DNA of 64,000 bases from an uncultured Sphingobacteriales bacterium (GTDB lineage Bacteria > Bacteroidota > Bacteroidia > Chitinophagales > Chitinophagaceae), in the NCBI GenBank assembly GCA_937871285.1, contig CALMQS010000038.1, positions 184,477 through 248,476 of the forward strand, in the 5' to 3' direction. A program made the translations under genes and the position numbers. This document shows, one piece after another, positions 1 to 64,000 of this stretch (its first letter is position 1; each line of letters opens with the position of its first letter). Below the pieces are notes generated by a model. It worked only from the letters and a program-made list of their open reading frames with translations, was not told the origin of the DNA and made no database searches.

Positions 1-438
1 TTTAAAATAACGTAAGCTCTGGATCTTATTGAATCACACAGGAGAAACACCGGAACATAGATTTCATTGACATTAAAACACGATATGGGTTTTTCTTTGT
101 GTGCCAGGAGGTGTTTCCTGTGTTTGTTATCTTCAACACATAGGTACAATAGGGTCATAGGAAAACAGAGGGTATATTAACAACTATGTACGTCTATGCT
201 TCTATGTGGTAAATATTCAGAAAAAGAACAATTACAAACTGATTTTCGTTTCCGAACATCCAAAATTCACGTTAAAATAGTAACGAAGGGGTTGTCTCAA
301 AAGTAATATTTTGCCACGAAGTCGTTAACCTGCCTGTGATAGGTAGAGGCACGAAGAAAATAAAATGGGCAGATCAGGACTTTGCGTCTTAGTGGCATAT
401 CTTCTATACCGGCTCTTTTGAGACAGCCTCTTTTTTAT
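1..438. other. Gene-free left edge with decayed inverted repeats
   Basis: No convincing coding region is seen. The stretch is AT-rich and holds imperfect inverted repeats: positions 37-51 (cacaggagaaacacc) face 110-122 (ggtgtttcctgtg), and a cacatag-type phrase near 139-175 faces a ctatgtgg-type phrase near 185-210. The longer inverted repeat at 291-426 is listed separately. These look like worn intergenic repeats rather than regulatory sequence. Confidence 0.5.
291..426. repeat. Long imperfect inverted repeat / possible terminator of the minus-strand run
   Basis: The outer arms gttgtctcaaaag (291-303) and cttttgagacagc (414-426) are complementary over 12 of 13 bases. A second inner pair, around 312-320 (gccacgaag) and 383-395 (gcgtcttagtggc), is also partly complementary. 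The whole is about 135 bp and sits 12 bp beyond the stop of the M28 peptidase gene. It may act as a terminator for that transcript, or be a miniature non-autonomous repeat. Confidence 0.5.
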
Positions 439-1899
439 TTAATCTTTCCACCGCCATTCGCCTGAGATCTGTAAAGCATCTTTAAGGTTGCTTTTCAATA
501 ATGCCTCTTTTAACTCTTCGTCTGTTAAACGTTTGGCCTTTAACGCAGGTGCGTCTGCCAGTCCATACAGCAACATGGCGCTGAAACGTATGGTATTTTT
601 CATTTCCTGCTCATTCACGAGGTCAAAAACATCACAATCGGCATGATAGCAGTTCAGGGCCTCCCGGCTGAGGCTACCCGCTACACTGCCGGCAGGAATT
701 CCCCGGAGCATAAAAGGTTGATGGTCGCTGTGCAGGCCGAAGCCTGACCGGAATGTATTGGAAAACGAAGTGTCAATGGTTTTTGCTATGCTGCCGATGG
801 CCCGGAAAAGCGGTTCATCCTCGCTGGTAGTGGCTGAATATCCTTTGGGATTATTCGACATGTCGAGGTTGAGCATATATTTGATCTGTTCCGCGGCGCC
901 TTCCTGCAGTACATTTTTTACATACGCTTTTGAACCGAGCAGTCCCTGCTCTTCTCCCATAAACAAAACAAATTCTACTGTACGTTCGGGTTGCAGGTTC
1001 AATGCTTTAAAAGTACGGGCAATATCTATTACCGAAAAGGCGCCAATACCATTGTCAATAGCGCCTGTAGCCAGGTCCCAGCTATCCAGGTGCCCGCCGA
1101 TCACAATTTTTTCAGCGGGGTTTACTTTACCCCTGATCGTGGCAATTATATTCCGGGCTTTTATTTTACCTGCAAAATTGGTCATTGCAATGCTGGCAGT
1201 GACAGGTGTTGCCTGCAGTTGCTTTTTTAATTGCATGCCATCTTCATTGCTTATGCAAATCGCCGGGATGCTGATTAGCTTACCGGTTACTGATGCGGTG
1301 CCCGTAAGTAAAATATTCCCCGGCGCGGAATTAAAGAAAATGATCCCTTTGGCCCCATAGCGGATAGCCAAAGCTGTTTTTTCCGACCGGTGCAAATTTC
1401 GTAACCCGCCTGCTGATCCCGGCAGTATACCCAGTGAAACCAAAACAATTTTATCTTTCGCTGCGCCGGGATGATTGAGGTAATCTTCCTCCAACCCATT
1501 ACCCATATCGGCTATGCTGCCTGAAATAGCTGCTTCTACAGGAGAATGTGCCAGCGAAACTGCCTTGTAGTTTTTATTATTGATGATAACAGACAGCGTA
1601 CCCCTGCTCCAGCTTTCCGCTTCAAAGGGAGCATATTGCACAGCTAATCCATACGATTTTAAAAGTTCGTAAGCATAGGTTTCGGCCCTGTTCCCCTGGG
1701 CAGAGCCGGTAAGCCGGTGCCCGATATTTTGGGTAACCGTTTGCAGGTTAGTATAGGCGGTGGAATGTTGCAGCACTTCATCATTTATATCTTTGAAAAC
1801 GGCAGTCCACTCCCCACGGGATTGCGCACCAATGCTATTGCTAAAAAAAAGAAAAATAACTGCTGAAGTAATAAAACGTATGGTATTCAATATAGTCAT
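439..1899 (-). CDS. M28 family metallopeptidase (secreted)
   Basis: A 486-aa exported zinc aminopeptidase-like protein. Residues 1-25 form a signal peptide ending near IGAQS. A PA-type insert spans about 130-240. The M28 metal ligands are visible: H270 and D272 in GGHLDSWD, D282 in AIDNGIG, the catalytic pair E316-E317 in FMGEEQG, D346 in LNLDMS, and a C-terminal His in the GLHSDHQPF block (about 390-393). These fit a two-zinc peptidase that trims peptides in the periplasm or outside the cell. It is the last gene of a minus-strand run after guaA and the binding-protein-like gene (52-bp gap). Substrate is not predictable. Confidence 0.9.
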   Translation of the reverse strand: MTILNTIRFITSAVIFLFFSNSIGAQSRGEWTAVFKDINDEVLQHSTAYTNLQTVTQNIGHRLTGSAQGNRAETYAYELLKSYGLAVQYAPFEAESWSRGTLSVIINNKNYKAVSLAHSPVEAAISGSIADMGNGLEEDYLNHPGAAKDKIVLVSLGILPGSAGGLRNLHRSEKTALAIRYGAKGIIFFNSAPGNILLTGTASVTGKLISIPAICISNEDGMQLKKQLQATPVTASIAMTNFAGKIKARNIIATIRGKVNPAEKIVIGGHLDSWDLATGAIDNGIGAFSVIDIARTFKALNLQPERTVEFVLFMGEEQGLLGSKAYVKNVLQEGAAEQIKYMLNLDMSNNPKGYSATTSEDEPLFRAIGSIAKTIDTSFSNTFRSGFGLHSDHQPFMLRGIPAGSVAGSLSREALNCYHADCDVFDLVNEQEMKNTIRFSAMLLYGLADAPALKAKRLTDEELKEALLKSNLKDALQISGEWRWKD

Positions 1900-1951
1900 T
1901 GTATTTTAAACGCGTATATGCTCAGAAACAGCCATTGTCAAATATGCGCAG

Positions 1952-3148
1952 TTAGTTTACTTTCGACACCGTACCGTTGAGCCGCATTAATATATAGATG
2001 CGCTTGTTTTCATAATAATCAGGCGTTGTACTATTCCTGCCCAGGTGGATAGGCTTAAAATCAAAACCGGTAAGTACCCGGTAGTTCGTATCGGAAAGGT
2101 TATCCTGTAAACGGCTATCCTGGTATTGATCAAGTAAATGCGCAAACAGGTACATCACTTCATAACCACGGAATGCCATTTCCGAAGGGTAGGTGTAGGT
2201 AGCCTGTGCGTACTGCTGTGAAAAATGGGCTACCCATGCATCTGTTTGTCCCGGATCAAAAAAGGCCGAAGAATAAATGACGGAAACAGTTTTCAACTCG
2301 GGAACGCCCAGTTCGCGAAATCCTTCCCAGGTAGGCATACCCACCAGCGTAATTTTATAAGTGGCGGACAGCGGGGAAACGGATGAGATGAGCATTTTAC
2401 TGAAGCTTTCATCGAGGCTGCCGCAAATAATAACGTTTTCCCTTTCTTTATCTAATGCGGCTGCTATATTTTCGGTAGTAACCCCTGTATTCAATGTAAC
2501 CTCGCGGATATTCAATACAGGGCCGGAAGAAGATGCGTTAAGTGATTTAAACACTCCCGTTACCCTGTCGTCGGCCGCATTCTTCCTGCGGAACATGATA
2601 ATATTGTTAGTGCCGTGATTACGCAAAACATAATTATACAGCGCCTGTAAATGCGTATTTAGCCTGGAGTTTACGATAATCACATACGGGTTTCCGCTGA
2701 TGCCGCCGTCATTGGGGTAGGTTGCGGAAACAAAAGGGATTTGTTTTTCCTTAGCCACAGTGGCAAGATCGAGGTATTCGCTGCCACTAACGGCGCCAAT
2801 CAAAAGATCAACGCTATCCAGCACGCCGCTGTCTGCAAGCTTATAAACAGAGGTTTTACTTTTGGTATCGTACACCTGAACCTGTAATTGCAAGCCTTCT
2901 TTATCTAATGAATCTAATGCGAAAGCCGTTCCCTGGTAAAAGTCCAGGCCCGTGCTCATATAGCGTGGAATGGTTTTCCCCAACCTGTAGTTACCTGCTG
3001 CATTAAAAGCCGAATCAAGATACAGCGGTGCGAAAACAGCAATGCGGGGCACTTTTATTACAGGATGCATTGTTGCGCTATCCTGGGCGGCCATACGGTT
3101 TGCCAGGCACAGTAAAATATTCAAAAAAATAAATCCGGCTTTAGTCAT
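1952..3148 (-). CDS. Periplasmic-binding-protein-like (type 1 fold) exported protein
   Basis: A 398-aa protein with a signal peptide (about residues 1-21, ending near AAQD). It then has the layout of the type 1 periplasmic binding fold used by branched-chain amino acid receptors: an RIAVFAPLYLD opening strand, a LLIGAVSGSEYLDLATVAKEKQ segment, FVSATYP, and a second lobe around 230-300. No permease or ATPase gene is nearby, so it need not be a transport receptor; similar proteins in Bacteroidota resemble LpoA-type envelope factors. It starts 25 bp after guaA on the same strand and is probably co-transcribed with it. Confidence 0.65.
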   Translation of the reverse strand: MTKAGFIFLNILLCLANRMAAQDSATMHPVIKVPRIAVFAPLYLDSAFNAAGNYRLGKTIPRYMSTGLDFYQGTAFALDSLDKEGLQLQVQVYDTKSKTSVYKLADSGVLDSVDLLIGAVSGSEYLDLATVAKEKQIPFVSATYPNDGGISGNPYVIIVNSRLNTHLQALYNYVLRNHGTNNIIMFRRKNAADDRVTGVFKSLNASSSGPVLNIREVTLNTGVTTENIAAALDKERENVIICGSLDESFSKMLISSVSPLSATYKITLVGMPTWEGFRELGVPELKTVSVIYSSAFFDPGQTDAWVAHFSQQYAQATYTYPSEMAFRGYEVMYLFAHLLDQYQDSRLQDNLSDTNYRVLTGFDFKPIHLGRNSTTPDYYENKRIYILMRLNGTVSKVN

Positions 3149-3173
3149 GCGTATACCTTTACCATAAGACGTA

Positions 3174-4709
3174 TCATTCCCACTCTATAGTTGCAGGCGG
3201 TTTGCTGCTGATATCGTACACTACCCGGTTGATGCCTCTTACATTATTTATAATTTCATTTGAGATATGTGCAAGAAATTCATAAGGCAGATGCGCCCAG
3301 TCTGCCGTCATACCATCTACAGAAGTAACCGCTCTTAATGCAACGGTATACTCATAGGTTCTTTCATCACCCATAACACCCACGCTTTTTACCGGAAGCA
3401 AAATAGCCCCCGCCTGCCATACCTTATCATACAAATCAAAAGATCGCAAAGCTTTAACATATAACGCGTCGGCTTCCTGCAGCAAACGTACTTTTTCCTG
3501 CGTTATATCTCCCAGTATGCGAATGGCCAACCCGGGGCCGGGGAAGGGGTGACGGAAGAGCATGGCCAGGGGAAGCCCCAGTTCGAGCCCAACTTTTCTT
3601 ACTTCATCTTTGAAAAGGTAACGCAGCGGCTCTACCAACTCAAGATGCATTTTTTCGGGCAGTCCTCCTACATTGTGGTGCGACTTAATGGTAACAGACG
3701 GTCCATGCACCGATACGCTTTCAATAACATCAGGATATATAGTGCCCTGACCCAGTAATCCTATATTTTCAATTTGATGCGCTTCTTCGTCAAATATTTC
3801 AATAAAAGTTTTGCCTATGATCTTCCTTTTTTCTTCAGGATTTGTTTTGCCGGCCAGATTGCTGTAAAAACGGTCACGGGCATCCACACCTCTGACATTC
3901 AGCCCAATTTCGTTATAGGTTTTCAAAACCTGTTCAAACTCGTCTTTTCTTAATACACCGTTGTCTACAAAAATGCCAAACAGCCTGTCGCCAATGGCCT
4001 GATGTATCAATGTGGCGGCAACTGTTGAGTCAACGCCCCCGCTCAATGCCATAATTACCCTGCGGTTACCGATCTGCTTTTTCAGGTTTTCTATGGTATC
4101 GCTTACAAAATGCGCCGGCGTCCAGTCCTGGGTGCACCCGCATATTTCCACCAGAAAATTCCGGATCAGTTGTTTGCCATAGGTGGAATGATATACTTCG
4201 GGATGAAATTGCAGCCCGTAAATAATATGAGCATCACTGCCATTTTTTTTGAAAGCGGCTACAGGTATAGTATCTGTTGTTCCCAGCAGCTCAAAGCCGG
4301 CAGGGGTTTCTAATATGGAATCGCCATGGCTCATCCATACCTGCGATGCTACAGGCACATCCGTCCACAGCACATCCTCCTGTGTAACTTTTAACAGGGC
4401 CCGGCCGTATTCCCTTTTTTCCGACTTTTCAACTTTACCACCAAATGTTTTGGCGGTAAGCTGCGCACCATAGCAAATGCCAAGTACCGGCACTTTTTTA
4501 CTGATGGCTTCAATATCCACTAAAGGCGCGTTGCTGTCGTTTACCGAAAAAGGAGAGCCTGATAAAATAACGGCCTTTAATCCGGGTGTATAGCTGATGG
4601 GCTTATTAAAGGGAGTAATTTCACAATACACGCTGGCTTCACGTACAGCCCGCGCTATAAGCTGGGTATACTGGGAACCGAAGTCAAGAATAATTATCTT
4701 TTCTGTCAT
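3174..4709 (-). CDS. guaA: GMP synthase (glutamine-hydrolysing)
   Basis: A 511-aa cytoplasmic enzyme that converts XMP, ATP and glutamine to GMP, the last step of guanine nucleotide synthesis. The N-terminal class I amidotransferase domain shows the nucleophile C79 in GICYGAQ and the His/Glu pair H169/E171 in [10 protein letters not shown]. The ATP pyrophosphatase domain has the PP-loop SGGVDS at 223-228. The C-terminus ends with the family's KPPATIEWE. Length and domain order are normal for the family. It heads a minus-strand run of three genes. Confidence 0.98.
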
Positions 4710-4800
4710 TTGGATGCGAAGGTAATAAAATGCTGTTATTGCGGTTATACGTTATTGCGGCTATACAACGTCTGCAGACTTTGTATCATTTATGTTCTTA

Positions 4801-4920
4801 CGGGACTAAGTCCCGCAAAAGCCTGCTTAAGCAAAAACCGGTTTTGTTTAAGCCTGGGTGGAACATAGCTGTGCGAAGTCCGGAGACTTCGCACAGCGGC
4901 TTTGTGCACAGCGGCTTTGT
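4801..4920. repeat. Cluster of short palindromes between guaA and uvrA
   Basis: Three palindromes follow one another. 4801-4815 is CGGGACT-A-AGTCCCG. 4825-4853 is an imperfect GCTTAAGCAAAA / TTTTGTTTAAGC hairpin. 4868-4897 has perfect 13-bp arms (GCTGTGCGAAGTC / GACTTCGCACAGC) around the loop CGGA. Then GCACAGCGGCTTTGT is repeated in tandem at 4891-4905 and 4906-4920, its last base touching the uvrA stop codon. Palindromes of the same style occur at 51340-51417. REP-like elements or terminators are both possible. Confidence 0.75.
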
Positions 4921-7757
4921 TATAAAAACTTTGCAGTATAGCTTTCCTTTACTTTTGTCAGATCAGCCGGTGTGCCTGCAAAAACAAGGCTGCCACCGGC
5001 ATCGCCCGCTTCCGGACCGAGATCAATTACCCAATCGGCGTTTCTTATTACATCGGTATTGTGTTCGATCACCCATATAGAATGTCCCTGCTCTATTAAT
5101 GCACGAAAGGAACTAAGCAATTTGTTGATATCGTGAAAATGCAGGCCCGTGGTAGGTTCATCAAAAATGAACAGGATATGCCCCTGCGATCTGCCTTTTC
5201 CCAGAAAGGAAGCCAACTTTACGCGCTGCGCTTCACCGCCGGAAAGCGTATCGCTCGATTGTCCGAGCTTTACATATCCCAGCCCCACATCGGCAAGCGG
5301 TTTTAATTTTGTAATAATGTCTTTCTGCTCCTTAAAAAACTGAAGGGCTTCATCTACGCTCATTTCCAATACATCAAAAATATTTTTCTCTTTATAGGTC
5401 ACCGCCAGTACTTCTTCTTTAAACCTTTTCCCGTTGCAAACTTCACAGGTAAGATGCACATCGGCCAAAAACTGCATTTCAACCACCTGTTCGCCTTCTC
5501 CTTTGCAGGCATCACAGCGGCCGCCTTCCACGTTAAAAGAAAAATGTTTTGGCTGAAAGCCGTTTATTTTACTCAGCGGTTGTTTGGCGTACAGATCCCT
5601 TATCTCATCGTAGGCCTTAATATAGGTTACCGGGTTACTGCGAGATGATTTTCCAATAGGATTCTGGTCTACCAGCTCTACCTGCGTAATATGATCCACA
5701 TCGCCGGTAATGACCTTATGCAAACCCACTTTTTCTGTGAACTCCCCTTTTATTTTTTTTAAAGCGGGATATACAATTTGTTTTACTAAGGTGGTTTTTC
5801 CGCTACCGCTTACGCCGCTTACCACGCATAAAACATTCAATGGAAATTCAACAGTAATGTTCTTCAGGTTATGCTGGCGGGCGCCTTCCACTGTTACCGA
5901 CCGTTTCCATTTGCGAACCGTTGCGGGGGATTCAATTTTTAGTTCGCCTTTGAGGTATTTCCCGGTAAGACTTTCTTTGTTACGGATGATAGCGTCATAA
6001 TCGCCTTCCGCGATCACTTCACCACCCAGATGACTGGCCAGGGGGCCCATATCAATGATGTGATCTGCTTCGCGCATCATCATCTCGTCATGCTCCACCA
6101 CCACCACGGTATTACCCAGGTCCCTTAATTCTTTTAATACTTTTATCAGCCGTGCCGTATCTCTCGAATGCAATCCAATAGAAGGCTCATCAAGTATATA
6201 CAAAGAGCTGGTGAGGTTGCTGCCCAGGCTCCTGGTGAGCTGAATGCGCTGGCTTTCTCCGCCGCTAATGCTGTTGGCCAGGCGGTTCAGGCTCAGGTAA
6301 CCCAGTCCTACGTCGAGCAACACCTGCAAACGTTGCTCAATTTCAATAAGCACGCGCTTTGCAACCTGCCGGTCATAATCACTGAGCCGCAGTGCATCAA
6401 ACCATTGTTTCAGGTCTTTTACCTGCAGTTCGCACAATTCTCCAATGTGTTTTCCATCAACCTTTACATATAAGGCTTCTTTCCGCAACCGGTAACCCTT
6501 ACATTCCGGGCAGGTGGTTCTTCCGCGGTAGCGGGATAGCAATACCCGGTATTGTACCTTATATAAGTTCTGCTCTACTTCTTTGAAGAAGTCGTTAATG
6601 CCTTTTGCATGGGCATTACCATTCCATAGCTCATCATATTGCTGCGGGGTAAGATCAATAACAGGCTTATGTACGGGAAAGTTAAAATATTTGGCGCCCC
6701 GTATGAACTGATCTTTCCAGCGGCTGAGCTTCTCGCCTTTCCACGGCGCCACAGCGCCTTCGTACAGGCTTAACCGCGGGTCGGGTATTACCAGTCCCGC
6801 ATCAATACCCAGCACCTGCGAAAAGCCTTCGCATACGGGGCATGCGCCGTAAGGATTATTAAACGAAAAAAGATTGGGCACAGGCTCTTCGAATGTAATG
6901 CCGTCCTTTTCAAACCTGTTAGAATAGGGCAGCTGTTTTGCACCATTCACTTCAAGCATCATTTCTCCTTCTCCTTCAAAAAAAGCAGTGCCAACGGAGT
7001 CGGCCAAACGATGCATATCGTCTTCATCAAAGGGCTTTACCACTATGCGGTCAATCAAAATGTACATACGGTCTGCGGAAGAGTTTTTGATAAACCGCTT
7101 TTTTAACTCTGTATCCTTTTGTTCAAGCGTATCCTCAATACGCAATATTTCGCCTCCGGAAGATCCCGGGATAACATATAATCTCGAAAATCCTTTTTGC
7201 AGCAGTATATTCAATTCTTCCCTGGTATCTCTTTTACCCTGCAGCCTGAACGGGGCAAGTATTAGTATCTTATCGCCGGTATTATGTGTGTTAATGGCTT
7301 CCACCACATCCTTCACGTCATCTTTCCTCACTTCCTCCCCGCTTACCGGTGAAATGGTTTTACCAATACGGGCAAACAGCAGGCGCAGGTAATCATATAT
7401 CTCTGTCATACTGCCCACGGTGGAGCGCGGTGTACGGGTAACTACTTTTTGTTCGATGGCTATGGCAGGACACAAGCCCTTAATAAAGTCCACATCCGGC
7501 TTATTCATCCTGTTCAAAAACTGGCGGGCGTATGCGCTGAGGCTTTCTGCATAGCGGCGCTGCCCTTCCGCAAACAGGGTATCAATAGTAAGCGACGATT
7601 TACCGGATCCGGAAACACCTGTTACTACCACCAGCTTATTACGGGGGATCTCAACCGTTATGTTTTTTAAATTATGTACTCTTGCGCCTTTAATTAAAAT
7701 ATTATTATTACTGCGCTGTACCAGTGGCTTTTTCTTTTTTCCTGATGTAGCTATCAT
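4920..7757 (-). CDS. uvrA: Excinuclease ABC subunit A
   Basis: A 945-aa DNA-damage recognition ATPase of nucleotide excision repair that works with UvrB and UvrC. It shows two ABC modules: Walker [10 protein letters not shown] near residue 46 and GVSGSGKTT near 645, with signature sequences SISGGESQR and TLSGGEAQR. The zinc-binding cysteine groups are present (CPVCEG, CPECKG, then CDACKGEG and CEVCNGKR). Length matches family members. The start is ATG at 7757; a 319-bp intergenic region separates it from the divergent sigma-factor gene. Confidence 0.98.
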
Positions 7758-8076
7758 AAAAGTGCTGTAAAATTAATACTAAATTGTTTAGCTTAAACAA
7801 TGTGTCAATAAATAAACTGCGCTTGAGAAATGGTATTATTGTTTCCAAGGCGGAGTATTTAATATTTTGCTGTTTATCGAAGATTTTCAAATGTTAATCG
7901 AAATTTATTTAACGAAAATTTGGTTATATGAAAAAAAGCAATACTTTAGCAGTCCCAATATCGTACGAAAGAAACTAGAATTTAAAACATTACCGCCTAT
8001 TTGGTATTAACTTCTACTTCTCTTGTTATGCTATTGGGGATATCAAAATCCCAACCATTAAAAACCGTAGAAGTTT
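7758..8076. other. Divergent intergenic region between uvrA and the ECF sigma gene
   Basis: No gene is seen. It must hold the uvrA promoter on the minus strand, where I could not pick a clear site, and it holds a good plus-strand promoter at 7919-7949. The roughly 120-nt transcript leader before the sigma gene contains a small ggggatatcaaaatccc hairpin just upstream of the start. Confidence 0.5.
7919..7949 (+). promoter_or_regulatory. Bacteroidota-type promoter for the ECF sigma factor
   Basis: TTTG at 7919-7922 is followed by exactly 19 bases and then TACTTTAG at 7942-7949, close to the TTTG-N19-TAnnTTTG consensus of the Bacteroidota primary sigma factor. Transcription would start near 7956, giving a leader of about 120 nt. 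Confidence 0.65.
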
Positions 8077-8658
8077 ATGAAATCCCTAACCAATTTGCCT
8101 GACCAGCAATTGATTCACCTCTTTATGAGTGGTGACGCGTCCGCACTTGAAAATCTTATCGTCCGCCACAAGGACAAGATTTACACTTCCATTTTTCTTC
8201 TTGTTAAGGACAAGTACCTGGCCGAAGACATTTTCCAGGATGTTTTTATCAGGGTTATTGACACCATCCGTAGTGGCCGTTACACGGAAGAAGGAAAGTT
8301 CCTGCCCTGGGCTATGCGTATTGCCCACAATCTTTGTGTAGATCATTTTCGCAAGGTTAAGCGTACCCCCGCTATTAAAACCGGCGATGACCGCGACATT
8401 TTTGAAGTGATCAATTTTTCGGAAGATGGTGTTGACCGCCTCATGATGCAGCGTCAAAGTCATGGCCGTGTTCGCGAAATGCTTGACCGCCTTCCTGAAG
8501 ACCAGCGTGAAGTGATCATTTTAAGACATTACGCCGAATTAAGTTTCAAAGAAATTGCTACGTTAACCGATTGCAGTATCAATACCGCTCTGGGCCGTAT
8601 GCGCTATGGTTTAATTAACCTGCGGAAAATGATGCAGGAAAAACAAATTGCCTTATAA
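8077..8658 (+). CDS. ECF-type RNA polymerase sigma factor
   Basis: A 193-aa sigma-70 family protein. Sigma region 2 covers about residues 24-90 and contains YLAEDIFQDVFIRV and RIAHNLCVDHFRK. Region 4 covers about 133-185, with LPEDQREVIILRHYAELSFKEIA and a helix-turn-helix around TDCSINTALGRMRYG. Regions 1 and 3 are missing, as in ECF factors. No anti-sigma gene is adjacent, and the gene stands alone between a promoter and a terminator, so control by a membrane anti-sigma factor is not suggested here. Confidence 0.92.
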   Translation: MKSLTNLPDQQLIHLFMSGDASALENLIVRHKDKIYTSIFLLVKDKYLAEDIFQDVFIRVIDTIRSGRYTEEGKFLPWAMRIAHNLCVDHFRKVKRTPAIKTGDDRDIFEVINFSEDGVDRLMMQRQSHGRVREMLDRLPEDQREVIILRHYAELSFKEIATLTDCSINTALGRMRYGLINLRKMMQEKQIAL

Positions 8659-8673
8659 CACATCTACTCAAAT

Positions 8674-8710
8674 AAAAAGGGGGCTGTATATTTTATACAA
8701 CCCCTTTTTT
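8674..8710. terminator. Intrinsic terminator, probably bidirectional
   Basis: An A-run plus GGGGG-CTGTATA arm and a TATACA-ACCCC plus T-run arm form a hairpin about 16 bases after the sigma-factor stop. It carries A-runs and T-runs on both sides, so it can also end the minus-strand transcript arriving from 8749. Confidence 0.8.
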
Positions 8711-8748
8711 ATTTCCTGACCCTTTACCCTGAATATTTTTTAGCAGCT

Positions 8749-9210
8749 TTACCCGCCGATATTTACTTTAAACGGAACTTCTGCAGGCGGTAAACACTCC
8801 TTATCATCACATACCATAAATTCCACGGTTCCGCCCACATGGGTTTTAATCTTCTTTTTTAATTTCACCACCTGCACAAACTCTACTTTATTTTCATAGT
8901 AGTTCACATCGCCGCCCCATACTTCTTCGTGCTTTTTGATCATTTTACCCATTTCCTTAACCTTACCATTGATACTAATAAGCGGATTGCGCGTAAACGT
9001 GAATAAAGTAGGTACCGGCCCTTCTACACCAACATCCTGTGCATACATATGATACCTGCCGTTGATGTCGGCCGTAAAACGGATTTCATAGGTATCATCT
9101 GCTATCTTTTTAGAAGCAAAGATCCAGTTCACCATCTTGGCAGATCCGCTTTGCGCGAAAAGCGTATTTACGGAAAACAAAACGGCTATAAACAGTATAA
9201 TTTTTCGCAT
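8749..9210 (-). CDS. DsbD N-terminal-domain-like periplasmic protein
   Basis: A 153-aa exported protein. I chose the ATG at 9210 because it opens a normal signal peptide (MRKIILFIAVLFSVNTLFAQ); a longer reading from 9252 would place non-signal residues in front. The mature part is a beta-rich domain like the N-terminal thiol-disulfide domain of DsbD, with a late cysteine pair in VCDDKECLPP. The membrane and thioredoxin parts of DsbD are absent, so it may act as a stand-alone thiol partner. It lies downstream of purQ on the same strand. Confidence 0.7.
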   Translation of the reverse strand: MRKIILFIAVLFSVNTLFAQSGSAKMVNWIFASKKIADDTYEIRFTADINGRYHMYAQDVGVEGPVPTLFTFTRNPLISINGKVKEMGKMIKKHEEVWGGDVNYYENKVEFVQVVKLKKKIKTHVGGTVEFMVCDDKECLPPAEVPFKVNIGG

Positions 9211-9281
9211 AATATGAAAAGATTTAAAACGCGGATACGCTGCAAATCTCATATAAATAGACTTAAATATTTCCCAAAAGA

Positions 9282-9962
9282 TTAACCAGCCGGAACAGCG
9301 CTTTCGGCCAACAATAAATCCCGCAGCACTTTTCTACCGTCGGTATTGCCAAGCGCCACATTGCATGCCCTTTCAGGATGCGGCATCATTCCAAAAACAT
9401 TACGGGCAGCATTGGTAATGCCTGCTATATGACGCAGGCTGCCGTTTGGATTGGCAGAAGCGGTTATTTCGCCCGATGCATTGCAATACCTGTAAATAAC
9501 CTGGTTATTGCTTTCCAGCAGGTCCAGCGTTTTTTCATCTGCATAATACCTGCCTTCTCCGTGCGCCAACGGAATTTTTAACGGAACCCCGTCTTCTCCT
9601 TTTATGTATACATTTTTGCAAACGAATTTCATGTTTTCATTACGCAATAAAACGCCGGGCAATAAACCGGCTTCGCATAATATTTGAAAGCCGTTACAAA
9701 CGCCTAATACCTTTCCGCCTTTTTGAGCAAAAGCAATTACGCTTTGCATCATAGGACTGAACCGTGCAATGGCGCCGCATCGCAAATAATCCCCGAAAGA
9801 GAAGCCCCCGGGTAAAACAATACAATCTGTTGTGTCAAAAGCAGACAGGTCTTCATCTTTATGCCAAAGCTCTGTTACTTCATAACCGAGATCTTCCCGC
9901 AGCGCATAAATCATATCGCTGTCGCAATTGGAGCCGGGAAAAACAACTACGCCGAATTTCAT
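9282..9962 (-). CDS. purQ: Phosphoribosylformylglycinamidine synthase, glutaminase subunit
   Basis: A 226-aa class I glutamine amidotransferase that supplies ammonia to PurL in the fourth step of purine synthesis. It begins [14 protein letters not shown], typical of the family, has [11 protein letters not shown], the nucleophile C89 in GVCNGFQ, and the His/Glu pair in MMPHPERA near the C-terminus. Having PurQ as a separate protein implies a small-type PurL with PurS elsewhere. No other purine gene is beside it except guaA 5 kb away. Confidence 0.96.
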
Positions 9963-10069
9963 AACTGATTATTGTATGCAGCAAAGGTACGCTGTTGAAA
10001 GGATATGGCAAACCGGGCTAAAACCACCGGCTATACCTGCTGGAATGCGTTTTTTAAAGTAAATATTTA

Positions 10070-10081
10070 CGTTTTATTGCA
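10070..10081 (+). promoter_or_regulatory. Motif shared by the murQ and susC upstream regions (copy 1)
   Basis: CGTTTTATTGCA occurs here, about 108 bp before murQ, and again at 11051-11062 before susC, each inside a long AT-rich stretch followed by a T-rich run. A shared operator for a regulator of the amino-sugar genes is a reasonable guess; no regulator gene is in the cluster. Confidence 0.35.
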
Positions 10082-10188
10082 TTATTTTTTGATTATTTGC
10101 CATTTTTATATAGTTTAACACTTGTATTGTGCAGCTTTGTGCAATTTTATAAGAGAATAAGGTATGTCAATCTAAATCATATTACAGG

Positions 10189-10995
10189 ATGCTTACAACT
10201 GAAATGCCCTCACGCTTCGACGGATTAGAAAAGATGTCGGTAAAGGAAATACTGGAGGGCATAAACAGCGAGGACCAGACTGTTCCCCTGGCAGTAGCAA
10301 AAGCAATGGCTCAGATAGAAGCACTGGTAACTGCTATTGTAAAAAGGATGAAAAAGGGAGGACGTCTTTTTTACATTGGCGCTGGTACCAGCGGCCGACT
10401 GGGTATTTTGGATGCATCTGAATGTCCGCCAACGTTTGGCGTTCCCGAAGACTGGGTTATTGGCATTATGGCCGGCGGTGATGGCGCCATAAGAAAAGCG
10501 GTAGAGTTTGCCGAAGATAACCGGCAGAAGGGGCTTGACGACCTGCAGGCATACGCCATTGATAAATTAGATACGGTAATAGGCATTGCCGCCTCAGGCA
10601 CCACACCTTATGTAATTGGCGGAGTAGAAGGCGCACGCAAGCTGGGATTGCTTACAGGTTGCATTACCTGCAACCTGAACACCCCGCTGGGAATGGCAGC
10701 GCAATATCCTGTTGAGGTTGTTGCCGGTCCGGAATTTGTAACAGGCAGTACCCGCATGAAGGCTGGAACTGCTCAAAAGCTTGTGCTCAATATGATCTCC
10801 ACAGCTATAATGATTCAATTAGGCAGGGTAAAAGGCAATAAAATGGTGGACATGAAACTCAGTAATAATAAACTCATAGCCAGAGGGGTAAATATTGTAA
10901 TGAAAGAACTGAACGTTGATCATAAAACAGCAAAACAGCTTATTTCAAAAAATAAAAATGTAAGAAAAGCCATAGAAAACAGGAAACAACGCTGA
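10189..10995 (+). CDS. murQ: N-acetylmuramic acid 6-phosphate etherase
   Basis: A 268-aa SIS-domain enzyme that cleaves the lactyl ether of MurNAc-6-phosphate to give GlcNAc-6-phosphate and D-lactate, a step in recycling or eating peptidoglycan. The sugar-phosphate loop YIGAGTSGRLG (62-72), the catalytic-type E78 in DASECPPTFG, the AVEFAED segment around 104-110 and the GPEFVTGSTRMKAGTAQK block are all present. It is slightly shorter than the E. coli enzyme. It leads a plus-strand series with SusC, SusD, a ROK protein, an MFS transporter and a second SIS protein, which suggests uptake and breakdown of a MurNAc-containing sugar. Confidence 0.95.
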   Translation: MLTTEMPSRFDGLEKMSVKEILEGINSEDQTVPLAVAKAMAQIEALVTAIVKRMKKGGRLFYIGAGTSGRLGILDASECPPTFGVPEDWVIGIMAGGDGAIRKAVEFAEDNRQKGLDDLQAYAIDKLDTVIGIAASGTTPYVIGGVEGARKLGLLTGCITCNLNTPLGMAAQYPVEVVAGPEFVTGSTRMKAGTAQKLVLNMISTAIMIQLGRVKGNKMVDMKLSNNKLIARGVNIVMKELNVDHKTAKQLISKNKNVRKAIENRKQR

Positions 10996-11301
10996 AAAGC
11001 ATTTTTTTGCAGCTTTAAAATAAAAATTTGCATTTATTTTCTATTTTTTGCGTTTTATTGCAATTTTATTTTTATCTTGTTCATTCAATAGCTATGCTCT
11101 ATAAGCCCGCCTGTTCCCGGAAAGATGGTTTACAACCGGGCTTTAGTTCATAGAAGAAACAATAGTTTATTTATCCTCCGTACCCGAACAAAAATTGCCA
11201 TTATTGACTTTTAAAAATATACTGGAATATACTGGTTGGAAAACCAGTTGAATAACAAATAGCAGGTAGAGCTTCTTAATTTTTAAACCAAAACGATTGC
11301 T
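10996..11301. other. Leader region of susC
   Basis: A 306-bp gene-free stretch. It holds a very AT-rich part with the CGTTTTATTGCA motif (11051-11062), an inverted repeat AAGCCCG (11103-11109) / CGGGCTT (11137-11143) that could end the murQ transcript, though without a T-run, and a hairpin ACTGGTT-GGAA-AACCAGT (11231-11248) just before susC. No clear TAnnTTTG promoter was found. Confidence 0.5.
11051..11062 (+). promoter_or_regulatory. Motif shared by the murQ and susC upstream regions (copy 2)
   Basis: Second copy of CGTTTTATTGCA, 240 bp before the susC start, in a similar T-rich setting to the copy at 10070-10081. Confidence 0.35.
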
Positions 11302-14300
11302 ATGATCAAAATTCAGCGCTTTTTACTCCTAACCGGCATTTTACTTTGCCACCTGTTGCTGCAGGCACAGGAAAAGACCATAACCGGCCGCGTTGTATCT
11401 AAAAATGAAAAAGAGCCACTCCCCGGCGTTTCCGTAACCAATATTGCTAGCAACAGCAATACGATCACCGATGAAAACGGGAACTTCCGCATTGCTGCAC
11501 AAGCCGGACAAAGATTAAGTTTTTCCTTCGTAGGCTTTAAAACCGCTTTTCTTACAGTATCCGCCAGTGGCAATACGCTCGGTGTTGAGCTGGAAAATGC
11601 AGATAATGTACTGGATGATGTAGTAGTGGTAGGATATGGCACGCAAAAAAGGGGAAACCTTACCGGCGCAGTTGCCACTATTGATGTACAGAAATCTGTA
11701 CAGAACAGGCCCGTAGCAGATGTAGGCAGAGCTATGCAGGGCGGGGCAGCGGGATTAAGCGTTACAGTTCCCAGCGGTGAAATAGGCTCTGATCCTATTA
11801 TCAAGATCCGTGGCCAGATGGGTTCTTTCCAGGGCGGCTCTTCTCCGCTAATATTGCTCGACAACGTTGAAATACCCAGCATACAACTGGTAAACCCTAA
11901 TGATATTGCCAATATAACCATTTTAAAAGACGCGGCAGCAGCTTCTATTTATGGTTCAAAAGCATCTTTCGGGGTAATATTGATTACTACAAAAAAAGGT
12001 GCTGCAGGCGGCAAACCCCAGGTGAGCTATACAAATAACTTTTCCTGGCAAAATGTATGGAAAGACCTGGAAATGGCGCGTGTAAACGGATTGAAATATA
12101 CTGTTGACGCTGCAGAACGGGTAGGAACTTTTACGCCAACAGGCGCTTTCTATTACGTAGACAGGGCAAGCTACGACAAGGCAGTTGCATGGGATGATAA
12201 TTATGGTAGTACAATAGGAAAAGATGATCCCACGGTTTTTGGAAGAGATTGGTTTGTGCAGGGCTCTAATCAGAAAATGGGTGTGCGCACATACGACCCT
12301 TACGATTATATGATAAAAGAATGGGCCCCTACGCAGCAGCACAATCTTTCATTCGGGCTTACCACAGGTAAAACTTCTTATAACCTGGGCCTGGGACTGC
12401 TGGATCAGAGCGGTATGATAAAGCCGGCTAAAAAAGACCAGTTTACAAGATACAATGCTTCACTTAAAATATCCAGCGAGATCAATAAATACCTGACCGT
12501 TCGTGGCGGAGCGTTATACTCGCAAAGAAATAAAGAATATCCTTATGTAACCAATTCTACCACTGCCGACCCATGGTTGTACCTGTATCGCTGGGGACCT
12601 TTATACCCGTTTGGCAATGATGAGAACGGCGATCCCATCCGCAGCCCCGTGAGTGAAATGGCAGCAGCCAATACCGCTAATATTCTCCAGAATTATACAA
12701 ATATAAGTCTTGGCGCTACCGTAAATATATTAAGCAACTGGAAGGTAGATTTTGACTATACCAACACCAACGAAGAGGAGCTGTGGAAGCGGCCCGGAAC
12801 CAGGTATACTGCCCGTAACTCATGGGTTGCACCAAAGGCCAGAGTTGATGCAGGTGGTAACCCGCTGTATGTAAATGATGCCGGGCAGGTAGTGTCATCT
12901 ACCGACCCCGGTGCTATCCCTGCTTATGATTTGTCTTATGACATGTATACTTCGTACGGTGCTAACCCCGATCATTTTGCCCGCACTGCCACAAACTTTT
13001 CGAGCAATACCATCAATGCGTACACAACGTATAATCTTGACCTGGGCACTGACCACAGGCTCAAATTTATTGCCGGTATTAACCGTGTTACGGCTACTAC
13101 TGAATGGCAATCTTCGCAAATCACTAATCTTTCAGATATTATCAACCCACAGTTCAGATTTGGAACCGGAACCCAAACGATTGATGGTAATAAAGCATGG
13201 GAGTCTCAGTTAGGCTATTTTGGTCGTATCAACTATGCCTTTAAAGAAAAATACCTTTTGGAGGGCAATTTGCGTTATGATGGTTCCTCAAAATTTCCAA
13301 CAGATCTGAAGTGGCGTTGGTTCCCCTCCTTTTCGGCAGGTTGGATAGCCAGCGAAGAAACATTTATGCAATGGAGCCGTCCGGTATTAAGTTTTCTTAA
13401 GTTCCGCGGCTCATGGGGTTCTATCGGAGATCAAAGCGTTCCAAATAATCTGTATATAGCCATCATGCCCAGCGGGCAATCTACATGGATCGGCGGCAAC
13501 GGGGCAAGGGTAAATTATGTTGGCTCTCCGGCCGCTGTTGCTGCAAGTATACGCTGGCAGGATATTCTAACTACCAACTTTGGAGTAGATGCCGGATTTT
13601 TAGACGGCAGGCTGAATGTTAATTTTGACATCTTCCAGAGAAATACCAATAACATGATCGTGCCGGCAGAAGGTATTCCTTTAACGTTTGGCACAGGTGC
13701 GCCACAGAGTAACTACGGTTCTTTGAAAACCAAAGGCTGGGATCTCGGACTGTCTTTCAACCACAGGTTTGAAAACGGAATGGGCATAAACATCAGTGGT
13801 AATCTTTCTGATTCTAAAACCACTTTAACAGCCTATGGCTCGGGCACACAGGTTACAGGAAATTATAACGGCAAAGTTTTAGGCGAAATATGGGGATATC
13901 GTACAGACAGGTTGTACCAGGAAGATGATTTTATGCTTGACGGATCGGGCAATCCTGTGTTGATCACATTGACAAATGCAGAAACTGCCCTGTATGCAGG
14001 AAGACAGGTTTACCAGTTAAACCCCGGAGCAGATGGGAAGAAACCTGTTTACCAGGCATTTTTACAAAATTCTGCCAACTTCAGGTTTGGTCCCGGCGAT
14101 GTGAAGTTTAAAGATGTGAATGGCGACGGAGAGCTCAACAATGGTAAAGGTACGCTGGAAGATCACGGCGACCTGGAGGTAATTGGTAACTCCAATCCTC
14201 GGTATGAGTATGGCTTTAGAATAGGAGCGGATTACAGGGGTTTTGACATCAGCGTGTTTTTTCAGGGTGTAGGCAGCCGTAAGATCTGGGGGCAGGGCTT

Positions 14301-14730
14301 TTTAAGCATCCCCGGCTTCCAGTCTTCAGATGGCGCCATGCCGGAAGCTATAGCAGGCAATTACTGGACACCGGAAACGCCGGATGCATTTTACCCGGCA
14401 GCTTATAATAATGCCGGAAGCAATACCGCCAATAATATGCAGGTGCAGGACAGGTACCTGATGAATATGGCCTATATGCGTTTAAAAAATTTAACAGTCG
14501 GCTATTCCCTGCCCAAACCCCTGCTCGATAAGGCACATATAACAACCTTAAGAGTATATATAGCGCTGGAGAACTTTATAACCTGGGATCATTTAAAAGG
14601 ATTACCTATTGATCCTGAAAGTATAAGCGGCTATTCCATGTGGAATACTTCCAATTATAATTCGGGTCGCACAGGTACGGGTGTGCCGGCTTTTAAAAGC
14701 TTTTCCGCTGGTCTTCAATTGAACTTTTAA
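11302..14730 (+). CDS. SusC/RagA-family TonB-linked outer membrane transporter
   Basis: A 1142-aa outer-membrane receptor that imports oligomers with TonB energy. It has a signal peptide (about 1-22, ending LLQAQ), a carboxypeptidase-like beta-sandwich domain at about 25-95 (ITGRVVSKNEKEPLPGVSV), the SusC signature DVVVVGYGTQKRGNLTGAV near 110, a plug domain to about 235, and a long beta barrel ending in SAGLQLNF with the terminal Phe typical of outer-membrane proteins. It is paired with the SusD gene 11 bp downstream. With murQ and the kinase-like gene beside it, the ligand may be a muropeptide sugar, but that is inference. Confidence 0.95.
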   Translation: MIKIQRFLLLTGILLCHLLLQAQEKTITGRVVSKNEKEPLPGVSVTNIASNSNTITDENGNFRIAAQAGQRLSFSFVGFKTAFLTVSASGNTLGVELENADNVLDDVVVVGYGTQKRGNLTGAVATIDVQKSVQNRPVADVGRAMQGGAAGLSVTVPSGEIGSDPIIKIRGQMGSFQGGSSPLILLDNVEIPSIQLVNPNDIANITILKDAAAASIYGSKASFGVILITTKKGAAGGKPQVSYTNNFSWQNVWKDLEMARVNGLKYTVDAAERVGTFTPTGAFYYVDRASYDKAVAWDDNYGSTIGKDDPTVFGRDWFVQGSNQKMGVRTYDPYDYMIKEWAPTQQHNLSFGLTTGKTSYNLGLGLLDQSGMIKPAKKDQFTRYNASLKISSEINKYLTVRGGALYSQRNKEYPYVTNSTTADPWLYLYRWGPLYPFGNDENGDPIRSPVSEMAAANTANILQNYTNISLGATVNILSNWKVDFDYTNTNEEELWKRPGTRYTARNSWVAPKARVDAGGNPLYVNDAGQVVSSTDPGAIPAYDLSYDMYTSYGANPDHFARTATNFSSNTINAYTTYNLDLGTDHRLKFIAGINRVTATTEWQSSQITNLSDIINPQFRFGTGTQTIDGNKAWESQLGYFGRINYAFKEKYLLEGNLRYDGSSKFPTDLKWRWFPSFSAGWIASEETFMQWSRPVLSFLKFRGSWGSIGDQSVPNNLYIAIMPSGQSTWIGGNGARVNYVGSPAAVAASIRWQDILTTNFGVDAGFLDGRLNVNFDIFQRNTNNMIVPAEGIPLTFGTGAPQSNYGSLKTKGWDLGLSFNHRFENGMGINISGNLSDSKTTLTAYGSGTQVTGNYNGKVLGEIWGYRTDRLYQEDDFMLDGSGNPVLITLTNAETALYAGRQVYQLNPGADGKKPVYQAFLQNSANFRFGPGDVKFKDVNGDGELNNGKGTLEDHGDLEVIGNSNPRYEYGFRIGADYRGFDISVFFQGVGSRKIWGQGFLSIPGFQSSDGAMPEAIAGNYWTPETPDAFYPAAYNNAGSNTANNMQVQDRYLMNMAYMRLKNLTVGYSLPKPLLDKAHITTLRVYIALENFITWDHLKGLPIDPESISGYSMWNTSNYNSGRTGTGVPAFKSFSAGLQLNF

Positions 14731-14741
14731 ACTTGATTATA

Positions 14742-16577
14742 ATGAAGAAAATAAAATTAATATATAATCTGGCGGCAATTATTTTATTGGCAAGTTGTAA
14801 TAAAAATATACTCGACCGCCCACCTTTAACCAGCTATGTTGACGGGCAATACTGGCGAAATGAAGATGATATCCGCATGTATACCAATAGCTATTATTCC
14901 TATTATTTCAGTGGATACAATACGTCGTTTACCGCCGATTATACACCGGTAAGAGGATATACATTTTCAGACGATCTTACAGGTAAAAACGTACAGTCTA
15001 ACTTTGAAAGCAGTGTACCCACATCAAGAGGATCTACTGCCGAAGGCGCTGAGTGGTTGCAAACATATGCCGGCCCAACATGGAATTTTGCATGGGTAAG
15101 AAAATCAAATATTCTACTTGAACGCCTTGAATCTAAAGTTAAACCTAACATTTCGGAAGATGCTTACAAACACTGGACAGCGGTTGCCCGTTTTTTCAGG
15201 GGATTTGAGTACAGCAGATTGGTAAGTGTTTTCGGTGCAGTTCCTTATTTTGACAAGGTGGTACCTGATGATGATTTACCTGCCTTATACAAAGACAGGG
15301 ACGACCGCGGAATAGTGATGGATAATGTATATGAGGATTTCAAATACGTGCTGACCAATATGCGTGAAAATGACGGGGCACAATTTTTAAACAAGTACAT
15401 AGCAGCCGCATTTATTTCAAGGTTAATGTTATTTGAAGGCACTTATCAGCATTATCACGGATTAGATGCCGCAAGAGCCAAAAAATACCTCGAGTTTGCG
15501 GTAGAAGCCGCTGAGATAGTGATGAACAGCAGTAAGTATAATTTTGGAAGGGATTTCAAATCATTGTTTTCTTCAGAAAGCCTGGCAGGCCATCCTGAGG
15601 TGTTGTTATACAGAGTATATGATGCGGCATTAACAGTAACCCATTGTATAGGCTCCTATCAAAATGGCACCGAGGTGGTAGGTGTGGATGCTAACCTTGT
15701 GCTGGTTAAATCATTTATCGCCAATGATGGAAAAGTATGGCAAAACTCAGGTGTGCCTGATGCTGAAAGCTTTACAATTGCCGATCTGGTAAAAACAAGA
15801 GACCCCCGCTTTGAAGCCTCATTTGTTGATAAAGCGCTTACGTCATCCGCTACGCTTTTGTATGGCTTTAAGTTTGCATCAAGAGACGCGATAACTTATA
15901 TAGGCAAAACCTATCCTGCCGCGTGGGGAAGCAATACCAATACAAGTGATGCGCCTGTTATGCGACTGGCAGAAGTGGTATTAAACTGGATAGAGGCAAA
16001 AGCGGTATTGGCAGAATACCTTGGCGGCAGCCCTGTTACCCAGGAGGATATTGACAAATCCATTAATGCCATTCGCCTGCGACCGCTTGATGCAGCGGCT
16101 GCCGACAAAGGTGTGCAACAAACAGCACCATTGATGTTAAGTGCATTGCCCAATGATCCTGACAAAGATGCGGATGTGCCATCTTTACTATGGGAAATAC
16201 GCAGAGAAAGAAGAATGGAGTTTGTGTTTGAAAATACAAGGCTTTTAGATTTGAAAAGGTGGAAAAAGCTAAGCAATATGGACTTCAGCACCAATCCGGA
16301 TTATTTCCTTGGCCCGTGGGTAAATGTGCAGGCCGAAGCTCCGGCTTATTTAACGGCCACCTATGTTGGCAGAACAAAAGTTAAGCTGCTGGATGGCACA
16401 GTGATTACTTATGATGGTAGTAACGCTGCTTCGTTAGTAGGCTTCTGGATGGTGGATAATGCGCAAAACAGAAATCCTTTTACAGACAAATCTTACCTGG
16501 CGCCTGTAGGGCAGTCTCAGATTATTCAATATGAGGAAAAAGGATTCAAACTTACTCAAACGCCCGGCTGGCAATAA
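14742..16577 (+). CDS. SusD/RagB-family nutrient-binding outer membrane lipoprotein
   Basis: A 611-aa surface lipoprotein that forms the lid of the SusC transporter. The ATG at 14742 gives a lipoprotein signal ending LLASC, so the acylated cysteine is about residue 19; the in-frame TTG at 14733 is unlikely to be the start. SusD features are visible: the NILDRPPLTSY opening, helical repeats at about 100-300, and the C-terminal WEIRRERRMEFVFENTRLLDLKRWKK block. It follows SusC by 11 bp and is followed by a strong hairpin. Confidence 0.94.
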   Translation: MKKIKLIYNLAAIILLASCNKNILDRPPLTSYVDGQYWRNEDDIRMYTNSYYSYYFSGYNTSFTADYTPVRGYTFSDDLTGKNVQSNFESSVPTSRGSTAEGAEWLQTYAGPTWNFAWVRKSNILLERLESKVKPNISEDAYKHWTAVARFFRGFEYSRLVSVFGAVPYFDKVVPDDDLPALYKDRDDRGIVMDNVYEDFKYVLTNMRENDGAQFLNKYIAAAFISRLMLFEGTYQHYHGLDAARAKKYLEFAVEAAEIVMNSSKYNFGRDFKSLFSSESLAGHPEVLLYRVYDAALTVTHCIGSYQNGTEVVGVDANLVLVKSFIANDGKVWQNSGVPDAESFTIADLVKTRDPRFEASFVDKALTSSATLLYGFKFASRDAITYIGKTYPAAWGSNTNTSDAPVMRLAEVVLNWIEAKAVLAEYLGGSPVTQEDIDKSINAIRLRPLDAAAADKGVQQTAPLMLSALPNDPDKDADVPSLLWEIRRERRMEFVFENTRLLDLKRWKKLSNMDFSTNPDYFLGPWVNVQAEAPAYLTATYVGRTKVKLLDGTVITYDGSNAASLVGFWMVDNAQNRNPFTDKSYLAPVGQSQIIQYEEKGFKLTQTPGWQ

Positions 16578-16610
16578 CCTGTTCAGAGATTTGTTTCAAT
16601 AGTTCTGATA

Positions 16611-16644
16611 AGGAGGCTGTATCAAAAGCATGATACAGCCTCCT
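16611..16644 (+). terminator. Strong hairpin after susD
   Basis: A perfect 14-bp stem, AGGAGGCTGTATCA (16611-16624) with TGATACAGCCTCCT (16631-16644) around a 6-base loop, 33 bases after the susD stop. The following T-run is weak (acttta), so it may stabilise or partly terminate the susCD message before the kinase gene. Confidence 0.7.
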
Positions 16645-16742
16645 ACTTTAATTCCATTTCTGCCAACATTTAATTTAACTTACATACTCCAAAAATATCC
16701 GCCCTTTAATGCTTTTACTGATCATTAAAAACTGTATTTACT

Positions 16743-17690
16743 ATGGCTGTACTGGGCATTGACCTGGGTGGAACAAAATTATTAGCAGGCGTTTTTTCGG
16801 AAAGCGGTGAATTATTGCATAAAGAGAAAGCAGACCTTGAAAACAGGAAGGGTGCGGAAGTGGGCGCATTCATCACTCAAAAGATAAACATACTGCAATC
16901 TGAATGGCAGCAAAAAGGTAACGGCATATTGGCTACTGGTGTAGCCGTACCAGGTATCAGTAATCCGGCAAACGGTACCGTGTGGGCGCCCAATATACCC
17001 GGCTGGGAAGCGTACCCGCTTTTAAATGAATTGCAGCAAAATTGTAAAGACACCAGTATAATTATTGACAACGACCGGTCATGCAGCCTCCTGGGAGAAA
17101 TATGGAAAGGAAATGCACGCCAATGCAACAACGTTATCTTTCTTACTGTAGGTACAGGAATAGGCGCGGGCATTATGGCTAATGGAAATATCATACACGG
17201 AGCTCAGGGCATATCCGGAGCTATTGGCTGGATGGCATTAAGCACCCCTTTTCGCGATGCATATACATCGTGCGGTTGCTTTGAGCAACATGCGTCTGGG
17301 GAAGGCATTGCCAAGTCGGCCCGCGAATTGCTACAGTCAGAAAAAATTACAACCAGCCTGCTAAACCGCGTTCCACTGAAAGATATTAAAGCCCGTCATG
17401 TATTTAACGCTTACAGCGATGGCGATCCTGCCGCTATAAGCGTAATAAAACAATGCATCCAATACTGGGGAATGGCAGTAGCCAACCTGGTAAGTTTATT
17501 CAACCCCGAAAAAATAATTTTTGGCGGAGGTGTGTTTGGCCCCGCATTGCAGTTCCTGCCCGACATTATGGAGGAAGCCTGTCGTTGGGCGCAACCTGTT
17601 AGCATTAAGCAAACGCGGTTTGAGCCTTCTGCGCTGGGAGATGAAGCCTGCTTATATGGCGCTGCATATTTAGCCTTAAAAAATAAATAA
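16743..17690 (+). CDS. ROK-family sugar kinase-like protein
   Basis: A 315-aa protein of the ROK (repressor, ORF, kinase) family without a DNA-binding domain, so likely a cytoplasmic sugar kinase. It shows the ATP loop LGIDLGGTK (4-12), the catalytic-type D111 in IIDNDRSC, the GTGIGAG motif (137-143) and a Cys pair in SCGCFEQHASG (C177, C179) in the zinc region. The sugar-binding ExGH motif of glucose and GlcNAc kinases reads AIGW at 160-163, which hints at an unusual substrate. The neighbouring MurNAc etherase makes a MurNAc or related amino-sugar kinase an attractive guess. Its stop directly abuts the MFS start. Confidence 0.8.
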   Translation: MAVLGIDLGGTKLLAGVFSESGELLHKEKADLENRKGAEVGAFITQKINILQSEWQQKGNGILATGVAVPGISNPANGTVWAPNIPGWEAYPLLNELQQNCKDTSIIIDNDRSCSLLGEIWKGNARQCNNVIFLTVGTGIGAGIMANGNIIHGAQGISGAIGWMALSTPFRDAYTSCGCFEQHASGEGIAKSARELLQSEKITTSLLNRVPLKDIKARHVFNAYSDGDPAAISVIKQCIQYWGMAVANLVSLFNPEKIIFGGGVFGPALQFLPDIMEEACRWAQPVSIKQTRFEPSALGDEACLYGAAYLALKNK

Positions 17691-18851
17691 ATGACAACTC
17701 CCGCAGCATATAATAAAACAACGCTTTTCATTGCTGCATGCTGCGGCTTATTGCTTTTTGGTATTGCACTGCTTACGCTGGGCAGTGTATCGCAGGGGCT
17801 GCAGCAAAATTTCAAATTAGATAAGCTGGAGGCAGGAACCCTGTTTGCCATTCTTCCCGCCGGTTTGCTTACAGGCTCGCTTTTTTTTGGACCGGTATGC
17901 GACAGGTACGGGTATAAGGTTTTGCTTGTTACCGCCTGTATATTACTGGCAACAGGTTTTACAGGCATCGCTTATTCGCCATCCACCGGCTGGCTTCAGT
18001 TCTCCATCTTTATTTTTGGATTGGCCGGCGGCATCATCAATGGCGCTACCAATGCCGTAGTGGCCGATATCAGCGGCGAATACAAAGGCGCCAATCTCAG
18101 CCTGCTGGGTGTATCCTTTGGAGTAGGCGCGCTGGGTCTGCCTTTTGTGCTGGGCATACTGAAACAACATTACACCTATCCTTTCATTCTTTCGGGGGCG
18201 GCTGTTATTGCGCTGCTCGTTGCATTGTTTTACCTGCTTATCCGGTTCCCGTTGCCCAAAATAACCCGGGGTGTGCCTTTGAAAAAAAGTTTCGGGTTAT
18301 TAAAAGACATGGTGCTGCTGCTGATTGCTTTTTATCTTTTTTGCCAAAGCAGCCTGGAAGCCATTGTAAACAACTGGACAACTACTTTTCTGATTGAGCG
18401 AAAAAACCTTTCAGACAGTAATGCCTTGTACGCCCTTTCGGCCTGTATTGCCGGCATGACGCTGATGCGCCTGTTAACGGGAACCATATTTAGAGAAATA
18501 ACCGCTAAAAAGATCTTATTGTTTTCTTTTGGTTTGTTCCTATGCGGGATCGTTTTGCTGCAAACCACTGCCTCCTTTTTTACAGCGCTTTCTGGGTTAT
18601 TATTGCTGGGAGCCGGTATTGCGGGTGGCTTCCCCATTATGCTGGGGTTAGTTGGCAGCCGTTATGCCGCTTTGTCGGGCACCGCGTTTAGCCTGGTATT
18701 GGTGATCGCAATTACCGGAAATATACTGGTTAACTACCTGATGGGCATAGTGGCGGAAACATATGGCATACAACATTTTATTACTTTGCTGTATGTAGAG
18801 CTTGGCGTAATGGTATTGCTTTTCATTTCCATCTTTAAAAAAATAAAATAA
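17691..18851 (+). CDS. MFS transporter, probably for a sugar
   Basis: A 386-aa inner-membrane protein with about 12 hydrophobic segments and the MFS loop motif after TM2, GPVCDRYGYK (about 64-73). It starts at the base after the ROK stop, which indicates translational coupling. By position it would bring the sugar delivered by SusC/SusD across the inner membrane for phosphorylation, like the MurT role in Tannerella; that match rests on gene order, not on sequence I could compare. Confidence 0.85.
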   Translation: MTTPAAYNKTTLFIAACCGLLLFGIALLTLGSVSQGLQQNFKLDKLEAGTLFAILPAGLLTGSLFFGPVCDRYGYKVLLVTACILLATGFTGIAYSPSTGWLQFSIFIFGLAGGIINGATNAVVADISGEYKGANLSLLGVSFGVGALGLPFVLGILKQHYTYPFILSGAAVIALLVALFYLLIRFPLPKITRGVPLKKSFGLLKDMVLLLIAFYLFCQSSLEAIVNNWTTTFLIERKNLSDSNALYALSACIAGMTLMRLLTGTIFREITAKKILLFSFGLFLCGIVLLQTTASFFTALSGLLLLGAGIAGGFPIMLGLVGSRYAALSGTAFSLVLVIAITGNILVNYLMGIVAETYGIQHFITLLYVELGVMVLLFISIFKKIK

Positions 18852-18875
18852 ATTTTCACTTTAAAATTTCATCAC

Positions 18876-19637
18876 ATGTTAGCATTAGAATGGCTGAAAA
18901 ACGCCAGGGATATTATGACCCAAATTGAAACAACACAATTAGAAAATATAAAAAAGGCGGCTGCCATAATGGCCGACAGCATTGAATGCGGCCGGTGGGT
19001 GCATACATTTGGCTGCGGTCATGCCACTTTGCCTATTGAAGAGATGTATCCGCGTATTGGCGGGTTTGTGGGCTTTCACCCAATTGTGGAGCTGCCCCTT
19101 ACTTTTTTTACCAACATTACCGGGCAAATGGGTGTACACCAGTTTGTGTTTTTAGAAAGGGTAGAAGGCTATGGAACAGAGATCATGAAAGGGCATACGT
19201 TTGATAAGCGCGATACCATGTGGCTGTTTTCGCATTCGGGCATCAATAATGTAAATATTGATGTGGCCTTAGAAGCCAAAAAGCAAGGTATGAAGGTTAT
19301 TGCGTTTGGCTCGGCGGCCGAGGCCAGGGGAAAGCAAACCCGCCATTCGAGCGGTAAAAATATTTTTGAAATTGCCGACCTGGTAGTTGATACCTGTGCA
19401 CCTGCCGGCGATGCCAGTGTGCCGCTAAAAAATCACCAGGATAAAATAGGGCCTGTTTCCACCATGGCTTTTGTAACCTGTGTGTGGATGACCGTTACTA
19501 CTGTGGCCGAGATCCTGGCTGAAAGAGGCGTAAAATTGCATATCCATCCTTCACATAACGTACCCGGCGATACCACAGCCAAACAAAGACTTGAAGAAGC
19601 ATTGGCTGAATACAAAAAAAGAGTGGCTGGTGTATAG
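18876..19637 (+). CDS. SIS-domain sugar-phosphate binding protein (UPF0309-like)
   Basis: A 253-aa cytoplasmic protein with one SIS fold. WVHTFGCGHATLPIEEM (about 41-57) resembles the phosphosugar loop of GmhA-type and UPF0309 proteins, followed by TMWLFSHSG and MKVIAFGSA strands. It could isomerise or bind an amino-sugar phosphate. It is the second SIS protein in the cluster after MurQ and lies 24 bp after the MFS gene, so it is likely the last gene of the ROK-MFS-SIS unit. The exact reaction is unknown. Confidence 0.75.
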   Translation: MLALEWLKNARDIMTQIETTQLENIKKAAAIMADSIECGRWVHTFGCGHATLPIEEMYPRIGGFVGFHPIVELPLTFFTNITGQMGVHQFVFLERVEGYGTEIMKGHTFDKRDTMWLFSHSGINNVNIDVALEAKKQGMKVIAFGSAAEARGKQTRHSSGKNIFEIADLVVDTCAPAGDASVPLKNHQDKIGPVSTMAFVTCVWMTVTTVAEILAERGVKLHIHPSHNVPGDTTAKQRLEEALAEYKKRVAGV

Positions 19638-19772
19638 CTATAATTCGGGTTTTAAATGTGGGTAAGTCTTTCAGCGCGCTTTAGAACCAGGGTACAAACA
19701 GGTTAAGCCTGAAAGTATATACTTCAGGCTTGTACCATCTTAAAAAAGCAGGGTAAACGGGTATTTATTTAT

Positions 19773-21221
19773 TTATAAGGTAAGATCCCAGCCTTCCCGG
19801 TATTCGCGTTTTACAAACTGGTTGGCCAGGTCGTAATTGGTTACCTTCATATTGGCTGCGTCCCACAACAGTTTTTTGCGACCATTATACTTATCGGCGG
19901 TACGCCTGCCCGTGGGATTATCCCTGAGCATCCAGCTACGGATAGCCACATTTCCAATCAGTATGCTTTCGGTAAACGGACCGGCATATTCGAAAGGCGA
20001 ACTGGTTTGCGCATTCCCATACCCGGCAATACAGGCGTTTACCCATTGCAGGTAGTGATCCTCATCCGGAACCCTGGCAATGGTTTCGGGGATATGAAGC
20101 AATGCATTTTCTTTAAGCGGCAGCAGTCTCGGGTTGGCGCCATAACAGTCGCACAACAGTTTCCCTTTGCTGCCAATAAACAATACGCCGCCATCAGAAT
20201 TACCAAATGCCTCGCCCGGCAATAGCTCTTCGGGAACTTCCGGCATTACGCCACCATCATACCAGCTTACTTTAATATCGCCCTTCCCGTCTTTACGGGG
20301 ATAGTTTAAATGAATATTAGTGGAAAAAGGTGTCCAGTCGGGATTGTGGTCATTCTCTTTCAGGATAAAAGTCCAGGTGCCCGCTACGCTGCATTCTACC
20401 GAAGTAGGATAATCAATAGGCAATATGCGGAAAACGGGGTCTAAGATATGGCAGGCCATATCGCCCAAAGCGCCTGTGCCATAGGGCCACCAGCCTCTCC
20501 AGTTCCAGGGTAAATAGTTGGGCTTATAATCTACCTTGGGAGCGGTGCCCAGCCAGAGATCAAAGTCGAGCTCTTTCGGAATTTTATAAGTGCCCGGATC
20601 GGGTATAGCCTGCGGCCATACGGGACGGTTAGTCCAGGCCAGCACCTTATCTACGTGCCCGATGATGCCGGTATCGTATATCTCCTGCATCCTCCGTACG
20701 CCATTACCCGATCCGCCCTGGTTACCCATCTGGGTAATCACTTTATATTTTTTTGCCGCCTGCGCCAGTATGCGGGCCTCATAAATATCGTGCGTTAAAG
20801 GTTTTTGCGTGTATACGTGCTTACCCAGATGCATAGCCGCCAAAGTGGCAACTGCATGGGTGTGATCGGGCGTGGAGACAGAACAGGCATCTATATTGTT
20901 CTTTTCTTTTGCCAGCATCTCCCTGAAGTCTTTATAATATTTGGCTTTGGGAAAGTTTTTTCTTGATTCCACTGCCTGGCGGTCATCCACATCTACCAGG
21001 GCAACAATATTTACATTGGGGCTTTTGGCAAATGCAGAAAGATCGCTCTTTCCTTTACCGCCTGCTCCTATACCCGCTATGTTTAACTTATCACTCGGCG
21101 CTATATATCCTTTGCCCAGTACATGGCGGGGCACAATAAAAAAGCCAGCTGCGGCAATGGAGCTGTTCCTGATGAACTTTCTTCTGGAAGCATGTGTAAA
21201 GGGTTTACGTTTTTCGCTCAT
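19773..21221 (-). CDS. Gfo/Idh/MocA-family oxidoreductase, Tat-type leader
   Basis: A 482-aa NAD(P)-dependent sugar or inositol dehydrogenase-like protein. The N-terminus carries a twin-arginine leader (SRRKFIRNSSIAAAGFF). The Rossmann part follows with LNIAGIGAGGKGKSD at about 47-61, VALVDVDD, and the family motif YTQKPLTHD at about 138, where the usual EKP is QKP. A large C-terminal alpha/beta domain carries the WYDGG block. It faces the amino-sugar cluster tail to tail and may act on periplasmic or surface-derived sugars; substrate unknown. Confidence 0.85.
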   Translation of the reverse strand: MSEKRKPFTHASRRKFIRNSSIAAAGFFIVPRHVLGKGYIAPSDKLNIAGIGAGGKGKSDLSAFAKSPNVNIVALVDVDDRQAVESRKNFPKAKYYKDFREMLAKEKNNIDACSVSTPDHTHAVATLAAMHLGKHVYTQKPLTHDIYEARILAQAAKKYKVITQMGNQGGSGNGVRRMQEIYDTGIIGHVDKVLAWTNRPVWPQAIPDPGTYKIPKELDFDLWLGTAPKVDYKPNYLPWNWRGWWPYGTGALGDMACHILDPVFRILPIDYPTSVECSVAGTWTFILKENDHNPDWTPFSTNIHLNYPRKDGKGDIKVSWYDGGVMPEVPEELLPGEAFGNSDGGVLFIGSKGKLLCDCYGANPRLLPLKENALLHIPETIARVPDEDHYLQWVNACIAGYGNAQTSSPFEYAGPFTESILIGNVAIRSWMLRDNPTGRRTADKYNGRKKLLWDAANMKVTNYDLANQFVKREYREGWDLTL

Positions 21222-21328
21222 GATATTGCTTTACAGGATGTAAAAATAAAGACTCCCAACACGGTTGGTGCAGGCTCTGGAAAAGAGCATACAAAGCGGA
21301 TATCATACTCAAAGTAGCGCAACTATCG

Positions 21329-22324
21329 TTATACCCGGAATACACTTACCCATATATTTAATGCCAGGATAAAAGCCACCATTAGCCAATGCAGCGTTAC
21401 GGGCAGCCATTTTTTGGGGGCATAAAAAAAAGTATAGCCATGGAAAGCGGCAAAAGGGAGGGCACATAATATCCAGTATTCAAATGTGGAAGTAAAATTA
21501 ATGAACGGAATAAGTATGGTTATGAGCAGGTAGAAAAGCATAAGGCTCCAGCTTTTGCGCACCTGTATCAGCATACGTAAAATATTGCCCTGTATATAAA
21601 AGCCGCTGATCAAAAAAGGAATAATAAGCAGCATGATGGCGCCCAGGGCCCATGCATCCTGCTGAAATTTTGGAAGGCTCACAGAAACAGATGGCAGGTA
21701 GGTAAGCGGGTTCCATGTATTGCCCAGGAAAAGAAAGGCGAACAAAAAATAATAAGGGGTCAGCAGCCCGAGTATCGCCACCAGCCATTCGCTCAAATGA
21801 AAAGGTCTTAATGTAATTAAAGCAAAAAATATAAGCAGGGAAAAGCCGATAGCCGGAAAATACAGGAAAGAAGCCAATCCCACCACCATGCCGGCATTAA
21901 ATACCTGGGTTTTGGGCCGGGGGTGATTAAACAGCCTGCTCAGCATAGCCCATACCCAAACCAGTAAGCTGTTAATGATGAGTGCGGATGATAGCTGCCA
22001 CCATTCCGGGAAAAGAGAGGCAATAAGCATATACGCCATGGCCGGCAGGTAATTGGGTTTGGGCAGCAGCTTTTCATTATTGATGAGATTATTAAAAGTA
22101 ATAGCCTGTGTTAAGGTAAGCACCAGCACAATAAAAGGATATATAACAGGCACAAATTGCCCGGCAGGCAAAAGAAAATTCAAAAGCTTAAGATATAAAA
22201 AGCCGTCTGTTGCCTGTGGCAGCGGGATATGAGGATATACAAAAGAATGCCATTTCAGTACAAAAGCATATGCCAGCAATAAAAGGATATTAACCGGGTT
22301 GTTGGTTTTAAAAGCGCCTGTCAC
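21329..22324 (-). CDS. Multi-pass membrane protein, probably DUF6427 family
   Basis: A 331-aa integral membrane protein with about nine to ten hydrophobic segments spread along its length. It includes TFNNLINNEKLLPKPNYLPAMAY, which I associate with a Bacteroidota-specific membrane family (DUF6427). No catalytic motif is seen. It follows the 509-aa exported protein by 12 bp on the same strand, so the two are probably co-expressed. Function unknown. Confidence 0.6.
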   Translation of the reverse strand: MTGAFKTNNPVNILLLLAYAFVLKWHSFVYPHIPLPQATDGFLYLKLLNFLLPAGQFVPVIYPFIVLVLTLTQAITFNNLINNEKLLPKPNYLPAMAYMLIASLFPEWWQLSSALIINSLLVWVWAMLSRLFNHPRPKTQVFNAGMVVGLASFLYFPAIGFSLLIFFALITLRPFHLSEWLVAILGLLTPYYFLFAFLFLGNTWNPLTYLPSVSVSLPKFQQDAWALGAIMLLIIPFLISGFYIQGNILRMLIQVRKSWSLMLFYLLITILIPFINFTSTFEYWILCALPFAAFHGYTFFYAPKKWLPVTLHWLMVAFILALNIWVSVFRV

Positions 22325-22336
22325 AGGAATGTTTAT

Positions 22337-23866
22337 TTAAAAATCAATTTTCGCAAAGCAAATATAATTCCTGTACATACATGGCATCACTACCTGCCTG
22401 GCGCCTACCTGCTTGCCATATTTGGGCAAAAATTCGAAATCTTTGTTTAAATTTTTCAGTGTTGGCGAACGGTTCACAGCGCCATTAGGCGTTACACTTT
22501 GCTCCGACAATAATCTTACCCGGCGTTCGAGCTGGTTATATAAAAAGCTGATCTCACTTCCGGTATTGTATACCATGTACGACAAAGCATCGGAAGAGTT
22601 ATCATCGAACTGGCTTTTATGTAATATATTACTCCATTCCATACTGGCATTGGGATCAAAAGAAAACAACGCAATATTCTCACTGTAGTATCGTGTGCTG
22701 GAGCCGTAATTCCATCTGTTCCAGGGATTGCCATACATTCCGTAAGGGCTCCAGTAGCTGTTATATGACGAATAGGGATACATGCTGTAAGGACTATACA
22801 GGTAATCGTAGCGGTTCCAGTTATTGCCGCGGGAAGAAGTAAAGAAAAGCTCGGCTGCAATCAAAAAGCCACCGTCTTTTTTAGGCAGAACCTGCCGTAT
22901 GAAATAATCGTTAAAGGCCGTTTTGGCCGATGTATTCTCCGACCTGGCATCTTCCTTTAACTCATCATTGAATATATTATAATTTTCAGCCTTTACCCTG
23001 TTTTCTGTTTTGTCCCATACGGCTATATATATTCCCTCCACATTCCCTCTTCGTTGTTTGTAATACAAAGAACTGATCAAATAGTTTTTGTTGATGTTAT
23101 CTGCTTTGATTTTAACCTCATCTAAGAAATTATCGGTAAGCGGTATATTATTAATGCGAAAGGTATCCAGCATCGCCGGCTTTATCATCAGATCCATTTG
23201 CGAAATATTATCCCTGCTGCCATTCCTGCTGCAGCGCGTAAAAACAAAATCACCTTCATTGTCTACTATAAAATCGCTGAATACAGCATCTTTCCTGGGC
23301 ATGGTTACAGGCAACCGGCTTTTTTTCCTGAACTCCATCTTATCATTATAAAGGAGCGTGGTAAAAAAATAGTTTCTTTCGTTGCGCTTATTGATTTTAA
23401 ACACCATGATATGCTGCTTGTCTTCGCTGTATATGGTGGAATAGATCTTGTTGTCGCTTGTGCCGCCAATTTGGGTAGTATCAATTTCCACGGGGCCTAT
23501 GAGCTTTTGCCCGGCAGCATCCATTTTTACCACATTACAATACACGATATTTCTTTTCTGGTATTGATAGATCATGTAAAAAAAATCGGGATAGGGAACG
23601 AAGTCTACATTAATAAGTTTATCCGGCAAAAAATCAAGGTTTATTTTATCCTTTAATTTCATTTCACCATCAAATATGGACAAATCGTTTTTTGACCTGT
23701 AGTTTTTATAGATCACTATGTTGCTGCCTACTTTGCCAATGATCTCGAAATTTACCTGGCGGTAATCATCCCGTCCCGGATCGGAATAATGAATACGCTG
23801 GGCCAAAGCCCAAATGGGCAGGGCCAGCATTACAAAAGCTGATATGATTATTTTATTGCGCCCCAT
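22337..23866 (-). CDS. Exported protein of unknown function with Tyr-rich segment
   Basis: A 509-aa protein with a signal peptide (about 1-22, ending LALAQ). The body is rich in beta-strand-like, charged repeats suggestive of a propeller or other large beta fold, and a low-complexity Tyr/Ser/Pro/Trp-rich stretch lies around 340-385. It begins with the strong beta segments DYRQVNFEIIGKVGSNIVIYK. I do not recognise a family. It is the first gene of a two-gene unit with the membrane protein downstream. Confidence 0.75.
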   Translation of the reverse strand: MGRNKIIISAFVMLALPIWALAQRIHYSDPGRDDYRQVNFEIIGKVGSNIVIYKNYRSKNDLSIFDGEMKLKDKINLDFLPDKLINVDFVPYPDFFYMIYQYQKRNIVYCNVVKMDAAGQKLIGPVEIDTTQIGGTSDNKIYSTIYSEDKQHIMVFKINKRNERNYFFTTLLYNDKMEFRKKSRLPVTMPRKDAVFSDFIVDNEGDFVFTRCSRNGSRDNISQMDLMIKPAMLDTFRINNIPLTDNFLDEVKIKADNINKNYLISSLYYKQRRGNVEGIYIAVWDKTENRVKAENYNIFNDELKEDARSENTSAKTAFNDYFIRQVLPKKDGGFLIAAELFFTSSRGNNWNRYDYLYSPYSMYPYSSYNSYWSPYGMYGNPWNRWNYGSSTRYYSENIALFSFDPNASMEWSNILHKSQFDDNSSDALSYMVYNTGSEISFLYNQLERRVRLLSEQSVTPNGAVNRSPTLKNLNKDFEFLPKYGKQVGARQVVMPCMYRNYICFAKIDF

Positions 23867-24097
23867 TTTATATCAATTTTGTTCTTAAATATACGCATCC
23901 GCTTGCAAATTAGATGGTTTTTAGCGATTGCATGCTACCTGCCCGTTTTTTTAACCAAACATATAAAAATAGTATTTTTTGATAGTGCGGTACTGTCTGC
24001 ATAAAATGGCGCCTAACTTTCTGTGTACGATTGTAATTTAGCCTATACCTTTGACGTTTGTTTCGAAGATTACAATAACTTAACCCGTATTTCAGCC

Positions 24098-26059
24098 GTG
24101 GGCAAACATACCAATAAAGCTACCGCCGCCGGTCTGGTTATTGCGCTGGGAATTATTTATGGCGACATCGGAACCTCTCCCCTGTATGTATTCAATGCCA
24201 TTATCAGTGGCAGAGCCATTACGGAAGACCTCATCATTGGCAGCCTTTCCTGTATCATCTGGACGATTACGTTGCAAACCACTATCAAGTACGTAATACT
24301 GGTATTGCAGGCAGATAATAAAGGTGAGGGCGGAATATTTGCCCTGTACGCGCTGGTACGCCGACGAAAAAAGTGGCTGGTGCTGCCTGCCATGATTGGC
24401 GGGGCCGCCCTGCTGGCAGATGGTATGATCACCCCTCCTATTACCATTACCTCCGCCATTGAAGGATTACAAAAAGTTCCGGCCTTTCATGATGTCAGTC
24501 AGTATATTATCTACATCGTTATATTTATTTTATCGGCTTTCTTTTTTATGCAGCAATTCGGTACTGCATCCATAGGTAAATTTTTTGGGCCGGTAATGAG
24601 CGTATGGTTTACCATGCTGGCGGTGCTGGGGCTGTGGCATCTTTTTGATGATCTTACTATTTTAAAAGCGTTCAACCCCTGGTATGCCGTTAAGCTCTTA
24701 AGCTCTAACCCGGGCGCATTGTGGATTTTAGGCGCCGTTTTTTTATGTACCACCGGCGCAGAAGCCCTATACAGCGACCTGGGTCATTGCGGGAGGGAAA
24801 ACATACGCATCTCGTGGATTTTCGTTAAAAGCTGCCTGCTGCTCAACTATCTTGGGCAGGGAGCCAGCTTATTAAAGAACCACCCGGATGTTCCGGCGGC
24901 TATTCATTCCTCTATTAATCCCTTTTTTGACCTGATGCCCGACTGGTTTATCATTCCCGGCGTTATTATAGCAACCGTTGCGGCTATCATAGCCAGCCAG
25001 GCCATGATATCGGGTTCGTTTACCCTTATAGGTGAGGCTATACGCCTTAATTTGTGGCCCCGGTTAAAAATCCGCTACCCGTCTGAAGAAAAGGGGCAGT
25101 TGTTTATTCCATGGCTCAATGCCATGATGTTTATTGGCTGCACGGGAGTGGTACTGTATTTTCAAACTTCTTCCCGTATGGAAGCGGCTTATGGGTTGGC
25201 CATTATCATTACCATGCTTATGACCACCATATTGTTCGCAAATTACTTAGTGAGCCACCGGGTAAAATCTGCATGGATATGGTTGTTCCTGATAGGATAT
25301 GCCATTATTGAAGGAGGTTATTTATTTGCCCTGTTGCAAAAATTTACCCACGGAGGTTATATTACGGTAGTTATTGGCGGACTCATGTTCCTGATCATGT
25401 ATATATGGTTCAGGAGCCGGAAGATCAAGAACCGTTATGTGGAATTTGTGCGGTTAGAAGACTATATACCCATGCTGCAGGAGCTCAGCAACGACACTTC
25501 TGTTACCAAATATGCCACACACCTGGTATATCTTACCAGCGCCAACAACCCCAAAGAGATAGAGCATAAGATCATCTACTCCATTTTAAACAGGAAACCG
25601 AAGCGGGCCGACATTTACTGGTTCGTGCATGTAGATACGTTAGACAATCCCTATACCTGTGAATACGAAGTGCAGACGATTATACCCAACGAGGTGATCC
25701 GTGTTGAGTTCCGGCTGGGCTTTCGTGTTGAACCCCGCATTAATCTCATGTTCAGGAAAGTAGTGGAAGACATGGTGGCCAACAAGGAAGTAAATATAAC
25801 CAGCCGCTATGAAAGCCTGCAACGCAATAATGTGGTGGGCGATTTTCAGTTTATTGTAATGGAAAAATTCCTGAGTATGGACAATGAGCTGCCCTTCTGG
25901 GAAACGCTTATCATGCGGGGCTACTTTTGGATAAAAGAAGTAAGCCTGTCGGAAGAAAGGGGATTCGGATTAGACGCCAGCTATGTAACCGTTGAGAAAT
26001 TCCCGCTTATCGTAGCGCCCTTAACCAACCTGAACTTAATAAGGATACACAGCGACTGA
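24098..26059 (+). CDS. kup: KUP-family potassium uptake transporter
   Basis: A 653-aa inner-membrane K+/H+ symporter. The family opening GIIYGDIGTSPLYVF is near residue 20, followed by about 12 membrane segments to about 430 and a soluble C-terminal domain of about 200 residues, as in the family. I prefer the GTG at 24098 (VGKHTNKATAAG) because it gives the usual short N-terminus; an in-frame GTG at 24023 would add 25 residues. No Shine-Dalgarno sequence helps decide. Confidence 0.9.
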   Translation: MGKHTNKATAAGLVIALGIIYGDIGTSPLYVFNAIISGRAITEDLIIGSLSCIIWTITLQTTIKYVILVLQADNKGEGGIFALYALVRRRKKWLVLPAMIGGAALLADGMITPPITITSAIEGLQKVPAFHDVSQYIIYIVIFILSAFFFMQQFGTASIGKFFGPVMSVWFTMLAVLGLWHLFDDLTILKAFNPWYAVKLLSSNPGALWILGAVFLCTTGAEALYSDLGHCGRENIRISWIFVKSCLLLNYLGQGASLLKNHPDVPAAIHSSINPFFDLMPDWFIIPGVIIATVAAIIASQAMISGSFTLIGEAIRLNLWPRLKIRYPSEEKGQLFIPWLNAMMFIGCTGVVLYFQTSSRMEAAYGLAIIITMLMTTILFANYLVSHRVKSAWIWLFLIGYAIIEGGYLFALLQKFTHGGYITVVIGGLMFLIMYIWFRSRKIKNRYVEFVRLEDYIPMLQELSNDTSVTKYATHLVYLTSANNPKEIEHKIIYSILNRKPKRADIYWFVHVDTLDNPYTCEYEVQTIIPNEVIRVEFRLGFRVEPRINLMFRKVVEDMVANKEVNITSRYESLQRNNVVGDFQFIVMEKFLSMDNELPFWETLIMRGYFWIKEVSLSEERGFGLDASYVTVEKFPLIVAPLTNLNLIRIHSD

Positions 26060-26447
26060 GCTGTTGAAACGCAGGCATGGATGTATTTCAAGTCCGAACA
26101 GGCGGGCGTGAAACCCTTACCAGTATGCAAAGGAAGAACCGGAGCTGAATAAAAGTGAAAATTTTTCTTCCCGACGGGGTCTTCACAGTCAGGCAACTGT
26201 GTGAAGCGTGAGACCCCGGCGAATCGTTCAGCACCAGGGTCTCATGGCTAACCCACAACGGCTGGTGATGAAAACCCCGGCGCGAATCAATGGCATCACA
26301 ACCCTATACCTTACTCCTTATACCCTACACCCAAAGCTGATTCTTTTGTCCAACCTTAATTTAGCAAGCGTACATAACGATTAACCTTCAACTGCCGTTG
26401 TTGCTGTTATTCCTTTCCGTAATTTCATGCAATAAACGCCTGTTGTA
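26060..26447. other. Gene-free region with a GC-rich palindromic repeat
   Basis: No gene is seen between kup and the first hydrolase. The most structured part is 26176-26217, where GGGGTCT (26176-26182) pairs with AGACCCC (26211-26217) and an inner TTCACAG pairs with CTGTGTGAA. A second block near 26240-26290 repeats ggtctcatgg/ccccggcg phrases. A tail of tatacctta / tataccctac phrases resembles the one at 35740-35790 in the opposite orientation. Confidence 0.5.
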
Positions 26448-27236
26448 TTGCCTGCCACCTTTTTATATATTATTAGCGGAATTATCGCATTAACCATTTT
26501 GCTTTATTTTGTGCAGGACCGGTTTATTTTCAAGCCTGAAAGGCTGCCTGCTGATTTTAAGTTTCATTATGATGCCCCTTTTGAGGAACTGTTTTTTGAT
26601 ATAGAACCGGGGGTAAGCATTAATGGTCTCCATTTTTATGTAAAAGATCCCTTCGGACTTATTCTTTATTTTCATGGTAACAGCAGAAGCATTAAAGGAT
26701 GGGCCAAATATGCGAGGGATTTTTATAGATACCAGTATGATGTGGTGCTGGTAGATTACCGCGGGTTTGGTAAAAGTACAGGTAAGCGCAGCGAAGCTAA
26801 AATGCTCAGCGATATGCAATTTGTTTATAGCCGGCTCACGCAGCAGTACCCCGAGAATCACATCCTCGTATACGGACGGAGCTTAGGCAGCGGCTTTGCC
26901 GCAAAAATTGCTTCCGAAAACAAACCCCGCTACCTGATCTTGGATGCGCCTTTCTATAATTTTCAAAAAGTAGTGGAAAGGTTTTTACCTGTTCTTCCCG
27001 TTAAGTATGTATTGCGGTATCGCCTGCGAACCGACAAATGGATCAAACGCGTGAACTGCCATACCTACATTATTCACGGCACAAAAGACAGGCTTATACC
27101 CATACGCCACAGCGAAAAGCTGCAACAGCTCAACCCGCATAAAATCACTTTGATCCGCATTACGGGCGGCGGTCATAATAATTTACCTTCGTTTACCGAA
27201 TATCACAATTTCATCAGGGATATTCTGAAATATTAG
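26448..27236 (+). CDS. Alpha/beta hydrolase, membrane-anchored
   Basis: A 262-aa serine hydrolase of the Bem46/BAAT-like type. An N-terminal membrane anchor (about 4-22) is followed by YFHGNSRS (oxyanion region), VDYRGFGKSTG, the nucleophile elbow GRSLGSG (about 145-151), an Asp in GTKDRLIP and the His in GGGHNN. The only possible start in this frame is TTG at 26448, since a stop lies 15 bases upstream. It is a paralogue of the next gene and they lie 105 bp apart. Confidence 0.85.
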   Translation: MPATFLYIISGIIALTILLYFVQDRFIFKPERLPADFKFHYDAPFEELFFDIEPGVSINGLHFYVKDPFGLILYFHGNSRSIKGWAKYARDFYRYQYDVVLVDYRGFGKSTGKRSEAKMLSDMQFVYSRLTQQYPENHILVYGRSLGSGFAAKIASENKPRYLILDAPFYNFQKVVERFLPVLPVKYVLRYRLRTDKWIKRVNCHTYIIHGTKDRLIPIRHSEKLQQLNPHKITLIRITGGGHNNLPSFTEYHNFIRDILKY

Positions 27237-27341
27237 TGCTGTGTTAAACGTGAACTGTAAGAAGATAAATATTTCTTTCACCTTTATCGGCTCACTTTTC
27301 ACAAAAACATACAGACATAATTTGTTTAACTTAACATTAGT

Positions 27342-28175
27342 ATGGTGAGCAGGCTGCAATTACACAAAAAGAGGAAATGGTTACAATGGCTGAACATTGC
27401 CCTGGTTATATACCTGCTGGGAGGTATCTCCCTGTATCTGTTGCAGGATCGCCTTTTATTTCACCCCGAGGCCGTGCAGCGCAACAAAGCTTATGGCTTT
27501 GCTGCCGGTAACAGGGAAATTAATGTGGCTGCAGATAAAGAAAGCAATATGAACATCGTACAATTCCTTACCCGGGACAGCGTGCCCAGGGGCGTAGTAT
27601 TGTATTTCCATGGCAACCGTAAAAATATTAGCTGGTATGCCGCCTACGCCTCCGGTTTTACTGCAAACGGATACGAAGTATGGATGATAGATTATCCCGG
27701 TTTTGGTAAAAGCACCGGCCGGCTCACCGAACAAAAATTGTACAACGATGCGGCACAACTGTATATTATGGCACGTTCCGCATTTCCTGCAGATCGTATT
27801 GTTATATACGGAAAATCACTGGGAACGGGCGTGGCTGCATGGTTAGCCGCCAAAAGAAGCTGTAAGGAGCTTATACTGGAAACACCTTATTACAGCATGA
27901 CATCGCTGGTGCAGCATTATGTGCCCATATATCCTGTAAGCACGCTGCTTAAATATAAATTACCGGTGCATACCTATCTCAACCTGGTTAACGCGCCGGT
28001 CATTGTTTTCCATGGCACTGCAGACAGGGTAATTCCATACAGCAATGCGCGCCGGCTAACAACAGCTATGCATCCAAAAGACCGGTTCATTACCATTGAA
28101 AATGCCGGGCATAATAACCTCAATGATTACCCGCAGTTTCATGCCGCCTTAGACAGCATATTACAAAACAGGTAA
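27342..28175 (+). CDS. Alpha/beta hydrolase, membrane-anchored (paralogue of the preceding gene)
   Basis: A 277-aa serine hydrolase with an N-terminal membrane segment (about 15-34) and the same motif order as its neighbour: YFHGNRKN, IDYPGFGKSTG, nucleophile elbow GKSLGTG, GTADRVIP and AGHNN. The pair looks like an old tandem duplication with only moderate residual identity. Substrate is not predictable; both would face the side of the membrane set by the anchor. Confidence 0.87.
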   Translation: MVSRLQLHKKRKWLQWLNIALVIYLLGGISLYLLQDRLLFHPEAVQRNKAYGFAAGNREINVAADKESNMNIVQFLTRDSVPRGVVLYFHGNRKNISWYAAYASGFTANGYEVWMIDYPGFGKSTGRLTEQKLYNDAAQLYIMARSAFPADRIVIYGKSLGTGVAAWLAAKRSCKELILETPYYSMTSLVQHYVPIYPVSTLLKYKLPVHTYLNLVNAPVIVFHGTADRVIPYSNARRLTTAMHPKDRFITIENAGHNNLNDYPQFHAALDSILQNR

Positions 28176-28188
28176 CCCGGGCATGCCT

Positions 28189-29124
28189 TTAAATGGCTAT
28201 GATATTTGAACTCTTGTTTTTCCTGATCTTTTCCGGAACAGCCAGCAGAATGGATTCACGCAGCGCATCTATAAGCCGCTTCTTTACAAAATCGCGCTGT
28301 ACTACCAGGCTTACCTCGCGTACAGGAACAGGGTTTTTAAATTTGCGGATGAGCTGCAATTGCTTTGCCGGCATATTCAATGTAGCCAATTCGGGCATAA
28401 TGGTAATGCCATCATTGATATCCACCATACGCCTGAGGGTTTCTATGCTCCCGGTTTCATAATCAAAATGGCTGCCCGTAAGGCTTTGCTTTCTTAATTC
28501 ACAAAGATTTTCGATCTGTGATCTGAAGCAATGCCCCTCTTCCAGAAGCCATAATTTATTGGGATCAATATCCTGCGCCAGCACATAATTTTTTTGGTAA
28601 AGCGCATTTTTTTTAGATACGTATACGAGCATCTCTTCATAAAAAAGCACATGCTCCTTAATTCCTTTTTGCTGGAGCGGCGTTACCAGTATCCCTGCAT
28701 CTATCGTTCCCTCTTTCAGTAAATGGATAATGCTGTCTGTAGTTATTTCACTTATAACCAACTTTACTTTCGCGTGCTGCTGGGCAAACTGCTGAATGAA
28801 CAAAGGCAATAAATAGGGCGCCAGGGTAGGAATAATACCGATGCGCAGCTCGCCTGTAAGTGTACCCTTTTTGTACTCAATCAGTTCCCGGAGCGCATCT
28901 CTTTGCGTAAGAATGTTCCTGGCCTGGCCTATTACTTCCATACCCATGGCAGTGGGCATAACCGGCTGTTTGCTGCGGTCGAAAATAACAATCCCCAATT
29001 CTTCCTCGAGCTTTTGAACCTGCATGCTTAACGTGGGCTGTGTAACATGACAATGGTCTGCGGCTAAGGTAAAGTGCCGGAAGGTATCTAAAGCTGCTAT
29101 ATATTCCAGTTGAGTAAAGGTCAT
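28189..29124 (-). CDS. oxyR: LysR-family peroxide sensor OxyR
   Basis: A 311-aa transcription regulator. A LysR-type winged helix covers 1-60 (HVTQPTLSMQVQKLEEELG), and the effector domain holds the redox motif GHCFRSQIENLC, with cysteines at residues 199 and 208, the same positions as the sensing pair in E. coli OxyR. It should form a disulfide with hydrogen peroxide and activate peroxide-defence genes, none of which lie next to it. A perfect palindrome begins 4 bases upstream of the start codon and may mediate autoregulation. Confidence 0.93.
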   Translation of the reverse strand: MTFTQLEYIAALDTFRHFTLAADHCHVTQPTLSMQVQKLEEELGIVIFDRSKQPVMPTAMGMEVIGQARNILTQRDALRELIEYKKGTLTGELRIGIIPTLAPYLLPLFIQQFAQQHAKVKLVISEITTDSIIHLLKEGTIDAGILVTPLQQKGIKEHVLFYEEMLVYVSKKNALYQKNYVLAQDIDPNKLWLLEEGHCFRSQIENLCELRKQSLTGSHFDYETGSIETLRRMVDINDGITIMPELATLNMPAKQLQLIRKFKNPVPVREVSLVVQRDFVKKRLIDALRESILLAVPEKIRKNKSSNIIAI

Positions 29125-29127
29125 TGC

Positions 29128-29146
29128 TGATCAATTTAATTGATCA
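29128..29146. promoter_or_regulatory. Palindromic operator-like site at the oxyR start
   Basis: TGATCAATT-T-AATTGATCA is a perfect 9-1-9 palindrome only 4 bases from the oxyR ATG; a related half (atcaattta) follows at about 29161. The position suits autorepression by OxyR. Confidence 0.6.
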
Positions 29147-29370
29147 AAGTAAGTAAAATAATCAATTTAAACAATGAAAGCGTTTGAGCTTGGGAGTTTG
29201 GAGTTTGTGGTTTGGAAGTTTATCGTTGTCTGGCGCCCGAATATGATTGCCACAAATCCGAAGGAGTGTTAGCGATCACCATGAGCCATGGACATCACAA
29301 AGAAAAAGTAATTTACCCTGTTGTTAGCAATTCTCCTCCTGATTGCTCTATAGCTGGCAGCCGACACCTG

Positions 29371-29402
29371 AAAAAAAGACCCGGCATTAGAAAACGCCGG
29401 GC
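29371..29402 (-). terminator. Intrinsic terminator of the small membrane-protein gene
   Basis: Read on the minus strand, GCCCGGCG and GCCGGG arms surround a short AT-rich loop and are followed by a run of seven T's with one interruption (tcttttttt). It lies about 35 bases beyond the stop of the 70-aa gene. Confidence 0.8.
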
Positions 29403-29437
29403 ATCTTGTGTAGATTTTCTCTATACCCTTTATCTAT

Positions 29438-29650
29438 TTAGTAATGCAAAATTAAGAAATGCCTTGTTAAGGATTCCAGAAAAGGAATATCCGATTGCAA
29501 TATTTTTTCTTTACCCGTCTCTTCGATGGGCGAACAGGCCATATCATTTTTCATTGCCCTTTTGTAGGTATGCGTTGCATAAGTGAATACTAAAGCAATG
29601 CCTGCCAGCAGAACAAGTATAAAAATGATTTTATTTTGATTCTTTTTCAT
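29438..29650 (-). CDS. Small single-pass membrane protein
   Basis: A 70-aa protein with a basic N-terminus (MKKNQNK), one membrane helix (about 8-26) and a short soluble tail containing a Cys. I do not recognise it. A clear terminator just downstream and a normal N-terminus support it as a real expressed gene. Confidence 0.6.
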   Translation of the reverse strand: MKKNQNKIIFILVLLAGIALVFTYATHTYKRAMKNDMACSPIEETGKEKILQSDIPFLESLTRHFLILHY

Positions 29651-29781
29651 CTCTAAAGCGTTACGAAATTAATTTCAAATAATGTATATCCAAAACGTTA
29701 GATGTTAATTAGTGTTAAAGTGTGAATAAAACGATTGGTGCGGTAAAATGTTACATTCCCTGTTATTTTTTAAAAAGCACG

Positions 29782-29789
29782 TAGGTTTG
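29782..29789 (+). promoter_or_regulatory. -7 element of the kbl promoter
   Basis: TAGGTTTG matches TAnnTTTG exactly and lies 18 bases before the ATG at 29808. An initiation site near 29796 would exclude the upstream in-frame ATG at 29748. The -33 part is weak. Confidence 0.55.
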
Positions 29790-29807
29790 CAGCTTAAACA
29801 ACGGCAC

Positions 29808-31013
29808 ATGAATGAAAAACTCACCGAACGCATCCGGGTGGAGCTGGAAGATATCCGTCAAAACGGTCTTTATAAAGCAGAACGCATTATAGAAAGTCCG
29901 CAGGGAGCCGATATAACGGTGTCTGTTCCCGGGGGAACCGGCATAAAAAAGGTTGTTAATTTTTGCGCCAATAATTATCTCGGGCTATCATCGCATCCCA
30001 AGGTTATTGAAGCCGCAAAAAAGTATATTGATGAGAGAGGATATGGCTTAAGCAGCGTTCGTTTCATTTGTGGCACACAGGATATACATAAAGAACTGGA
30101 ACAAAAACTTTCCTATTTCCTGGGAACAGAAGACACCATTTTGTATGCCGCGGCTTTTGATGCTAACGGGGGGGTATTTGAGCCGTTGTTTAATGACCAG
30201 GATGCGATCATATCCGACGCATTGAATCATGCTTCCATTATTGACGGCATAAGACTTTGTAAAGCGCAACGCTTCCGGTACGATCACAACAACATGCACG
30301 ATCTGGAAGATAAACTAAAAGAAGCGCAGCCGGCCAGAAACCGCATCATTGTAACCGACGGCTCTTTTAGCATGGACGGTACCATTGCCCAATTAGATAC
30401 CATTTGCGCCCTTGCGGAAAAATACGATGCGGCAGTAATGACAGATGAGTGTCATTCTACAGGCTTCCTCGGCAAAACCGGCAGGGGTACCCATGAATAC
30501 CGGGGCGTAATGGGTAAGATAGATATCATTACCGGCACCCTGGGAAAAGCGCTGGGCGGCGCATCCGGAGGCTTTACCAGTGGCCGCAAAGCCATTGTTG
30601 ATATGCTGCGGCAACGCTCACGGCCTTATCTTTTTTCCAATACGCTGGCACCGAGTATCGTAGGCGGTTCCATTGCCGTGCTGGATATGCTTAGTGAAAC
30701 CACCGCATTAAGAGATAAGTTAGAATGGAATACCGCCTATTTTCGCAGGAAAATGACATCGGCCGGTTTTGATATTAAGCCGGGCGACCATCCTATCGTT
30801 CCTATTATGCTGTACGATGCGGTACTGGCGCAAACCATGGCATCACAGCTACTGGAAGAAGGCATTTATGTAACCGGCTTTTTCTTCCCCGTTGTGCCTA
30901 AAGATACGGCACGCATACGGGTGCAGATAAGCGCTGCGCATGAGCAGCACCATTTAGATAAGGCAATAGCCGCTTTTATCAAAACAGGCAAAGCGCTTGG
31001 TGTACTTCACTAA
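29808..31013 (+). CDS. kbl: Glycine C-acetyltransferase (2-amino-3-ketobutyrate CoA ligase)
   Basis: A 401-aa PLP enzyme of the alpha-oxoamine synthase family. It splits 2-amino-3-oxobutyrate with CoA to glycine and acetyl-CoA in threonine breakdown. Visible are [12 protein letters not shown], the stacking region [25 protein letters not shown], and the PLP lysine in [10 protein letters not shown] (about residue 245). I start at 29808 (MNEKLTERI) because the -7 promoter element lies between this ATG and the earlier one. No threonine dehydrogenase gene is adjacent, and related serine palmitoyltransferase-like enzymes are a lesser possibility. Confidence 0.9.
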
Positions 31014-31065
31014 AGCGTTTGCTTTGTGCATGCGTTATTTACTATTAAAAACCTATACTGTTATA

Positions 31066-31884
31066 ATGAAAATAAAATATCCGTCATTTTGTGCTTTAGC
31101 CATCGCCGCTTTTTTTATCGCTTCCTGTTCTATGAACAATGTGAAGCAGGATAATTCGTTCAAAAAATATTTTGATGAAAATAACGTGGAAGGCAGCTTT
31201 GCCCTGTTTGATAATGGCAGAGGAAAATTCGTGATATACAATCTTAAAAGAGATACGACCCGAATATTACCCGCCTCCACGTTTAAAATCGTAAACGCTC
31301 TGATCGCGCTGCAAACAGGCGTAATAACTACCGACAGCAGCATCATTAAATGGGACGGGATACAAAGAGACGTAAGCAACTGGAACCAGGACCTGAGCCT
31401 GGCTCAGGCGTTCCGGTACTCTGCTGTTCCCCATTTCCAGGAAATAGCCCGGAACATTGGCAGGGATACCATGCAGAAATGGATAGACAGCCTGAAGTAT
31501 GGCAACATGAAGCTTGGCCCGGCCATAGATTCCTTCTGGCTCGACAATTCGCTGCAGATATCCCCTGATGAAGAGCTGGGATTGGTTAAAAAGCTCTACT
31601 TCGATCAGCTCCCTTTCAGGAAAGGGGTGCAGCAGGCAGTAAGAAATATGATGCTGCAGGAAGATAACAGCAACTATACCATAAGCTATAAAACCGGGTG
31701 GGGATATAACACTGAAAACCACGCCGTGGGATGGGTGGTAGGATGGATAGAGGAAAACAGGCATCCGTATTTTTTTGTGCTGAACTTTGAAACAGCGGAT
31801 CCCAAAGCAGACATTCCGGCCATACGCCAGAATATCCTGAACAGCATACTTAAACAGGAAGGGTTTTTTGAAGGAAAGATGTAG
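31066..31884 (+). CDS. Class D beta-lactamase (lipoprotein)
   Basis: A 272-aa serine beta-lactamase of the OXA type. The ATG at 31066 opens a lipoprotein signal ending FFIASC (Cys 21). All class D motifs are present: S71-TFK-74 with the catalytic serine, SAV at 119-121, YGN at 145-147, the omega-loop FWLDNSLQIS near 157, and KTG at 209-211 followed by W. It should hydrolyse penicillin-type drugs in the periplasm. Without transposon sequences nearby it looks like a resident chromosomal gene, 52 bp after kbl. Confidence 0.93.
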   Translation: MKIKYPSFCALAIAAFFIASCSMNNVKQDNSFKKYFDENNVEGSFALFDNGRGKFVIYNLKRDTTRILPASTFKIVNALIALQTGVITTDSSIIKWDGIQRDVSNWNQDLSLAQAFRYSAVPHFQEIARNIGRDTMQKWIDSLKYGNMKLGPAIDSFWLDNSLQISPDEELGLVKKLYFDQLPFRKGVQQAVRNMMLQEDNSNYTISYKTGWGYNTENHAVGWVVGWIEENRHPYFFVLNFETADPKADIPAIRQNILNSILKQEGFFEGKM

Positions 31885-32040
31885 AAGGGGGAGAAGTGGG
31901 GAGTGAGGAGTGGTAAGAGGTAAGAGGGGTGAAACGTGAGGAGCGGGAATGGGTGAAAGGCGAGAAGAAAATTTATCGTTTCACGGTTATCGTTTATCGA
32001 AGAGGGAAGCGGAAAGTGCCGGATACCTGCTGCTTAAAAG
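31885..32040. repeat. Purine-rich low-complexity intergenic repeat
   Basis: The stretch is built from gtgaggagtgg / taagaggtaagagg phrases followed by a ttatcgttt...gttatcgtttatcg phrase. A complementary style (cttaccacttactactta) occurs at 58745-58765 and ttatcgttt at 58652-58662. No gene is present. These are phrase-like intergenic repeats without clear function. Confidence 0.55.
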
Positions 32041-32056
32041 TAATTAATTTTTTCTA

Positions 32057-33052
32057 TTGATACGTTTTGAACATAGCGAACATCTGTTATTGCTGCTGCT
32101 GATCCCGGTATTGATATTGCTGTTCAGGGCAGTGCTGCGCTGGAAAAAAACCACAGTAAAAAAAATTGGTGATGAAGCGCTCGTGATGCAACTCATCCGG
32201 GGCTTTTCTCCCAAAAAATACAGAGCCCGCTTTGTTATCGTACTGCTGTCTTTCGGTTGCCTTATCATTGCCGCCGCTAACCTGCAATCTGCCACCCAGG
32301 CAGAAAAAATAAACCGGCAGGGCATAGACGTTATGATCGCCTTAGACGTGAGCAGGAGCATGCTTGCCGCGGATATTAAGCCCAGCCGCTTAGAAAGGTC
32401 TAAACAGTTTATCAGCAAACTGATGAACAGACTGGAAAACGACAGGGTGGGGCTGGTAATTTTTGCGGGAAGAGCTTATATGCAAATGCCGCTTACCTCC
32501 GATCATACGGCTGCAGGATTGTATGTGAGCAATGCCGGGCCGGACGCTGTGCCTACGCAGGGCACAGTAATTGCTGATGCATTAAGAACAGCTAACAGCG
32601 GGTTTAATGCAAAAGATAAAAAGTATAAGGCAGTTGTATTGATAACAGATGGTGAAGACCATGATGAGCAAGCCCTTAAAACAGCAAAACAATTAGCCGG
32701 AAACGGGGTGGTAATACATACCATTGGGGTAGGCTCTACCCAGGGATCGCCTATATTAAACCCTATTACAGGCGAAAGCAGGCGCGACCTGCATGGCAAT
32801 ATCGTTATATCGCGGCTTAATGAGCAGGAGCTTACGGATATTGCCCATGCGGCAAATGGTATATACCAGCAATTAAATGATATAGAAACAGTGACAGACA
32901 AAATAACAGCGCAGTTTGCAGGTATGGAGCAGAAAACGATCCAGGATAACCGGCTGCTCAATTACCGCAGCTTTTTTCAATGGTTCCTGGCGCTGGCATT
33001 TGCCGGGCTTGCAGGTGAGCTGTTTATAAGTGAAAAAAAGAAAATACGATAG
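32057..33052 (+). CDS. VWA-domain protein of the Bat (aerotolerance) type
   Basis: A 331-aa inner-membrane protein with two N-terminal membrane helices (about 10-28 and 57-76), a von Willebrand A domain with a full MIDAS (DVSRS near 95, a Thr in PLTSDHT, ITDGEDHDE), and a last membrane helix near the C-terminus. This is the BatA/BatB layout. The start must be TTG at 32057, because an in-frame stop is 12 bases upstream; MIRFEH is a usual Bat N-terminus. It is followed after 1 base by the TPR partner. Confidence 0.87.
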   Translation: MIRFEHSEHLLLLLLIPVLILLFRAVLRWKKTTVKKIGDEALVMQLIRGFSPKKYRARFVIVLLSFGCLIIAAANLQSATQAEKINRQGIDVMIALDVSRSMLAADIKPSRLERSKQFISKLMNRLENDRVGLVIFAGRAYMQMPLTSDHTAAGLYVSNAGPDAVPTQGTVIADALRTANSGFNAKDKKYKAVVLITDGEDHDEQALKTAKQLAGNGVVIHTIGVGSTQGSPILNPITGESRRDLHGNIVISRLNEQELTDIAHAANGIYQQLNDIETVTDKITAQFAGMEQKTIQDNRLLNYRSFFQWFLALAFAGLAGELFISEKKKIR

Positions 33053-33053
33053 T

Positions 33054-33668
33054 ATGCGGACCATCCTTTTATATATAATGCTTTTGTTGGGTGCTCCGGC
33101 TTTTTCACAAAACATAAACCGTTTAATTGGAAAAGGTAATGAAGCTTACCGCCTGCAGCAATATGATAAAGCTGTGGCGGCTTACAAAGAAGCGCTGAAA
33201 GCAGATCCCCGCAACAGCGTTGCTGCATTCAATATGGGTAATGCGCTCTTTAAAAATGAATCGTATGAAGAAGCGGCAGGCACTTTTGATAAAGCAGCTA
33301 AGCTTACGGATGATAAAAGGTTACAATCGCAGTTGCTTTACAATAAAGGGGTAGCGTTAACCCGGCAAAAAGCACTGGAGGAAAGCATTGCGGCTTATAA
33401 ACAAACCTTGCGCCTTAACTCCTCCGATACGCTTGCCCGTGAAAACCTGCAGAGAGCATTAAACGAAAAAAAGCAACAACAGCAGCAACAGGAAAATGAA
33501 AGCAGGAAGAAAGAACAAAAAGAGGATCAGCCCAAACCTCAACCCAATAAGCTCAATAAGCAACAGGTAGAACAACTGCTTAAAGCATTGGAAGAGCAGG
33601 AAAGAAAGCTGCACGACAGGATGATGAAAAAGGCCCCTGTTCCCGGCCAGCCTGAAAAAGACTGGTAA
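33054..33668 (+). CDS. TPR protein of the Bat operon (BatC-like)
   Basis: A 204-aa exported protein. From the ATG at 33054 it has a signal peptide (MRTILLYIMLLLGAPAFS), three to four tetratricopeptide repeats (about 22-130: GNEAYRLQQYDKAVAAYKEAL, AAFNMGNALFKNESYEEAA and others), then a Gln/Lys/Glu-rich low-complexity tail. It partners the VWA protein just upstream. The usual batD and batE genes do not follow; a convergent transporter does. Confidence 0.85.
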   Translation: MRTILLYIMLLLGAPAFSQNINRLIGKGNEAYRLQQYDKAVAAYKEALKADPRNSVAAFNMGNALFKNESYEEAAGTFDKAAKLTDDKRLQSQLLYNKGVALTRQKALEESIAAYKQTLRLNSSDTLARENLQRALNEKKQQQQQQENESRKKEQKEDQPKPQPNKLNKQQVEQLLKALEEQERKLHDRMMKKAPVPGQPEKDW

Positions 33669-33710
33669 TGGCATGCCTCCGGCGGTATTTAAATAAGGCA
33701 TGTCATATAT

Positions 33711-34643
33711 CTACTGTTGTTTACGGGACTTAGCCAGGTTCACCAGCAGTACACCCGCCAGTATAACACCAAGTCCGGCAATTTGCAAAGCCGATATCTT
33801 TTCAGCACCCAGAAACACGCCCAGCAATACCGCTACAACAGGATTTACATATGCATGCGTGCTTACCTGCGTAGCCGGGCGAACTTTGAGCAGCCATACA
33901 TAAGCGCTGTACCCAAGTAAAGAACCCATCGTAATAAGATACAAAACAGCCAGCCATGCCGAAGTTGAAACTTCGTGCCAGTTAAAATCATTCCAGTCGC
34001 CGCGTATACCTCCCGCAATGGCATAGGCCAAACCAGCGCCCAGCATTTGCCAGCCAGAATTGAGGGCGCCGCTGAAGGTTGTAGTTTTATATTTGGAATA
34101 CAGCGATCCGGCTACCCAGGACACAGAACCGATAACCAGCACGCCTATAGAAACAGTTTCCCATTGATTGCCATTGCCTGATAAAGCCTCACTCATATTT
34201 TCTTTGAACAGGAAAAGGATACCTGCAAAACCCGTTATCAAACCGGCGATAATACCGGCGCTGGTAAAATTTGCGCGCCACTTACTGTAGTCGAGCAGTA
34301 CGAACCAGACAGGAGTAGATGCAAGAAATACAGCCACTACTGAACTTGCTAAAAACTGCTCCGACCATGCTACTGCCCCGTTGCCGATAAAAAGTAAAAG
34401 GAACCCGATAAAAAAAGCGAACAGGATATCTTTCCATACAAACAGTTTTTCGCCGTTCATCAAACACCAGCCTGTCATAAGCAGTCCGGCGGTTAGAAAG
34501 CGGAAAGTTCCCATCACCGTTACCGGCATGTCCTGTATGGCCATGTGAATAAAAAAGTAGGTGGATCCCCATACGATATAGATAACAGCAAAAGCTGCAA
34601 TTACTTTTGCAGCAGCAATTTTCGGTGCACTGCGCTCTTCCAT
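33711..34643 (-). CDS. EamA/DMT-family transporter
   Basis: A 310-aa inner-membrane protein with about ten membrane helices arranged as two EamA repeats: the first opens FAVIYIVWGSTYFFIHMAI, the second VLVIGSVSWVAGSLYSKY. Members export amino acids, nucleosides or other metabolites; the substrate cannot be told. It is convergent with the TPR gene and no partner gene is evident. Confidence 0.9.
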   Translation of the reverse strand: MEERSAPKIAAAKVIAAFAVIYIVWGSTYFFIHMAIQDMPVTVMGTFRFLTAGLLMTGWCLMNGEKLFVWKDILFAFFIGFLLLFIGNGAVAWSEQFLASSVVAVFLASTPVWFVLLDYSKWRANFTSAGIIAGLITGFAGILFLFKENMSEALSGNGNQWETVSIGVLVIGSVSWVAGSLYSKYKTTTFSGALNSGWQMLGAGLAYAIAGGIRGDWNDFNWHEVSTSAWLAVLYLITMGSLLGYSAYVWLLKVRPATQVSTHAYVNPVVAVLLGVFLGAEKISALQIAGLGVILAGVLLVNLAKSRKQQ

Positions 34644-34814
34644 TCTCGCTTGTCTTTTATTTATGTATACTAACGGTTCCTTTGTATCCCCGGGCAGGCA
34701 TTGAAATGTTCCTGTTTCACAATACCGGAACTCCTTTAGAGCGGCAAACCTATAGGAAAATTGCGACTATTGATACTACAGGAAGTACAAAAGCGGGCGC
34801 ATCACCTTAAAAAA

Positions 34815-35627
34815 CTATTTGTATTCCAGCACAAATTCATTGCCGTTTTCATTCATTAGTTCCGGGTAACCCAAATTGTTATACACATAGGTAGTGTTGG
34901 AAGTAATGCTTAGTCCTGAAGTGGAAGGAGGATAGCTATTATAATTAACTGTAGTGGTGGCTGTTATATTATTTCCGTTTACAGAGAAGGGAATATTTTC
35001 TATGCTGTGGTAAACATTCCTGTAGGGATTTTTTTTGTTATCATGCTGGTAACTACACTTCAACGTAAGTACAGGCTCGGGGTCAAACTGCCTTTGATTG
35101 TATTCTTCACTTAATATGATGTTGCTGCCTTCATAAGTGTAAGTAGTATATCCAAACAGTGCCCCGTCTGCCGAATACCGGGTTTGTTTAACAGGACGAC
35201 CCGCAGCATCATAGGAAAAAACCGTAAAGGAACGCAATTCGTAATCGTCGTTTATTTTCAGATAGTGGTTACTTTGTATAATACGGTTGCCGCTATATTC
35301 AAACACGGAACGGCTGTTGACGTACTGGCTGGCAAAGCTGCTGCTGGAAACATCCATCTGGTCATCTTTTTGAACCAGCCTGCCATCCTGGTATTGATAC
35401 CCGGTTTTAGCGCTAACTAATCCTGCCCCATAATCCTTATAGCTGATGCGGGTTTTGATGTTCCCGCTTTCATTATATATGTTTTCATTTTGTACAATAT
35501 CTCCCCCGTTCGTTTTCGCTTTTACAAACACCAGCTTTGGCCCCGATGTATCGTGCCGGGTTACCGTGTCTTTTTTACAGCCGGCAAAGCACAGCGCAAA
35601 AAACAGAATATATAACTGATTCTTCAT
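34815..35627 (-). CDS. Lipoprotein with YD/RHS-like beta repeats
   Basis: A 270-aa predicted lipoprotein. I chose the ATG at 35627 because it starts a lipoprotein signal with FAGC at about residue 16; the frame is open further upstream but lacks signal character. The body holds repeating strands such as GYQYQDGRLVQKDDQ, FSYDAAGRPVKQTRYS and YTYEGSNIILSEEY, reminiscent of YD repeats. Probably surface exposed or periplasmic; function unknown. Confidence 0.75.
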   Translation of the reverse strand: MKNQLYILFFALCFAGCKKDTVTRHDTSGPKLVFVKAKTNGGDIVQNENIYNESGNIKTRISYKDYGAGLVSAKTGYQYQDGRLVQKDDQMDVSSSSFASQYVNSRSVFEYSGNRIIQSNHYLKINDDYELRSFTVFSYDAAGRPVKQTRYSADGALFGYTTYTYEGSNIILSEEYNQRQFDPEPVLTLKCSYQHDNKKNPYRNVYHSIENIPFSVNGNNITATTTVNYNSYPPSTSGLSITSNTTYVYNNLGYPELMNENGNEFVLEYK

Positions 35628-35964
35628 AAACAGCCTTATTAAATAGCTAAATACATTTGCCTTAACCTTTGAACTGACATCGTAATAAACTATAACGTTG
35701 CACCTTTTGGATAAACATTCCTGTGTTATTGGCATGAATGAAGGTATAGGGTATGAGGCATGAGGTATAGGGCAGACAAAAACTACTAACGATAGAATGA
35801 ATACTCCTTCTATGCTCCTATAGCTGAAAGCTAATGGTTGACAACCGGCTCCTTCGGATTTCGGATTTTCCTTTTCGGATTTGAGATTTACTATTTGAAT
35901 TTTATCCGCCCCGGCGGACAGGCCTGCCTGCCGGTAGGCAAATTTGGTTCTTGTGATTTGGTTC
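35628..35964. repeat. Intergenic region built of phrase repeats with a nested GC-rich element
   Basis: No gene. A ggtatagggtatgaggcatgagg phrase (about 35744-35770) is followed by AT-rich text with tttcggattt phrases, TATTTGAATTTTAT (35892-35905), a GC-rich insert (35906-35942) and TTTGGTTCTTGTGATTTGG (from 35943). The flanks occur joined, without the insert, at 57073-57107. Confidence 0.7.
35906..35942. repeat. 37-bp GC-rich palindromic repeat nested in another repeat
   Basis: The element reads ccgccccggcgg, acaggcctgcctg, ccggtaggcaaa and contains nested palindromes (CCGCCCCGGCGG and GCCTGCCTGCCGGTAGGC). It lies exactly between two blocks that are contiguous at 57073-57107, so it looks inserted or that copy looks cleanly deleted. 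Confidence 0.65.
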
Positions 35965-36636
35965 TTAGTGCTTTTCTTCGGGCTTCGGATCCCCCGCTTC
36001 CCTCAAAACATTTTCTACACTGTTTTTCAATGTGTTATAATCCGTATACCCTTTGGCTATGGCATAGAACCGGTTACCGGCTACCTGCAAAAACACGGCG
36101 GGAAAACCGGTTACCTTAAGCTGTTTGCATAGCGCGAACTCATGGTACGCCTTTTCACGGTATTCCACGCTGTGCAGCTTTTTATAAAATAATTCAGGGG
36201 ATATAGGATAATTGCTCAGCAAATGACGGTACGCTTCATCATCGCACAGATCCCTGCCCTCAAAATGTAAGGCATACTGAAGGGCGGATGCGAAGGGAAC
36301 GGCAAGGTGGGGATGCTCATCTTTGATCACACATAAAGCAATAGCGGGTTTTTCAGAATGGGGAAACCAGTCGCTGTCTTCCGGGTTATTGATATGCCAT
36401 AAATAATCCCTGCCGAATGATATGCCGGTATGGTCTTCAACCATTTTGTATGATTGCCTGATATAATCTGCTATTACACCAATATGCCGCGGCTTTTCCG
36501 GAAGGATCATACCACCCGACAATACTTCAAAATCAATAGCATTACGGTATTGCACCTCCAGTTTTTGCATTACCGGGCTAAAGCCATAACACCACCCGCA
36601 GTAGGCATCATAACAATAAATGATCAGGGGCTTCAT
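35965..36636 (-). CDS. DsbA-family (FrnE-like) thioredoxin-fold protein
   Basis: A 223-aa cytoplasmic protein from the ATG at 36636 (MKPLIIYCYDAYCGWCYG); the frame extends 13 codons further without clear start features. The CGWC active site lies at residues 12-15, followed by a helical insert and the cis-Pro region VTGFPAVFLQ near 188. FrnE-like members act as oxidoreductases or isomerases on disulfides. It is divergent from the RRM gene and shares no operon. Confidence 0.88.
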   Translation of the reverse strand: MKPLIIYCYDAYCGWCYGFSPVMQKLEVQYRNAIDFEVLSGGMILPEKPRHIGVIADYIRQSYKMVEDHTGISFGRDYLWHINNPEDSDWFPHSEKPAIALCVIKDEHPHLAVPFASALQYALHFEGRDLCDDEAYRHLLSNYPISPELFYKKLHSVEYREKAYHEFALCKQLKVTGFPAVFLQVAGNRFYAIAKGYTDYNTLKNSVENVLREAGDPKPEEKH

Positions 36637-36696
36637 TGTCCTTTTTACGGCAAAAGTAGCCTGTGCTTCCGGCACTTTATTTTTTTAAAAATAATT

Positions 36697-36727
36697 ATTG
36701 TTACATGAAAACTAATCCCTACCTTTG
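36697..36727 (+). promoter_or_regulatory. Promoter of the RRM gene with a long leader
   Basis: ATTG at 36697-36700, a 19-base spacer and TACCTTTG at 36720-36727 match the Bacteroidota promoter layout. Transcription would start near 36734, giving a leader of about 125 nt before the RRM start, as is common for cold-inducible RNA-binding protein genes. Confidence 0.7.
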
Positions 36728-36859
36728 CGCCTCAAATTTGAGTTTGTACAGTTCCGGTAATGAAATGATTCAATCTGCTACGCATCTTCTGCTAATAGTT
36801 CAGTCGTCCTTACTTCCCTGTTTTCTCAGATTTACATTTGTAAAACTTAATCACTTAGT

Positions 36860-37189
36860 ATGAACATTTATGTTTCCAATTTAAGTTTCAACGTCGTAGA
36901 CGAGGACTTAAAAGCTTTTTTTGAAGAATACGGAGAAGTATCTTCTGCCAGGGTTATAACCGATAAATTTACCGGTCGCAGCCGTGGATTTGGATTTGTT
37001 GAAATGCCTAATGACGAGGAAGCGCAGAAGGCTATTACCGAATTAGACAAAGGCGTTGTTGAAGGCAGGCCGATCACTGTTACAGAAGCTAAACCCCGTG
37101 AAGAACGCAGCAATAGCGGCGGCAACGGCGGTGGCGGTAACAGGCGTTCATTTGCCGGCAGCAACCGCGGTGGCGGTGGTCGCTACTAA
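36860..37189 (+). CDS. RRM-domain RNA-binding protein
   Basis: A 109-aa protein with one RNA recognition motif (1-78) showing RNP2 IYVSNL (3-8) and RNP1 RGFGFVEM (42-49), then a Gly/Arg/Asn-rich tail (about 80-109, GGNGGGGNRR and GGGGRY). Such small RRM proteins in Bacteroidota bind single-stranded RNA and are abundant. The gene has its own promoter with a long leader and a strong terminator. Confidence 0.95.
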   Translation: MNIYVSNLSFNVVDEDLKAFFEEYGEVSSARVITDKFTGRSRGFGFVEMPNDEEAQKAITELDKGVVEGRPITVTEAKPREERSNSGGNGGGGNRRSFAGSNRGGGGRY

Positions 37190-37240
37190 AATACGGTCTT
37201 TCTCAACTGTTTAATATAACAGCAGGAAAGTATTGCTTTA

Positions 37241-37288
37241 AAAGGAGAACAACCTATTGTGTTACAATCATTGTTCTCCTTTTGTTAT
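37241..37288 (+). terminator. Terminator after the RRM gene
   Basis: AAAGGAGAACAA (37241-37252) pairs with TTGTTCTCCTTT (37271-37282); an inner ATTGT/ACAAT pair extends the hairpin. T-rich sequence follows. It also abuts the end of the convergent oxidoreductase gene and may serve both. Confidence 0.8.
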
Positions 37289-37289
37289 T

Positions 37290-38621
37290 TTATATTCGGG
37301 GTATTTTATATCCGTTGTTATAGGCTTTTGCCAGGTATGCTTTATTTACCGCATCGTCTGTAAATTTTCCCGCGGCTTTATCCCAGGCCAGGCGCTTACC
37401 GCTTCTGAAGGCAATATTCCCCATTTGGGCTACAATAGCTACATCGGCGCCTATTTGTATGGGAGCTGTCAGCTCCTCCATTTTCCCGGAACGTATTACA
37501 GACATAAAGTTTTGCATATGCTTGTCGAGCCCGCTCTCCGAAGGCTTCACATGGGGTTTGCTTACTTTGTTTTTTGCATTCTTTTCTTCCATTACCTCCC
37601 AGCCTCCCCTGTCGAGCACCAACGTGCCATTGTTACCTACAAATGCAATACCATGATCGCGTCCATACTGGCCGTTATCAATACCCATGGCATGGTCCCA
37701 AACCATATTAAAATTTTCAAATTCATATAAGGTGGTAAGGGTATCAGGTGTTTCTTCCGCCAGTTCCGGATAGGCAAACCTGCCACCCAGCGCCATAACC
37801 GTTTTAGGCACATCGGCCTTCATACCAAAAAGCGCATAATCTATAAGATGTACGCCCCAATCGGTCATGAGCCCGCCGGCATAGTCCCAGAACCACCGGA
37901 AATTAAAATGAAACCGGCTTGCATTAAATGGTTTTTGAGGTGCAGGGCCCAGCCATCCGGCATAATCAACACCTGCGGGAGGCGCGCTGTTGGGTTGTAC
38001 AATATCGGGCTTCATCCATCCCTGGTAGCACCACACTTTAGCCGTTCGTATATTGCCTAACTGCCCGGAATGCACAAATTCAATAGCATCCCTGAAATGC
38101 TGCTGGCTTCTTTGCCATTGGCCAACCTGCACTACCCTGTTGTGCTTTTTTTGCGCGGCCACCATTACGTTACACTCCACAATGGAGTTACCAATAGGCT
38201 TTTCCACATACACATGCTTGCCTGCCTGGCAGGCTTCCACCATTTGTAAACAATGCCAGTGATCGGGCGTGCCAATAATTACGGCATCAATATCCTTATT
38301 TTCTAACAGCTTACGGTAATCTCCGTATATTTTTACTTTAGCCGCATCTATATTAAGGGCAGCCAGCTCTTTTACCCGCTTATCGAGCACATTTCTATCT
38401 ACGTCGCATAATGCCACTAACTGCACACCCGGCACTTTTAATGCGGCTTTTGTATCCGCCCAGCCCATTCCGTTAATGCCTATTGCGCCAATATTGATCT
38501 GGTCGCTGGCCGACAGCCGGTTTTTGTGAAAAGCAAATACATTAGGGGAGAGAGCTGATAATATCAATCCGCCGGCTGCCATACGGGAGCCGTCTGTTAA
38601 AAATTTTCTTCTGCTTGACAT
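37290..38621 (-). CDS. Gfo/Idh/MocA-family oxidoreductase, Tat-type leader
   Basis: A 443-aa NAD(P)-dependent dehydrogenase-like protein. The ATG at 38621 gives a twin-arginine leader (MSSRRKFLTDGSRMAAGG). The Rossmann part has INIGAIGINGMGWAD at about 42, VALCDVD, and the catalytic-region motif YVEKPIGNS at about 142 with the conserved EKP. A C-terminal domain includes FRWFWDYAGGLMTDWGVH. It lies just downstream of a TIM-barrel epimerase with 43 bp between them, so the two likely act together on a sugar or cyclitol. Confidence 0.88.
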   Translation of the reverse strand: MSSRRKFLTDGSRMAAGGLILSALSPNVFAFHKNRLSASDQINIGAIGINGMGWADTKAALKVPGVQLVALCDVDRNVLDKRVKELAALNIDAAKVKIYGDYRKLLENKDIDAVIIGTPDHWHCLQMVEACQAGKHVYVEKPIGNSIVECNVMVAAQKKHNRVVQVGQWQRSQQHFRDAIEFVHSGQLGNIRTAKVWCYQGWMKPDIVQPNSAPPAGVDYAGWLGPAPQKPFNASRFHFNFRWFWDYAGGLMTDWGVHLIDYALFGMKADVPKTVMALGGRFAYPELAEETPDTLTTLYEFENFNMVWDHAMGIDNGQYGRDHGIAFVGNNGTLVLDRGGWEVMEEKNAKNKVSKPHVKPSESGLDKHMQNFMSVIRSGKMEELTAPIQIGADVAIVAQMGNIAFRSGKRLAWDKAAGKFTDDAVNKAYLAKAYNNGYKIPRI

Positions 38622-38664
38622 ACTTGTTGGTTTATAAGAAAAGTTGATTAACAAATGATGCAGC

Positions 38665-39519
38665 TTATCGGCCAGCAAGGTTCTTGCTGATGTATTGATA
38701 ACTCTTTTCAATACTTTCTATAGGAGGCCCGGGGCACACATCCTGCTCCACAAAATAATGCTGCATGCCCGATGCTTTTGCGTGGGCGAATATTTTCTTA
38801 AAGTCTATAACCCCGTTACCCACTTCCGTAAAAAATCTTTTCGGGGTATTGTCCATATCCTTTACATGCCAGAGCGGGAAGCGGCCGGGATGCTGCTGAA
38901 ACATTTCAACAGGATCTTTGCCCGCAAAGCTCGCCCAATACAGGTCAAGCTCAAACTTTACCAGTTTCGGATCGGTTTCCTTTAACAGCACATCAAAGCC
39001 GTGCCGGCCACCCATGTCTGTAAACTCAAAATCGTGATTATGATAGCCGAATTGTATGCCGGCTTTTTGGCATGCCTCCGCAGCAACATTAAACCGGGCG
39101 GCAATTTTTTTATAATCATCTATTGATTTCCTTTCTGTATCCAGCAGGTAGGCTACTACCATATATTTTTGCCCGGCTACTACCGCATCTTCTACTGCTT
39201 TTTGCCAGTTACCGGAAAGTCCGGCCAGCATATAATGGCTGCTGGGATGTGTGAGCCCGTTAGATTTTAATAATGCGGCGAAATCCTTTGGTGTCATACC
39301 AAAATACTTTCCTGCCTGGTAACCGAAAGATTCAACCTCTTTATATCCTATAGCGGCCACGCTTTCGATAACGGCTTTAGGATCTTTCGCTATATCTCCG
39401 CGCAGCGTATACAACTGTAGTCCTATACGCTTATTTACTTTTAGAAGAGAGGAAGGCGTTACAAAGGCGGCAGCAGAAAATAAAGCAGACTGTTTGATAA
39501 ATGTTCTCCGGGTAGTCAT
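38665..39519 (-). CDS. Sugar phosphate isomerase/epimerase (xylose-isomerase-like TIM barrel)
   Basis: A 284-aa AP-endonuclease-2 type TIM barrel with a Tat-like leader (TTRRTFIKQSALFSAAAF). The fold is marked by RIGLQLYTLR, KEVESFGY, the metal-site block FGYHNHDFEF (about 157-166), KFELDLYWA, LWHVKDMD and a terminal FVEQD. It probably isomerises or dehydrates a keto-sugar made by the oxidoreductase downstream, outside the cytoplasm if the leader is used. Confidence 0.88.
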   Translation of the reverse strand: MTTRRTFIKQSALFSAAAFVTPSSLLKVNKRIGLQLYTLRGDIAKDPKAVIESVAAIGYKEVESFGYQAGKYFGMTPKDFAALLKSNGLTHPSSHYMLAGLSGNWQKAVEDAVVAGQKYMVVAYLLDTERKSIDDYKKIAARFNVAAEACQKAGIQFGYHNHDFEFTDMGGRHGFDVLLKETDPKLVKFELDLYWASFAGKDPVEMFQQHPGRFPLWHVKDMDNTPKRFFTEVGNGVIDFKKIFAHAKASGMQHYFVEQDVCPGPPIESIEKSYQYISKNLAGR

Positions 39520-39608
39520 GGCAAGACTGGTTTAAGGAATGAAATTAAGGAAAAAATCAAGACCCCGTTAAAAAAGCCACCTGCCTGTTAGTCCGTGCTG
39601 CATTACAA

Positions 39609-40001
39609 TCAGCCGTGATTACAATCCCCGGCGTGACAATGGTTTGCTTTGCGGCATAAGCTATAGTTCATGTAATGAGCGGTAATGATCAGTATAACGG
39701 CCGGCACCAGCAACAGCACATGATAATCATGAAACAATTCCTTTAGCAGGAGAAAGGATATCCCTGCACTGAAAAAAACTGCCGGTAAAGTTTTATGGTG
39801 ATGCTTTTTATAGCCGTGATATAAAGCATACATGCCAACTACGAAGGCCAATCCTATCATACCATATTCGAAAAAATAATTATGAATGATATTAATGCCG
39901 AAAACGGGTAAACTGGTAAGCAGCAAAGGCAGGATAGCGCAATGAATGGCGCAGGCTAAAGAAGCGGTAATACCAAGGGCATCATAATTGATCCGGAACA
40001 T
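39609..40001 (-). CDS. MerC-domain membrane protein
   Basis: A 130-aa inner-membrane protein with four hydrophobic segments. The MerC-like Cys pair sits in ASLACAIHCAILPLL (first helix), and a His/Cys-rich tail ends CRKANHCHAGDC. I start at 40001 (MFRINYDALG); the frame upstream overlaps the operator-like palindrome at 40038-40054, which should lie outside the gene. MerC proteins move metal ions; next to a SCO and a Fur-family gene, a zinc or copper role is more likely than mercury. Confidence 0.85.
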   Translation of the reverse strand: MFRINYDALGITASLACAIHCAILPLLLTSLPVFGINIIHNYFFEYGMIGLAFVVGMYALYHGYKKHHHKTLPAVFFSAGISFLLLKELFHDYHVLLLVPAVILIITAHYMNYSLCRKANHCHAGDCNHG

Positions 40002-40037
40002 ACAGGTAATTAAATTGGCGGCAAATATATAAAAATT

Positions 40038-40054
40038 ATGCAACTTTGTTGCAT
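40038..40054. promoter_or_regulatory. Perfect palindrome, probable metal-regulator (Fur/Zur-type) box
   Basis: ATGCAACTTTGTTGCAT reads ATGCAAC-TTT-GTTGCAT, a perfect 7-3-7 palindrome 37 bases upstream of the MerC start. On the minus strand it reads ATGCAACAAAGTTGCAT and overlaps where a -7 element (TTTG-like) could lie. A Fur-family gene lies 0.8 kb away, so the site is a good candidate for its operator. Confidence 0.65.
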
Positions 40055-40136
40055 TTAAATAACAGGTCAAAAAAATTTCTTTGAGGCTGTGTACCGGACC
40101 TGTTATTTTAAGGCAGGAACATACGGCTTACAGTTG

Positions 40137-40144
40137 TAACTTTG
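40137..40144 (+). promoter_or_regulatory. -7 element of the SCO gene promoter
   Basis: TAACTTTG fits TAnnTTTG and lies 2 bases before the first in-frame ATG at 40146. A transcript starting near 40150 would miss that ATG, supporting the start at 40167. Confidence 0.5.
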
Positions 40145-40166
40145 CATGGAAAAAAATGATTATTGT

Positions 40167-40790
40167 ATGAAGCGGAAAACGTGGCTGTATATTGGCTTTT
40201 TTGTATTGCTTTTTGGCGCATTCTATGCGTTTTTATATGCTACAATAGATTCTTCCAAATCGCGCCTGCCTGTTTTAAATATAGTAAAACACTTTTCGTT
40301 TGAAAGGCAGGACGGGCAGCAGATAAGCGAAAAGGACGTGGCAGGCAGGGTGTACGCCGCGGAATTCTTTTTTACAACCTGTGAAGGCATTTGTCCGAAA
40401 ATGAACAGGAATATGAAAAAAGTATTTGAGCAGTTCAAAAACGAAAATGATTTTCTTATCCTTTCACATACGGTTGACCCCGAAACAGATAATACAGCCA
40501 GGTTAAAAACGTATGCCGATTCACTGGGAGCAGATATAAAAAGCTGGTGGTTTTTAACAGGAAGTAAAGACAGCTTATATAAAACTGCCAGGGAAAGTTA
40601 TATTTTAGACGACCCTAAGAATAATGCTACCAATATTGACGAGCAGTTTATTCATACGCAGTTTTTCGCATTGGTTGATAAGAACGGTCAGGTAAGAGGG
40701 ATATATGACGGGTTGAAGAAGGATGAAATTGAAAAGCTGATCACCGATATAAAAGACCTGTTAAAGGAAAAGACCCTGCAACCCGCATAA
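40167..40790 (+). CDS. SCO1/SenC-family copper chaperone-like protein
   Basis: A 207-aa membrane-anchored thioredoxin-fold protein. From ATG 40167 (MKRKTWLYIG) it has one N-terminal helix, then the SCO copper motif CEGIC (FFTTCEGICPKMN) and the conserved His in IHTQFFALVD. SCO proteins deliver copper to cytochrome oxidase CuA or act as thiol reductases. It is followed after 58 bp by the Fur-family gene and faces MerC across the palindrome. Confidence 0.9.
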   Translation: MKRKTWLYIGFFVLLFGAFYAFLYATIDSSKSRLPVLNIVKHFSFERQDGQQISEKDVAGRVYAAEFFFTTCEGICPKMNRNMKKVFEQFKNENDFLILSHTVDPETDNTARLKTYADSLGADIKSWWFLTGSKDSLYKTARESYILDDPKNNATNIDEQFIHTQFFALVDKNGQVRGIYDGLKKDEIEKLITDIKDLLKEKTLQPA

Positions 40791-40848
40791 ATACAACTAA
40801 GGCCGGCTGCGCATTATTTTTATGATCTTCTTATAAAGCAGAACAGCT

Positions 40849-41265
40849 ATGGAACCGCAAATCGTAGATTTATTAAAGAAGAACCAGTTGAGCATAACAG
40901 ACAGCAGGAGAAAAATACTGGAACTTTTTTTACAAAGCGACAGCGCGCTGGCGCATCATGATATAGAATCGAAAACGGAAGAAAAGTACGACAGGGTAAC
41001 GGTATACCGTACCCTGCAAACCTTTATGGAAAAGGGCATTATACACACCATCCCCACTCCCGATAATTCCATAAAATATGCTTTGTGTAAAGACAACTGT
41101 GAGCAGGGGCATCACCACGATGATCATGTACATTTTATGTGCATTAGTTGCGGCACTACTACCTGCCTCGAAGACGTGCAGGTTCCGGATATTAAATTAC
41201 CCCGGGGATATAAAACCCGTCAAACAGAGGTTGTGGTAAGCGGCTTTTGCAAAGCCTGCAGTTGA
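40849..41265 (+). CDS. Fur-family metal-dependent transcription regulator
   Basis: A 138-aa regulator: winged helix at about 10-75 (DSRRKILELFLQSDSALAHHDIES, then RVTVYRTLQTFMEKGII) and a dimer/metal domain with GHHHDDHVHF, CISCG and a closing FCKACS, giving two CxxC zinc pairs. The His-rich stretch and the CxxC pairs fit Fur, Zur or PerR; which metal it senses is not settled by sequence. The likely operator is the palindrome at 40038-40054. It ends 17 bp before ruvB. Confidence 0.88.
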   Translation: MEPQIVDLLKKNQLSITDSRRKILELFLQSDSALAHHDIESKTEEKYDRVTVYRTLQTFMEKGIIHTIPTPDNSIKYALCKDNCEQGHHHDDHVHFMCISCGTTTCLEDVQVPDIKLPRGYKTRQTEVVVSGFCKACS

Positions 41266-41282
41266 ACAATTGAAACGGAAAT

Positions 41283-42305
41283 ATGCAAAACCCTAATTTA
41301 AATACAGATAAAGCGGCATTGAGTACAGTTGAAAAAGAATTTGAGAATAATATACGCCCTAATGAAATTGCAGATTTTAGCGGACAGGAAAAGGTCATTG
41401 ATAATATCAAAATTTTTATCAAAGCGGCTAAAATAAGAGGAGAAGCCTTAGATCATATTCTTTTTCATGGCCCGCCGGGGCTGGGCAAAACAACCCTGAG
41501 CCGCATAGTAGCCAACGAACTGGGGGTGCACATTAAAGAAACTTCGGGCCCGGTAATTGAAAAGCCCGCGGATCTTGCCGGATTGCTTACCAATCTTCAG
41601 CCCAATGATGTATTATTCATAGATGAAATACACCGCCTGAGCAACGTGGTGGAAGAATACCTGTATGCTGCCATGGAAGATTACCGGATTGACATCCTGA
41701 TAGACACCGGCCCCAATGCCCGCAGTATACAGATCAACCTCAACCCTTTTACTTTAATTGGCGCTACCACCCGGAGCGGCTTACTTACCGCACCATTGCT
41801 TTCCCGCTTCGCTATTAAATCCAGGCTTGAGTATTATGATGCTGCCATATTAACAAAAATCATTTGTCGGTCGGCCGGAATATTGCAGGTAACCATATCG
41901 GACGCAGCGGCAAAAGAAATTGCCGGGCGAAGCAGGGGCACACCGCGTATTGCCAATGGCTTATTGCGCCGGGCAAGAGATTTTGCACAGGTGCTGAATG
42001 ACGGCATTATAGATGAAGGCATAACGCTGCATGCGCTAAAAGCCTTAAACGTTGACGCTTACGGCCTTGATGAAATGGATAACCGGATTCTTTCTACCAT
42101 TATTGAAAAATTTAAAGGCGGGCCTGTGGGCATTACCACTATCGCTACCGCCGTAGGCGAAGAGCAGGGTACATTAGAAGAAGTATATGAACCTTTTTTA
42201 ATTCAGCAGGGGTTCATCATGCGCACTTCAAGGGGCAGGGAGGCAACACCAAAAGCTTACGAACACCTGGGGAAAAGTTTTCCGGGTAAAAACCTCTTGT
42301 TTTAG
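41283..42305 (+). CDS. ruvB: Holliday junction branch migration helicase RuvB
   Basis: A 340-aa AAA+ motor that with RuvA and RuvC moves and resolves Holliday junctions. It shows Walker [12 protein letters not shown] (about 66-76), Walker B FIDEIHRL (about 117), sensor 1 GATTRSGLL, and the winged-helix C-terminus with [17 protein letters not shown]. Length is normal. It directly follows the Fur-family gene and may share its transcript. Confidence 0.97.
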
Positions 42306-42483
42306 CTCCGCTTTAATAAACATCCGCCATCCGGTTATGGTAAGGTTCGTCAACAATTTTAGGAGTATTATTACTTCATCATTAAATAAACGTCATCCTG
42401 CCGCGTTAGTGTAAATGGTATAACATTTGCAAGAGAAGGGAATCCTTAAGCCTTTATTGCAGGGTATCATTTTAATAAAAAAT

Positions 42484-42921
42484 ATGGATAATAAAGCGTT
42501 TATGTATCTTAAGGACGAAAGGGCAGAAGGAAATAATGAACAGGGAATAGCGGTTCCATTGGCAATGGTAGTTGAAAATGACCCCGATACCATGCTGCTG
42601 ATCTCTGTATTGTTAAGGAATAGCGGGTATAACGTAATAGAAGCCTCCAATGGCGAGAAAGCGCTGGCATTGCTGCATACTAATAATCCTGCAATCATTT
42701 TCATGGATGTGCAGATGCCGGTTATGGATGGCTATACCGCTACGCGGCGCATCCGGGAGATGGCTGATCCCTATCGTTCTATTCCTATTATCGGGCTGGT
42801 AGCAGGTACCGGCAGTGCTGAATATAAAAAATGCAGGGCGGCAGGCATGAATGATTATATTTCAAAGCCTTTTCGCCTGGAAGAGATCCTGGGAAAATTA
42901 AATCTTCCCCCGGCAGCATAG
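42484..42921 (+). CDS. Stand-alone response regulator receiver protein
   Basis: A 145-aa CheY-like protein from ATG 42484. The receiver domain runs about 25-143 with the acidic pocket at E31/D33, the phosphoacceptor D75 in FMDVQMPVMDGY and K128 in ISKPF. The switch Thr/Ser of ordinary receivers is Val here (GLVAG, V106), so signalling on phosphorylation may be altered. No output domain and no histidine kinase nearby. Confidence 0.85.
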   Translation: MDNKAFMYLKDERAEGNNEQGIAVPLAMVVENDPDTMLLISVLLRNSGYNVIEASNGEKALALLHTNNPAIIFMDVQMPVMDGYTATRRIREMADPYRSIPIIGLVAGTGSAEYKKCRAAGMNDYISKPFRLEEILGKLNLPPAA

Positions 42922-42963
42922 TTTTTTTACTTGCAACCTTTTCCTGTAATAATCGTCAATAAT

Positions 42964-43278
42964 ATGTTCCGTTTTAGCAGCGCAATGAACACAGCACAAA
43001 AACAACCGGCTTTATTGATTTGCCTTGTAATGGATTTACTCGGCTACGCCAGCTATGCTCTGCCCTTTTTAGGTGAGTTTGGCGATGTGATTTGGGCTCC
43101 TGTATCAGGGTTAATTTTTTACAGGTTATTTGGCGGATGGAAAGGAGCGATGGGCGGTATTTTTAATTTTATAGAAGAACTCTTACCCGGTCTTGATTTT
43201 ATCCCCAGCTTTACCGTAATGTGGATCATAAAATTTGTTCGCAAACAGCAGCAAGCTAAGTCAATCCAACCCATATAA
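42964..43278 (+). CDS. Small membrane protein of unknown function
   Basis: A 104-aa protein (or 97 aa if the ATG at 42985 is used) with two to three hydrophobic segments: ALLICLVMDLLGYASYALPFLG, VIWAPVSGLIFYRLF and a GAMGGIFNFIEELLPGLDFIPSF region. I do not recognise a named family, although the layout is typical of small conserved Bacteroidota membrane proteins. It is followed by a strong terminator. Confidence 0.7.
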   Translation: MFRFSSAMNTAQKQPALLICLVMDLLGYASYALPFLGEFGDVIWAPVSGLIFYRLFGGWKGAMGGIFNFIEELLPGLDFIPSFTVMWIIKFVRKQQQAKSIQPI

Positions 43279-43285
43279 AGCTACG

Positions 43286-43316
43286 GCGCTTCAATTTGTT
43301 TGAAGCGCTATTTTTT
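43286..43316. terminator. Terminator between convergent genes
   Basis: GCGCTTCAA (43286-43294) pairs with TTGAAGCGC (43300-43308) around a 5-base loop, followed by tattttttat. It ends the plus-strand gene and may also serve the minus-strand gene ending at 43315. Confidence 0.88.
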
Positions 43317-43974
43317 ATCCAAAATACCAGGCGGCTATCCATTGACTTGCAAAGCCTGCCATCAGCCCCAGCACAATATCTCCAGTCCGGTGATCGGAAA
43401 CGATAAGACGTGATGTGCAGATGAGCCCTGCCAGAAAAACAGCAACAGCCAGGGGAACATTCACAAGGCCCGGAGAAGTGAACAGCAGTACGGTAAACAG
43501 GCCTATTAAGCCGCCTGCTCCTGTTGCGTGCATGCTTATTTTAAAAAAGATATTGGCAACAAAATCAATGATTACCGCAATAAAAATACCAAGGCTCATT
43601 TGGGCCATAATTACCGGGATACCCGGCTTGTTCTTAAAAACATAAAAGGTCCAGAAGAAAAAGATCATGCTGATCGCATACAGTATTATCCTTTCTTTCT
43701 GGGTTTTAAGATATACCGATTGAACGAACCCCAGCCCCCTGCATAAAAGCACAGCCATTAAAGGAAAAAAAACACTATTGATAAGATAAATAAAAAGAGT
43801 TTGTGTTTTTCCTGATGTACTTACCCCCATAAAATATTCAGGGTTAAAATAAATAAGGTACAGGGCCATGTATAAACCCACAAGCAGGGGATGTAAAAGC
43901 CAGGAAAAGAACTGGGCCAATATCTTTACTACAGGTAATACAAGAGCAGTACCTGGCGCGGGGTAACTATTCAT
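43315..43974 (-). CDS. PAP2-like membrane protein linked to rpoN
   Basis: A 219-aa integral membrane protein with about six helices. Two PAP2-superfamily-like pieces are visible: ISMHATGAGGLIG (about 145-157) and SRLIVSDHRTGDIVLG (about 189-204), which resemble the lipid-phosphatase motifs but are degenerate. It overlaps the end of rpoN by 4 bases, so translation is probably coupled. Function unproven; a divergent lipid phosphatase is possible. Confidence 0.75.
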   Translation of the reverse strand: MNSYPAPGTALVLPVVKILAQFFSWLLHPLLVGLYMALYLIYFNPEYFMGVSTSGKTQTLFIYLINSVFFPLMAVLLCRGLGFVQSVYLKTQKERIILYAISMIFFFWTFYVFKNKPGIPVIMAQMSLGIFIAVIIDFVANIFFKISMHATGAGGLIGLFTVLLFTSPGLVNVPLAVAVFLAGLICTSRLIVSDHRTGDIVLGLMAGFASQWIAAWYFG

Positions 43975-45455
43975 AATTGTTTTCTTAAGCGTGCTACCGG
44001 AATATTCAGTTGTTCGCGGTATTTGGCCACCGTTCTGCGGGCAATGTTATATCCTTTTTGCTGCAGCAATTCGGTAAGCCGTTCATCGCTGAGCGGTTTT
44101 TTCTTACTTTCCCCTTCTACCATATCACTCAATATCTTTTTTACTTCACGGGTAGACACTTCCTCACCGCTATCCGTACTCAATGATTCACTGAAAAAGA
44201 ACTTAAGGCGGTAGGTTCCAAATTCGGTTTGTACAAATTTACTGTTGGCCACGCGGCTTACCGTAGAAATATCAAGCGCTGTACGCTCCGCGATATCTTT
44301 CAATATCATGGGTTTCAGCGTTGTTTCGTCTCCTGTCAGGAAAAATTCATACTGGTAATCCATGATAGCGTGCATGGTGGTATACAGGGTATTCTGCCTT
44401 TGCTTAATGGCGTCAATAAACCACTTGGCTGCATCAATCTTTTGTTTAATAAAAATAACGGCCTCTTTCTGGCGCCTGTCTTTTTTGCTTCCCCGGTCAT
44501 ATTCTTTAAGCATATCCCTGTATCCTTCGCTGATACGAAGGTCGGGTGCGTTTTTGGAGTTAAGCGTAAGCTCCAGCTTATTGTTATTGTTAAGAATGAA
44601 GAAGTCGGGTATAACATAGCTTTCGCCTATATTGGTGTTCCCCACATTGCCGCCTGGCTTTGGGTTGAGGCGTATGATCTGGTTAATAGCGGCCTTCAGG
44701 TCTTCATCTGTAAGATTTAAACCTTTCTGTATTTTTTCATAATGCTTTTTCGTAAACTCATCGAAGTAGTCAGACAGGATGCTGATGGTAATATCCACTT
44801 CACGGCCTTCTTCTTTTTTACGTTCCAGTTGCAGCAGCAGGCACTGTCTTAAATCCCGGGCGCAGATCCCTGCAGGATCAAACTTTTGTATCTGCTTTAC
44901 CAGCGAGCCTATTTCTTCTTCAGTAGCCAAAACATTTTGACGGAAAGCCAAATCATCGGCAATAGCGCCAAAATCTCTCCGCAGGTATCCATCGTCATCT
45001 ATGCTACCTACAATGTGCTCCGCAATTTTACGCTCCCTCTCATCCAAATGCAGCATGCGTAACTGCTCCAGCAGGGATTCGTGAAAAGTGCTTTCAATTT
45101 TAAAGGGAAGGGTTTGCTTTTCATCAACTTCCGGGTAGTTTTCATCCTTTAACCTGTAATCGGCTACGTCATCATCCTCCCCTACATATTCACTGATATC
45201 TATATTATCATATTCATCTTCACTACCTTCCGCTTCAAAATCATCCTCTGCATCGCCCTCAAATTCATCAACAAGTTCTCCATCGGTAGCGTCCTGGTCG
45301 TCTTCTGTTGCTTCAAGGGCCGGGTTCTCTTCCATCTCCTCTTTAATTCTTTCTTCTAAGTTGGCCGTAGGAACCTGCAGCAATTTCATAAGCTGAATTT
45401 GCTGGGGAGAAAGCTTCTGTAACAGTTTCTGTTGTAAACTCTGACTCAGGGCCAT
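43971..45455 (-). CDS. rpoN: RNA polymerase sigma-54 factor
   Basis: A 494-aa alternative sigma factor that needs AAA+ activators. Region I is Gln/Leu-rich (LSQSLQQKLLQKLSPQQIQLMKLLQ), region II is strongly acidic (about 45-110), the core-binding part covers about 120-320, and the C-terminal RpoN box ARRTVAKYRE is intact near 477. Length and order are normal. No sigma-54 activator gene is seen in the window. Confidence 0.97.
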   Translation of the reverse strand: MALSQSLQQKLLQKLSPQQIQLMKLLQVPTANLEERIKEEMEENPALEATEDDQDATDGELVDEFEGDAEDDFEAEGSEDEYDNIDISEYVGEDDDVADYRLKDENYPEVDEKQTLPFKIESTFHESLLEQLRMLHLDERERKIAEHIVGSIDDDGYLRRDFGAIADDLAFRQNVLATEEEIGSLVKQIQKFDPAGICARDLRQCLLLQLERKKEEGREVDITISILSDYFDEFTKKHYEKIQKGLNLTDEDLKAAINQIIRLNPKPGGNVGNTNIGESYVIPDFFILNNNNKLELTLNSKNAPDLRISEGYRDMLKEYDRGSKKDRRQKEAVIFIKQKIDAAKWFIDAIKQRQNTLYTTMHAIMDYQYEFFLTGDETTLKPMILKDIAERTALDISTVSRVANSKFVQTEFGTYRLKFFFSESLSTDSGEEVSTREVKKILSDMVEGESKKKPLSDERLTELLQQKGYNIARRTVAKYREQLNIPVARLRKQL

Positions 45456-46000
45456 AATGGAAATATAATCATTGAAAAAACCGGTAAATTAAATTTCAGG
45501 AGGCGGCGCCTCCACAAAAATCAGGCCGTAAATTTAAGTACAAAACTTATTAACATCCCCGGAAGTTGGCTTTTTTATTGGGATGTTAACAATTCTTTTC
45601 CCCGGCGTTCCTTTTGCTCTTTTCAAACCCGCGTCATTATTATAAATGAAAATGCACAGGATCGCGGTTGGAATTGCTTTTCAGCTAAAGAGGGGAGCGG
45701 GGCCGGAACGCAAGCCGCAGGATACAGGAGAAAAAAAGTAAAAAAATAATTCAGCAAAAGAAAAAATCTGCTGGCCGTTTTAATGGCATTACTTATACGA
45801 CTGTTTGTTTCCTGTAACACTAAATCCTTTTATCTTTCGTTTAAACTTTACAGGGATCATTTGTAATACTGTTTTTAAACAACCTTATTCCTGATTCCAT
45901 TTTGCTTTGAACAAAATATTACATTAGCATAGAAAATTAATATGGTTAAGGCCGGTGTGCATTAACGAATAGGTAAGCCCGGTGTGTAAATAACAAACTT
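45456..46000. other. Gene-free 545-bp region upstream of rpoN and a response regulator
   Basis: No coding region is convincing. It holds a small palindrome GGAGGC-GGC-GCCTCC (45500-45514) just upstream of rpoN and must carry divergent promoters for rpoN and the gene at 46001. A TTTG at 45906-45909 is followed at the right distance by a poor -7 match only. The rest looks structureless. Confidence 0.45.
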
Positions 46001-46771
46001 ATGAGCCTGAGGCCGCTTGCAAATATTAGTATCCTGCTGGTAGAAGATAATGAAATGAACACGCTCCTGGCTTCAGCCATTATACAGGGAACAGGCGCCA
46101 ATGTTACAGAGGCAGACAATGGCATGGACGCTATTCAACTTTTACGGAACCGCTCATTTGATCTTGTATTAATGGACCTGCACCTGCCTGTGATGGATGG
46201 CTTTGAAACCACCCGTTACATCAGGAATAACCTTTCTTTAACTGTTCCTGTTATAGCCATAACGGCTAACGTAATTCACGGGGAAGAAAGTAAATGTATA
46301 GAAGCCGGAATGAACGGATTTATTTCAAAACCTTATACCGAAAAAGAGCTTTTAGATAAAATTGCCACCTGCATTCCTTTTAAAAATGGTATAGCAGAAA
46401 GTACGGCAACAACAAATGCCACTCCGTCATCCGCCCTTTATAATCTTTCCTTCTTAGAAGACGTAAGCAAGGGGAACCGGCATATGCTGCGGGAAATGAT
46501 CCATGTTTTTGTGGAGCAGGCACCGGCAGCGGTAAGCCAGCTTAAAACGGCATACAACAATCACAATTTCAATGAAATGTATGCCATCGCCCATCGCATA
46601 AAGCCCGATATTGATAACCTGGATATTGTGTCGTTGAAAGATGATATCAGGAAAATTGAAATGTTTGCAGAACAAAAACAAAACGGCCCCGTACTTAAAA
46701 ACCTGATCATTAATCTTGATGATACCCTCGCACAGGTAGTTCGTGAATTGAAGGTAAATATATTATCCTGA
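46001..46771 (+). CDS. Response regulator with receiver and Hpt domains
   Basis: A 256-aa protein: receiver domain 8-125 with E15/D16, phosphoacceptor D59 (LVLMDLHLP), T88 and K110 in ISKPY; then a histidine phosphotransfer domain about 150-250 with the acceptor H198 in YAIAHRIKPDIDNL (HxxK pattern). It would relay phosphate in a multistep phosphorelay, probably from a hybrid kinase elsewhere, since none is adjacent. Confidence 0.88.
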   Translation: MSLRPLANISILLVEDNEMNTLLASAIIQGTGANVTEADNGMDAIQLLRNRSFDLVLMDLHLPVMDGFETTRYIRNNLSLTVPVIAITANVIHGEESKCIEAGMNGFISKPYTEKELLDKIATCIPFKNGIAESTATTNATPSSALYNLSFLEDVSKGNRHMLREMIHVFVEQAPAAVSQLKTAYNNHNFNEMYAIAHRIKPDIDNLDIVSLKDDIRKIEMFAEQKQNGPVLKNLIINLDDTLAQVVRELKVNILS

Positions 46772-46871
46772 TCAATTGCCGGAACTTCCCTATATTTTTA
46801 CGCTACTAACACCCATCTGCATTGTTTATAATATTTATATTTTGCTTATATTTATCAGATATTCATTTTTT

Positions 46872-47707
46872 ATGAATGATTTTGATAACCTAAGCGATGA
46901 AGAACGCCTGAAAGCAGAAAACGATTTTCTGAAAATGAAACTGATGCTTGAAAAGGGCCCGAATTTGAAAAAACGGATGATGCCGCCATGCTTCCGCCCC
47001 GGATAGAAAACGAATTCCTCCATTATATCCAGGCATTTGAAAAGCAATCCCAAAATCCAAAGTATATCAAAGTTTTTGATAAGATAGAGAGACCGGTTCA
47101 TTTTAAGCCGGTATCTGAAATACCCGATGATGAAATAGAAGAAGCCTGGGAAACGCTGCATGGTTATTTACAGCAATATCAAATCAGTTTGGATGTATGC
47201 AGTGCCAACATTACAGTACGCGAGCTGTACCGCTTCACTACTGAAGAATTATTTGAGCATGAAATGAATGATATGGATATCCCCGGTATGATGCACGGGT
47301 TTATTTATGATGAGTTTTACCCGGATCATGCTTACGACAATACAAATTATGCTGTAGATAACTGCATAGCGTACCTGCTTCAAAAATCGCCATTTGATTA
47401 TATGCCCTGCTTCAGGAGTAAAAACCTGAGATTAAATAACCATTACCCGCTTTCGAAAGATGCATTTAAATTGCTGGCAAACCGGTTTAAGGAAGCATAC
47501 GATACGCTGGATGATGCTGAAATTGGCGGGGAAACATGTACCATTAACGGCAATACCTGCATTGTAAAAGGAAACTACGCAGTAACTGCCTCATTGCAAA
47601 ATGATCCCATATATCTAAAAGGAAGCTGGGGTGTTCATTTTGAGCTGGATACAACATTGGATTGCTGGTATCTTTGGAATGTACAGGTTGAGGGTATTTC
47701 GTTTTGA
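46872..47707 (+). pseudogene. Conserved hypothetical gene split by a -1 frameshift (possibly programmed)
   Basis: The reading frame starts at ATG 46872 (MNDFDNLSDEERLKAENDF) and runs 45 codons to a stop at 47004-47006. The rest of the protein lies in the -1 frame from about 46959 to 47707 (PEFEKTDDAAMLPPRIENEF onward, about 249 residues). The two parts join naturally at KLMLEKG/PEFEK. The junction carries AAAAGGGCCC; in the first frame it reads A-AAG-GGC, which fits the X-XXY-YYZ slippery pattern, so -1 frameshifting would restore the whole protein. A single-base deletion is the simpler reading. Function unknown; the C-terminal half may be a small alpha+beta fold. Confidence 0.7.
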
Positions 47708-47746
47708 TGAATGGCATCTATTAATTAACAACTCTTCCCCTTTTCC

Positions 47747-47821
47747 CAGGCTGTCTGAAAATTATTTTTAAAAAATTATTTTTAAAAAACTTGCACTATC
47801 AAAAAAATAGCTCAACCTTTG
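47747..47821 (+). promoter_or_regulatory. Strong promoter with AT-rich upstream element for the attenuator-tRNA locus
   Basis: TTG at 47791-47793, a 20-base spacer and AACCTTTG at 47814-47821 fit the Bacteroidota promoter apart from one base (TA to AA). Directly upstream, attatttttaaaaa is repeated twice (about 47761-47788), an A/T-tract block like the UP elements of stable-RNA promoters. Start of transcription would be near 47828, 25 bases before the first short ORF. Confidence 0.65.
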
Positions 47822-47852
47822 CACCGCAAAATAAAATGATAAACAGTAACAC

Positions 47853-47945
47853 ATGCATCAAAAAGAACAACAAATTAAAACATCAGATTGGTTTAGCCGG
47901 ACAGGCTATGATACCAGTTGCGGGGCATGTAATGCTGATGGTTAA
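47853..47945 (+). CDS. Putative 30-aa leader peptide 1 (attenuator)
   Basis: The ORF encodes 30 residues; the first 16 are MHQKEQQIKTSDWFSR. Codons 2-16 contain His, Gln x3, Lys x2, Glu, Asp, Phe and Arg, which covers all seven amino acids of the tRNA array downstream (10 of 15 codons). Codons 22-25 (agT TGC GGG GCa) contain the segment 47918-47926 that is complementary to the 5' arm of the terminator at 47976-47995. A ribosome stalled early would leave that segment free and favour read-through; one that reaches the stop would cover it and allow termination. This is the classical attenuation layout. No Shine-Dalgarno is seen. A stand-alone small Cys-containing protein (CGAC near the end) is the alternative. 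Confidence 0.65.
   Translation: MHQKEQQIKTSDWFSRTGYDTSCGACNADG
47918..47926 (+). promoter_or_regulatory. Antiterminator segment of attenuator 1
   Basis: TTGCGGGGC (47918-47926) can pair over 9 bp with GCCCCGCAA (47975-47983), one base pair longer than the terminator stem itself. Its first 8 bases are identical to the 3' arm of the terminator (47988-47995), so the two structures are mutually exclusive. A small TAGCC-GGACA-GGCTA hairpin at 47894-47908 lies just before it and could act as a pause site. Confidence 0.7.
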
Positions 47946-47975
47946 GTTGAAATAACAGATTCAATCAAATATACG

Positions 47976-48000
47976 CCCCGCAAGAGATTGCGGGGTTTTT
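47976..48000 (+). terminator. Intrinsic terminator of attenuator 1
   Basis: CCCCGCAA (47976-47983), loop GAGA, TTGCGGGG (47988-47995) and a run of five T's: a perfect GC-rich 8-bp terminator 30 bases after the stop of the 30-codon ORF and before the 53-codon ORF. Confidence 0.92.
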
Positions 48001-48028
48001 ATTTTCGGTGAATATTTATTAAAATAAA

Positions 48029-48190
48029 ATGCTGAAAGCTTTAAAACATAAACGATTTACGATTCCAATGCGGAATATACAGCTATCATTATCTGTACGA
48101 TATGGGTATGTGCAGGCCAACAACAGCAGTGTGCCTGAAGGCCATGAAGAGGATAGCAAACATACGCGACCGTGGTATAACTATACATAA
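48029..48190 (+). CDS. Putative 53-aa leader peptide 2 (attenuator)
   Basis: The ORF lies between the two terminators. It starts MLKALKHKRF and contains EGHEEDSKHTRPW at residues 37-49. Eighteen of its 52 residues after Met are amino acids of the tRNA array (Lys, His, Arg, Phe, Gln, Glu, Asp all occur), with 7 of 9 at residues 37-45, just before the segment 48166-48176 that can pair with the terminator at 48220-48244. No promoter is seen between the first terminator and this ORF, so its transcription should depend on read-through. An ordinary small protein cannot be excluded. Confidence 0.55.
   Translation: MLKALKHKRFTIPMRNIQLSLSVRYGYVQANNSSVPEGHEEDSKHTRPWYNYT
48166..48176 (+). promoter_or_regulatory. 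Antiterminator segment of attenuator 2
   Basis: GCGACCG (48166-48172) pairs with CGGTCGC (48223-48229), and after a single bulged T (48173) GGT (48174-48176) pairs with ACC (48220-48222): 10 bp that use up the 5' arm of the second terminator. The segment lies in codons 46-49 of the 53-codon ORF. Confidence 0.6.
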
Positions 48191-48219
48191 CCTGTATTGA
48201 ACAGGCATAATGAAAAGGG

Positions 48220-48249
48220 ACCCGGTCGCAGCAAACGACCGGGTTTTTT
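48220..48249 (+). terminator. Intrinsic terminator of attenuator 2, upstream of the tRNA array
   Basis: ACCCGGTCG (48220-48228) and CGACCGGGT (48236-48244) form a perfect 9-bp stem with a 7-base loop, followed by a run of T's to 48249. The first tRNA gene starts 59 bases later. Confidence 0.92.
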
Positions 48250-48307
48250 GTTGCTGCATATAAAAATAGCGGGTATAGGATCAGATCCTTCCTGCCAAAC
48301 AAACAAT

Positions 48308-48380
48308 GATCTGTTCGTCTAATGGTTCAGGACGCAAGGTTTTCATTCTTGAAATACGGGTTCAACTCCCGTACAGATTA
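48308..48380 (+). tRNA. tRNA-Glu (TTC)
   Basis: A full cloverleaf: acceptor gatctgt/acagatt (first pair G-U), D-arm gtct/ggac, anticodon stem caagg/tcttg with loop ttTTCat, T-arm acggg/cccgt with loop ttcaact, discriminator A. CCA is not encoded. It is the first of seven tRNA genes separated mostly by 3-6 bases. Confidence 0.93.
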
Positions 48381-48383
48381 CAA

Positions 48384-48455
48384 GGTTCGTTGGTGTAACG
48401 GCTAACATCACAGATTGTCGATCTGTTGCTATGGGTTCGATTCCCGTACGAACCG
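48384..48455 (+). tRNA. tRNA-Asp (GTC)
   Basis: Acceptor ggttcgt/acgaacc, anticodon stem acaga/tctgt with loop ttGTCga, T-arm atggg/cccgt with loop ttcgatt, discriminator G as expected for Asp. It starts 3 bases after tRNA-Glu. Confidence 0.94.
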
Positions 48456-48460
48456 CTGAA

Positions 48461-48533
48461 TGTTGGATGGTGCAATGGTTGAGCATTTCAGCATTTGAAG
48501 CTGAAGATGCTGGTTCGAATCCAGCTCCGACAA
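48461..48533 (+). tRNA. tRNA-Gln (TTG)
   Basis: Acceptor tgttgga/tccgaca with one T-G pair, D-stem gtgc/gcat, anticodon stem tcagc/gctga with loop atTTGaa, T-arm gctgg/ccagc with loop ttcgaat, discriminator A. Five bases separate it from tRNA-Asp. The loop sequence ttgaa could be misread as a Phe anticodon, but stem geometry gives TTG. Confidence 0.88.
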
Positions 48534-48539
48534 CAATAC

Positions 48540-48611
48540 GTTGGCTTTAGCTTATCCGGTAAAGCACCACACTGTGAATGTGGAGAACAGGGTTCGAATC
48601 CCGGAGTCAAC
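48540..48611 (+). tRNA. tRNA-His (GTG), slightly irregular
   Basis: Anticodon stem ccaca/tgtgg with loop ctGTGaa. The acceptor gttggct(t) pairs with agtcaac with one G-T pair, and G at 48540 can serve as the extra G-1. The T-arm caggg/cccgg has an A-G mismatch, and the T-arm to acceptor junction is one base short compared with the usual His cloverleaf, so the 3' boundary is uncertain by a base. Confidence 0.88.
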
Positions 48612-48617
48612 CAATGA

Positions 48618-48688
48618 TGGCTTATCGTTCAATGGAAGGATACTGTGCTACGAACACAGAGACAGAAGTTCGACTCTTCTTAAGCCAG
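48618..48688 (+). tRNA. tRNA-Arg (ACG)
   Basis: Acceptor tggctta/taagcca, D-stem gttc/ggat with two G-T pairs and a short D-loop, anticodon stem ctgtg/cacag with loop ctACGaa (A34 probably becomes inosine), T-arm agaag/cttct with loop ttcgact, discriminator G. The next tRNA is 55 bases away, the only large gap in the array. Confidence 0.9.
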
Positions 48689-48743
48689 CTAAAAGGATAA
48701 AGCGCTTAGTGGAAAATAAACTTCTGTAAGTCGCAACAAAAAT

Positions 48744-48817
48744 TGGCCCGTAGCTCAATTGGCAAGAGTATCCGGCTTTTAACCGGAGGGTTCAGGGTTC
48801 GAATCCCTGCGGACCAA
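48744..48817 (+). tRNA. tRNA-Lys (TTT)
   Basis: Anticodon stem tccgg/ccgga with loop ctTTTaa, T-arm caggg/ccctg with loop ttcgaat, D-stem gctc/gagt. The acceptor tggcccg/cggacca has a C-A mismatch at the fourth pair. Discriminator A, no CCA. Confidence 0.92.
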
Positions 48818-48821
48818 CGAC

Positions 48822-48893
48822 GGACGAATAGCTCCAATGGCAGAGCATTGGTTTGAAGCACCAACTGTGCTGGTTCGAATCCGGCTTCGTCCA
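48822..48893 (+). tRNA. tRNA-Phe (GAA)
   Basis: Acceptor ggacgaa/ttcgtcc, D-stem gctc/gagc, anticodon stem ttggt/accaa with loop ttGAAgc, T-arm gctgg/ccggc with one T-G pair, discriminator A. It is 4 bases after tRNA-Lys, ends the array, and lies 37 bases before the YkuK gene with no terminator between. Confidence 0.92.
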
Positions 48894-48930
48894 CAGATAA
48901 GAAGATTTTAAATACCTGTTAAGGAAGAAA

Positions 48931-49416
48931 ATGGAACAACAGCAAAAATGGAGGAAGTTATCCGGCGAAAGCGTTCAACAGCCGATTGAAGATGAGATAA
49001 GAACTGTGATCATAAGAGAAAAAGAAATGGGACATTCTTTAAAAGTGTGCATTGGCACCGACAGCCAGGTAAAGGGGAGGGAAACTGAATTTGCGACTGT
49101 TATTGTATTCATCAGGAAAGGGAAGGGAGGGTTCATGTATATACACAATGAGATCACTACACAAAAGATGAGCATCAAACAACGGATGCTGACTGAGGTA
49201 GGTAAGAGTATTGAAGTGGCTTATGCCCTGTGCAATATTTTTTCGCGGTACAGCGTGGATATGGAAGTGCATGCCGACATCAACACCAATCCAAACTTTA
49301 AGAGCAATGATGCGCTAAAAGAAGCCATGGGTTATATTATGGGAATGGGATTCGCCTTTAAAGCAAAACCGGAGGCCTTTGCAAGCTCAAGCTGTGCGAA
49401 TAAAGTGGTACAATAA
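48931..49416 (+). CDS. YkuK/DUF458 family RNase H-fold protein
   Basis: A 161-aa cytoplasmic protein of the YkuK family, which has an RNase H-like fold of unknown activity. LKVCIGTDSQVKGRETEFATVIVFI (about 35-59) gives the first acidic strand (IGTDSQ), followed by a VEVHADINTNPNFKSN acidic block near 110-125 and a closing GMGFAFKAKPEAFASSSCANK. It starts 37 bases after tRNA-Phe without an intervening terminator, so it probably sits on the same transcript as the tRNA array. A role in RNA processing or quality control there is inference. Confidence 0.85.
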   Translation: MEQQQKWRKLSGESVQQPIEDEIRTVIIREKEMGHSLKVCIGTDSQVKGRETEFATVIVFIRKGKGGFMYIHNEITTQKMSIKQRMLTEVGKSIEVAYALCNIFSRYSVDMEVHADINTNPNFKSNDALKEAMGYIMGMGFAFKAKPEAFASSSCANKVVQ

Positions 49417-49434
49417 AATCTGCATGCCAAACTC

Positions 49435-49575
49435 ATGGAAGAAAATGAGATATTGTGGAAACTGAAGGAGATGGAATACGTAGAAAAGATCGCAGATAAG
49501 ACCAGCAACATTAGTGTAAGTGGCAACGGTGTATTGATTGAGCAGTTGAAGGAGATTTTTGTGCCGAAGAAATAG
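49435..49575 (+). CDS. 46-aa small protein of unknown function
   Basis: A 46-residue ORF 18 bases after the YkuK stop, same strand, with balanced codon use: MEENEILWKLKEMEYVEKI, then a DKTSNISVSGNGVLIEQLKE part. It is charged and amphipathic, predicted as helix-strand-helix, and ends just before a perfect palindrome. I do not recognise it. Its tight spacing suggests a real gene in the unit. Confidence 0.5.
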   Translation: MEENEILWKLKEMEYVEKIADKTSNISVSGNGVLIEQLKEIFVPKK

Positions 49576-49580
49576 TGATT

Positions 49581-49613
49581 ATGGTTGCCAACCTTTCAAA
49601 GGTTGGCAACCAT
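49581..49613. repeat. Perfect 16-bp inverted repeat (terminator or REP-like element)
   Basis: ATGGTTGCCAACCTTT (49581-49596), a single C, and AAAGGTTGGCAACCAT (49598-49613) are perfectly complementary. Only ttct follows, so it is a weak intrinsic terminator at best, but it may cut or stabilise the message between the small ORF and rtcB. Confidence 0.85.
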
Positions 49614-49753
49614 TTCTAAAAGAGTGGAAAACGGTTTTAGCCTGGTTGTAGTGCATTTGGCTTCGTTTGGTGAATAATTCATTTTAAAATGATGACAAAG
49701 AGGGCTACCGGTAATATAGCAACATTCGAATTTTCAAACAAAGCCGGAGATCA

Positions 49754-49836
49754 GTTCAACCGAAGTTACGGAGCTGGAATCAAAAACCTCTGTGTTCCTC
49801 CGTGTCTCCCTGCCTCCGTGGTTCAAAACAAAAAAC
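49754..49836. repeat. 83-bp intergenic phrase repeat, copy 1
   Basis: The segment ends tgcctccgtggttcaaaac and is nearly the same as 51533-51613, including the unit gttcctccgtgt-ttccctgcctccgtgg. It sits directly before the rtcB start, so its transcript end forms the rtcB leader. It is a Bacteroidota-style repeated intergenic phrase of unknown role. Confidence 0.8.
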
Positions 49837-49837
49837 A

Positions 49838-51307
49838 ATGAACAAGTTAAAAATAACAGGAAAAGAATTAAGAGCTATCGGCTACCCCGAAAGCCCGGTG
49901 ATAAGCGTGGCAATGAATGTGATGCAAAAAAACTATAAGCATCATAATAAGGAGAGAGTAATGGAACTATTGAAAAAAATACTGGAAGCACCGGTTGCAT
50001 ATAAAGACGATGCGGTACTGGGGTTGATTGCAGCAAAGCTGCTGCATACCCTTCACAAGGATAAGGCTGGCCATGCGGGAGGAGCACAGGTGTCATTGAA
50101 TAATTCAGGTATTCCGTTCCATGTATTCGGACAGGAACATATTGAAGAAGGCGCCATGCACCAGATGTATACCGCGGCTAAACTGCCCGTGGCCGTTGCG
50201 GGGGCCTTAATGCCCGACGCGCACAGCGGTTACGGCTTGCCGATAGGTGGTGTGCTGGCAACACACAACGCGGTAATACCGTATGGCGTTGGCGTGGATA
50301 TTGGCTGCCGCATGTGTTTGAGCGTGTTTGACATGGATCCGAAGGAGTTGCTGAAAAAGGAAAATTATTTTATAAGGGAATTAAATGAAGCTACCCTGTT
50401 CGGAAGCGGAAAGCAGTTTGATCATGCCGCTGATCACGAAGTAATGGATCGCCCGGAATTTGGATCGCTGCCTTTACTGAAAAACCTGCACGGACGGGCA
50501 TGGAAGCAATTAGGATCATCCGGGAGCGGTAATCATTTCGTGGAATTTGGTGAAGTGGCAATAACTGAGAAAGATGAGGTATTGGGTATTGAACCGGGTA
50601 ATTATGTGGCACTGTTGTCGCACTCCGGCTCAAGGGCATTGGGGGCTAACATAGCCAATCACTATACTAAGATCGCCAAACAAAAAAGACGCCTGCCGGG
50701 CGAAGCCGCCAACCTTGCCTGGCTCAGCTTAGATGAAGAAGCCGGTATGGAATACTGGATCGCCATGAACCTGGCAGGTGATTATGCTTCTGCCTGTCAT
50801 CATATCATCCATGAAAAAATAGCAAAGCAATTGGAACGTAAACCAATTAAGATGGTAGAGAATCATCACAACTTTGCATGGAAGGAACAATGGGAAGGAA
50901 AGGAAGTGATCGTTCATCGCAAAGGCGCTACACCGGCAGGTAAAAACGTATTGGGTATTATTCCCGGCAGCATGACCGCTAATGGATTTATAGTAAAAGG
51001 AAAAGGAGAGGAAGCCTCTGTGAATTCCGCATCGCATGGAGCAGGCAGGCAAATGAGCCGCAGTAAAGCGTTACAATCTGTTACCGACAGCGCGCTGAAA
51101 GCTGAGCTTAAAAAGCACCAGGTAAAATTGCTGGGCGGCGGGTTAGATGAAGCACCTTTTGCCTATAAGGATATTGAGGCGGTAATGCAATCGCAAAAAC
51201 AACTGGTGGAGGTGCTCGGCAGGTTCGTGCCTAAAATTGTAAAGATGGACGGTGCTTCGCATAAGAATTGGGGAAAGAAGGTAAGAACAGATGTGATGGG
51301 GGAGTGA
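49838..51307 (+). CDS. rtcB: RNA 3'-phosphate/5'-OH ligase RtcB
   Basis: A 489-aa GTP- and Mn-dependent RNA ligase that joins 2',3'-cyclic phosphate or 3'-phosphate ends to 5'-OH ends, the ends left by anticodon nucleases and other toxins. The metal ligands are visible: D154 and C157 in GVDIGCRM, H233 in SGNHFVEFG, H262 in LSHSGSR. The guanylylated His is H360 in HRKGATPAG, and SHGAGRQMSRSKA closes the site. I start at ATG 49838; an earlier in-frame GTG would read through a repeat. No archease, RtcA or RtcR is next to it. It lies downstream of the tRNA array and YkuK. Confidence 0.96.
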   Translation: MNKLKITGKELRAIGYPESPVISVAMNVMQKNYKHHNKERVMELLKKILEAPVAYKDDAVLGLIAAKLLHTLHKDKAGHAGGAQVSLNNSGIPFHVFGQEHIEEGAMHQMYTAAKLPVAVAGALMPDAHSGYGLPIGGVLATHNAVIPYGVGVDIGCRMCLSVFDMDPKELLKKENYFIRELNEATLFGSGKQFDHAADHEVMDRPEFGSLPLLKNLHGRAWKQLGSSGSGNHFVEFGEVAITEKDEVLGIEPGNYVALLSHSGSRALGANIANHYTKIAKQKRRLPGEAANLAWLSLDEEAGMEYWIAMNLAGDYASACHHIIHEKIAKQLERKPIKMVENHHNFAWKEQWEGKEVIVHRKGATPAGKNVLGIIPGSMTANGFIVKGKGEEASVNSASHGAGRQMSRSKALQSVTDSALKAELKKHQVKLLGGGLDEAPFAYKDIEAVMQSQKQLVEVLGRFVPKIVKMDGASHKNWGKKVRTDVMGE

Positions 51308-51339
51308 GCGGTAAAGTGTTACGATCGCCTGCTGGTAAC

Positions 51340-51417
51340 GTCGCCCGGAGGCGACAATAAGTTGTACGAGGCGAAGACGCCCCGTACAACGGAACCCGTA
51401 CAGCGGAGCAGCTGTAC
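51340..51417. repeat. Three consecutive palindromes after rtcB
   Basis: GTCGCC-CGGA-GGCGAC (51340-51355); GTTGTACG-a-GGCG-AAGA-CGCC-c-CGTACAAC (51361-51390, one mismatch); GTACAGC-GGAGCA-GCTGTAC (51398-51417). Size, spacing and the CGGA loop recall the palindromes at 4801-4897. Confidence 0.85.
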
Positions 51418-51532
51418 AGCGTAGGCCGCACAGCGAATGTGATTGATCCCTGTTAGTAAAAGGCAAAGGATATACAATGAAGTATATTGATCATTAGTGA
51501 ACCGAACCTTGAACGGAGCGTCGCAACATCTG

Positions 51533-51613
51533 CTCAACCGGAGGTACGGAGCCGGAATTATAAACAACCTGGTGTTCCTCCGTGTTTCCCTGCCTCCGTG
51601 GTTCAAAACAAAA
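51533..51613. repeat. 83-bp intergenic phrase repeat, copy 2
   Basis: Nearly identical to 49754-49836, differing by scattered substitutions. It too ends shortly before a coding start (51642). Confidence 0.8.
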
Positions 51614-51641
51614 ATAAAGGTAAATTGCAGGCACAACCGGT

Positions 51642-52334
51642 ATGATGCGGGTACTTTTGATTTTAATAGCATGCTTTTGGTATAATAATGATTGCGCTGG
51701 GCAGGCACAAAAAAGATACATCGTTAAAGCCGGCGAAGCCCCGGATGAAGCAATACCCGGCGAAGCAAAATATATATTTCCTTCTTTTACAGAAGGAACC
51801 GCTTTCTTAAGATCGGGCGCTTCCGTGAAACAACAGTTCAATTACAATCACCTGCTGGATGAAATGCAGTTTTTAAATACCGGCGGCGATACCCTGGCCA
51901 TTGCAGACCCCGGGCTGATTAAATACATCAGCATTGACAGCCTTGTATTTTACTACGATAAGGGATACCTGCGGCAGGTTGTACAGATCCGCTCCCATAA
52001 GCTCGCTGTAAAACAGCAAATGATCCAGATTCCCGATAAAGTGGGCACGGCCTATGGTGGCTCTTCAGGCTCTTCGGCCGTAACCACTTATTCAAGCATA
52101 TATGCCAGCGACAAAGTACATCGTTTGAAAGTAGACAGAGACGTGCTTTTCCAAACAGTAACCAGTTGGTATATCGGCAATCAGTATAACCGTTTTGAAA
52201 AGGCAGACAAGAAAGGATTTTATAATATTTTCCCTTCAAACAGAGACGCCATAAGAAAATACATTGCAAAAAACAATCCGGATTTTAATAAAGAAGCTGA
52301 CCTGGAACAATTGCTGCGGTTTTGCACTGAATAA
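51642..52334 (+). CDS. Exported protein of unknown function
   Basis: A 230-aa protein with a signal peptide (about 1-20, LLILIACFWYNNDCAGQA) and a mature part of alternating strands and helices (IFPSFTEGTAFLRSGASVKQ, then DRDVLFQTVTSWYIGNQYNRF). No known motif is recognised. It follows the second phrase repeat and has no obvious operon partner. Confidence 0.75.
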   Translation: MMRVLLILIACFWYNNDCAGQAQKRYIVKAGEAPDEAIPGEAKYIFPSFTEGTAFLRSGASVKQQFNYNHLLDEMQFLNTGGDTLAIADPGLIKYISIDSLVFYYDKGYLRQVVQIRSHKLAVKQQMIQIPDKVGTAYGGSSGSSAVTTYSSIYASDKVHRLKVDRDVLFQTVTSWYIGNQYNRFEKADKKGFYNIFPSNRDAIRKYIAKNNPDFNKEADLEQLLRFCTE

Positions 52335-52533
52335 CAATTGCATTTTTTGTTACCGGCCACATCGCACGCTTCACCGTTCCTTGTGTCACTCCCTTGTACA
52401 ACGGATATACTATGCGGCCGGGCATTAAAAAAATAAGTATCGTATTAAACACACTAAGTGCATAGAAACCGCATACCTATGTTCGTTTTCCCGCCTGTGC
52501 AAATCGTTTCATTTTTATTCAGCCGGCAAACTG

Positions 52534-53430
52534 TTACCTGTGCTGCTCATAATAGTTTACGGGAATGCATGCACGCAAATAAATCATTTCATTATCTGTA
52601 AGTAAGGGCGTATGCGTGGCGGCAATCATATCGTTCAGTTGTTCCATCGTTCTAATCCCAACAATGGCAGCGGTAACCGGCTGCTGCTGCAATACAAACC
52701 GGATGGCAGTTTGTGCGGGTTTGCGGTTTATGCCGGAAATGGCGTGCACAGCAGACTGCGCTTTGTACACCTCATCTTCTGAGTAGTTTAAATATGTTTT
52801 TACGGGTTTGTTCACCAGCAGTCCTCCGGCCAGGCTGCCCCGTGCCAGCACGGCAATATCATTTGCCTGCAATAGCGGAAAGCAGGTTTCCTCGGGGCGT
52901 CGGTCCAGCACGCTGTATTGCATCATTACACTGGCTATATGTGATCGCTTTACATATTCGCGGATTACGTTGGGGCGTATAGACGAAATACCATAATACC
53001 GTATCTTACCTGCCGCCTGTAGGCTTTCAAAGGCTTCAATGGTTTCATCTACAGGATCGCCGATGGTACCGCCATGCAACTGGTAAAGGTCAATATAATC
53101 GGTGTTTAGCCGCTTCAAGCTTTGTTCCACCGCACTGATTATATAGTGCTTGTAAGGGTTCCATTCCCATCCGCTGCCATCGGGCCGCCACTGGTTGCCC
53201 ACCTTGGTTGCCAGAATCACTTTGTCTCTTTTACCCTGCAGCGCTTTACCAACGGTGGTTTCGTTCAGGCCTTTCTGGTACATATCGGCCGTATCAAAAT
53301 AATTCAGCCCGCCCTCAATGGCGCTGTGTATGAGCCGCGCATTATCTGCGTCATTATCACCTAAAGACATACAGCCAAAACCGATTTCGCTTACGGTTAA
53401 CGATGATTTTCCCAGAAGATGGTAGTTCAT
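52534..53430 (-). CDS. Aldo/keto reductase
   Basis: A 298-aa NADPH-dependent oxidoreductase of the aldo/keto reductase fold. Seen are the opening GFGCMSLG, the catalytic Asp/Tyr region NYFDTADMYQKG (about 44-55), the Lys in ILATKVGNQ, the His in LYQLHGG (about 117), and the cofactor block AAIVGIRTMEQLNDMI near the C-terminus. Substrate unknown. It is divergent from murF. Confidence 0.92.
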   Translation of the reverse strand: MNYHLLGKSSLTVSEIGFGCMSLGDNDADNARLIHSAIEGGLNYFDTADMYQKGLNETTVGKALQGKRDKVILATKVGNQWRPDGSGWEWNPYKHYIISAVEQSLKRLNTDYIDLYQLHGGTIGDPVDETIEAFESLQAAGKIRYYGISSIRPNVIREYVKRSHIASVMMQYSVLDRRPEETCFPLLQANDIAVLARGSLAGGLLVNKPVKTYLNYSEDEVYKAQSAVHAISGINRKPAQTAIRFVLQQQPVTAAIVGIRTMEQLNDMIAATHTPLLTDNEMIYLRACIPVNYYEQHR

Positions 53431-53539
53431 ACCTGTTCTTTTGTTTATACAAAGTTCAGATTCCTGGCCGTAAGTCCAAACAGAATTCTGCAGGTACCGC
53501 GCTTCGTATTTTGGAATGATTATATTTACCTTTACCGCT

Positions 53540-54823
53540 ATGCAAATTGACGAACTCTATCAATTATTCCTGCAGTATCCTTCGGTACAAACAGATACCA
53601 GGAAACTGCAAAAAGGAGATATTTTTTTTGCATTGAAAGGACCGAATTTTAACGGAAATCTTTTTGCAAAGCAGGCGCTCGGATCAGGAGCGGCATATGT
53701 AATAGCAGATGAAGCACCGGGGTTTGAAGATACAAGGATCATGCTTACAGATGATGTGCTGGCTACGCTTCAGCAACTCGCCGGCTACCATCGCCGGAGG
53801 TTTAGCATACCTTTTATTGCCATTACCGGCAGCAATGGCAAAACCACTACCAAGGAGCTGGTTCATGCCGTGCTTTCCTCCACCTACAAAACCTATACTA
53901 CCCGGGGTAACCTCAATAACCATATAGGCATACCGCTTACTATCCTGAGCATTAAACCCGACGCGGAAATGGCCATCATTGAAATGGGGGCCAATCATTT
54001 GAAAGAAATTGAGGGCTATTGCAAATACACTGAACCAACCCATGGCATTATTACCAATTGCGGCAAAGCCCACCTCGAAGGTTTTGGAAGCATTGAAGGC
54101 GTTAGAAAGGCCAAAGGCGAGCTGTACGATTACCTGAAGCTGCACGGTGGTACCGCCTTTGTTATGCGCGACTACGATTACCTGAACACCATGAGCAAAG
54201 GCATACCGCATATTTTTACTTATGGCACTTCCGGCGCCGCAGTAACAGGTAACATATATAAAACACACCCCTTCCTGGAAGTAGCTTTAACGAACGGAAA
54301 AGAAAATAGTATTATTCGTTCAAGGCTGGTGGGAGATTATAACCTTCCAAACATACTGGCTGCTGTGGCAACAGGCAGGTATTTTAATATCAGTGACGAT
54401 ACGATAAAAGCAGCCATTGAGGCATATCATCCCTCGAACAGCAGATCCCAGCTCATAGAAAAAGGCAGCAATACCATTATATTAGACGCCTATAATGCCA
54501 ACCCCAGCAGCATGAAAGCCGCTATAGAAAACTTTGCGGCAACGCCGGGCAGCAATAAGATTCTTGTACTGGGCGCCATGATGGAGCTGGGTAAGGAGAG
54601 CGCAAAAGAGCACGAAGTGCTTATTGAGCTGCTGAATCATTATTTATGGAAAGAAGTAATACTGGTGGGTGGCGATTTTGCCCGTATCACACATCCTTTC
54701 CGGTTTTTTAATACAGTCGGAGAAGCAAAAGAATGGCTGCAGCAACATCCGGCAGCCAATAGCGTGTACTTAGTAAAAGGCTCCCGCAGCATGCAAATGG
54801 AAATCATTGTTGATATATTATAG
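53540..54823 (+). CDS. murF: UDP-MurNAc-tripeptide--D-Ala-D-Ala ligase
   Basis: A 427-aa cytoplasmic enzyme that adds D-Ala-D-Ala to complete the peptidoglycan precursor. It has the MurF N-terminal domain with SVQTDTRKLQKGDIFFALKG, the ATP loop TGSNGKTTTKEL (about 100), IEMGANHLKEIEGYC, the NILAAVATG block and LDAYNANPSSM. I start at ATG 53540 because the frame before it (from 53516) reads hydrophobic residues unlike MurF. Outside any cell-wall cluster here. Confidence 0.95.
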   Translation: MQIDELYQLFLQYPSVQTDTRKLQKGDIFFALKGPNFNGNLFAKQALGSGAAYVIADEAPGFEDTRIMLTDDVLATLQQLAGYHRRRFSIPFIAITGSNGKTTTKELVHAVLSSTYKTYTTRGNLNNHIGIPLTILSIKPDAEMAIIEMGANHLKEIEGYCKYTEPTHGIITNCGKAHLEGFGSIEGVRKAKGELYDYLKLHGGTAFVMRDYDYLNTMSKGIPHIFTYGTSGAAVTGNIYKTHPFLEVALTNGKENSIIRSRLVGDYNLPNILAAVATGRYFNISDDTIKAAIEAYHPSNSRSQLIEKGSNTIILDAYNANPSSMKAAIENFAATPGSNKILVLGAMMELGKESAKEHEVLIELLNHYLWKEVILVGGDFARITHPFRFFNTVGEAKEWLQQHPAANSVYLVKGSRSMQMEIIVDIL

Positions 54824-54913
54824 CCACAACCTATTATCAAAATCATTATGCTATTTTAGCGGCCTTAACCGTTTTATTTGAACAGGAATAAGGACCTTTG
54901 TAAAAAATGCTGA

Positions 54914-55381
54914 ATGAGTGCAGAAGAAAAGAACCCCGGCTATTTATTTTCAACATTGGATAACCGTTGCCCGCGTTGCCGCAGAGGTGGGATTTTTAAA
55001 AGCAGTAATCCTTACAAACTACAAACTACTCTTAAAATGCATCGCACATGCCCGGTATGCGGCCAGCCTACCGAAATTGAGGTAGGTTTTTATTACGGAA
55101 CGGCTTATGTAAGCTATGGCCTTACCGTGAGCTTTAGCATTTTTACTTTTATTGCCTGGTGGCTGCTCATTGGTATTTCGGTTCAGGAAGGTGATTTCCG
55201 TTTATTATGGTGGGGCATCACCAATGCTGTTTTGCTGGTGGTTTTGCAGCCCATATTCATGCGCCTCTCACGCAGTCTCTGGCTTTCGTGGTTTGTAAAA
55301 TACGACCCCGACTGGAGGATTAATAATGTTTCACCGGAAAGTACGGAGCGTATTGTTCCCGAACAAATGAATAACTGGTAA
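54914..55381 (+). CDS. DUF983 membrane protein
   Basis: A 155-aa protein with an N-terminal zinc-ribbon-like part (RCPRCRRGGIFKS about 16-28; CPVCGQPTEIEVGFYYG about 46-60) followed by two membrane helices (about 65-88 and 98-118). This Cys pattern plus two helices is the DUF983 layout. Function is unknown; homologues near cytochrome oxidase genes have led to assembly proposals. It lies 90 bp after murF. Confidence 0.85.
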   Translation: MSAEEKNPGYLFSTLDNRCPRCRRGGIFKSSNPYKLQTTLKMHRTCPVCGQPTEIEVGFYYGTAYVSYGLTVSFSIFTFIAWWLLIGISVQEGDFRLLWWGITNAVLLVVLQPIFMRLSRSLWLSWFVKYDPDWRINNVSPESTERIVPEQMNNW

Positions 55382-55563
55382 AGCCTTAGTGAATAGTCAA
55401 TTGTCAGTAGTGAATGACAAATCCGGTTTTTCCTTAATTCAAACTATATGAACCGGCTGTGGTTGTAAACGGTATCATTCCAGCAACAGGGAAGATAACA
55501 ACGACATACTTTAATTTCCATTGCTTATATTAGCAAACGATAACGATTGTGCGGCAGCAGGTG

Positions 55564-56916
55564 ATGAGGGAAATCAAATCAGCATCCAATTCGCTTTTAT
55601 ATATGACACTGCTTATCATTGCCGGCTGCATTCTGCTGCTTGTATTGCTTATTACCTGGGGCAAAACAAATGCTTTCCTCGCTTTTTTGGTAGTATCCCT
55701 TCTTGCCGGATGGCTGCTGGGCATCCCGTTGAATAAGTTGGCTATAGCCGTGGAAAAAGGGATGGGTGATACCATGGGCGCCCTGGCCGGCGTAATTATG
55801 ATGGGCGCCATGCTGGGAAAATTAGTGGCCGAAAGCGGCGCCGCACAGCAAATTGCATCTTCCTTAATGAAGGTTTTTGGCGCAAAATACATACAGTGGG
55901 CGTTAATGATCACCGGTTTTATAATAGGCATACCGCTGTTTTATAATGTAGGGTTCGTATTAATGGTTCCCCTTATTTTTTCTGTTGCCTATCAATATAA
56001 GCTGCCTGCTGTATATATTGGTTTGCCCATGCTGGCTTCCTTATCGGTTACCCACGGTTATCTGCCTCCGCATCCCGCCCCGGCAGCGCTGGTAACACAG
56101 TTTAACGCCAACATGGGGCTTACCCTGCTGTATGGTTTAGCTGTGGCCATCCCCGCTATCATTATAGCAGGACCTGTTTATTCCAAAACATTAAAGAAAA
56201 TTGTTTCTGTTCCGCTGCAAACATTTAAGCCGGTTATTTTGCCGGAAGAAAAATTGCCCGGTTTGGCCAACAGCCTTTTTTCTTCTTTATTGCCTGTTGT
56301 ATTGCTTATTGTTACTACAGTTTTACCTTTTATTTTTCCTTCCGCAACATTTTTGCATGATATATCCGCCTTTTTCGGCAATGCCATGATCGTGATGCTG
56401 ATAGCGCTGGCAGTAGCCACATTTTCACTGGGCATATCCACGGGCATGTCCATGAAAAAAATCATGCTGATATATGAAAGCGCTGTAAAGGATATTGCTA
56501 TGATACTGCTGATCATTGCGGGAGCGGGAGCGTTTAAAGAAGTGCTTACTGCGAGCGGTGTAAGTAACGACATAGCCCAGGCGCTGCATCACTGGCCCCT
56601 GCATCCGCTGTTATTAGCATGGATCATCGCGGCCATTATACGCATCTGCATTGGCTCCGCCACCGTTGCCGGACTTACCACTGCCGGCATTGTTGCCCCT
56701 ATGGTGCTGCAGGGCGGCGTAGATCCCAACCTGATGGTTTTATCTATCGGTGCGGGCAGCCTTATGTTTTCGCATGTAAACGATGGCGGATTCTGGCTGT
56801 TTAAAGAATATTTCAACCTGAGCGTAAAAGATACCATTCGCTCCTGGTCGCTCATGGAAACCATTGTTGCCATTGTTGGTCTTGGCGGGGTAATGCTGCT
56901 GAGCATGTTTGTGTAG
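55564..56916 (+). CDS. GntP-family gluconate/H+ symporter-like permease
   Basis: A 450-aa inner-membrane transporter with about 12-14 helices. It includes family blocks such as KGMGDTMGALAGVIMMGAMLG, GIPLFYNVGFVLMVP, THGYLPPHPAPAA and SVTHGYLPPHP. GntP members take up gluconate or related hydroxy acids. I start at ATG 55564; a GTG at 55549 would add 5 residues. No kinase or catabolic gene is adjacent. Confidence 0.9.
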   Translation: MREIKSASNSLLYMTLLIIAGCILLLVLLITWGKTNAFLAFLVVSLLAGWLLGIPLNKLAIAVEKGMGDTMGALAGVIMMGAMLGKLVAESGAAQQIASSLMKVFGAKYIQWALMITGFIIGIPLFYNVGFVLMVPLIFSVAYQYKLPAVYIGLPMLASLSVTHGYLPPHPAPAALVTQFNANMGLTLLYGLAVAIPAIIIAGPVYSKTLKKIVSVPLQTFKPVILPEEKLPGLANSLFSSLLPVVLLIVTTVLPFIFPSATFLHDISAFFGNAMIVMLIALAVATFSLGISTGMSMKKIMLIYESAVKDIAMILLIIAGAGAFKEVLTASGVSNDIAQALHHWPLHPLLLAWIIAAIIRICIGSATVAGLTTAGIVAPMVLQGGVDPNLMVLSIGAGSLMFSHVNDGGFWLFKEYFNLSVKDTIRSWSLMETIVAIVGLGGVMLLSMFV

Positions 56917-57197
56917 GGAAGTGTGAGGTTCAGGCTTAAGAATTTGAAATTTGAGATCTTAGATTTGAGATTTATGCAGGTTGCATGTTTCAAGTTGCAT
57001 GTTTCAGTGAATATCGTTTCAATCTGCCAACAGCCAGCCTCCAGAATTTTAGATTTTCGGCTTCGGATTTAATATTTGAATTTTATTTGGTTCTTGTGAT
57101 TTGGTTCCTGGTACTTTGTATTCCTTAGCATTTCAAAATTCCGGCTTCGTGCTTCTGACTATCAGCTATCTGCCGGCAGTCATTCTATATACCAACC
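56917..57197. repeat. Intergenic phrase repeats
   Basis: No gene. Runs of aatttgaaatttgagatc / ttagatttgagattt and gttgcatgtttcaa (twice) are followed by a TATTTGAATTTTATTTGG block and ttcttgtgatttggttc (57073-57107), shared with 35892-35964 where a GC-rich element splits it. Confidence 0.7.
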
Positions 57198-57974
57198 CTA
57201 TTCTTTTTTCTTCAGTTTTTCGAGCGCTTCTTTTGTAAATGAGTTGGTTACTAATGTGCCGCTGACAGCCGCACGGTGCTGTAACAGTTCCTCCCAGTTT
57301 TCGGTTCCTTCCCATAAAGCTTTTTTCATTTCTGCTATGGCTTCAGGATGGGCATGCGCCAGTTCATTGGCTAACCGTTGTACAGATTCATCCATAGCTT
57401 CTGCATTGGGATGCAACTCTGCAAATAAGCCTTTCCGGCGCGCCCAGTCGGCCGGGCGCCACATGGCAGCGTCAATAGCTAACTGGCTGAAAGCGCTTAG
57501 CCCCAGTTTTCTTTGTATGGCCGGGCCTACCACAAAAGGTCCAAGTCCTATGGATAATTCACTCAGCTTTATATCGGCGCTTTCCAAGGCAATAGCATAG
57601 TCGGCAGCCGCTGCAAGCCCAACTCCGCCGCCAACACACTTACCCTGCACCCGGGCTATAATTAATTTAGGACATTTGCGCATGGCATTAATAACATGGG
57701 CAAAGCCGCTAAAGAACTTTTTACCTTCTTCTGCGGTTGTAATGGCACTAAGTTCCGTAAAAGAAGCGCCGGCGCAAAATGCCCCATTCCCCGCCGATCG
57801 CAAAATAATTACTCTCGTTTCTTTTTGCAGACCCGCGCTATGTATTTCCTGGGCAAGCTCATTTAATATAGCGGCGGGCAGCGAATTACCCTGCGGGTGA
57901 AAGAACTCGATAATAGTTATTCCCCCGCTTTGGGCTTCAACTTTCACATATCCTTCCTGTATTTCATGTATCAT
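57198..57974 (-). CDS. Enoyl-CoA hydratase/isomerase family protein
   Basis: A 258-aa crotonase-fold enzyme from ATG 57974 (MIHEIQEGYVKVEAQ). The oxyanion-hole segments are NGAFCAGASFTEL (about 61-73) and VQGKCVGGGVGLAAAADYAI (about 104-123). The catalytic Glu position of hydratases is not obvious, so an isomerase or another crotonase reaction on a CoA thioester is possible. It stands alone, divergent from a small lipoprotein gene. Confidence 0.9.
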   Translation of the reverse strand: MIHEIQEGYVKVEAQSGGITIIEFFHPQGNSLPAAILNELAQEIHSAGLQKETRVIILRSAGNGAFCAGASFTELSAITTAEEGKKFFSGFAHVINAMRKCPKLIIARVQGKCVGGGVGLAAAADYAIALESADIKLSELSIGLGPFVVGPAIQRKLGLSAFSQLAIDAAMWRPADWARRKGLFAELHPNAEAMDESVQRLANELAHAHPEAIAEMKKALWEGTENWEELLQHRAAVSGTLVTNSFTKEALEKLKKKE

Positions 57975-58129
57975 ATGCTGTTGATTAAATGATGCTTCAT
58001 GAGCGGCGTAAATGGCAACACAAATTACTACAGATAAAATCTGCAGCAAAAAATCAGATACAGCAGTTTAAAATTAATTTTCAAGCGCTTCCGGCTATCT
58101 TTACAGCAACCTTTTTAAAATTCCGCATA

Positions 58130-58579
58130 ATGAAAACAGCGATCTTAATTATGGCAGCAGCACTTGCCCTGTCCTGTAATAACAATGCTTCCTCCCGCGG
58201 TGCAGAAGAGCAAAATAACGCCTCCATTCCCAAAACACTATCCGACACTTTATATAAGGCGGCTATGGAAGGGCACGATGCAGGGATGGCAAAAATGGGA
58301 GAAATAGCCCGTTACCAGCAATTGATACAACAGAGAACAGACTCGCTGGCAGCTTTAAAAAGCAAAACTGCTTTGCAGCCGGCGCTGGATTCCGCATTGC
58401 AGGAACTTACCCATGCAGAAGAGCTGATGAACCGCTGGATGCAGGATTTTGATCCCGATAAAGCAGGCAGTACCGAGGCTGAGAAGGTTAGTTTTTACCG
58501 CAGTGAAAAAGAAAAGATAGATAGCGTTAATGCACGGATCTTTAAAAGCATTGAAAAGGCAAAACGGGTAGTGGAGTAA
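58130..58579 (+). CDS. Small lipoprotein with coiled-coil helices
   Basis: A 149-aa predicted lipoprotein. The ATG at 58130 opens a signal ending ALALSC (Cys about 17). The mature part is almost all helix with heptad-like spacing (YQQLIQQRTDSLAALKSK; LDSALQELTHAEELMNRWMQDF). Length and composition fit small Bacteroidota viability-type or trans-envelope lipoproteins, but I do not recognise a family. Confidence 0.78.
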   Translation: MKTAILIMAAALALSCNNNASSRGAEEQNNASIPKTLSDTLYKAAMEGHDAGMAKMGEIARYQQLIQQRTDSLAALKSKTALQPALDSALQELTHAEELMNRWMQDFDPDKAGSTEAEKVSFYRSEKEKIDSVNARIFKSIEKAKRVVE

Positions 58580-58755
58580 GCTGATGGATAAACAACTGCC
58601 TGGCTGATTAGCTTATAGCTGATAGCCACCTTCGGTTTTTAGTTTATCGTTTTTGGTTGTATTCGTTTCGGATTTCGAAATTTAATATTCGGATTTACAA
58701 CTTCGGGCTTTCCCTGTTCCCTGTAACCTGCAGCTTGTAACCCACTTACCACTTA

Positions 58756-59337
58756 CTACTTACCCCTCTTCCTGTCCACCTCTTTACAGAGGGCATCAAA
58801 TATTTCGTCAATAGTGCCTTCGCCTTTAACCTGTTTTACTTTATCAAATTTTTTGTAATAGTCTGCAACAGCCGATGTTTTTTTATGATACTCTGCAATG
58901 CGGTCGCGAATAATCGTTTCATTAACATCATCGCTTCTACCCGATGTTTTTCCTCTGTTCAGGAGACGCGATATTAGTTCCTCTTCGCTCACTTCGAGGG
59001 CCAGCATGAGGTGTATGCCTGTTTTTTTAAGCTTAAGTAGTTTATCTAAGGCTTCGGACTGGGCTTCGGTACGCGGAAACCCGTCAAACAAAAAACCGGC
59101 AGATTCAGGGTTGGCATCTAATGCAGAACTGATCATACCAATGACCACTTCATCGGGAACCAGTTGCCCCTTGTCCATAAAATTTTTCGCTTCCAGCCCC
59201 AGGGGTGTTTGACCGGCAATCTCACTTCTCAGCAAATCGCCGGTAGAAAGGTGCTTTAACCCATATTTCGCTATTAATTTTTCAGATTGTGTACCCTTTC
59301 CACTTCCCGGAGGGCCAAATAAAATTAAATTGAACAT
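58756..59337 (-). CDS. adk: Adenylate kinase
   Basis: A 193-aa enzyme that equilibrates ATP, ADP and AMP. P-loop FGPPGSGKGTQSEKL (about 6-20), AMP-binding GDLLRSEI, FDGFPRTEAQ (about 83), a short-type LID (RGKTSGRSDD) without the zinc cysteines, and DEIFDALCKEVD at the end. Length is normal for the short-LID form. Confidence 0.97.
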   Translation of the reverse strand: MFNLILFGPPGSGKGTQSEKLIAKYGLKHLSTGDLLRSEIAGQTPLGLEAKNFMDKGQLVPDEVVIGMISSALDANPESAGFLFDGFPRTEAQSEALDKLLKLKKTGIHLMLALEVSEEELISRLLNRGKTSGRSDDVNETIIRDRIAEYHKKTSAVADYYKKFDKVKQVKGEGTIDEIFDALCKEVDRKRGK

Positions 59338-59593
59338 GTATGTTTTAACCTTGGGTGAAGGCCAAATATAAAGGAACAGCTTTAGAAATCTCTTAACAAT
59401 TGTGGAAAATCGTACATAAACAGGTCATTTTTCTTTGCAGCCGGTACATAGGAAAGCCCGGAACGCAAGAGTTTGTGGCTTGTTACATGTTGCAGACAAA
59501 GGTATCAGCCATTAGCGGCAGCCTGTAAACGTCTAAGATTTTCAGGTTTTTAATTTAGTTGTACAGGGTATGTTTTAGCGTATTCAATCTCCC

Positions 59594-60460
59594 TTACGAC
59601 TGGGGCTCAAGCAATTGAAAGAACTGGTCGAGCTGCGGAAGAATAACGATCCTCGTGCGCCGGTTGGCGGCCCTTCCTTCGGCGGTAGTGTTATCTGTTA
59701 TCGGCCGGTATTCACTTCTGCCGGCTGCAGCCATTTTGGAAGGATCGAGCGCGTATTCATTTTGCAGGATGCGTATAACGGAAGTGGCTCTTTTAACACT
59801 AAGATCCCAGTTATCAAGCAGCACCCCGCTGCGGTAAGGTACATTGTCTGTATGCCCTTCCACCATGAATTCAATATCGGGTTGATTCTTCAGTACCAGG
59901 GCTACCTTGCCCAAAACCGTTTTGGCCTGTGGGGTTACTTCATAACGGCCGCTTCTGAACAGCAGCTTGTCTGAAATGTCAATGTATACCACGCCTTTGT
60001 CTATCCTAATGTTAATGTCTTCATCATCTAAGTTGCCGATAGCGCCTTTTAAATTCATCACCAGCACCATATTCAGCGAATCCCTGCGGGATATGGCGGA
60101 TTGCAGTCCCTGGATATATACATCCTTTGATCCGATATTATCCAGCGACTTCTTTATGCTTTCGGCCTGCGATGCGGAAATAACAGAAAGATCCTGCAGT
60201 TGCTTCAGCGCCTGGGTGTTATTTTCTTTGAGGTAGGCCACCTGGTCCTTCAGGTTATCATTTTCTTTTTGTAAGGCCCCGTTCTTACGGGTAGCTTCAT
60301 CCCTTGCGTCCGTACATTCTTTAAGGCTTTGCTGAACGCTTACATACGTTGTATTGAGGGTTTCATTTTTGGCCTGCTCTGCTTTGAATTTTTTGCTGCT
60401 TACGCAGGAGAAAAGGAAAAGTGTACTTATTATAGTAACCGCCAGGAACCGGAGTTTCAT
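59594..60460 (-). CDS. OmpA-family lipoprotein with coiled coil
   Basis: A 288-aa envelope protein from ATG 60460: a lipoprotein signal ending FLFSC (Cys about 19), a coiled coil at about 35-115 (KNGALQKENDNLKDQVAYLKEN), then an OmpA peptidoglycan-binding domain (about 155-275) with VEGHTDNVPY, NWDLSVKRATSVIRIL and GRSEYRPITDN...RRTRIVI. It should tether the outer membrane to peptidoglycan. No operon partner. Confidence 0.93.
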   Translation of the reverse strand: MKLRFLAVTIISTLFLFSCVSSKKFKAEQAKNETLNTTYVSVQQSLKECTDARDEATRKNGALQKENDNLKDQVAYLKENNTQALKQLQDLSVISASQAESIKKSLDNIGSKDVYIQGLQSAISRRDSLNMVLVMNLKGAIGNLDDEDINIRIDKGVVYIDISDKLLFRSGRYEVTPQAKTVLGKVALVLKNQPDIEFMVEGHTDNVPYRSGVLLDNWDLSVKRATSVIRILQNEYALDPSKMAAAGRSEYRPITDNTTAEGRAANRRTRIVILPQLDQFFQLLEPQS

Positions 60461-60944
60461 AAAATAAAATTTATGATGAATAAATAATATATTGCAAGAT
60501 AGTGCAAACACTAAAGATGCACGCTTTTATCCATTGACGGCTTGCCATTGAAATTAGCAAAAGATAAAAATTTAGAGTGCTGTAGAAACAACCCTCGCAG
60601 ACCTGGTAGAAGGATCAACATGAGAAAACAAATCTACCTTATAGAAATCTTTAGGTTATCTTTTGATGTTATGCCACTTATGAGATATTAAGTAAAATTA
60701 TATACTAATGTAGCATCACAATTTTACGCGAAATTCTAATATATGGGCCTATCCGGAAAGGATATTCCGGTTTTTTTATAGTATATTTTAATCAAATAGC
60801 AGGATAAACTGTGCCGGCACCGGATTTTTCAATTTTCACATAGGTGAAATATCTTACTTATGAATCCATCCGGGAAGCATTGTGCAGGATGGTTCGGTTA
60901 ATATTGCTTCCATTTGCCATTGTTTGTGGCTTCCGGCAATTGTA
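60461..60944. other. AT-rich region marking the start of the decayed right end
   Basis: No supported gene. A 23-codon ORF at 60620-60691 (MRKQIYLIEIFRLSF...) is followed by a plus-strand terminator at 60753-60777, which suggests that a transcript once ended here. From about this point base composition drops and genes become fragmentary. Confidence 0.45.
60753..60777 (+). terminator. Orphan intrinsic terminator
   Basis: CCGGAA (60753-60758) and TTCCGG (60765-60770) with a 6-base loop and a run of seven T's. No intact plus-strand gene lies upstream, so it may be left from a lost gene or end a small RNA. Confidence 0.75.
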
Positions 60945-61193
60945 TTAACCTTCCGCTTCGTTGAACGCAGAATGAATGCTATTGGCAACCGACCTGATCA
61001 GCTCTATATCGGGTATTTTTCCTGTATCATCTGTGAGCGCCCTGTAGTTGCATTCTTCATCGGGTTCAAAAGTAATGACCTGGTCATTCACGCTTACCCG
61101 TATCCGGTAACTGTATCCCCATGCCTGCAATTCCGCAGGTAATAGCAGTTCTTCGCCTTTATAATGCACCGGCAGCTCAAAACATTCATTCAT
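60945..61193 (-). CDS. Small conserved hypothetical protein
   Basis: An 82-aa cytoplasmic protein of strands and one long C-terminal helix: LPVHYKGEELLLPAELQAWGY, RIRVSVNDQVITFEPDEE, then IPDIELIRSVANSIHSAF. Codon use and the compact alpha/beta pattern support a real gene. I do not recognise a family name. Confidence 0.65.
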   Translation of the reverse strand: MNECFELPVHYKGEELLLPAELQAWGYSYRIRVSVNDQVITFEPDEECNYRALTDDTGKIPDIELIRSVANSIHSAFNEAEG

Positions 61194-61238
61194 AACAGCA
61201 GTAATTAACCAAAGGTACCTGGTTTTGATCTTCGTTCT

Positions 61239-61877
61239 GTGAATGGTATTTTATCGGCGGCAATCACATTTCCTTTCATTGATATTAGTGGCAATGTTAG
61301 GACGATTCAGGCAAAGCAGTTTAATGAAAAGAATCATACTATCAGCACCGACTTTTTGCACTCTATTTATCAAAGATATTGTGAAGATAACAGCAAGCCT
61401 TTACCGGACTGGTTAAACAGCTATTTAAAAAATGATACAAAGGTTTCCTGCTTGTTTGGCGAACATTTATTAACTAAGTATCGAATAAACCCTATTGCAT
61501 TAGTAGAAGCTCCTAAGACGGCAATAATAGCAACTTTATACTTTGGATTACTTGATAATCCTAAAAATTTTCTATGGTTAGCAGTTTATAATCTGAGTAG
61601 CTTAAATATTGAAAAATGCAAGGTATTGCATGGGCGCAAAGTTGTTTTATTCCCTGATTTAAATGCTCATAATAATTGGAGCAGTAAGGCAAAGCAATTT
61701 CAAAAAGAAATGCAAGGAACTAATTTTAAAGTTTCCGACTTAATCCAAAACCTTGCAGGCATTGCAGAAAAAGAAAAGGGACTTGATCTTGCCGATTTTT
61801 TAACCCGGATTGATTGGAGGATATTTAGAAAACTTGAACGTACTTTCACGACAAACCAACAGCTGTGTTTTGAATGA
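61239..61877 (+). pseudogene. N-terminally truncated DUF6371-like (mobile-element) gene
   Basis: The frame opens after a stop at 61206 and a GTG at 61239 is the first likely start, giving 212 aa. It matches the C-terminal part of DUF6371 proteins of Bacteroidota mobile elements and prophages: FIDISGNVRTIQAKQFNEKN, CLFGEHLL, VEAPKTAII, LAVYNLSSLN, KVVLFPDLNAHNNWSSKA, GLDLADFLTRIDWR. The usual N-terminal zinc-ribbon/primase-like part is missing, so this looks like a remnant. Its base composition is lower in GC than the core genes. Confidence 0.7.
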
Positions 61878-62083
61878 TAAATGATTTGAGGCTTTGCGGG
61901 ATGGGTCATTGATTGGAATAAAAAAAAGCGTAGCTGGCAGTTTGGAATTTTAAATAACTTGTATGAATTGTTAAAGCCCAGCTATTCTCTTGTTTGAGGA
62001 ATCAATCCAACTACCCAAAGCATACAACATTATTTTTCTTTTCAGTTTTTATGATACCTTATATCAAACATATTGATGACTAT

Positions 62084-62809
62084 TTATCTTTTAATAGTTA
62101 TTGTTTTGAAGTGATAGTTCATATTATTTAAACTAACAATTGAAAATACTTCAATATTTGCTATTTTGTTGTCTATAATGGGTGTAGTAAATATTTTATC
62201 GGCCCCAACATATATTACAACTGTTTTGCCTTCGTCGAAAGTGAGAAATTCGGATTGGGTCTTAGCATGAATGATGCCAGCTGACCAGAAAATAATAAAA
62301 TTTGCAACAACCCAAACTATATTAAATCGAACTTGAAAGATTAACTTATGATTTACTGTCACATTTCTTTTCTTTAGTTGTAATTCAAGATTTTGAGCGC
62401 CGAGAAATATAAGAAAAGTAACTGTGGAGAAAATGGCTAGATTGACTGCATCATTCGTTGCCATGAAAAAAAAAGTGAATGGCAATAATAATGGGGTAAT
62501 GAAACTAAATAGTTCTATGAATAATATTTTTCGTTCGCGGTTTTTTTCACTGGATTTATAACGTAGTAATAACCGATCTGTATAGCTAAATATCTAATTA
62601 TACAATAAATATGTCACGATTAAATCTAGTATAATCAGTAACATGTTGCGAACAGAGTCTAAAATATTTGTGTTAGCAAAATAGCTGGGGATATTGAAAT
62701 AATCTAAGTATGCAAATTCTTTGGACATTGCCAATAAATATCCCACCACTGAGAAATATCCTATTATTAAAGCATCGGTAAGCTGAAATTGTCTAGTTTG
62801 TAAACTCAT
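62084..62809 (-). pseudogene. Membrane protein gene interrupted by one in-frame amber codon
   Basis: From ATG 62809 the frame encodes 71 residues with two membrane helices (LTDALIIGYFSVVGYLL; NMLLIILDLIVTYLLYN), then TAG at 62596-62594, and continues in the same frame without another stop to 62084 (242 codons in all), adding further helices (LAIFSTVTFLIFLGA, IVWVVANFIIFWSAG). The two parts form one sensible four-helix protein. Either a nonsense mutation or, less likely, stop read-through. No family recognised. Confidence 0.7.
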
Positions 62810-63260
62810 TAGAAATATGACATTGGTTAAGGTGTAATAAAAAGACTCAAAGCTATTTTATACTAAGCTATCCTTTATTTTTTTCATGCTTTTCCATAGT
62901 GTATCAGTTTGAAAATATTTCATTTGATTTCGCGTTAAGCTGAGTAGGTTTTACAACAACCTTTCTTAAAGCTACATCGTGAAAGAACTGGTAGGTTTGA
63001 CCAACTTTAACCAGTAGTTTGGTTTATTATTGATACATCAGTCATTGAGGCAAATAGTACGCAAACTATTCACCTCAATCAGTATGTTAATTATTTGCAC
63101 TCGTTTTTGTGACGGTAACGTATTAATGAAGTAAGGGAAATACCTGATTCTTGATCGGTCAGGCATTTTGTTCATTTTATATTTGCTTTTAAATAAAGTT
63201 ACTATATTGTCAATACCTTTGCATATATTTATTATTGCCTTAATTGATTATCTACACATT
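62810..63260. other. AT-rich gene-free region with hairpins
   Basis: No gene. A hairpin TTGAGG...ACTATT..CCTCAA lies at about 63045-63078, and a TACCTTTG (63214-63221) that fits a -7 promoter element lies 40 bases before the broken gene at 63261. Otherwise it looks like eroded sequence. Confidence 0.45.
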
Positions 63261-63522
63261 ATGCCGCTTATAAACAGCATCCCAGATAGGTACGTGTCTG
63301 GTTTTACAGATTTTGCCTCATTATCGCAGGAGTAGTTTGATATTATTAAAAATGCACTAAATAATTTGTCCCTTATCCCATTCATTAAAAAAGGTGTCAG
63401 AACAGTTAGATAGTATTCCCGAATTGGAAAACATCTCTGTTGAGGATATTTTAAGCAGTATAGGTAGCTTAATTGGAGATTTGTACGGAGTGCCTATTAT
63501 TTTTTTGAAAAAGCCAAAATAG
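63261..63522 (+). pseudogene. Small gene broken by a stop codon and a frameshift
   Basis: ATG 63261 starts MPLINSIPDRYVSGFTDFASL; codon 25 is TAG (63333-63335, one base from CAG). The frame continues FDIIKNALNNLSLIPFIKK to an A-run at 63387-63392, after which the sensible frame is shifted (VSEQLDSIPELENISVED, then ILSSIGSLIGDLYG) to a stop at 63520-63522. One extra A in the run would explain the shift. The restored protein of about 86 residues has no recognised family. A -7-like element precedes it. Confidence 0.6.
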
Positions 63523-63946
63523 TCATTTTCCCGAAAAAATATCGGCATTTTTACTGCAAAATATTTCGTCAGAATGTTAGCGCTGAGATTAATATATAGG
63601 ATTTAACCTTCCAAATTTTCCAGCGTACTGTTTTTCAATGCTATTCAATTCCTCTTTCTATTGTTAATTGGGCTAATATTCCCAGATATCGTAATAAACG
63701 AAGAGTAAATTTAAGCTCCACAAAAGAGAGAAAAGATGAAGCGCATTTTGTAAATTCATGGCATACAGGTCAGCAGCAGCTATCCGTTAATGAGTAAAAT
63801 CGTTAGCGGATTTTTCTTATAAAGTATCGAAGCTTCAATCTGTTTACAATCCAATAAACAATACAAAGGCTAATTGTGTCGGAATTGTGTCGGAATGCGT
63901 AAAAAAAAATGGGTCTCATTTTTATGAAACCCATTGCTGTATTGTG
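63523..63946. other. Island-edge region with terminator and tandem 11-mers
   Basis: No gene. A hairpin ATCCGTTA (63782-63789) / TAGCGGAT (63804-63811) followed by T's looks like a terminator. AATTGTGTCGG is repeated in tandem at 63872-63882 and 63883-63893, a phrase I associate with integration boundaries beside tRNA genes in this phylum. Confidence 0.5.
63901..63936 (-). terminator. Terminator of the tRNA-Asn gene
   Basis: Read on the minus strand, AATGGGTTTCAT and ATGAGACCCATT arms (one mismatch pair) flank a 4-6 base loop and are followed by a run of at least eight T's (the A-run at 63901-63909 on the plus strand). Confidence 0.85.
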
Positions 63947-64000
63947 CTCCCCCTTCAGGACTTGAACCTGAGACCCTCTGATTAACAGTCAGATGCTCTA
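63947..64000 (-). tRNA. tRNA-Asn (GTT), cut by the window edge
   Basis: The 3' part of a tRNA on the minus strand: anticodon stem tctga/tcaga with loop ctGTTaa, T-arm tcagg/cctga with loop ttcaagt, acceptor strand aggggga and discriminator G. CCA is not encoded (ca follows). The 5' end lies beyond 64000. Confidence 0.92.

Follow-up and report, generated by a model that had tools for sequence, protein, structure and literature searches.

Ribosome-mediated attenuation is a classical form of gene control. In attenuators of the trp type, a protector (1:2) hairpin terminates transcription when nothing is translated, a property that is not universal, and the ilv leader senses three amino acids. Among the described systems closest to the locus reported here, the trp and his attenuators share its short ORF, its intrinsic terminator, an exclusive antiterminator, and the gating of transcription by ribosome position; the timing race of attenuation was modelled by Elf and Ehrenberg (PMC1183508). 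The leader of Salmonella mgtCBR resembles it in having two short ORFs, mgtM and mgtP, one of which answers a lack of charged tRNA, and represents the tandem attenuators that are already known (PMC3641672). The toiL uORF of Escherichia coli topAI is, like the leaders described below, multipurpose and senses several translation stresses (PMC12121999). Two further systems are similar in what they control. The trn operon of Anabaena, a case of repressor-controlled extra tRNA arrays, consists of 26 extra tRNA genes that stay silent until translational stress induces them, with rtcB co-regulated (PMC10272220). The rsr-yrlBA-rtcBA operon of Salmonella, one of the known damage-induced rtc operons, joins RtcB to a Ro60-type partner and is induced by damaged tRNA (PMC7790460).

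Here, we describe a locus in which two predicted attenuators in series probably gate spare tRNA and RNA-repair genes and open on ribosome stalling for almost any missing tRNA. It lies in a stretch of 64,000 nucleotides from an uncultured Sphingobacteriales bacterium of the family Chitinophagaceae (contig CALMQS010000038.1), called the window below. A first-pass annotation had listed a promoter, ORFs of 30 and 53 codons, two terminators, and tRNA genes, and all of these parts are present in the window:

47791..47821, plus strand: predicted promoter, with TTG at 47791-47793 (-33), AACCTTTG (-7), and NANNTTTG at 47814-47821
47853..47945, plus strand: leader ORF1, 30 codons, MHQKEQQIKTSDWFSRTGYDTSCGACNADG, recognized by spacing and in-frame conservation
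47918..47926, plus strand: antiterminator 1 strand TTGCGGGGC, within the ORF1 codons for Ser-Cys-Gly-Ala
47975..48000, plus strand: predicted intrinsic terminator T1, stem 47975-47996, T run to 48000
48029..48190, plus strand: leader ORF2, 53 codons, ending in HTRPWYNYT, recognized by its spacing in relatives
48166..48172, plus strand: antiterminator 2 strand GCGACCG, within the ORF2 codons for Thr-Arg-Pro
48191..48205, plus strand: small hairpin CCTGT..ACAGG between antiterminator 2 and T2, from sequence and fold
48218..48249, plus strand: predicted intrinsic terminator T2, stem 48218-48246, T run to 48249
48308..48894, plus strand: tRNA array Glu(ttc), Asp(gtc), Gln(ttg), His(gtg), Arg(acg), Lys(ttt), Phe(gaa)
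48931..49416, plus strand: YkuK-like RNase H-like protein (PF04308 = DUF458), the leader-type paralogue by Pfam and tree
49838..51307, plus strand: RtcB-family RNA ligase (Pfam RtcB over its N-terminal part; NCBIfam RtcB-family models below their curated cut-offs)

The gene order can be read directly from the window, and a single transcript would run over the leader, the array, the YkuK gene, and rtcB. Both hairpins are perfect, each with a T run. The codons at the end of each ORF duplicate a portion of the 3' arm of the terminator that follows and can therefore pair with its 5' arm: TTGCGGGGC at 47918-47926 with GCCCCGCAA at 47975-47983 on the 5' side of T1, and GCGACCG at 48166-48172 with CGGTCGC of the 5' arm of T2. 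Such pairing segments near the 3' end of each ORF had been proposed at first reading; we found both, and they fold beyond dinucleotide shuffles. Compared with 200 such shuffles, the T1 hairpin reached -18.3 kcal/mol (z=-5.6) and the T2 hairpin -21.0 kcal/mol (z=-4.5), while the antiterminators folded alone reached -20.2 kcal/mol (z=-2.6) for the first and -23.9 kcal/mol (z=-4.3) for the second. With both arms available, the terminators win, which we count against the model. As in known attenuators, a short ORF precedes each terminator and an intrinsic terminator precedes structural genes, as judged by sequence and fold, and the antiterminator excludes the terminator, as judged by pairing. At the window and its homologous sites, the sequence immediately 5' of T1 (47955-47975 in the window) contains a conserved AAC.AATTC..TA.AA.ACA. 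Elsewhere in the window, a tRNA gene on the minus strand (63947-64000) is truncated by the window end.

The YkuK-like DUF458 protein occurs in 135 of 147 family genomes, in a number of them in two copies, and the window genome also has a second copy. For comparison, 110 loci were fetched, 30 from family genomes (with L090 the window's own) and 80 named mostly as Chitinophagaceae or its genera; after three with duplicate leaders had been dropped, 107 DUF458 loci were left. The leader in L107 is the same as in L068, from a genome of this family (G006), which identifies the family as that of Chitinophaga tropicalis. T1 and/or T2 were detected at 47 of the 107 loci, giving 46 T1 and 50 T2 units, to which a covariance model adds the T1 of L114 (81.7 bits). 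The units were counted after hairpins without a leader had been omitted by hand (L062 at 6425, L092 at 5087, L109 at 7648 and 849, L110 at 5856, L084 at 2194, and those of L075 and L119), and the class of L115, L135, and the second L084 unit was assigned by eye. The T2 alignment, A3, holds 49 of the 50 units, with the T2 of L073 excluded.

In the DUF458 tree, the leader is found at 48 of 55 loci of one clade and at none of the 52 of the other; this split (support 0.74) was chosen because it divides loci that have a leader from those lacking one better than any other. The leaderless clade presumably represents a housekeeping paralogue and thus a natural control. Contig ends cut off two of the seven leaderless loci in the leader-type clade (L094 and L120); in the other five (L075, L077, L098, L104, and L137), two of which have tRNA genes, the upstream sequence is present and no leader was found in it. 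At least two sense-strand tRNA genes lie upstream at 38 of the 47 loci where the leader was detected and at 5 of the 60 others (L094, L104, L114, L120, and L137). By these counts, the leader is present at 39 of the 41 arrays with enough upstream sequence.

Across these loci, both terminators covary, with 14 double-changed cells for T1 and 38 for T2, values reached by none of 500 shuffles. For antiterminator 2, 86.7% of cells are paired, as compared to 9-52% when the strands are slid, and the covariation score was reached by 3 of 500 shuffles. For antiterminator 1, the corresponding figures are 81.2% and 34-49%; however, the whole helix does not rise above shuffles, which reached its covariation in 62 and its percentage paired in 152 of 500 cases, because its sequence hardly varies. 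One column pair of antiterminator 1 does covary (37 G-C, 6 A-U, 2 G-U, and 1 other; Fisher p=3.4e-6, with 45 of 46 rows and uncorrected for kinship). Locus by locus, the antiterminator exceeds shuffled leaders (p<=0.05) at 32 of 46 T1 and only 23 of 50 T2 units. When leaders were swapped onto the arms of other loci, the own-arm score was reached by 0 of 5000 permutations for T1 and by 38 of 5000 for T2. Individual variants keep the match: the T1 arm GCCTCGC of L071 goes with leader GAGGC, GCCCTGC of L080 with GCAGGGC, and the T2 arm CCGGTTGTA of L082 with TATAACCGG. The interval between antiterminator 2 and T2 folds beyond shuffles (z<-1) in 33 of 39 scored units, and that for T1 in 23 of 46. 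The predicted antiterminator pairing is thus kept, partly by compensatory changes. The comparison of orthologues suggested with the original claim, which asked whether ORFs, terminators, and antiterminators are retained and change in a compensatory manner, therefore came out positive, for antiterminator 1 mainly through invariance and the one covarying column pair.

The leader ORFs are conserved as well. An ORF that conforms to a rule of stop distance and length precedes 44 of 46 T1 units (dinucleotide shuffles predict 1.3) and 44 of 50 T2 units (1.9 predicted); the loci used for scoring are also those from which the rule was derived, and we still regard the gap as large. Among the 31 ORF1s of exactly 30 codons, the mean in-frame BLOSUM62 score was 21.4 (458 pairs), as compared to 4.1 and 8.0 in the other frames, and there were no stops in frame versus 31 and 49 in the others. 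A typical ORF1 peptide is MLRIQLHIEAMNWFSPKGDYTSCGACYADE (L092). The peptides are unusually diverse: the first 19 sense codons of ORF1 specify on average 15.1 distinct amino acids (range 12-17, n=44), and all 44 lie above the protein-segment mean of 11.4, with out-of-frame readings at 11.9 and 12.3. For ORF2, 18.3 distinct amino acids were found in 43 codons versus 16.0, and 36 of 40 exceed expectation. The leaders thus read nearly every amino acid. Amino acids common in the arrays are enriched in the leaders relative to proteins (rho=0.59, p=0.0065 for ORF1; rho=0.46, p=0.04 for ORF2) and, for both ORFs, relative to a composition-matched null (rho=0.46, p=0.04).

These parts suggest how the gates would work. 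During smooth translation, the ribosome would cover the antiterminator strand while the terminator is being made, T1 or T2 would form, and transcription would stop. A ribosome halted in the first two thirds of the ORF would instead leave the antiterminator strand free to capture the 5' arm of the terminator, and the polymerase would pass. Read-through to the array would require both gates to open, and gates in series would be expected to lower leakage. In fold simulations of the stage before the 3' arm of the terminator is made, the median probability of the antiterminator was 0.98 in the free leader (from the ORF start) and likewise 0.98 with an early ribosome stall (44 and 49 units), while a ribosome placed on the antiterminator strand reduced it to medians of 0.02 and 0.00 (44 and 49 units). 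When the stop codon occupied the A site, the median was 0.01 for ORF2 (below 0.5 in 35 of 49) and 0.67 for ORF1 (below 0.5 in 11 of 44). Because antiterminator 1 is predicted to re-form in this position, ORF1 would have to work by timing, in a race like that modelled by Elf and Ehrenberg. The simulations revealed no trp-type structure restraining the antiterminator when nothing is translated; thus, failed initiation or a stall at nearly any early codon should open each gate. The proposal of the first-pass annotation, ribosome-mediated attenuation that gates transcription twice through two peptides, is in this way supported by the conserved ORFs and the conserved predicted terminators and antiterminators.

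The choice of codons in the leaders points to what would be sensed. Leaders over-use the codons that the anticodons of their own locus's array read (z=6.3, 37 loci, 0 of 10,000 permutations), also among 24 nonredundant loci with less than 75% DUF458 identity (z=5.2), while the two other frames, which share the same DNA and ancestry, gave z of -0.5 to 0.9. At the amino-acid level, the tracking reached z=5.8. Among the codons for isoleucine, ATA makes up 62% where the array contains tRNA-Ile(tat) and 45% where it does not; the corresponding values are 69% and 53% for serine AGY with Ser(gct), and 42% and 21% for arginine AGR with Arg(tct), the last based on few codons. In the same comparison across loci, tracking was absent for Phe, Pro, Val, and Cys. 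Because presence is nearly saturated for amino acids inside and outside the arrays (260 of 263 array identities and 449 of 477 others occur in the leaders), the tracking concerns dose rather than presence. Contrasts among 18 sister pairs favored tracking per anticodon (78 to 40) but not per pair (9 to 7), with one wrong frame also at p=0.036. A wrong frame was nominally positive in two subsets as well (ORF2 alone, p=0.035; arrays with fewer than five identities, p=0.01), and a partial Mantel test was positive in all frames (r=0.125 in frame, 0.096 and 0.088 out of frame). We conclude that the tracking of the own array by leader codons is likely real and a matter of dose. As in attenuators whose regulatory codons match the product of the operon, codon use here follows the array anticodons, which strengthens the earlier idea that the leader senses several tRNAs at once. 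Because leaders over-use the codons read by their own spare tRNAs, the cell likely monitors tRNA loss at the level of individual codons. Since they read nearly all amino acids and carry additional array codons, the signal would be strongest when the lost tRNA is one for which the array has a replacement.

The same leaders could sense any block of translation, such as antibiotics or failed initiation, with no regard to particular tRNAs and with an incidental amino-acid content. We give this reading a substantial chance, although one short of even. The antiterminators form without a ribosome (median 0.98), nearly all amino acids occur in nearly all leaders, antibiotics that act on translation switch on the Anabaena trn operon (PMC10272220), and toiL senses several classes of antibiotics (PMC12121999), all of which agree with it. 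It does not account for codon use that follows the anticodons of the locus's own array, with a clear signal in frame only, and sensing of antibiotics has no need of 15.1 distinct amino acids in 19 codons. The two kinds of sensing, of any block and of tRNA loss, are compatible.

The window genome contains 7 array and 40 other tRNA sequences, and every array anticodon is also found elsewhere in the genome; as in Anabaena, an extra array thus stands beside a housekeeping set. In three genomes, the sequences fetched (for G055 and G086 the best 30 loci only) include a housekeeping partner of identical anticodon for 23 of 33 array tRNAs. The mean identity between array and housekeeping tRNAs with the same anticodon is 0.66-0.69, as compared to 0.67-0.68 between housekeeping tRNAs of different amino acids, and the anticodon stems differ from the partner in all 23 cases and the loops in 18 (the same three genomes). 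Altered stems and loops around a kept anticodon might allow the spares to escape the nuclease that destroyed the originals, and RtcB, judging by its family, would mend cut tRNAs. Loci of relatives also carry genes for TROVE/Ro60, RlaP, slipin (Band_7), AAA, and MatE proteins; as in rtc operons, RtcB therefore comes with repair partners, RtcB itself being in the window and TROVE, RlaP, and Band_7 in relatives. Taken together, we lean toward a codon-resolved alarm for tRNA damage, in which ribosomes on two survey peptides call on nearly every tRNA one after another, the gated operon supplies nuclease-resistant replacements for those tested hardest, and the leader of each genome is rewritten to its own array.

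Some copies of the leader have other cargo. At L072, L073, L082, L083, and L117 it stands before DUF458 with no tRNA found, and at L210, L212, L213, L215, L218, and L220 it lies 5' of an rtcB-like or AAA-like gene, again with no tRNA found (in L210 and L212 only its first half; genes in this set were named by the likeness of their first residues to the window RtcB or to L063 and L222). Because some copies lack tRNA genes, the gate seems to belong to RNA-repair operons. Of the original claim that the leader gates a tRNA array, it thus holds that arrays are the commonest cargo, in a sample based on DUF458; its scope is wider, as the gate precedes RNA-repair genes as a whole.

Several further features were seen at these loci. 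In L067 (5210-6730, by Pfam) and L079 (4669-6180, by sequence likeness), a TROVE/Ro60 gene lies between leader and array. A third conserved element, GCAGAAGGAGGAATAAGC-like and followed by a hairpin CCCCGT..GCGGGG, with no leader ORF seen, occurs between T2 and the array in L061 (~5725-5780), L062 (6425-6448), L064 (~7389-7438), L078 (~5283-5330), L092 (5087-5120), and L109 (7648-7680), all in array direction, and is absent from the window. Also absent from the window is a small ORF, MKFLL.VLAIHL...HPAE, which several relatives have between T2 and the array (L061 ~5576-5711, L062 ~6257-6392, and L064 ~7247-7382, array direction). The genome of L076 has a second, closely similar leader copy at a contig start (L214, G035). 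The unusual predicted anticodons Phe(aaa), Ile(aat), and Asn(att) were found in L061 (7179) and L078 (6379, both in array direction) and 5' of DUF458 in L125 and L153; these tRNAs may be mis-called or degenerate.

A classical amino-acid attenuator, with uncharged tRNA from starvation and not tRNA destruction as its signal, would have the same anatomy as that found here, and a ribosome cannot distinguish an uncharged from a destroyed tRNA. We nevertheless consider it unlikely: no amino-acid biosynthesis gene is present among the named operon proteins, new tRNA genes and RtcB would not be expected to cure starvation, and in the array tRNAs the anticodon stems, and mostly the loops as well, are altered.

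Leaders of this kind might extend beyond the family. A looser detector, which recovers 46 of 47 family loci, was applied to regions 5' of rtcB-like genes, most of them from other families of the class, and gave candidates in 8 of 34 on the sense strand versus 2 of 34 on the antisense strand. Among the 15 regions read, L216, L217, L219, L223, and L224 had no clear leader of this type. In L222, from a different family of the same order, a single unit lies ahead of an AAA gene and an rtcB-like ORF. Single or tandem leader-like ORFs with terminator and antiterminator were seen 5' of rtcB-like genes in L222, L271, L279, L283, L290, and L301. In a search of the order with model R1, 11 of 198 genomes exceeded 60 bits, all from the same family; matches below ~45 bits were treated as chance, except those individually read. 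The evidence for leader-like units outside the family is thus suggestive only.

The remaining alternatives concern what else could act on the leader RNA or end at its hairpins. A trans-acting protein or small RNA that switches the terminators, with ORFs not translated for regulation, is very improbable, as ORF frame, length, and spacing are conserved and the codon tracking is frame specific. Direct binding of tRNA by a T-box-like leader suits target genes that concern tRNA; however, at gathering thresholds Rfam matches in the window only the tRNA family, we therefore reject a T-box riboswitch, and we grant such binding next to no chance. The promoter-like site at 47791-47821 is of the Bacteroidota type. 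The pattern TTG-N17..24-NANNTTTG is located 5' of 43 of 44 ORF1s, as compared to 2.1% of 5000 random 110-nt windows, and it differs in type from the sigma-54 promoter of rtc operons. That T1 and T2 are ordinary tandem terminators of the upstream gene, ORF 46988-47707, which ends ~270-540 nt before them, is scarcely credible and was rejected given this promoter pattern just before the leader and the conserved antiterminators and ORFs. An independent promoter directly before the tRNA genes had been named as an observation that would speak against gating; of the 27 stretches of 40-900 nt that separate T2 from the first tRNA, none contains the leader-type pattern, and a second promoter of this type was accordingly rejected.

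Among the open PMC papers listed in our searches, titles and abstract starts showed no attenuator before tRNA genes and no survey-type leader peptide, and the main text of an attenuator survey (PMC2965389) has no tRNA genes, rtcB, or Bacteroidetes. If our reading is correct, this would be the first case known to us of ribosome-mediated attenuation controlling tRNA genes and the first leader peptide known to us that tests almost the whole tRNA set. It would explain how arrays of spare tRNAs are kept off and then brought into use, and would link these arrays to RNA repair across a large family of bacteria. The prediction is testable at the level of single codons, and the arrangement could serve as a natural template for reporters that detect the loss of one tRNA.

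Compared with the trp and his attenuators as described in PMC1183508, the target here is tRNA and RNA-repair genes, the antiterminator strand lies inside the ORF, the leader codons cover almost the full amino-acid set where those attenuators have runs of one to three, and no structure was seen that terminates without translation. While mgtM and mgtP answer different signals, ATP and proline (PMC3641672), both ORFs here are survey peptides placed before tRNA genes. In contrast to our leaders, toiL acts on a ribosome-binding site and Rho, not on an intrinsic terminator, and the account in PMC12121999 has no tRNA genes there. The Anabaena trn operon is controlled by the DNA-binding repressor TrcR, and the main text of PMC10272220 contains neither 'attenuat' nor 'leader'. 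Last, the Salmonella RtcR system senses tRNA fragments through a CARF-domain activator (PMC7790460), whereas here the ribosome itself would sense the missing tRNA.
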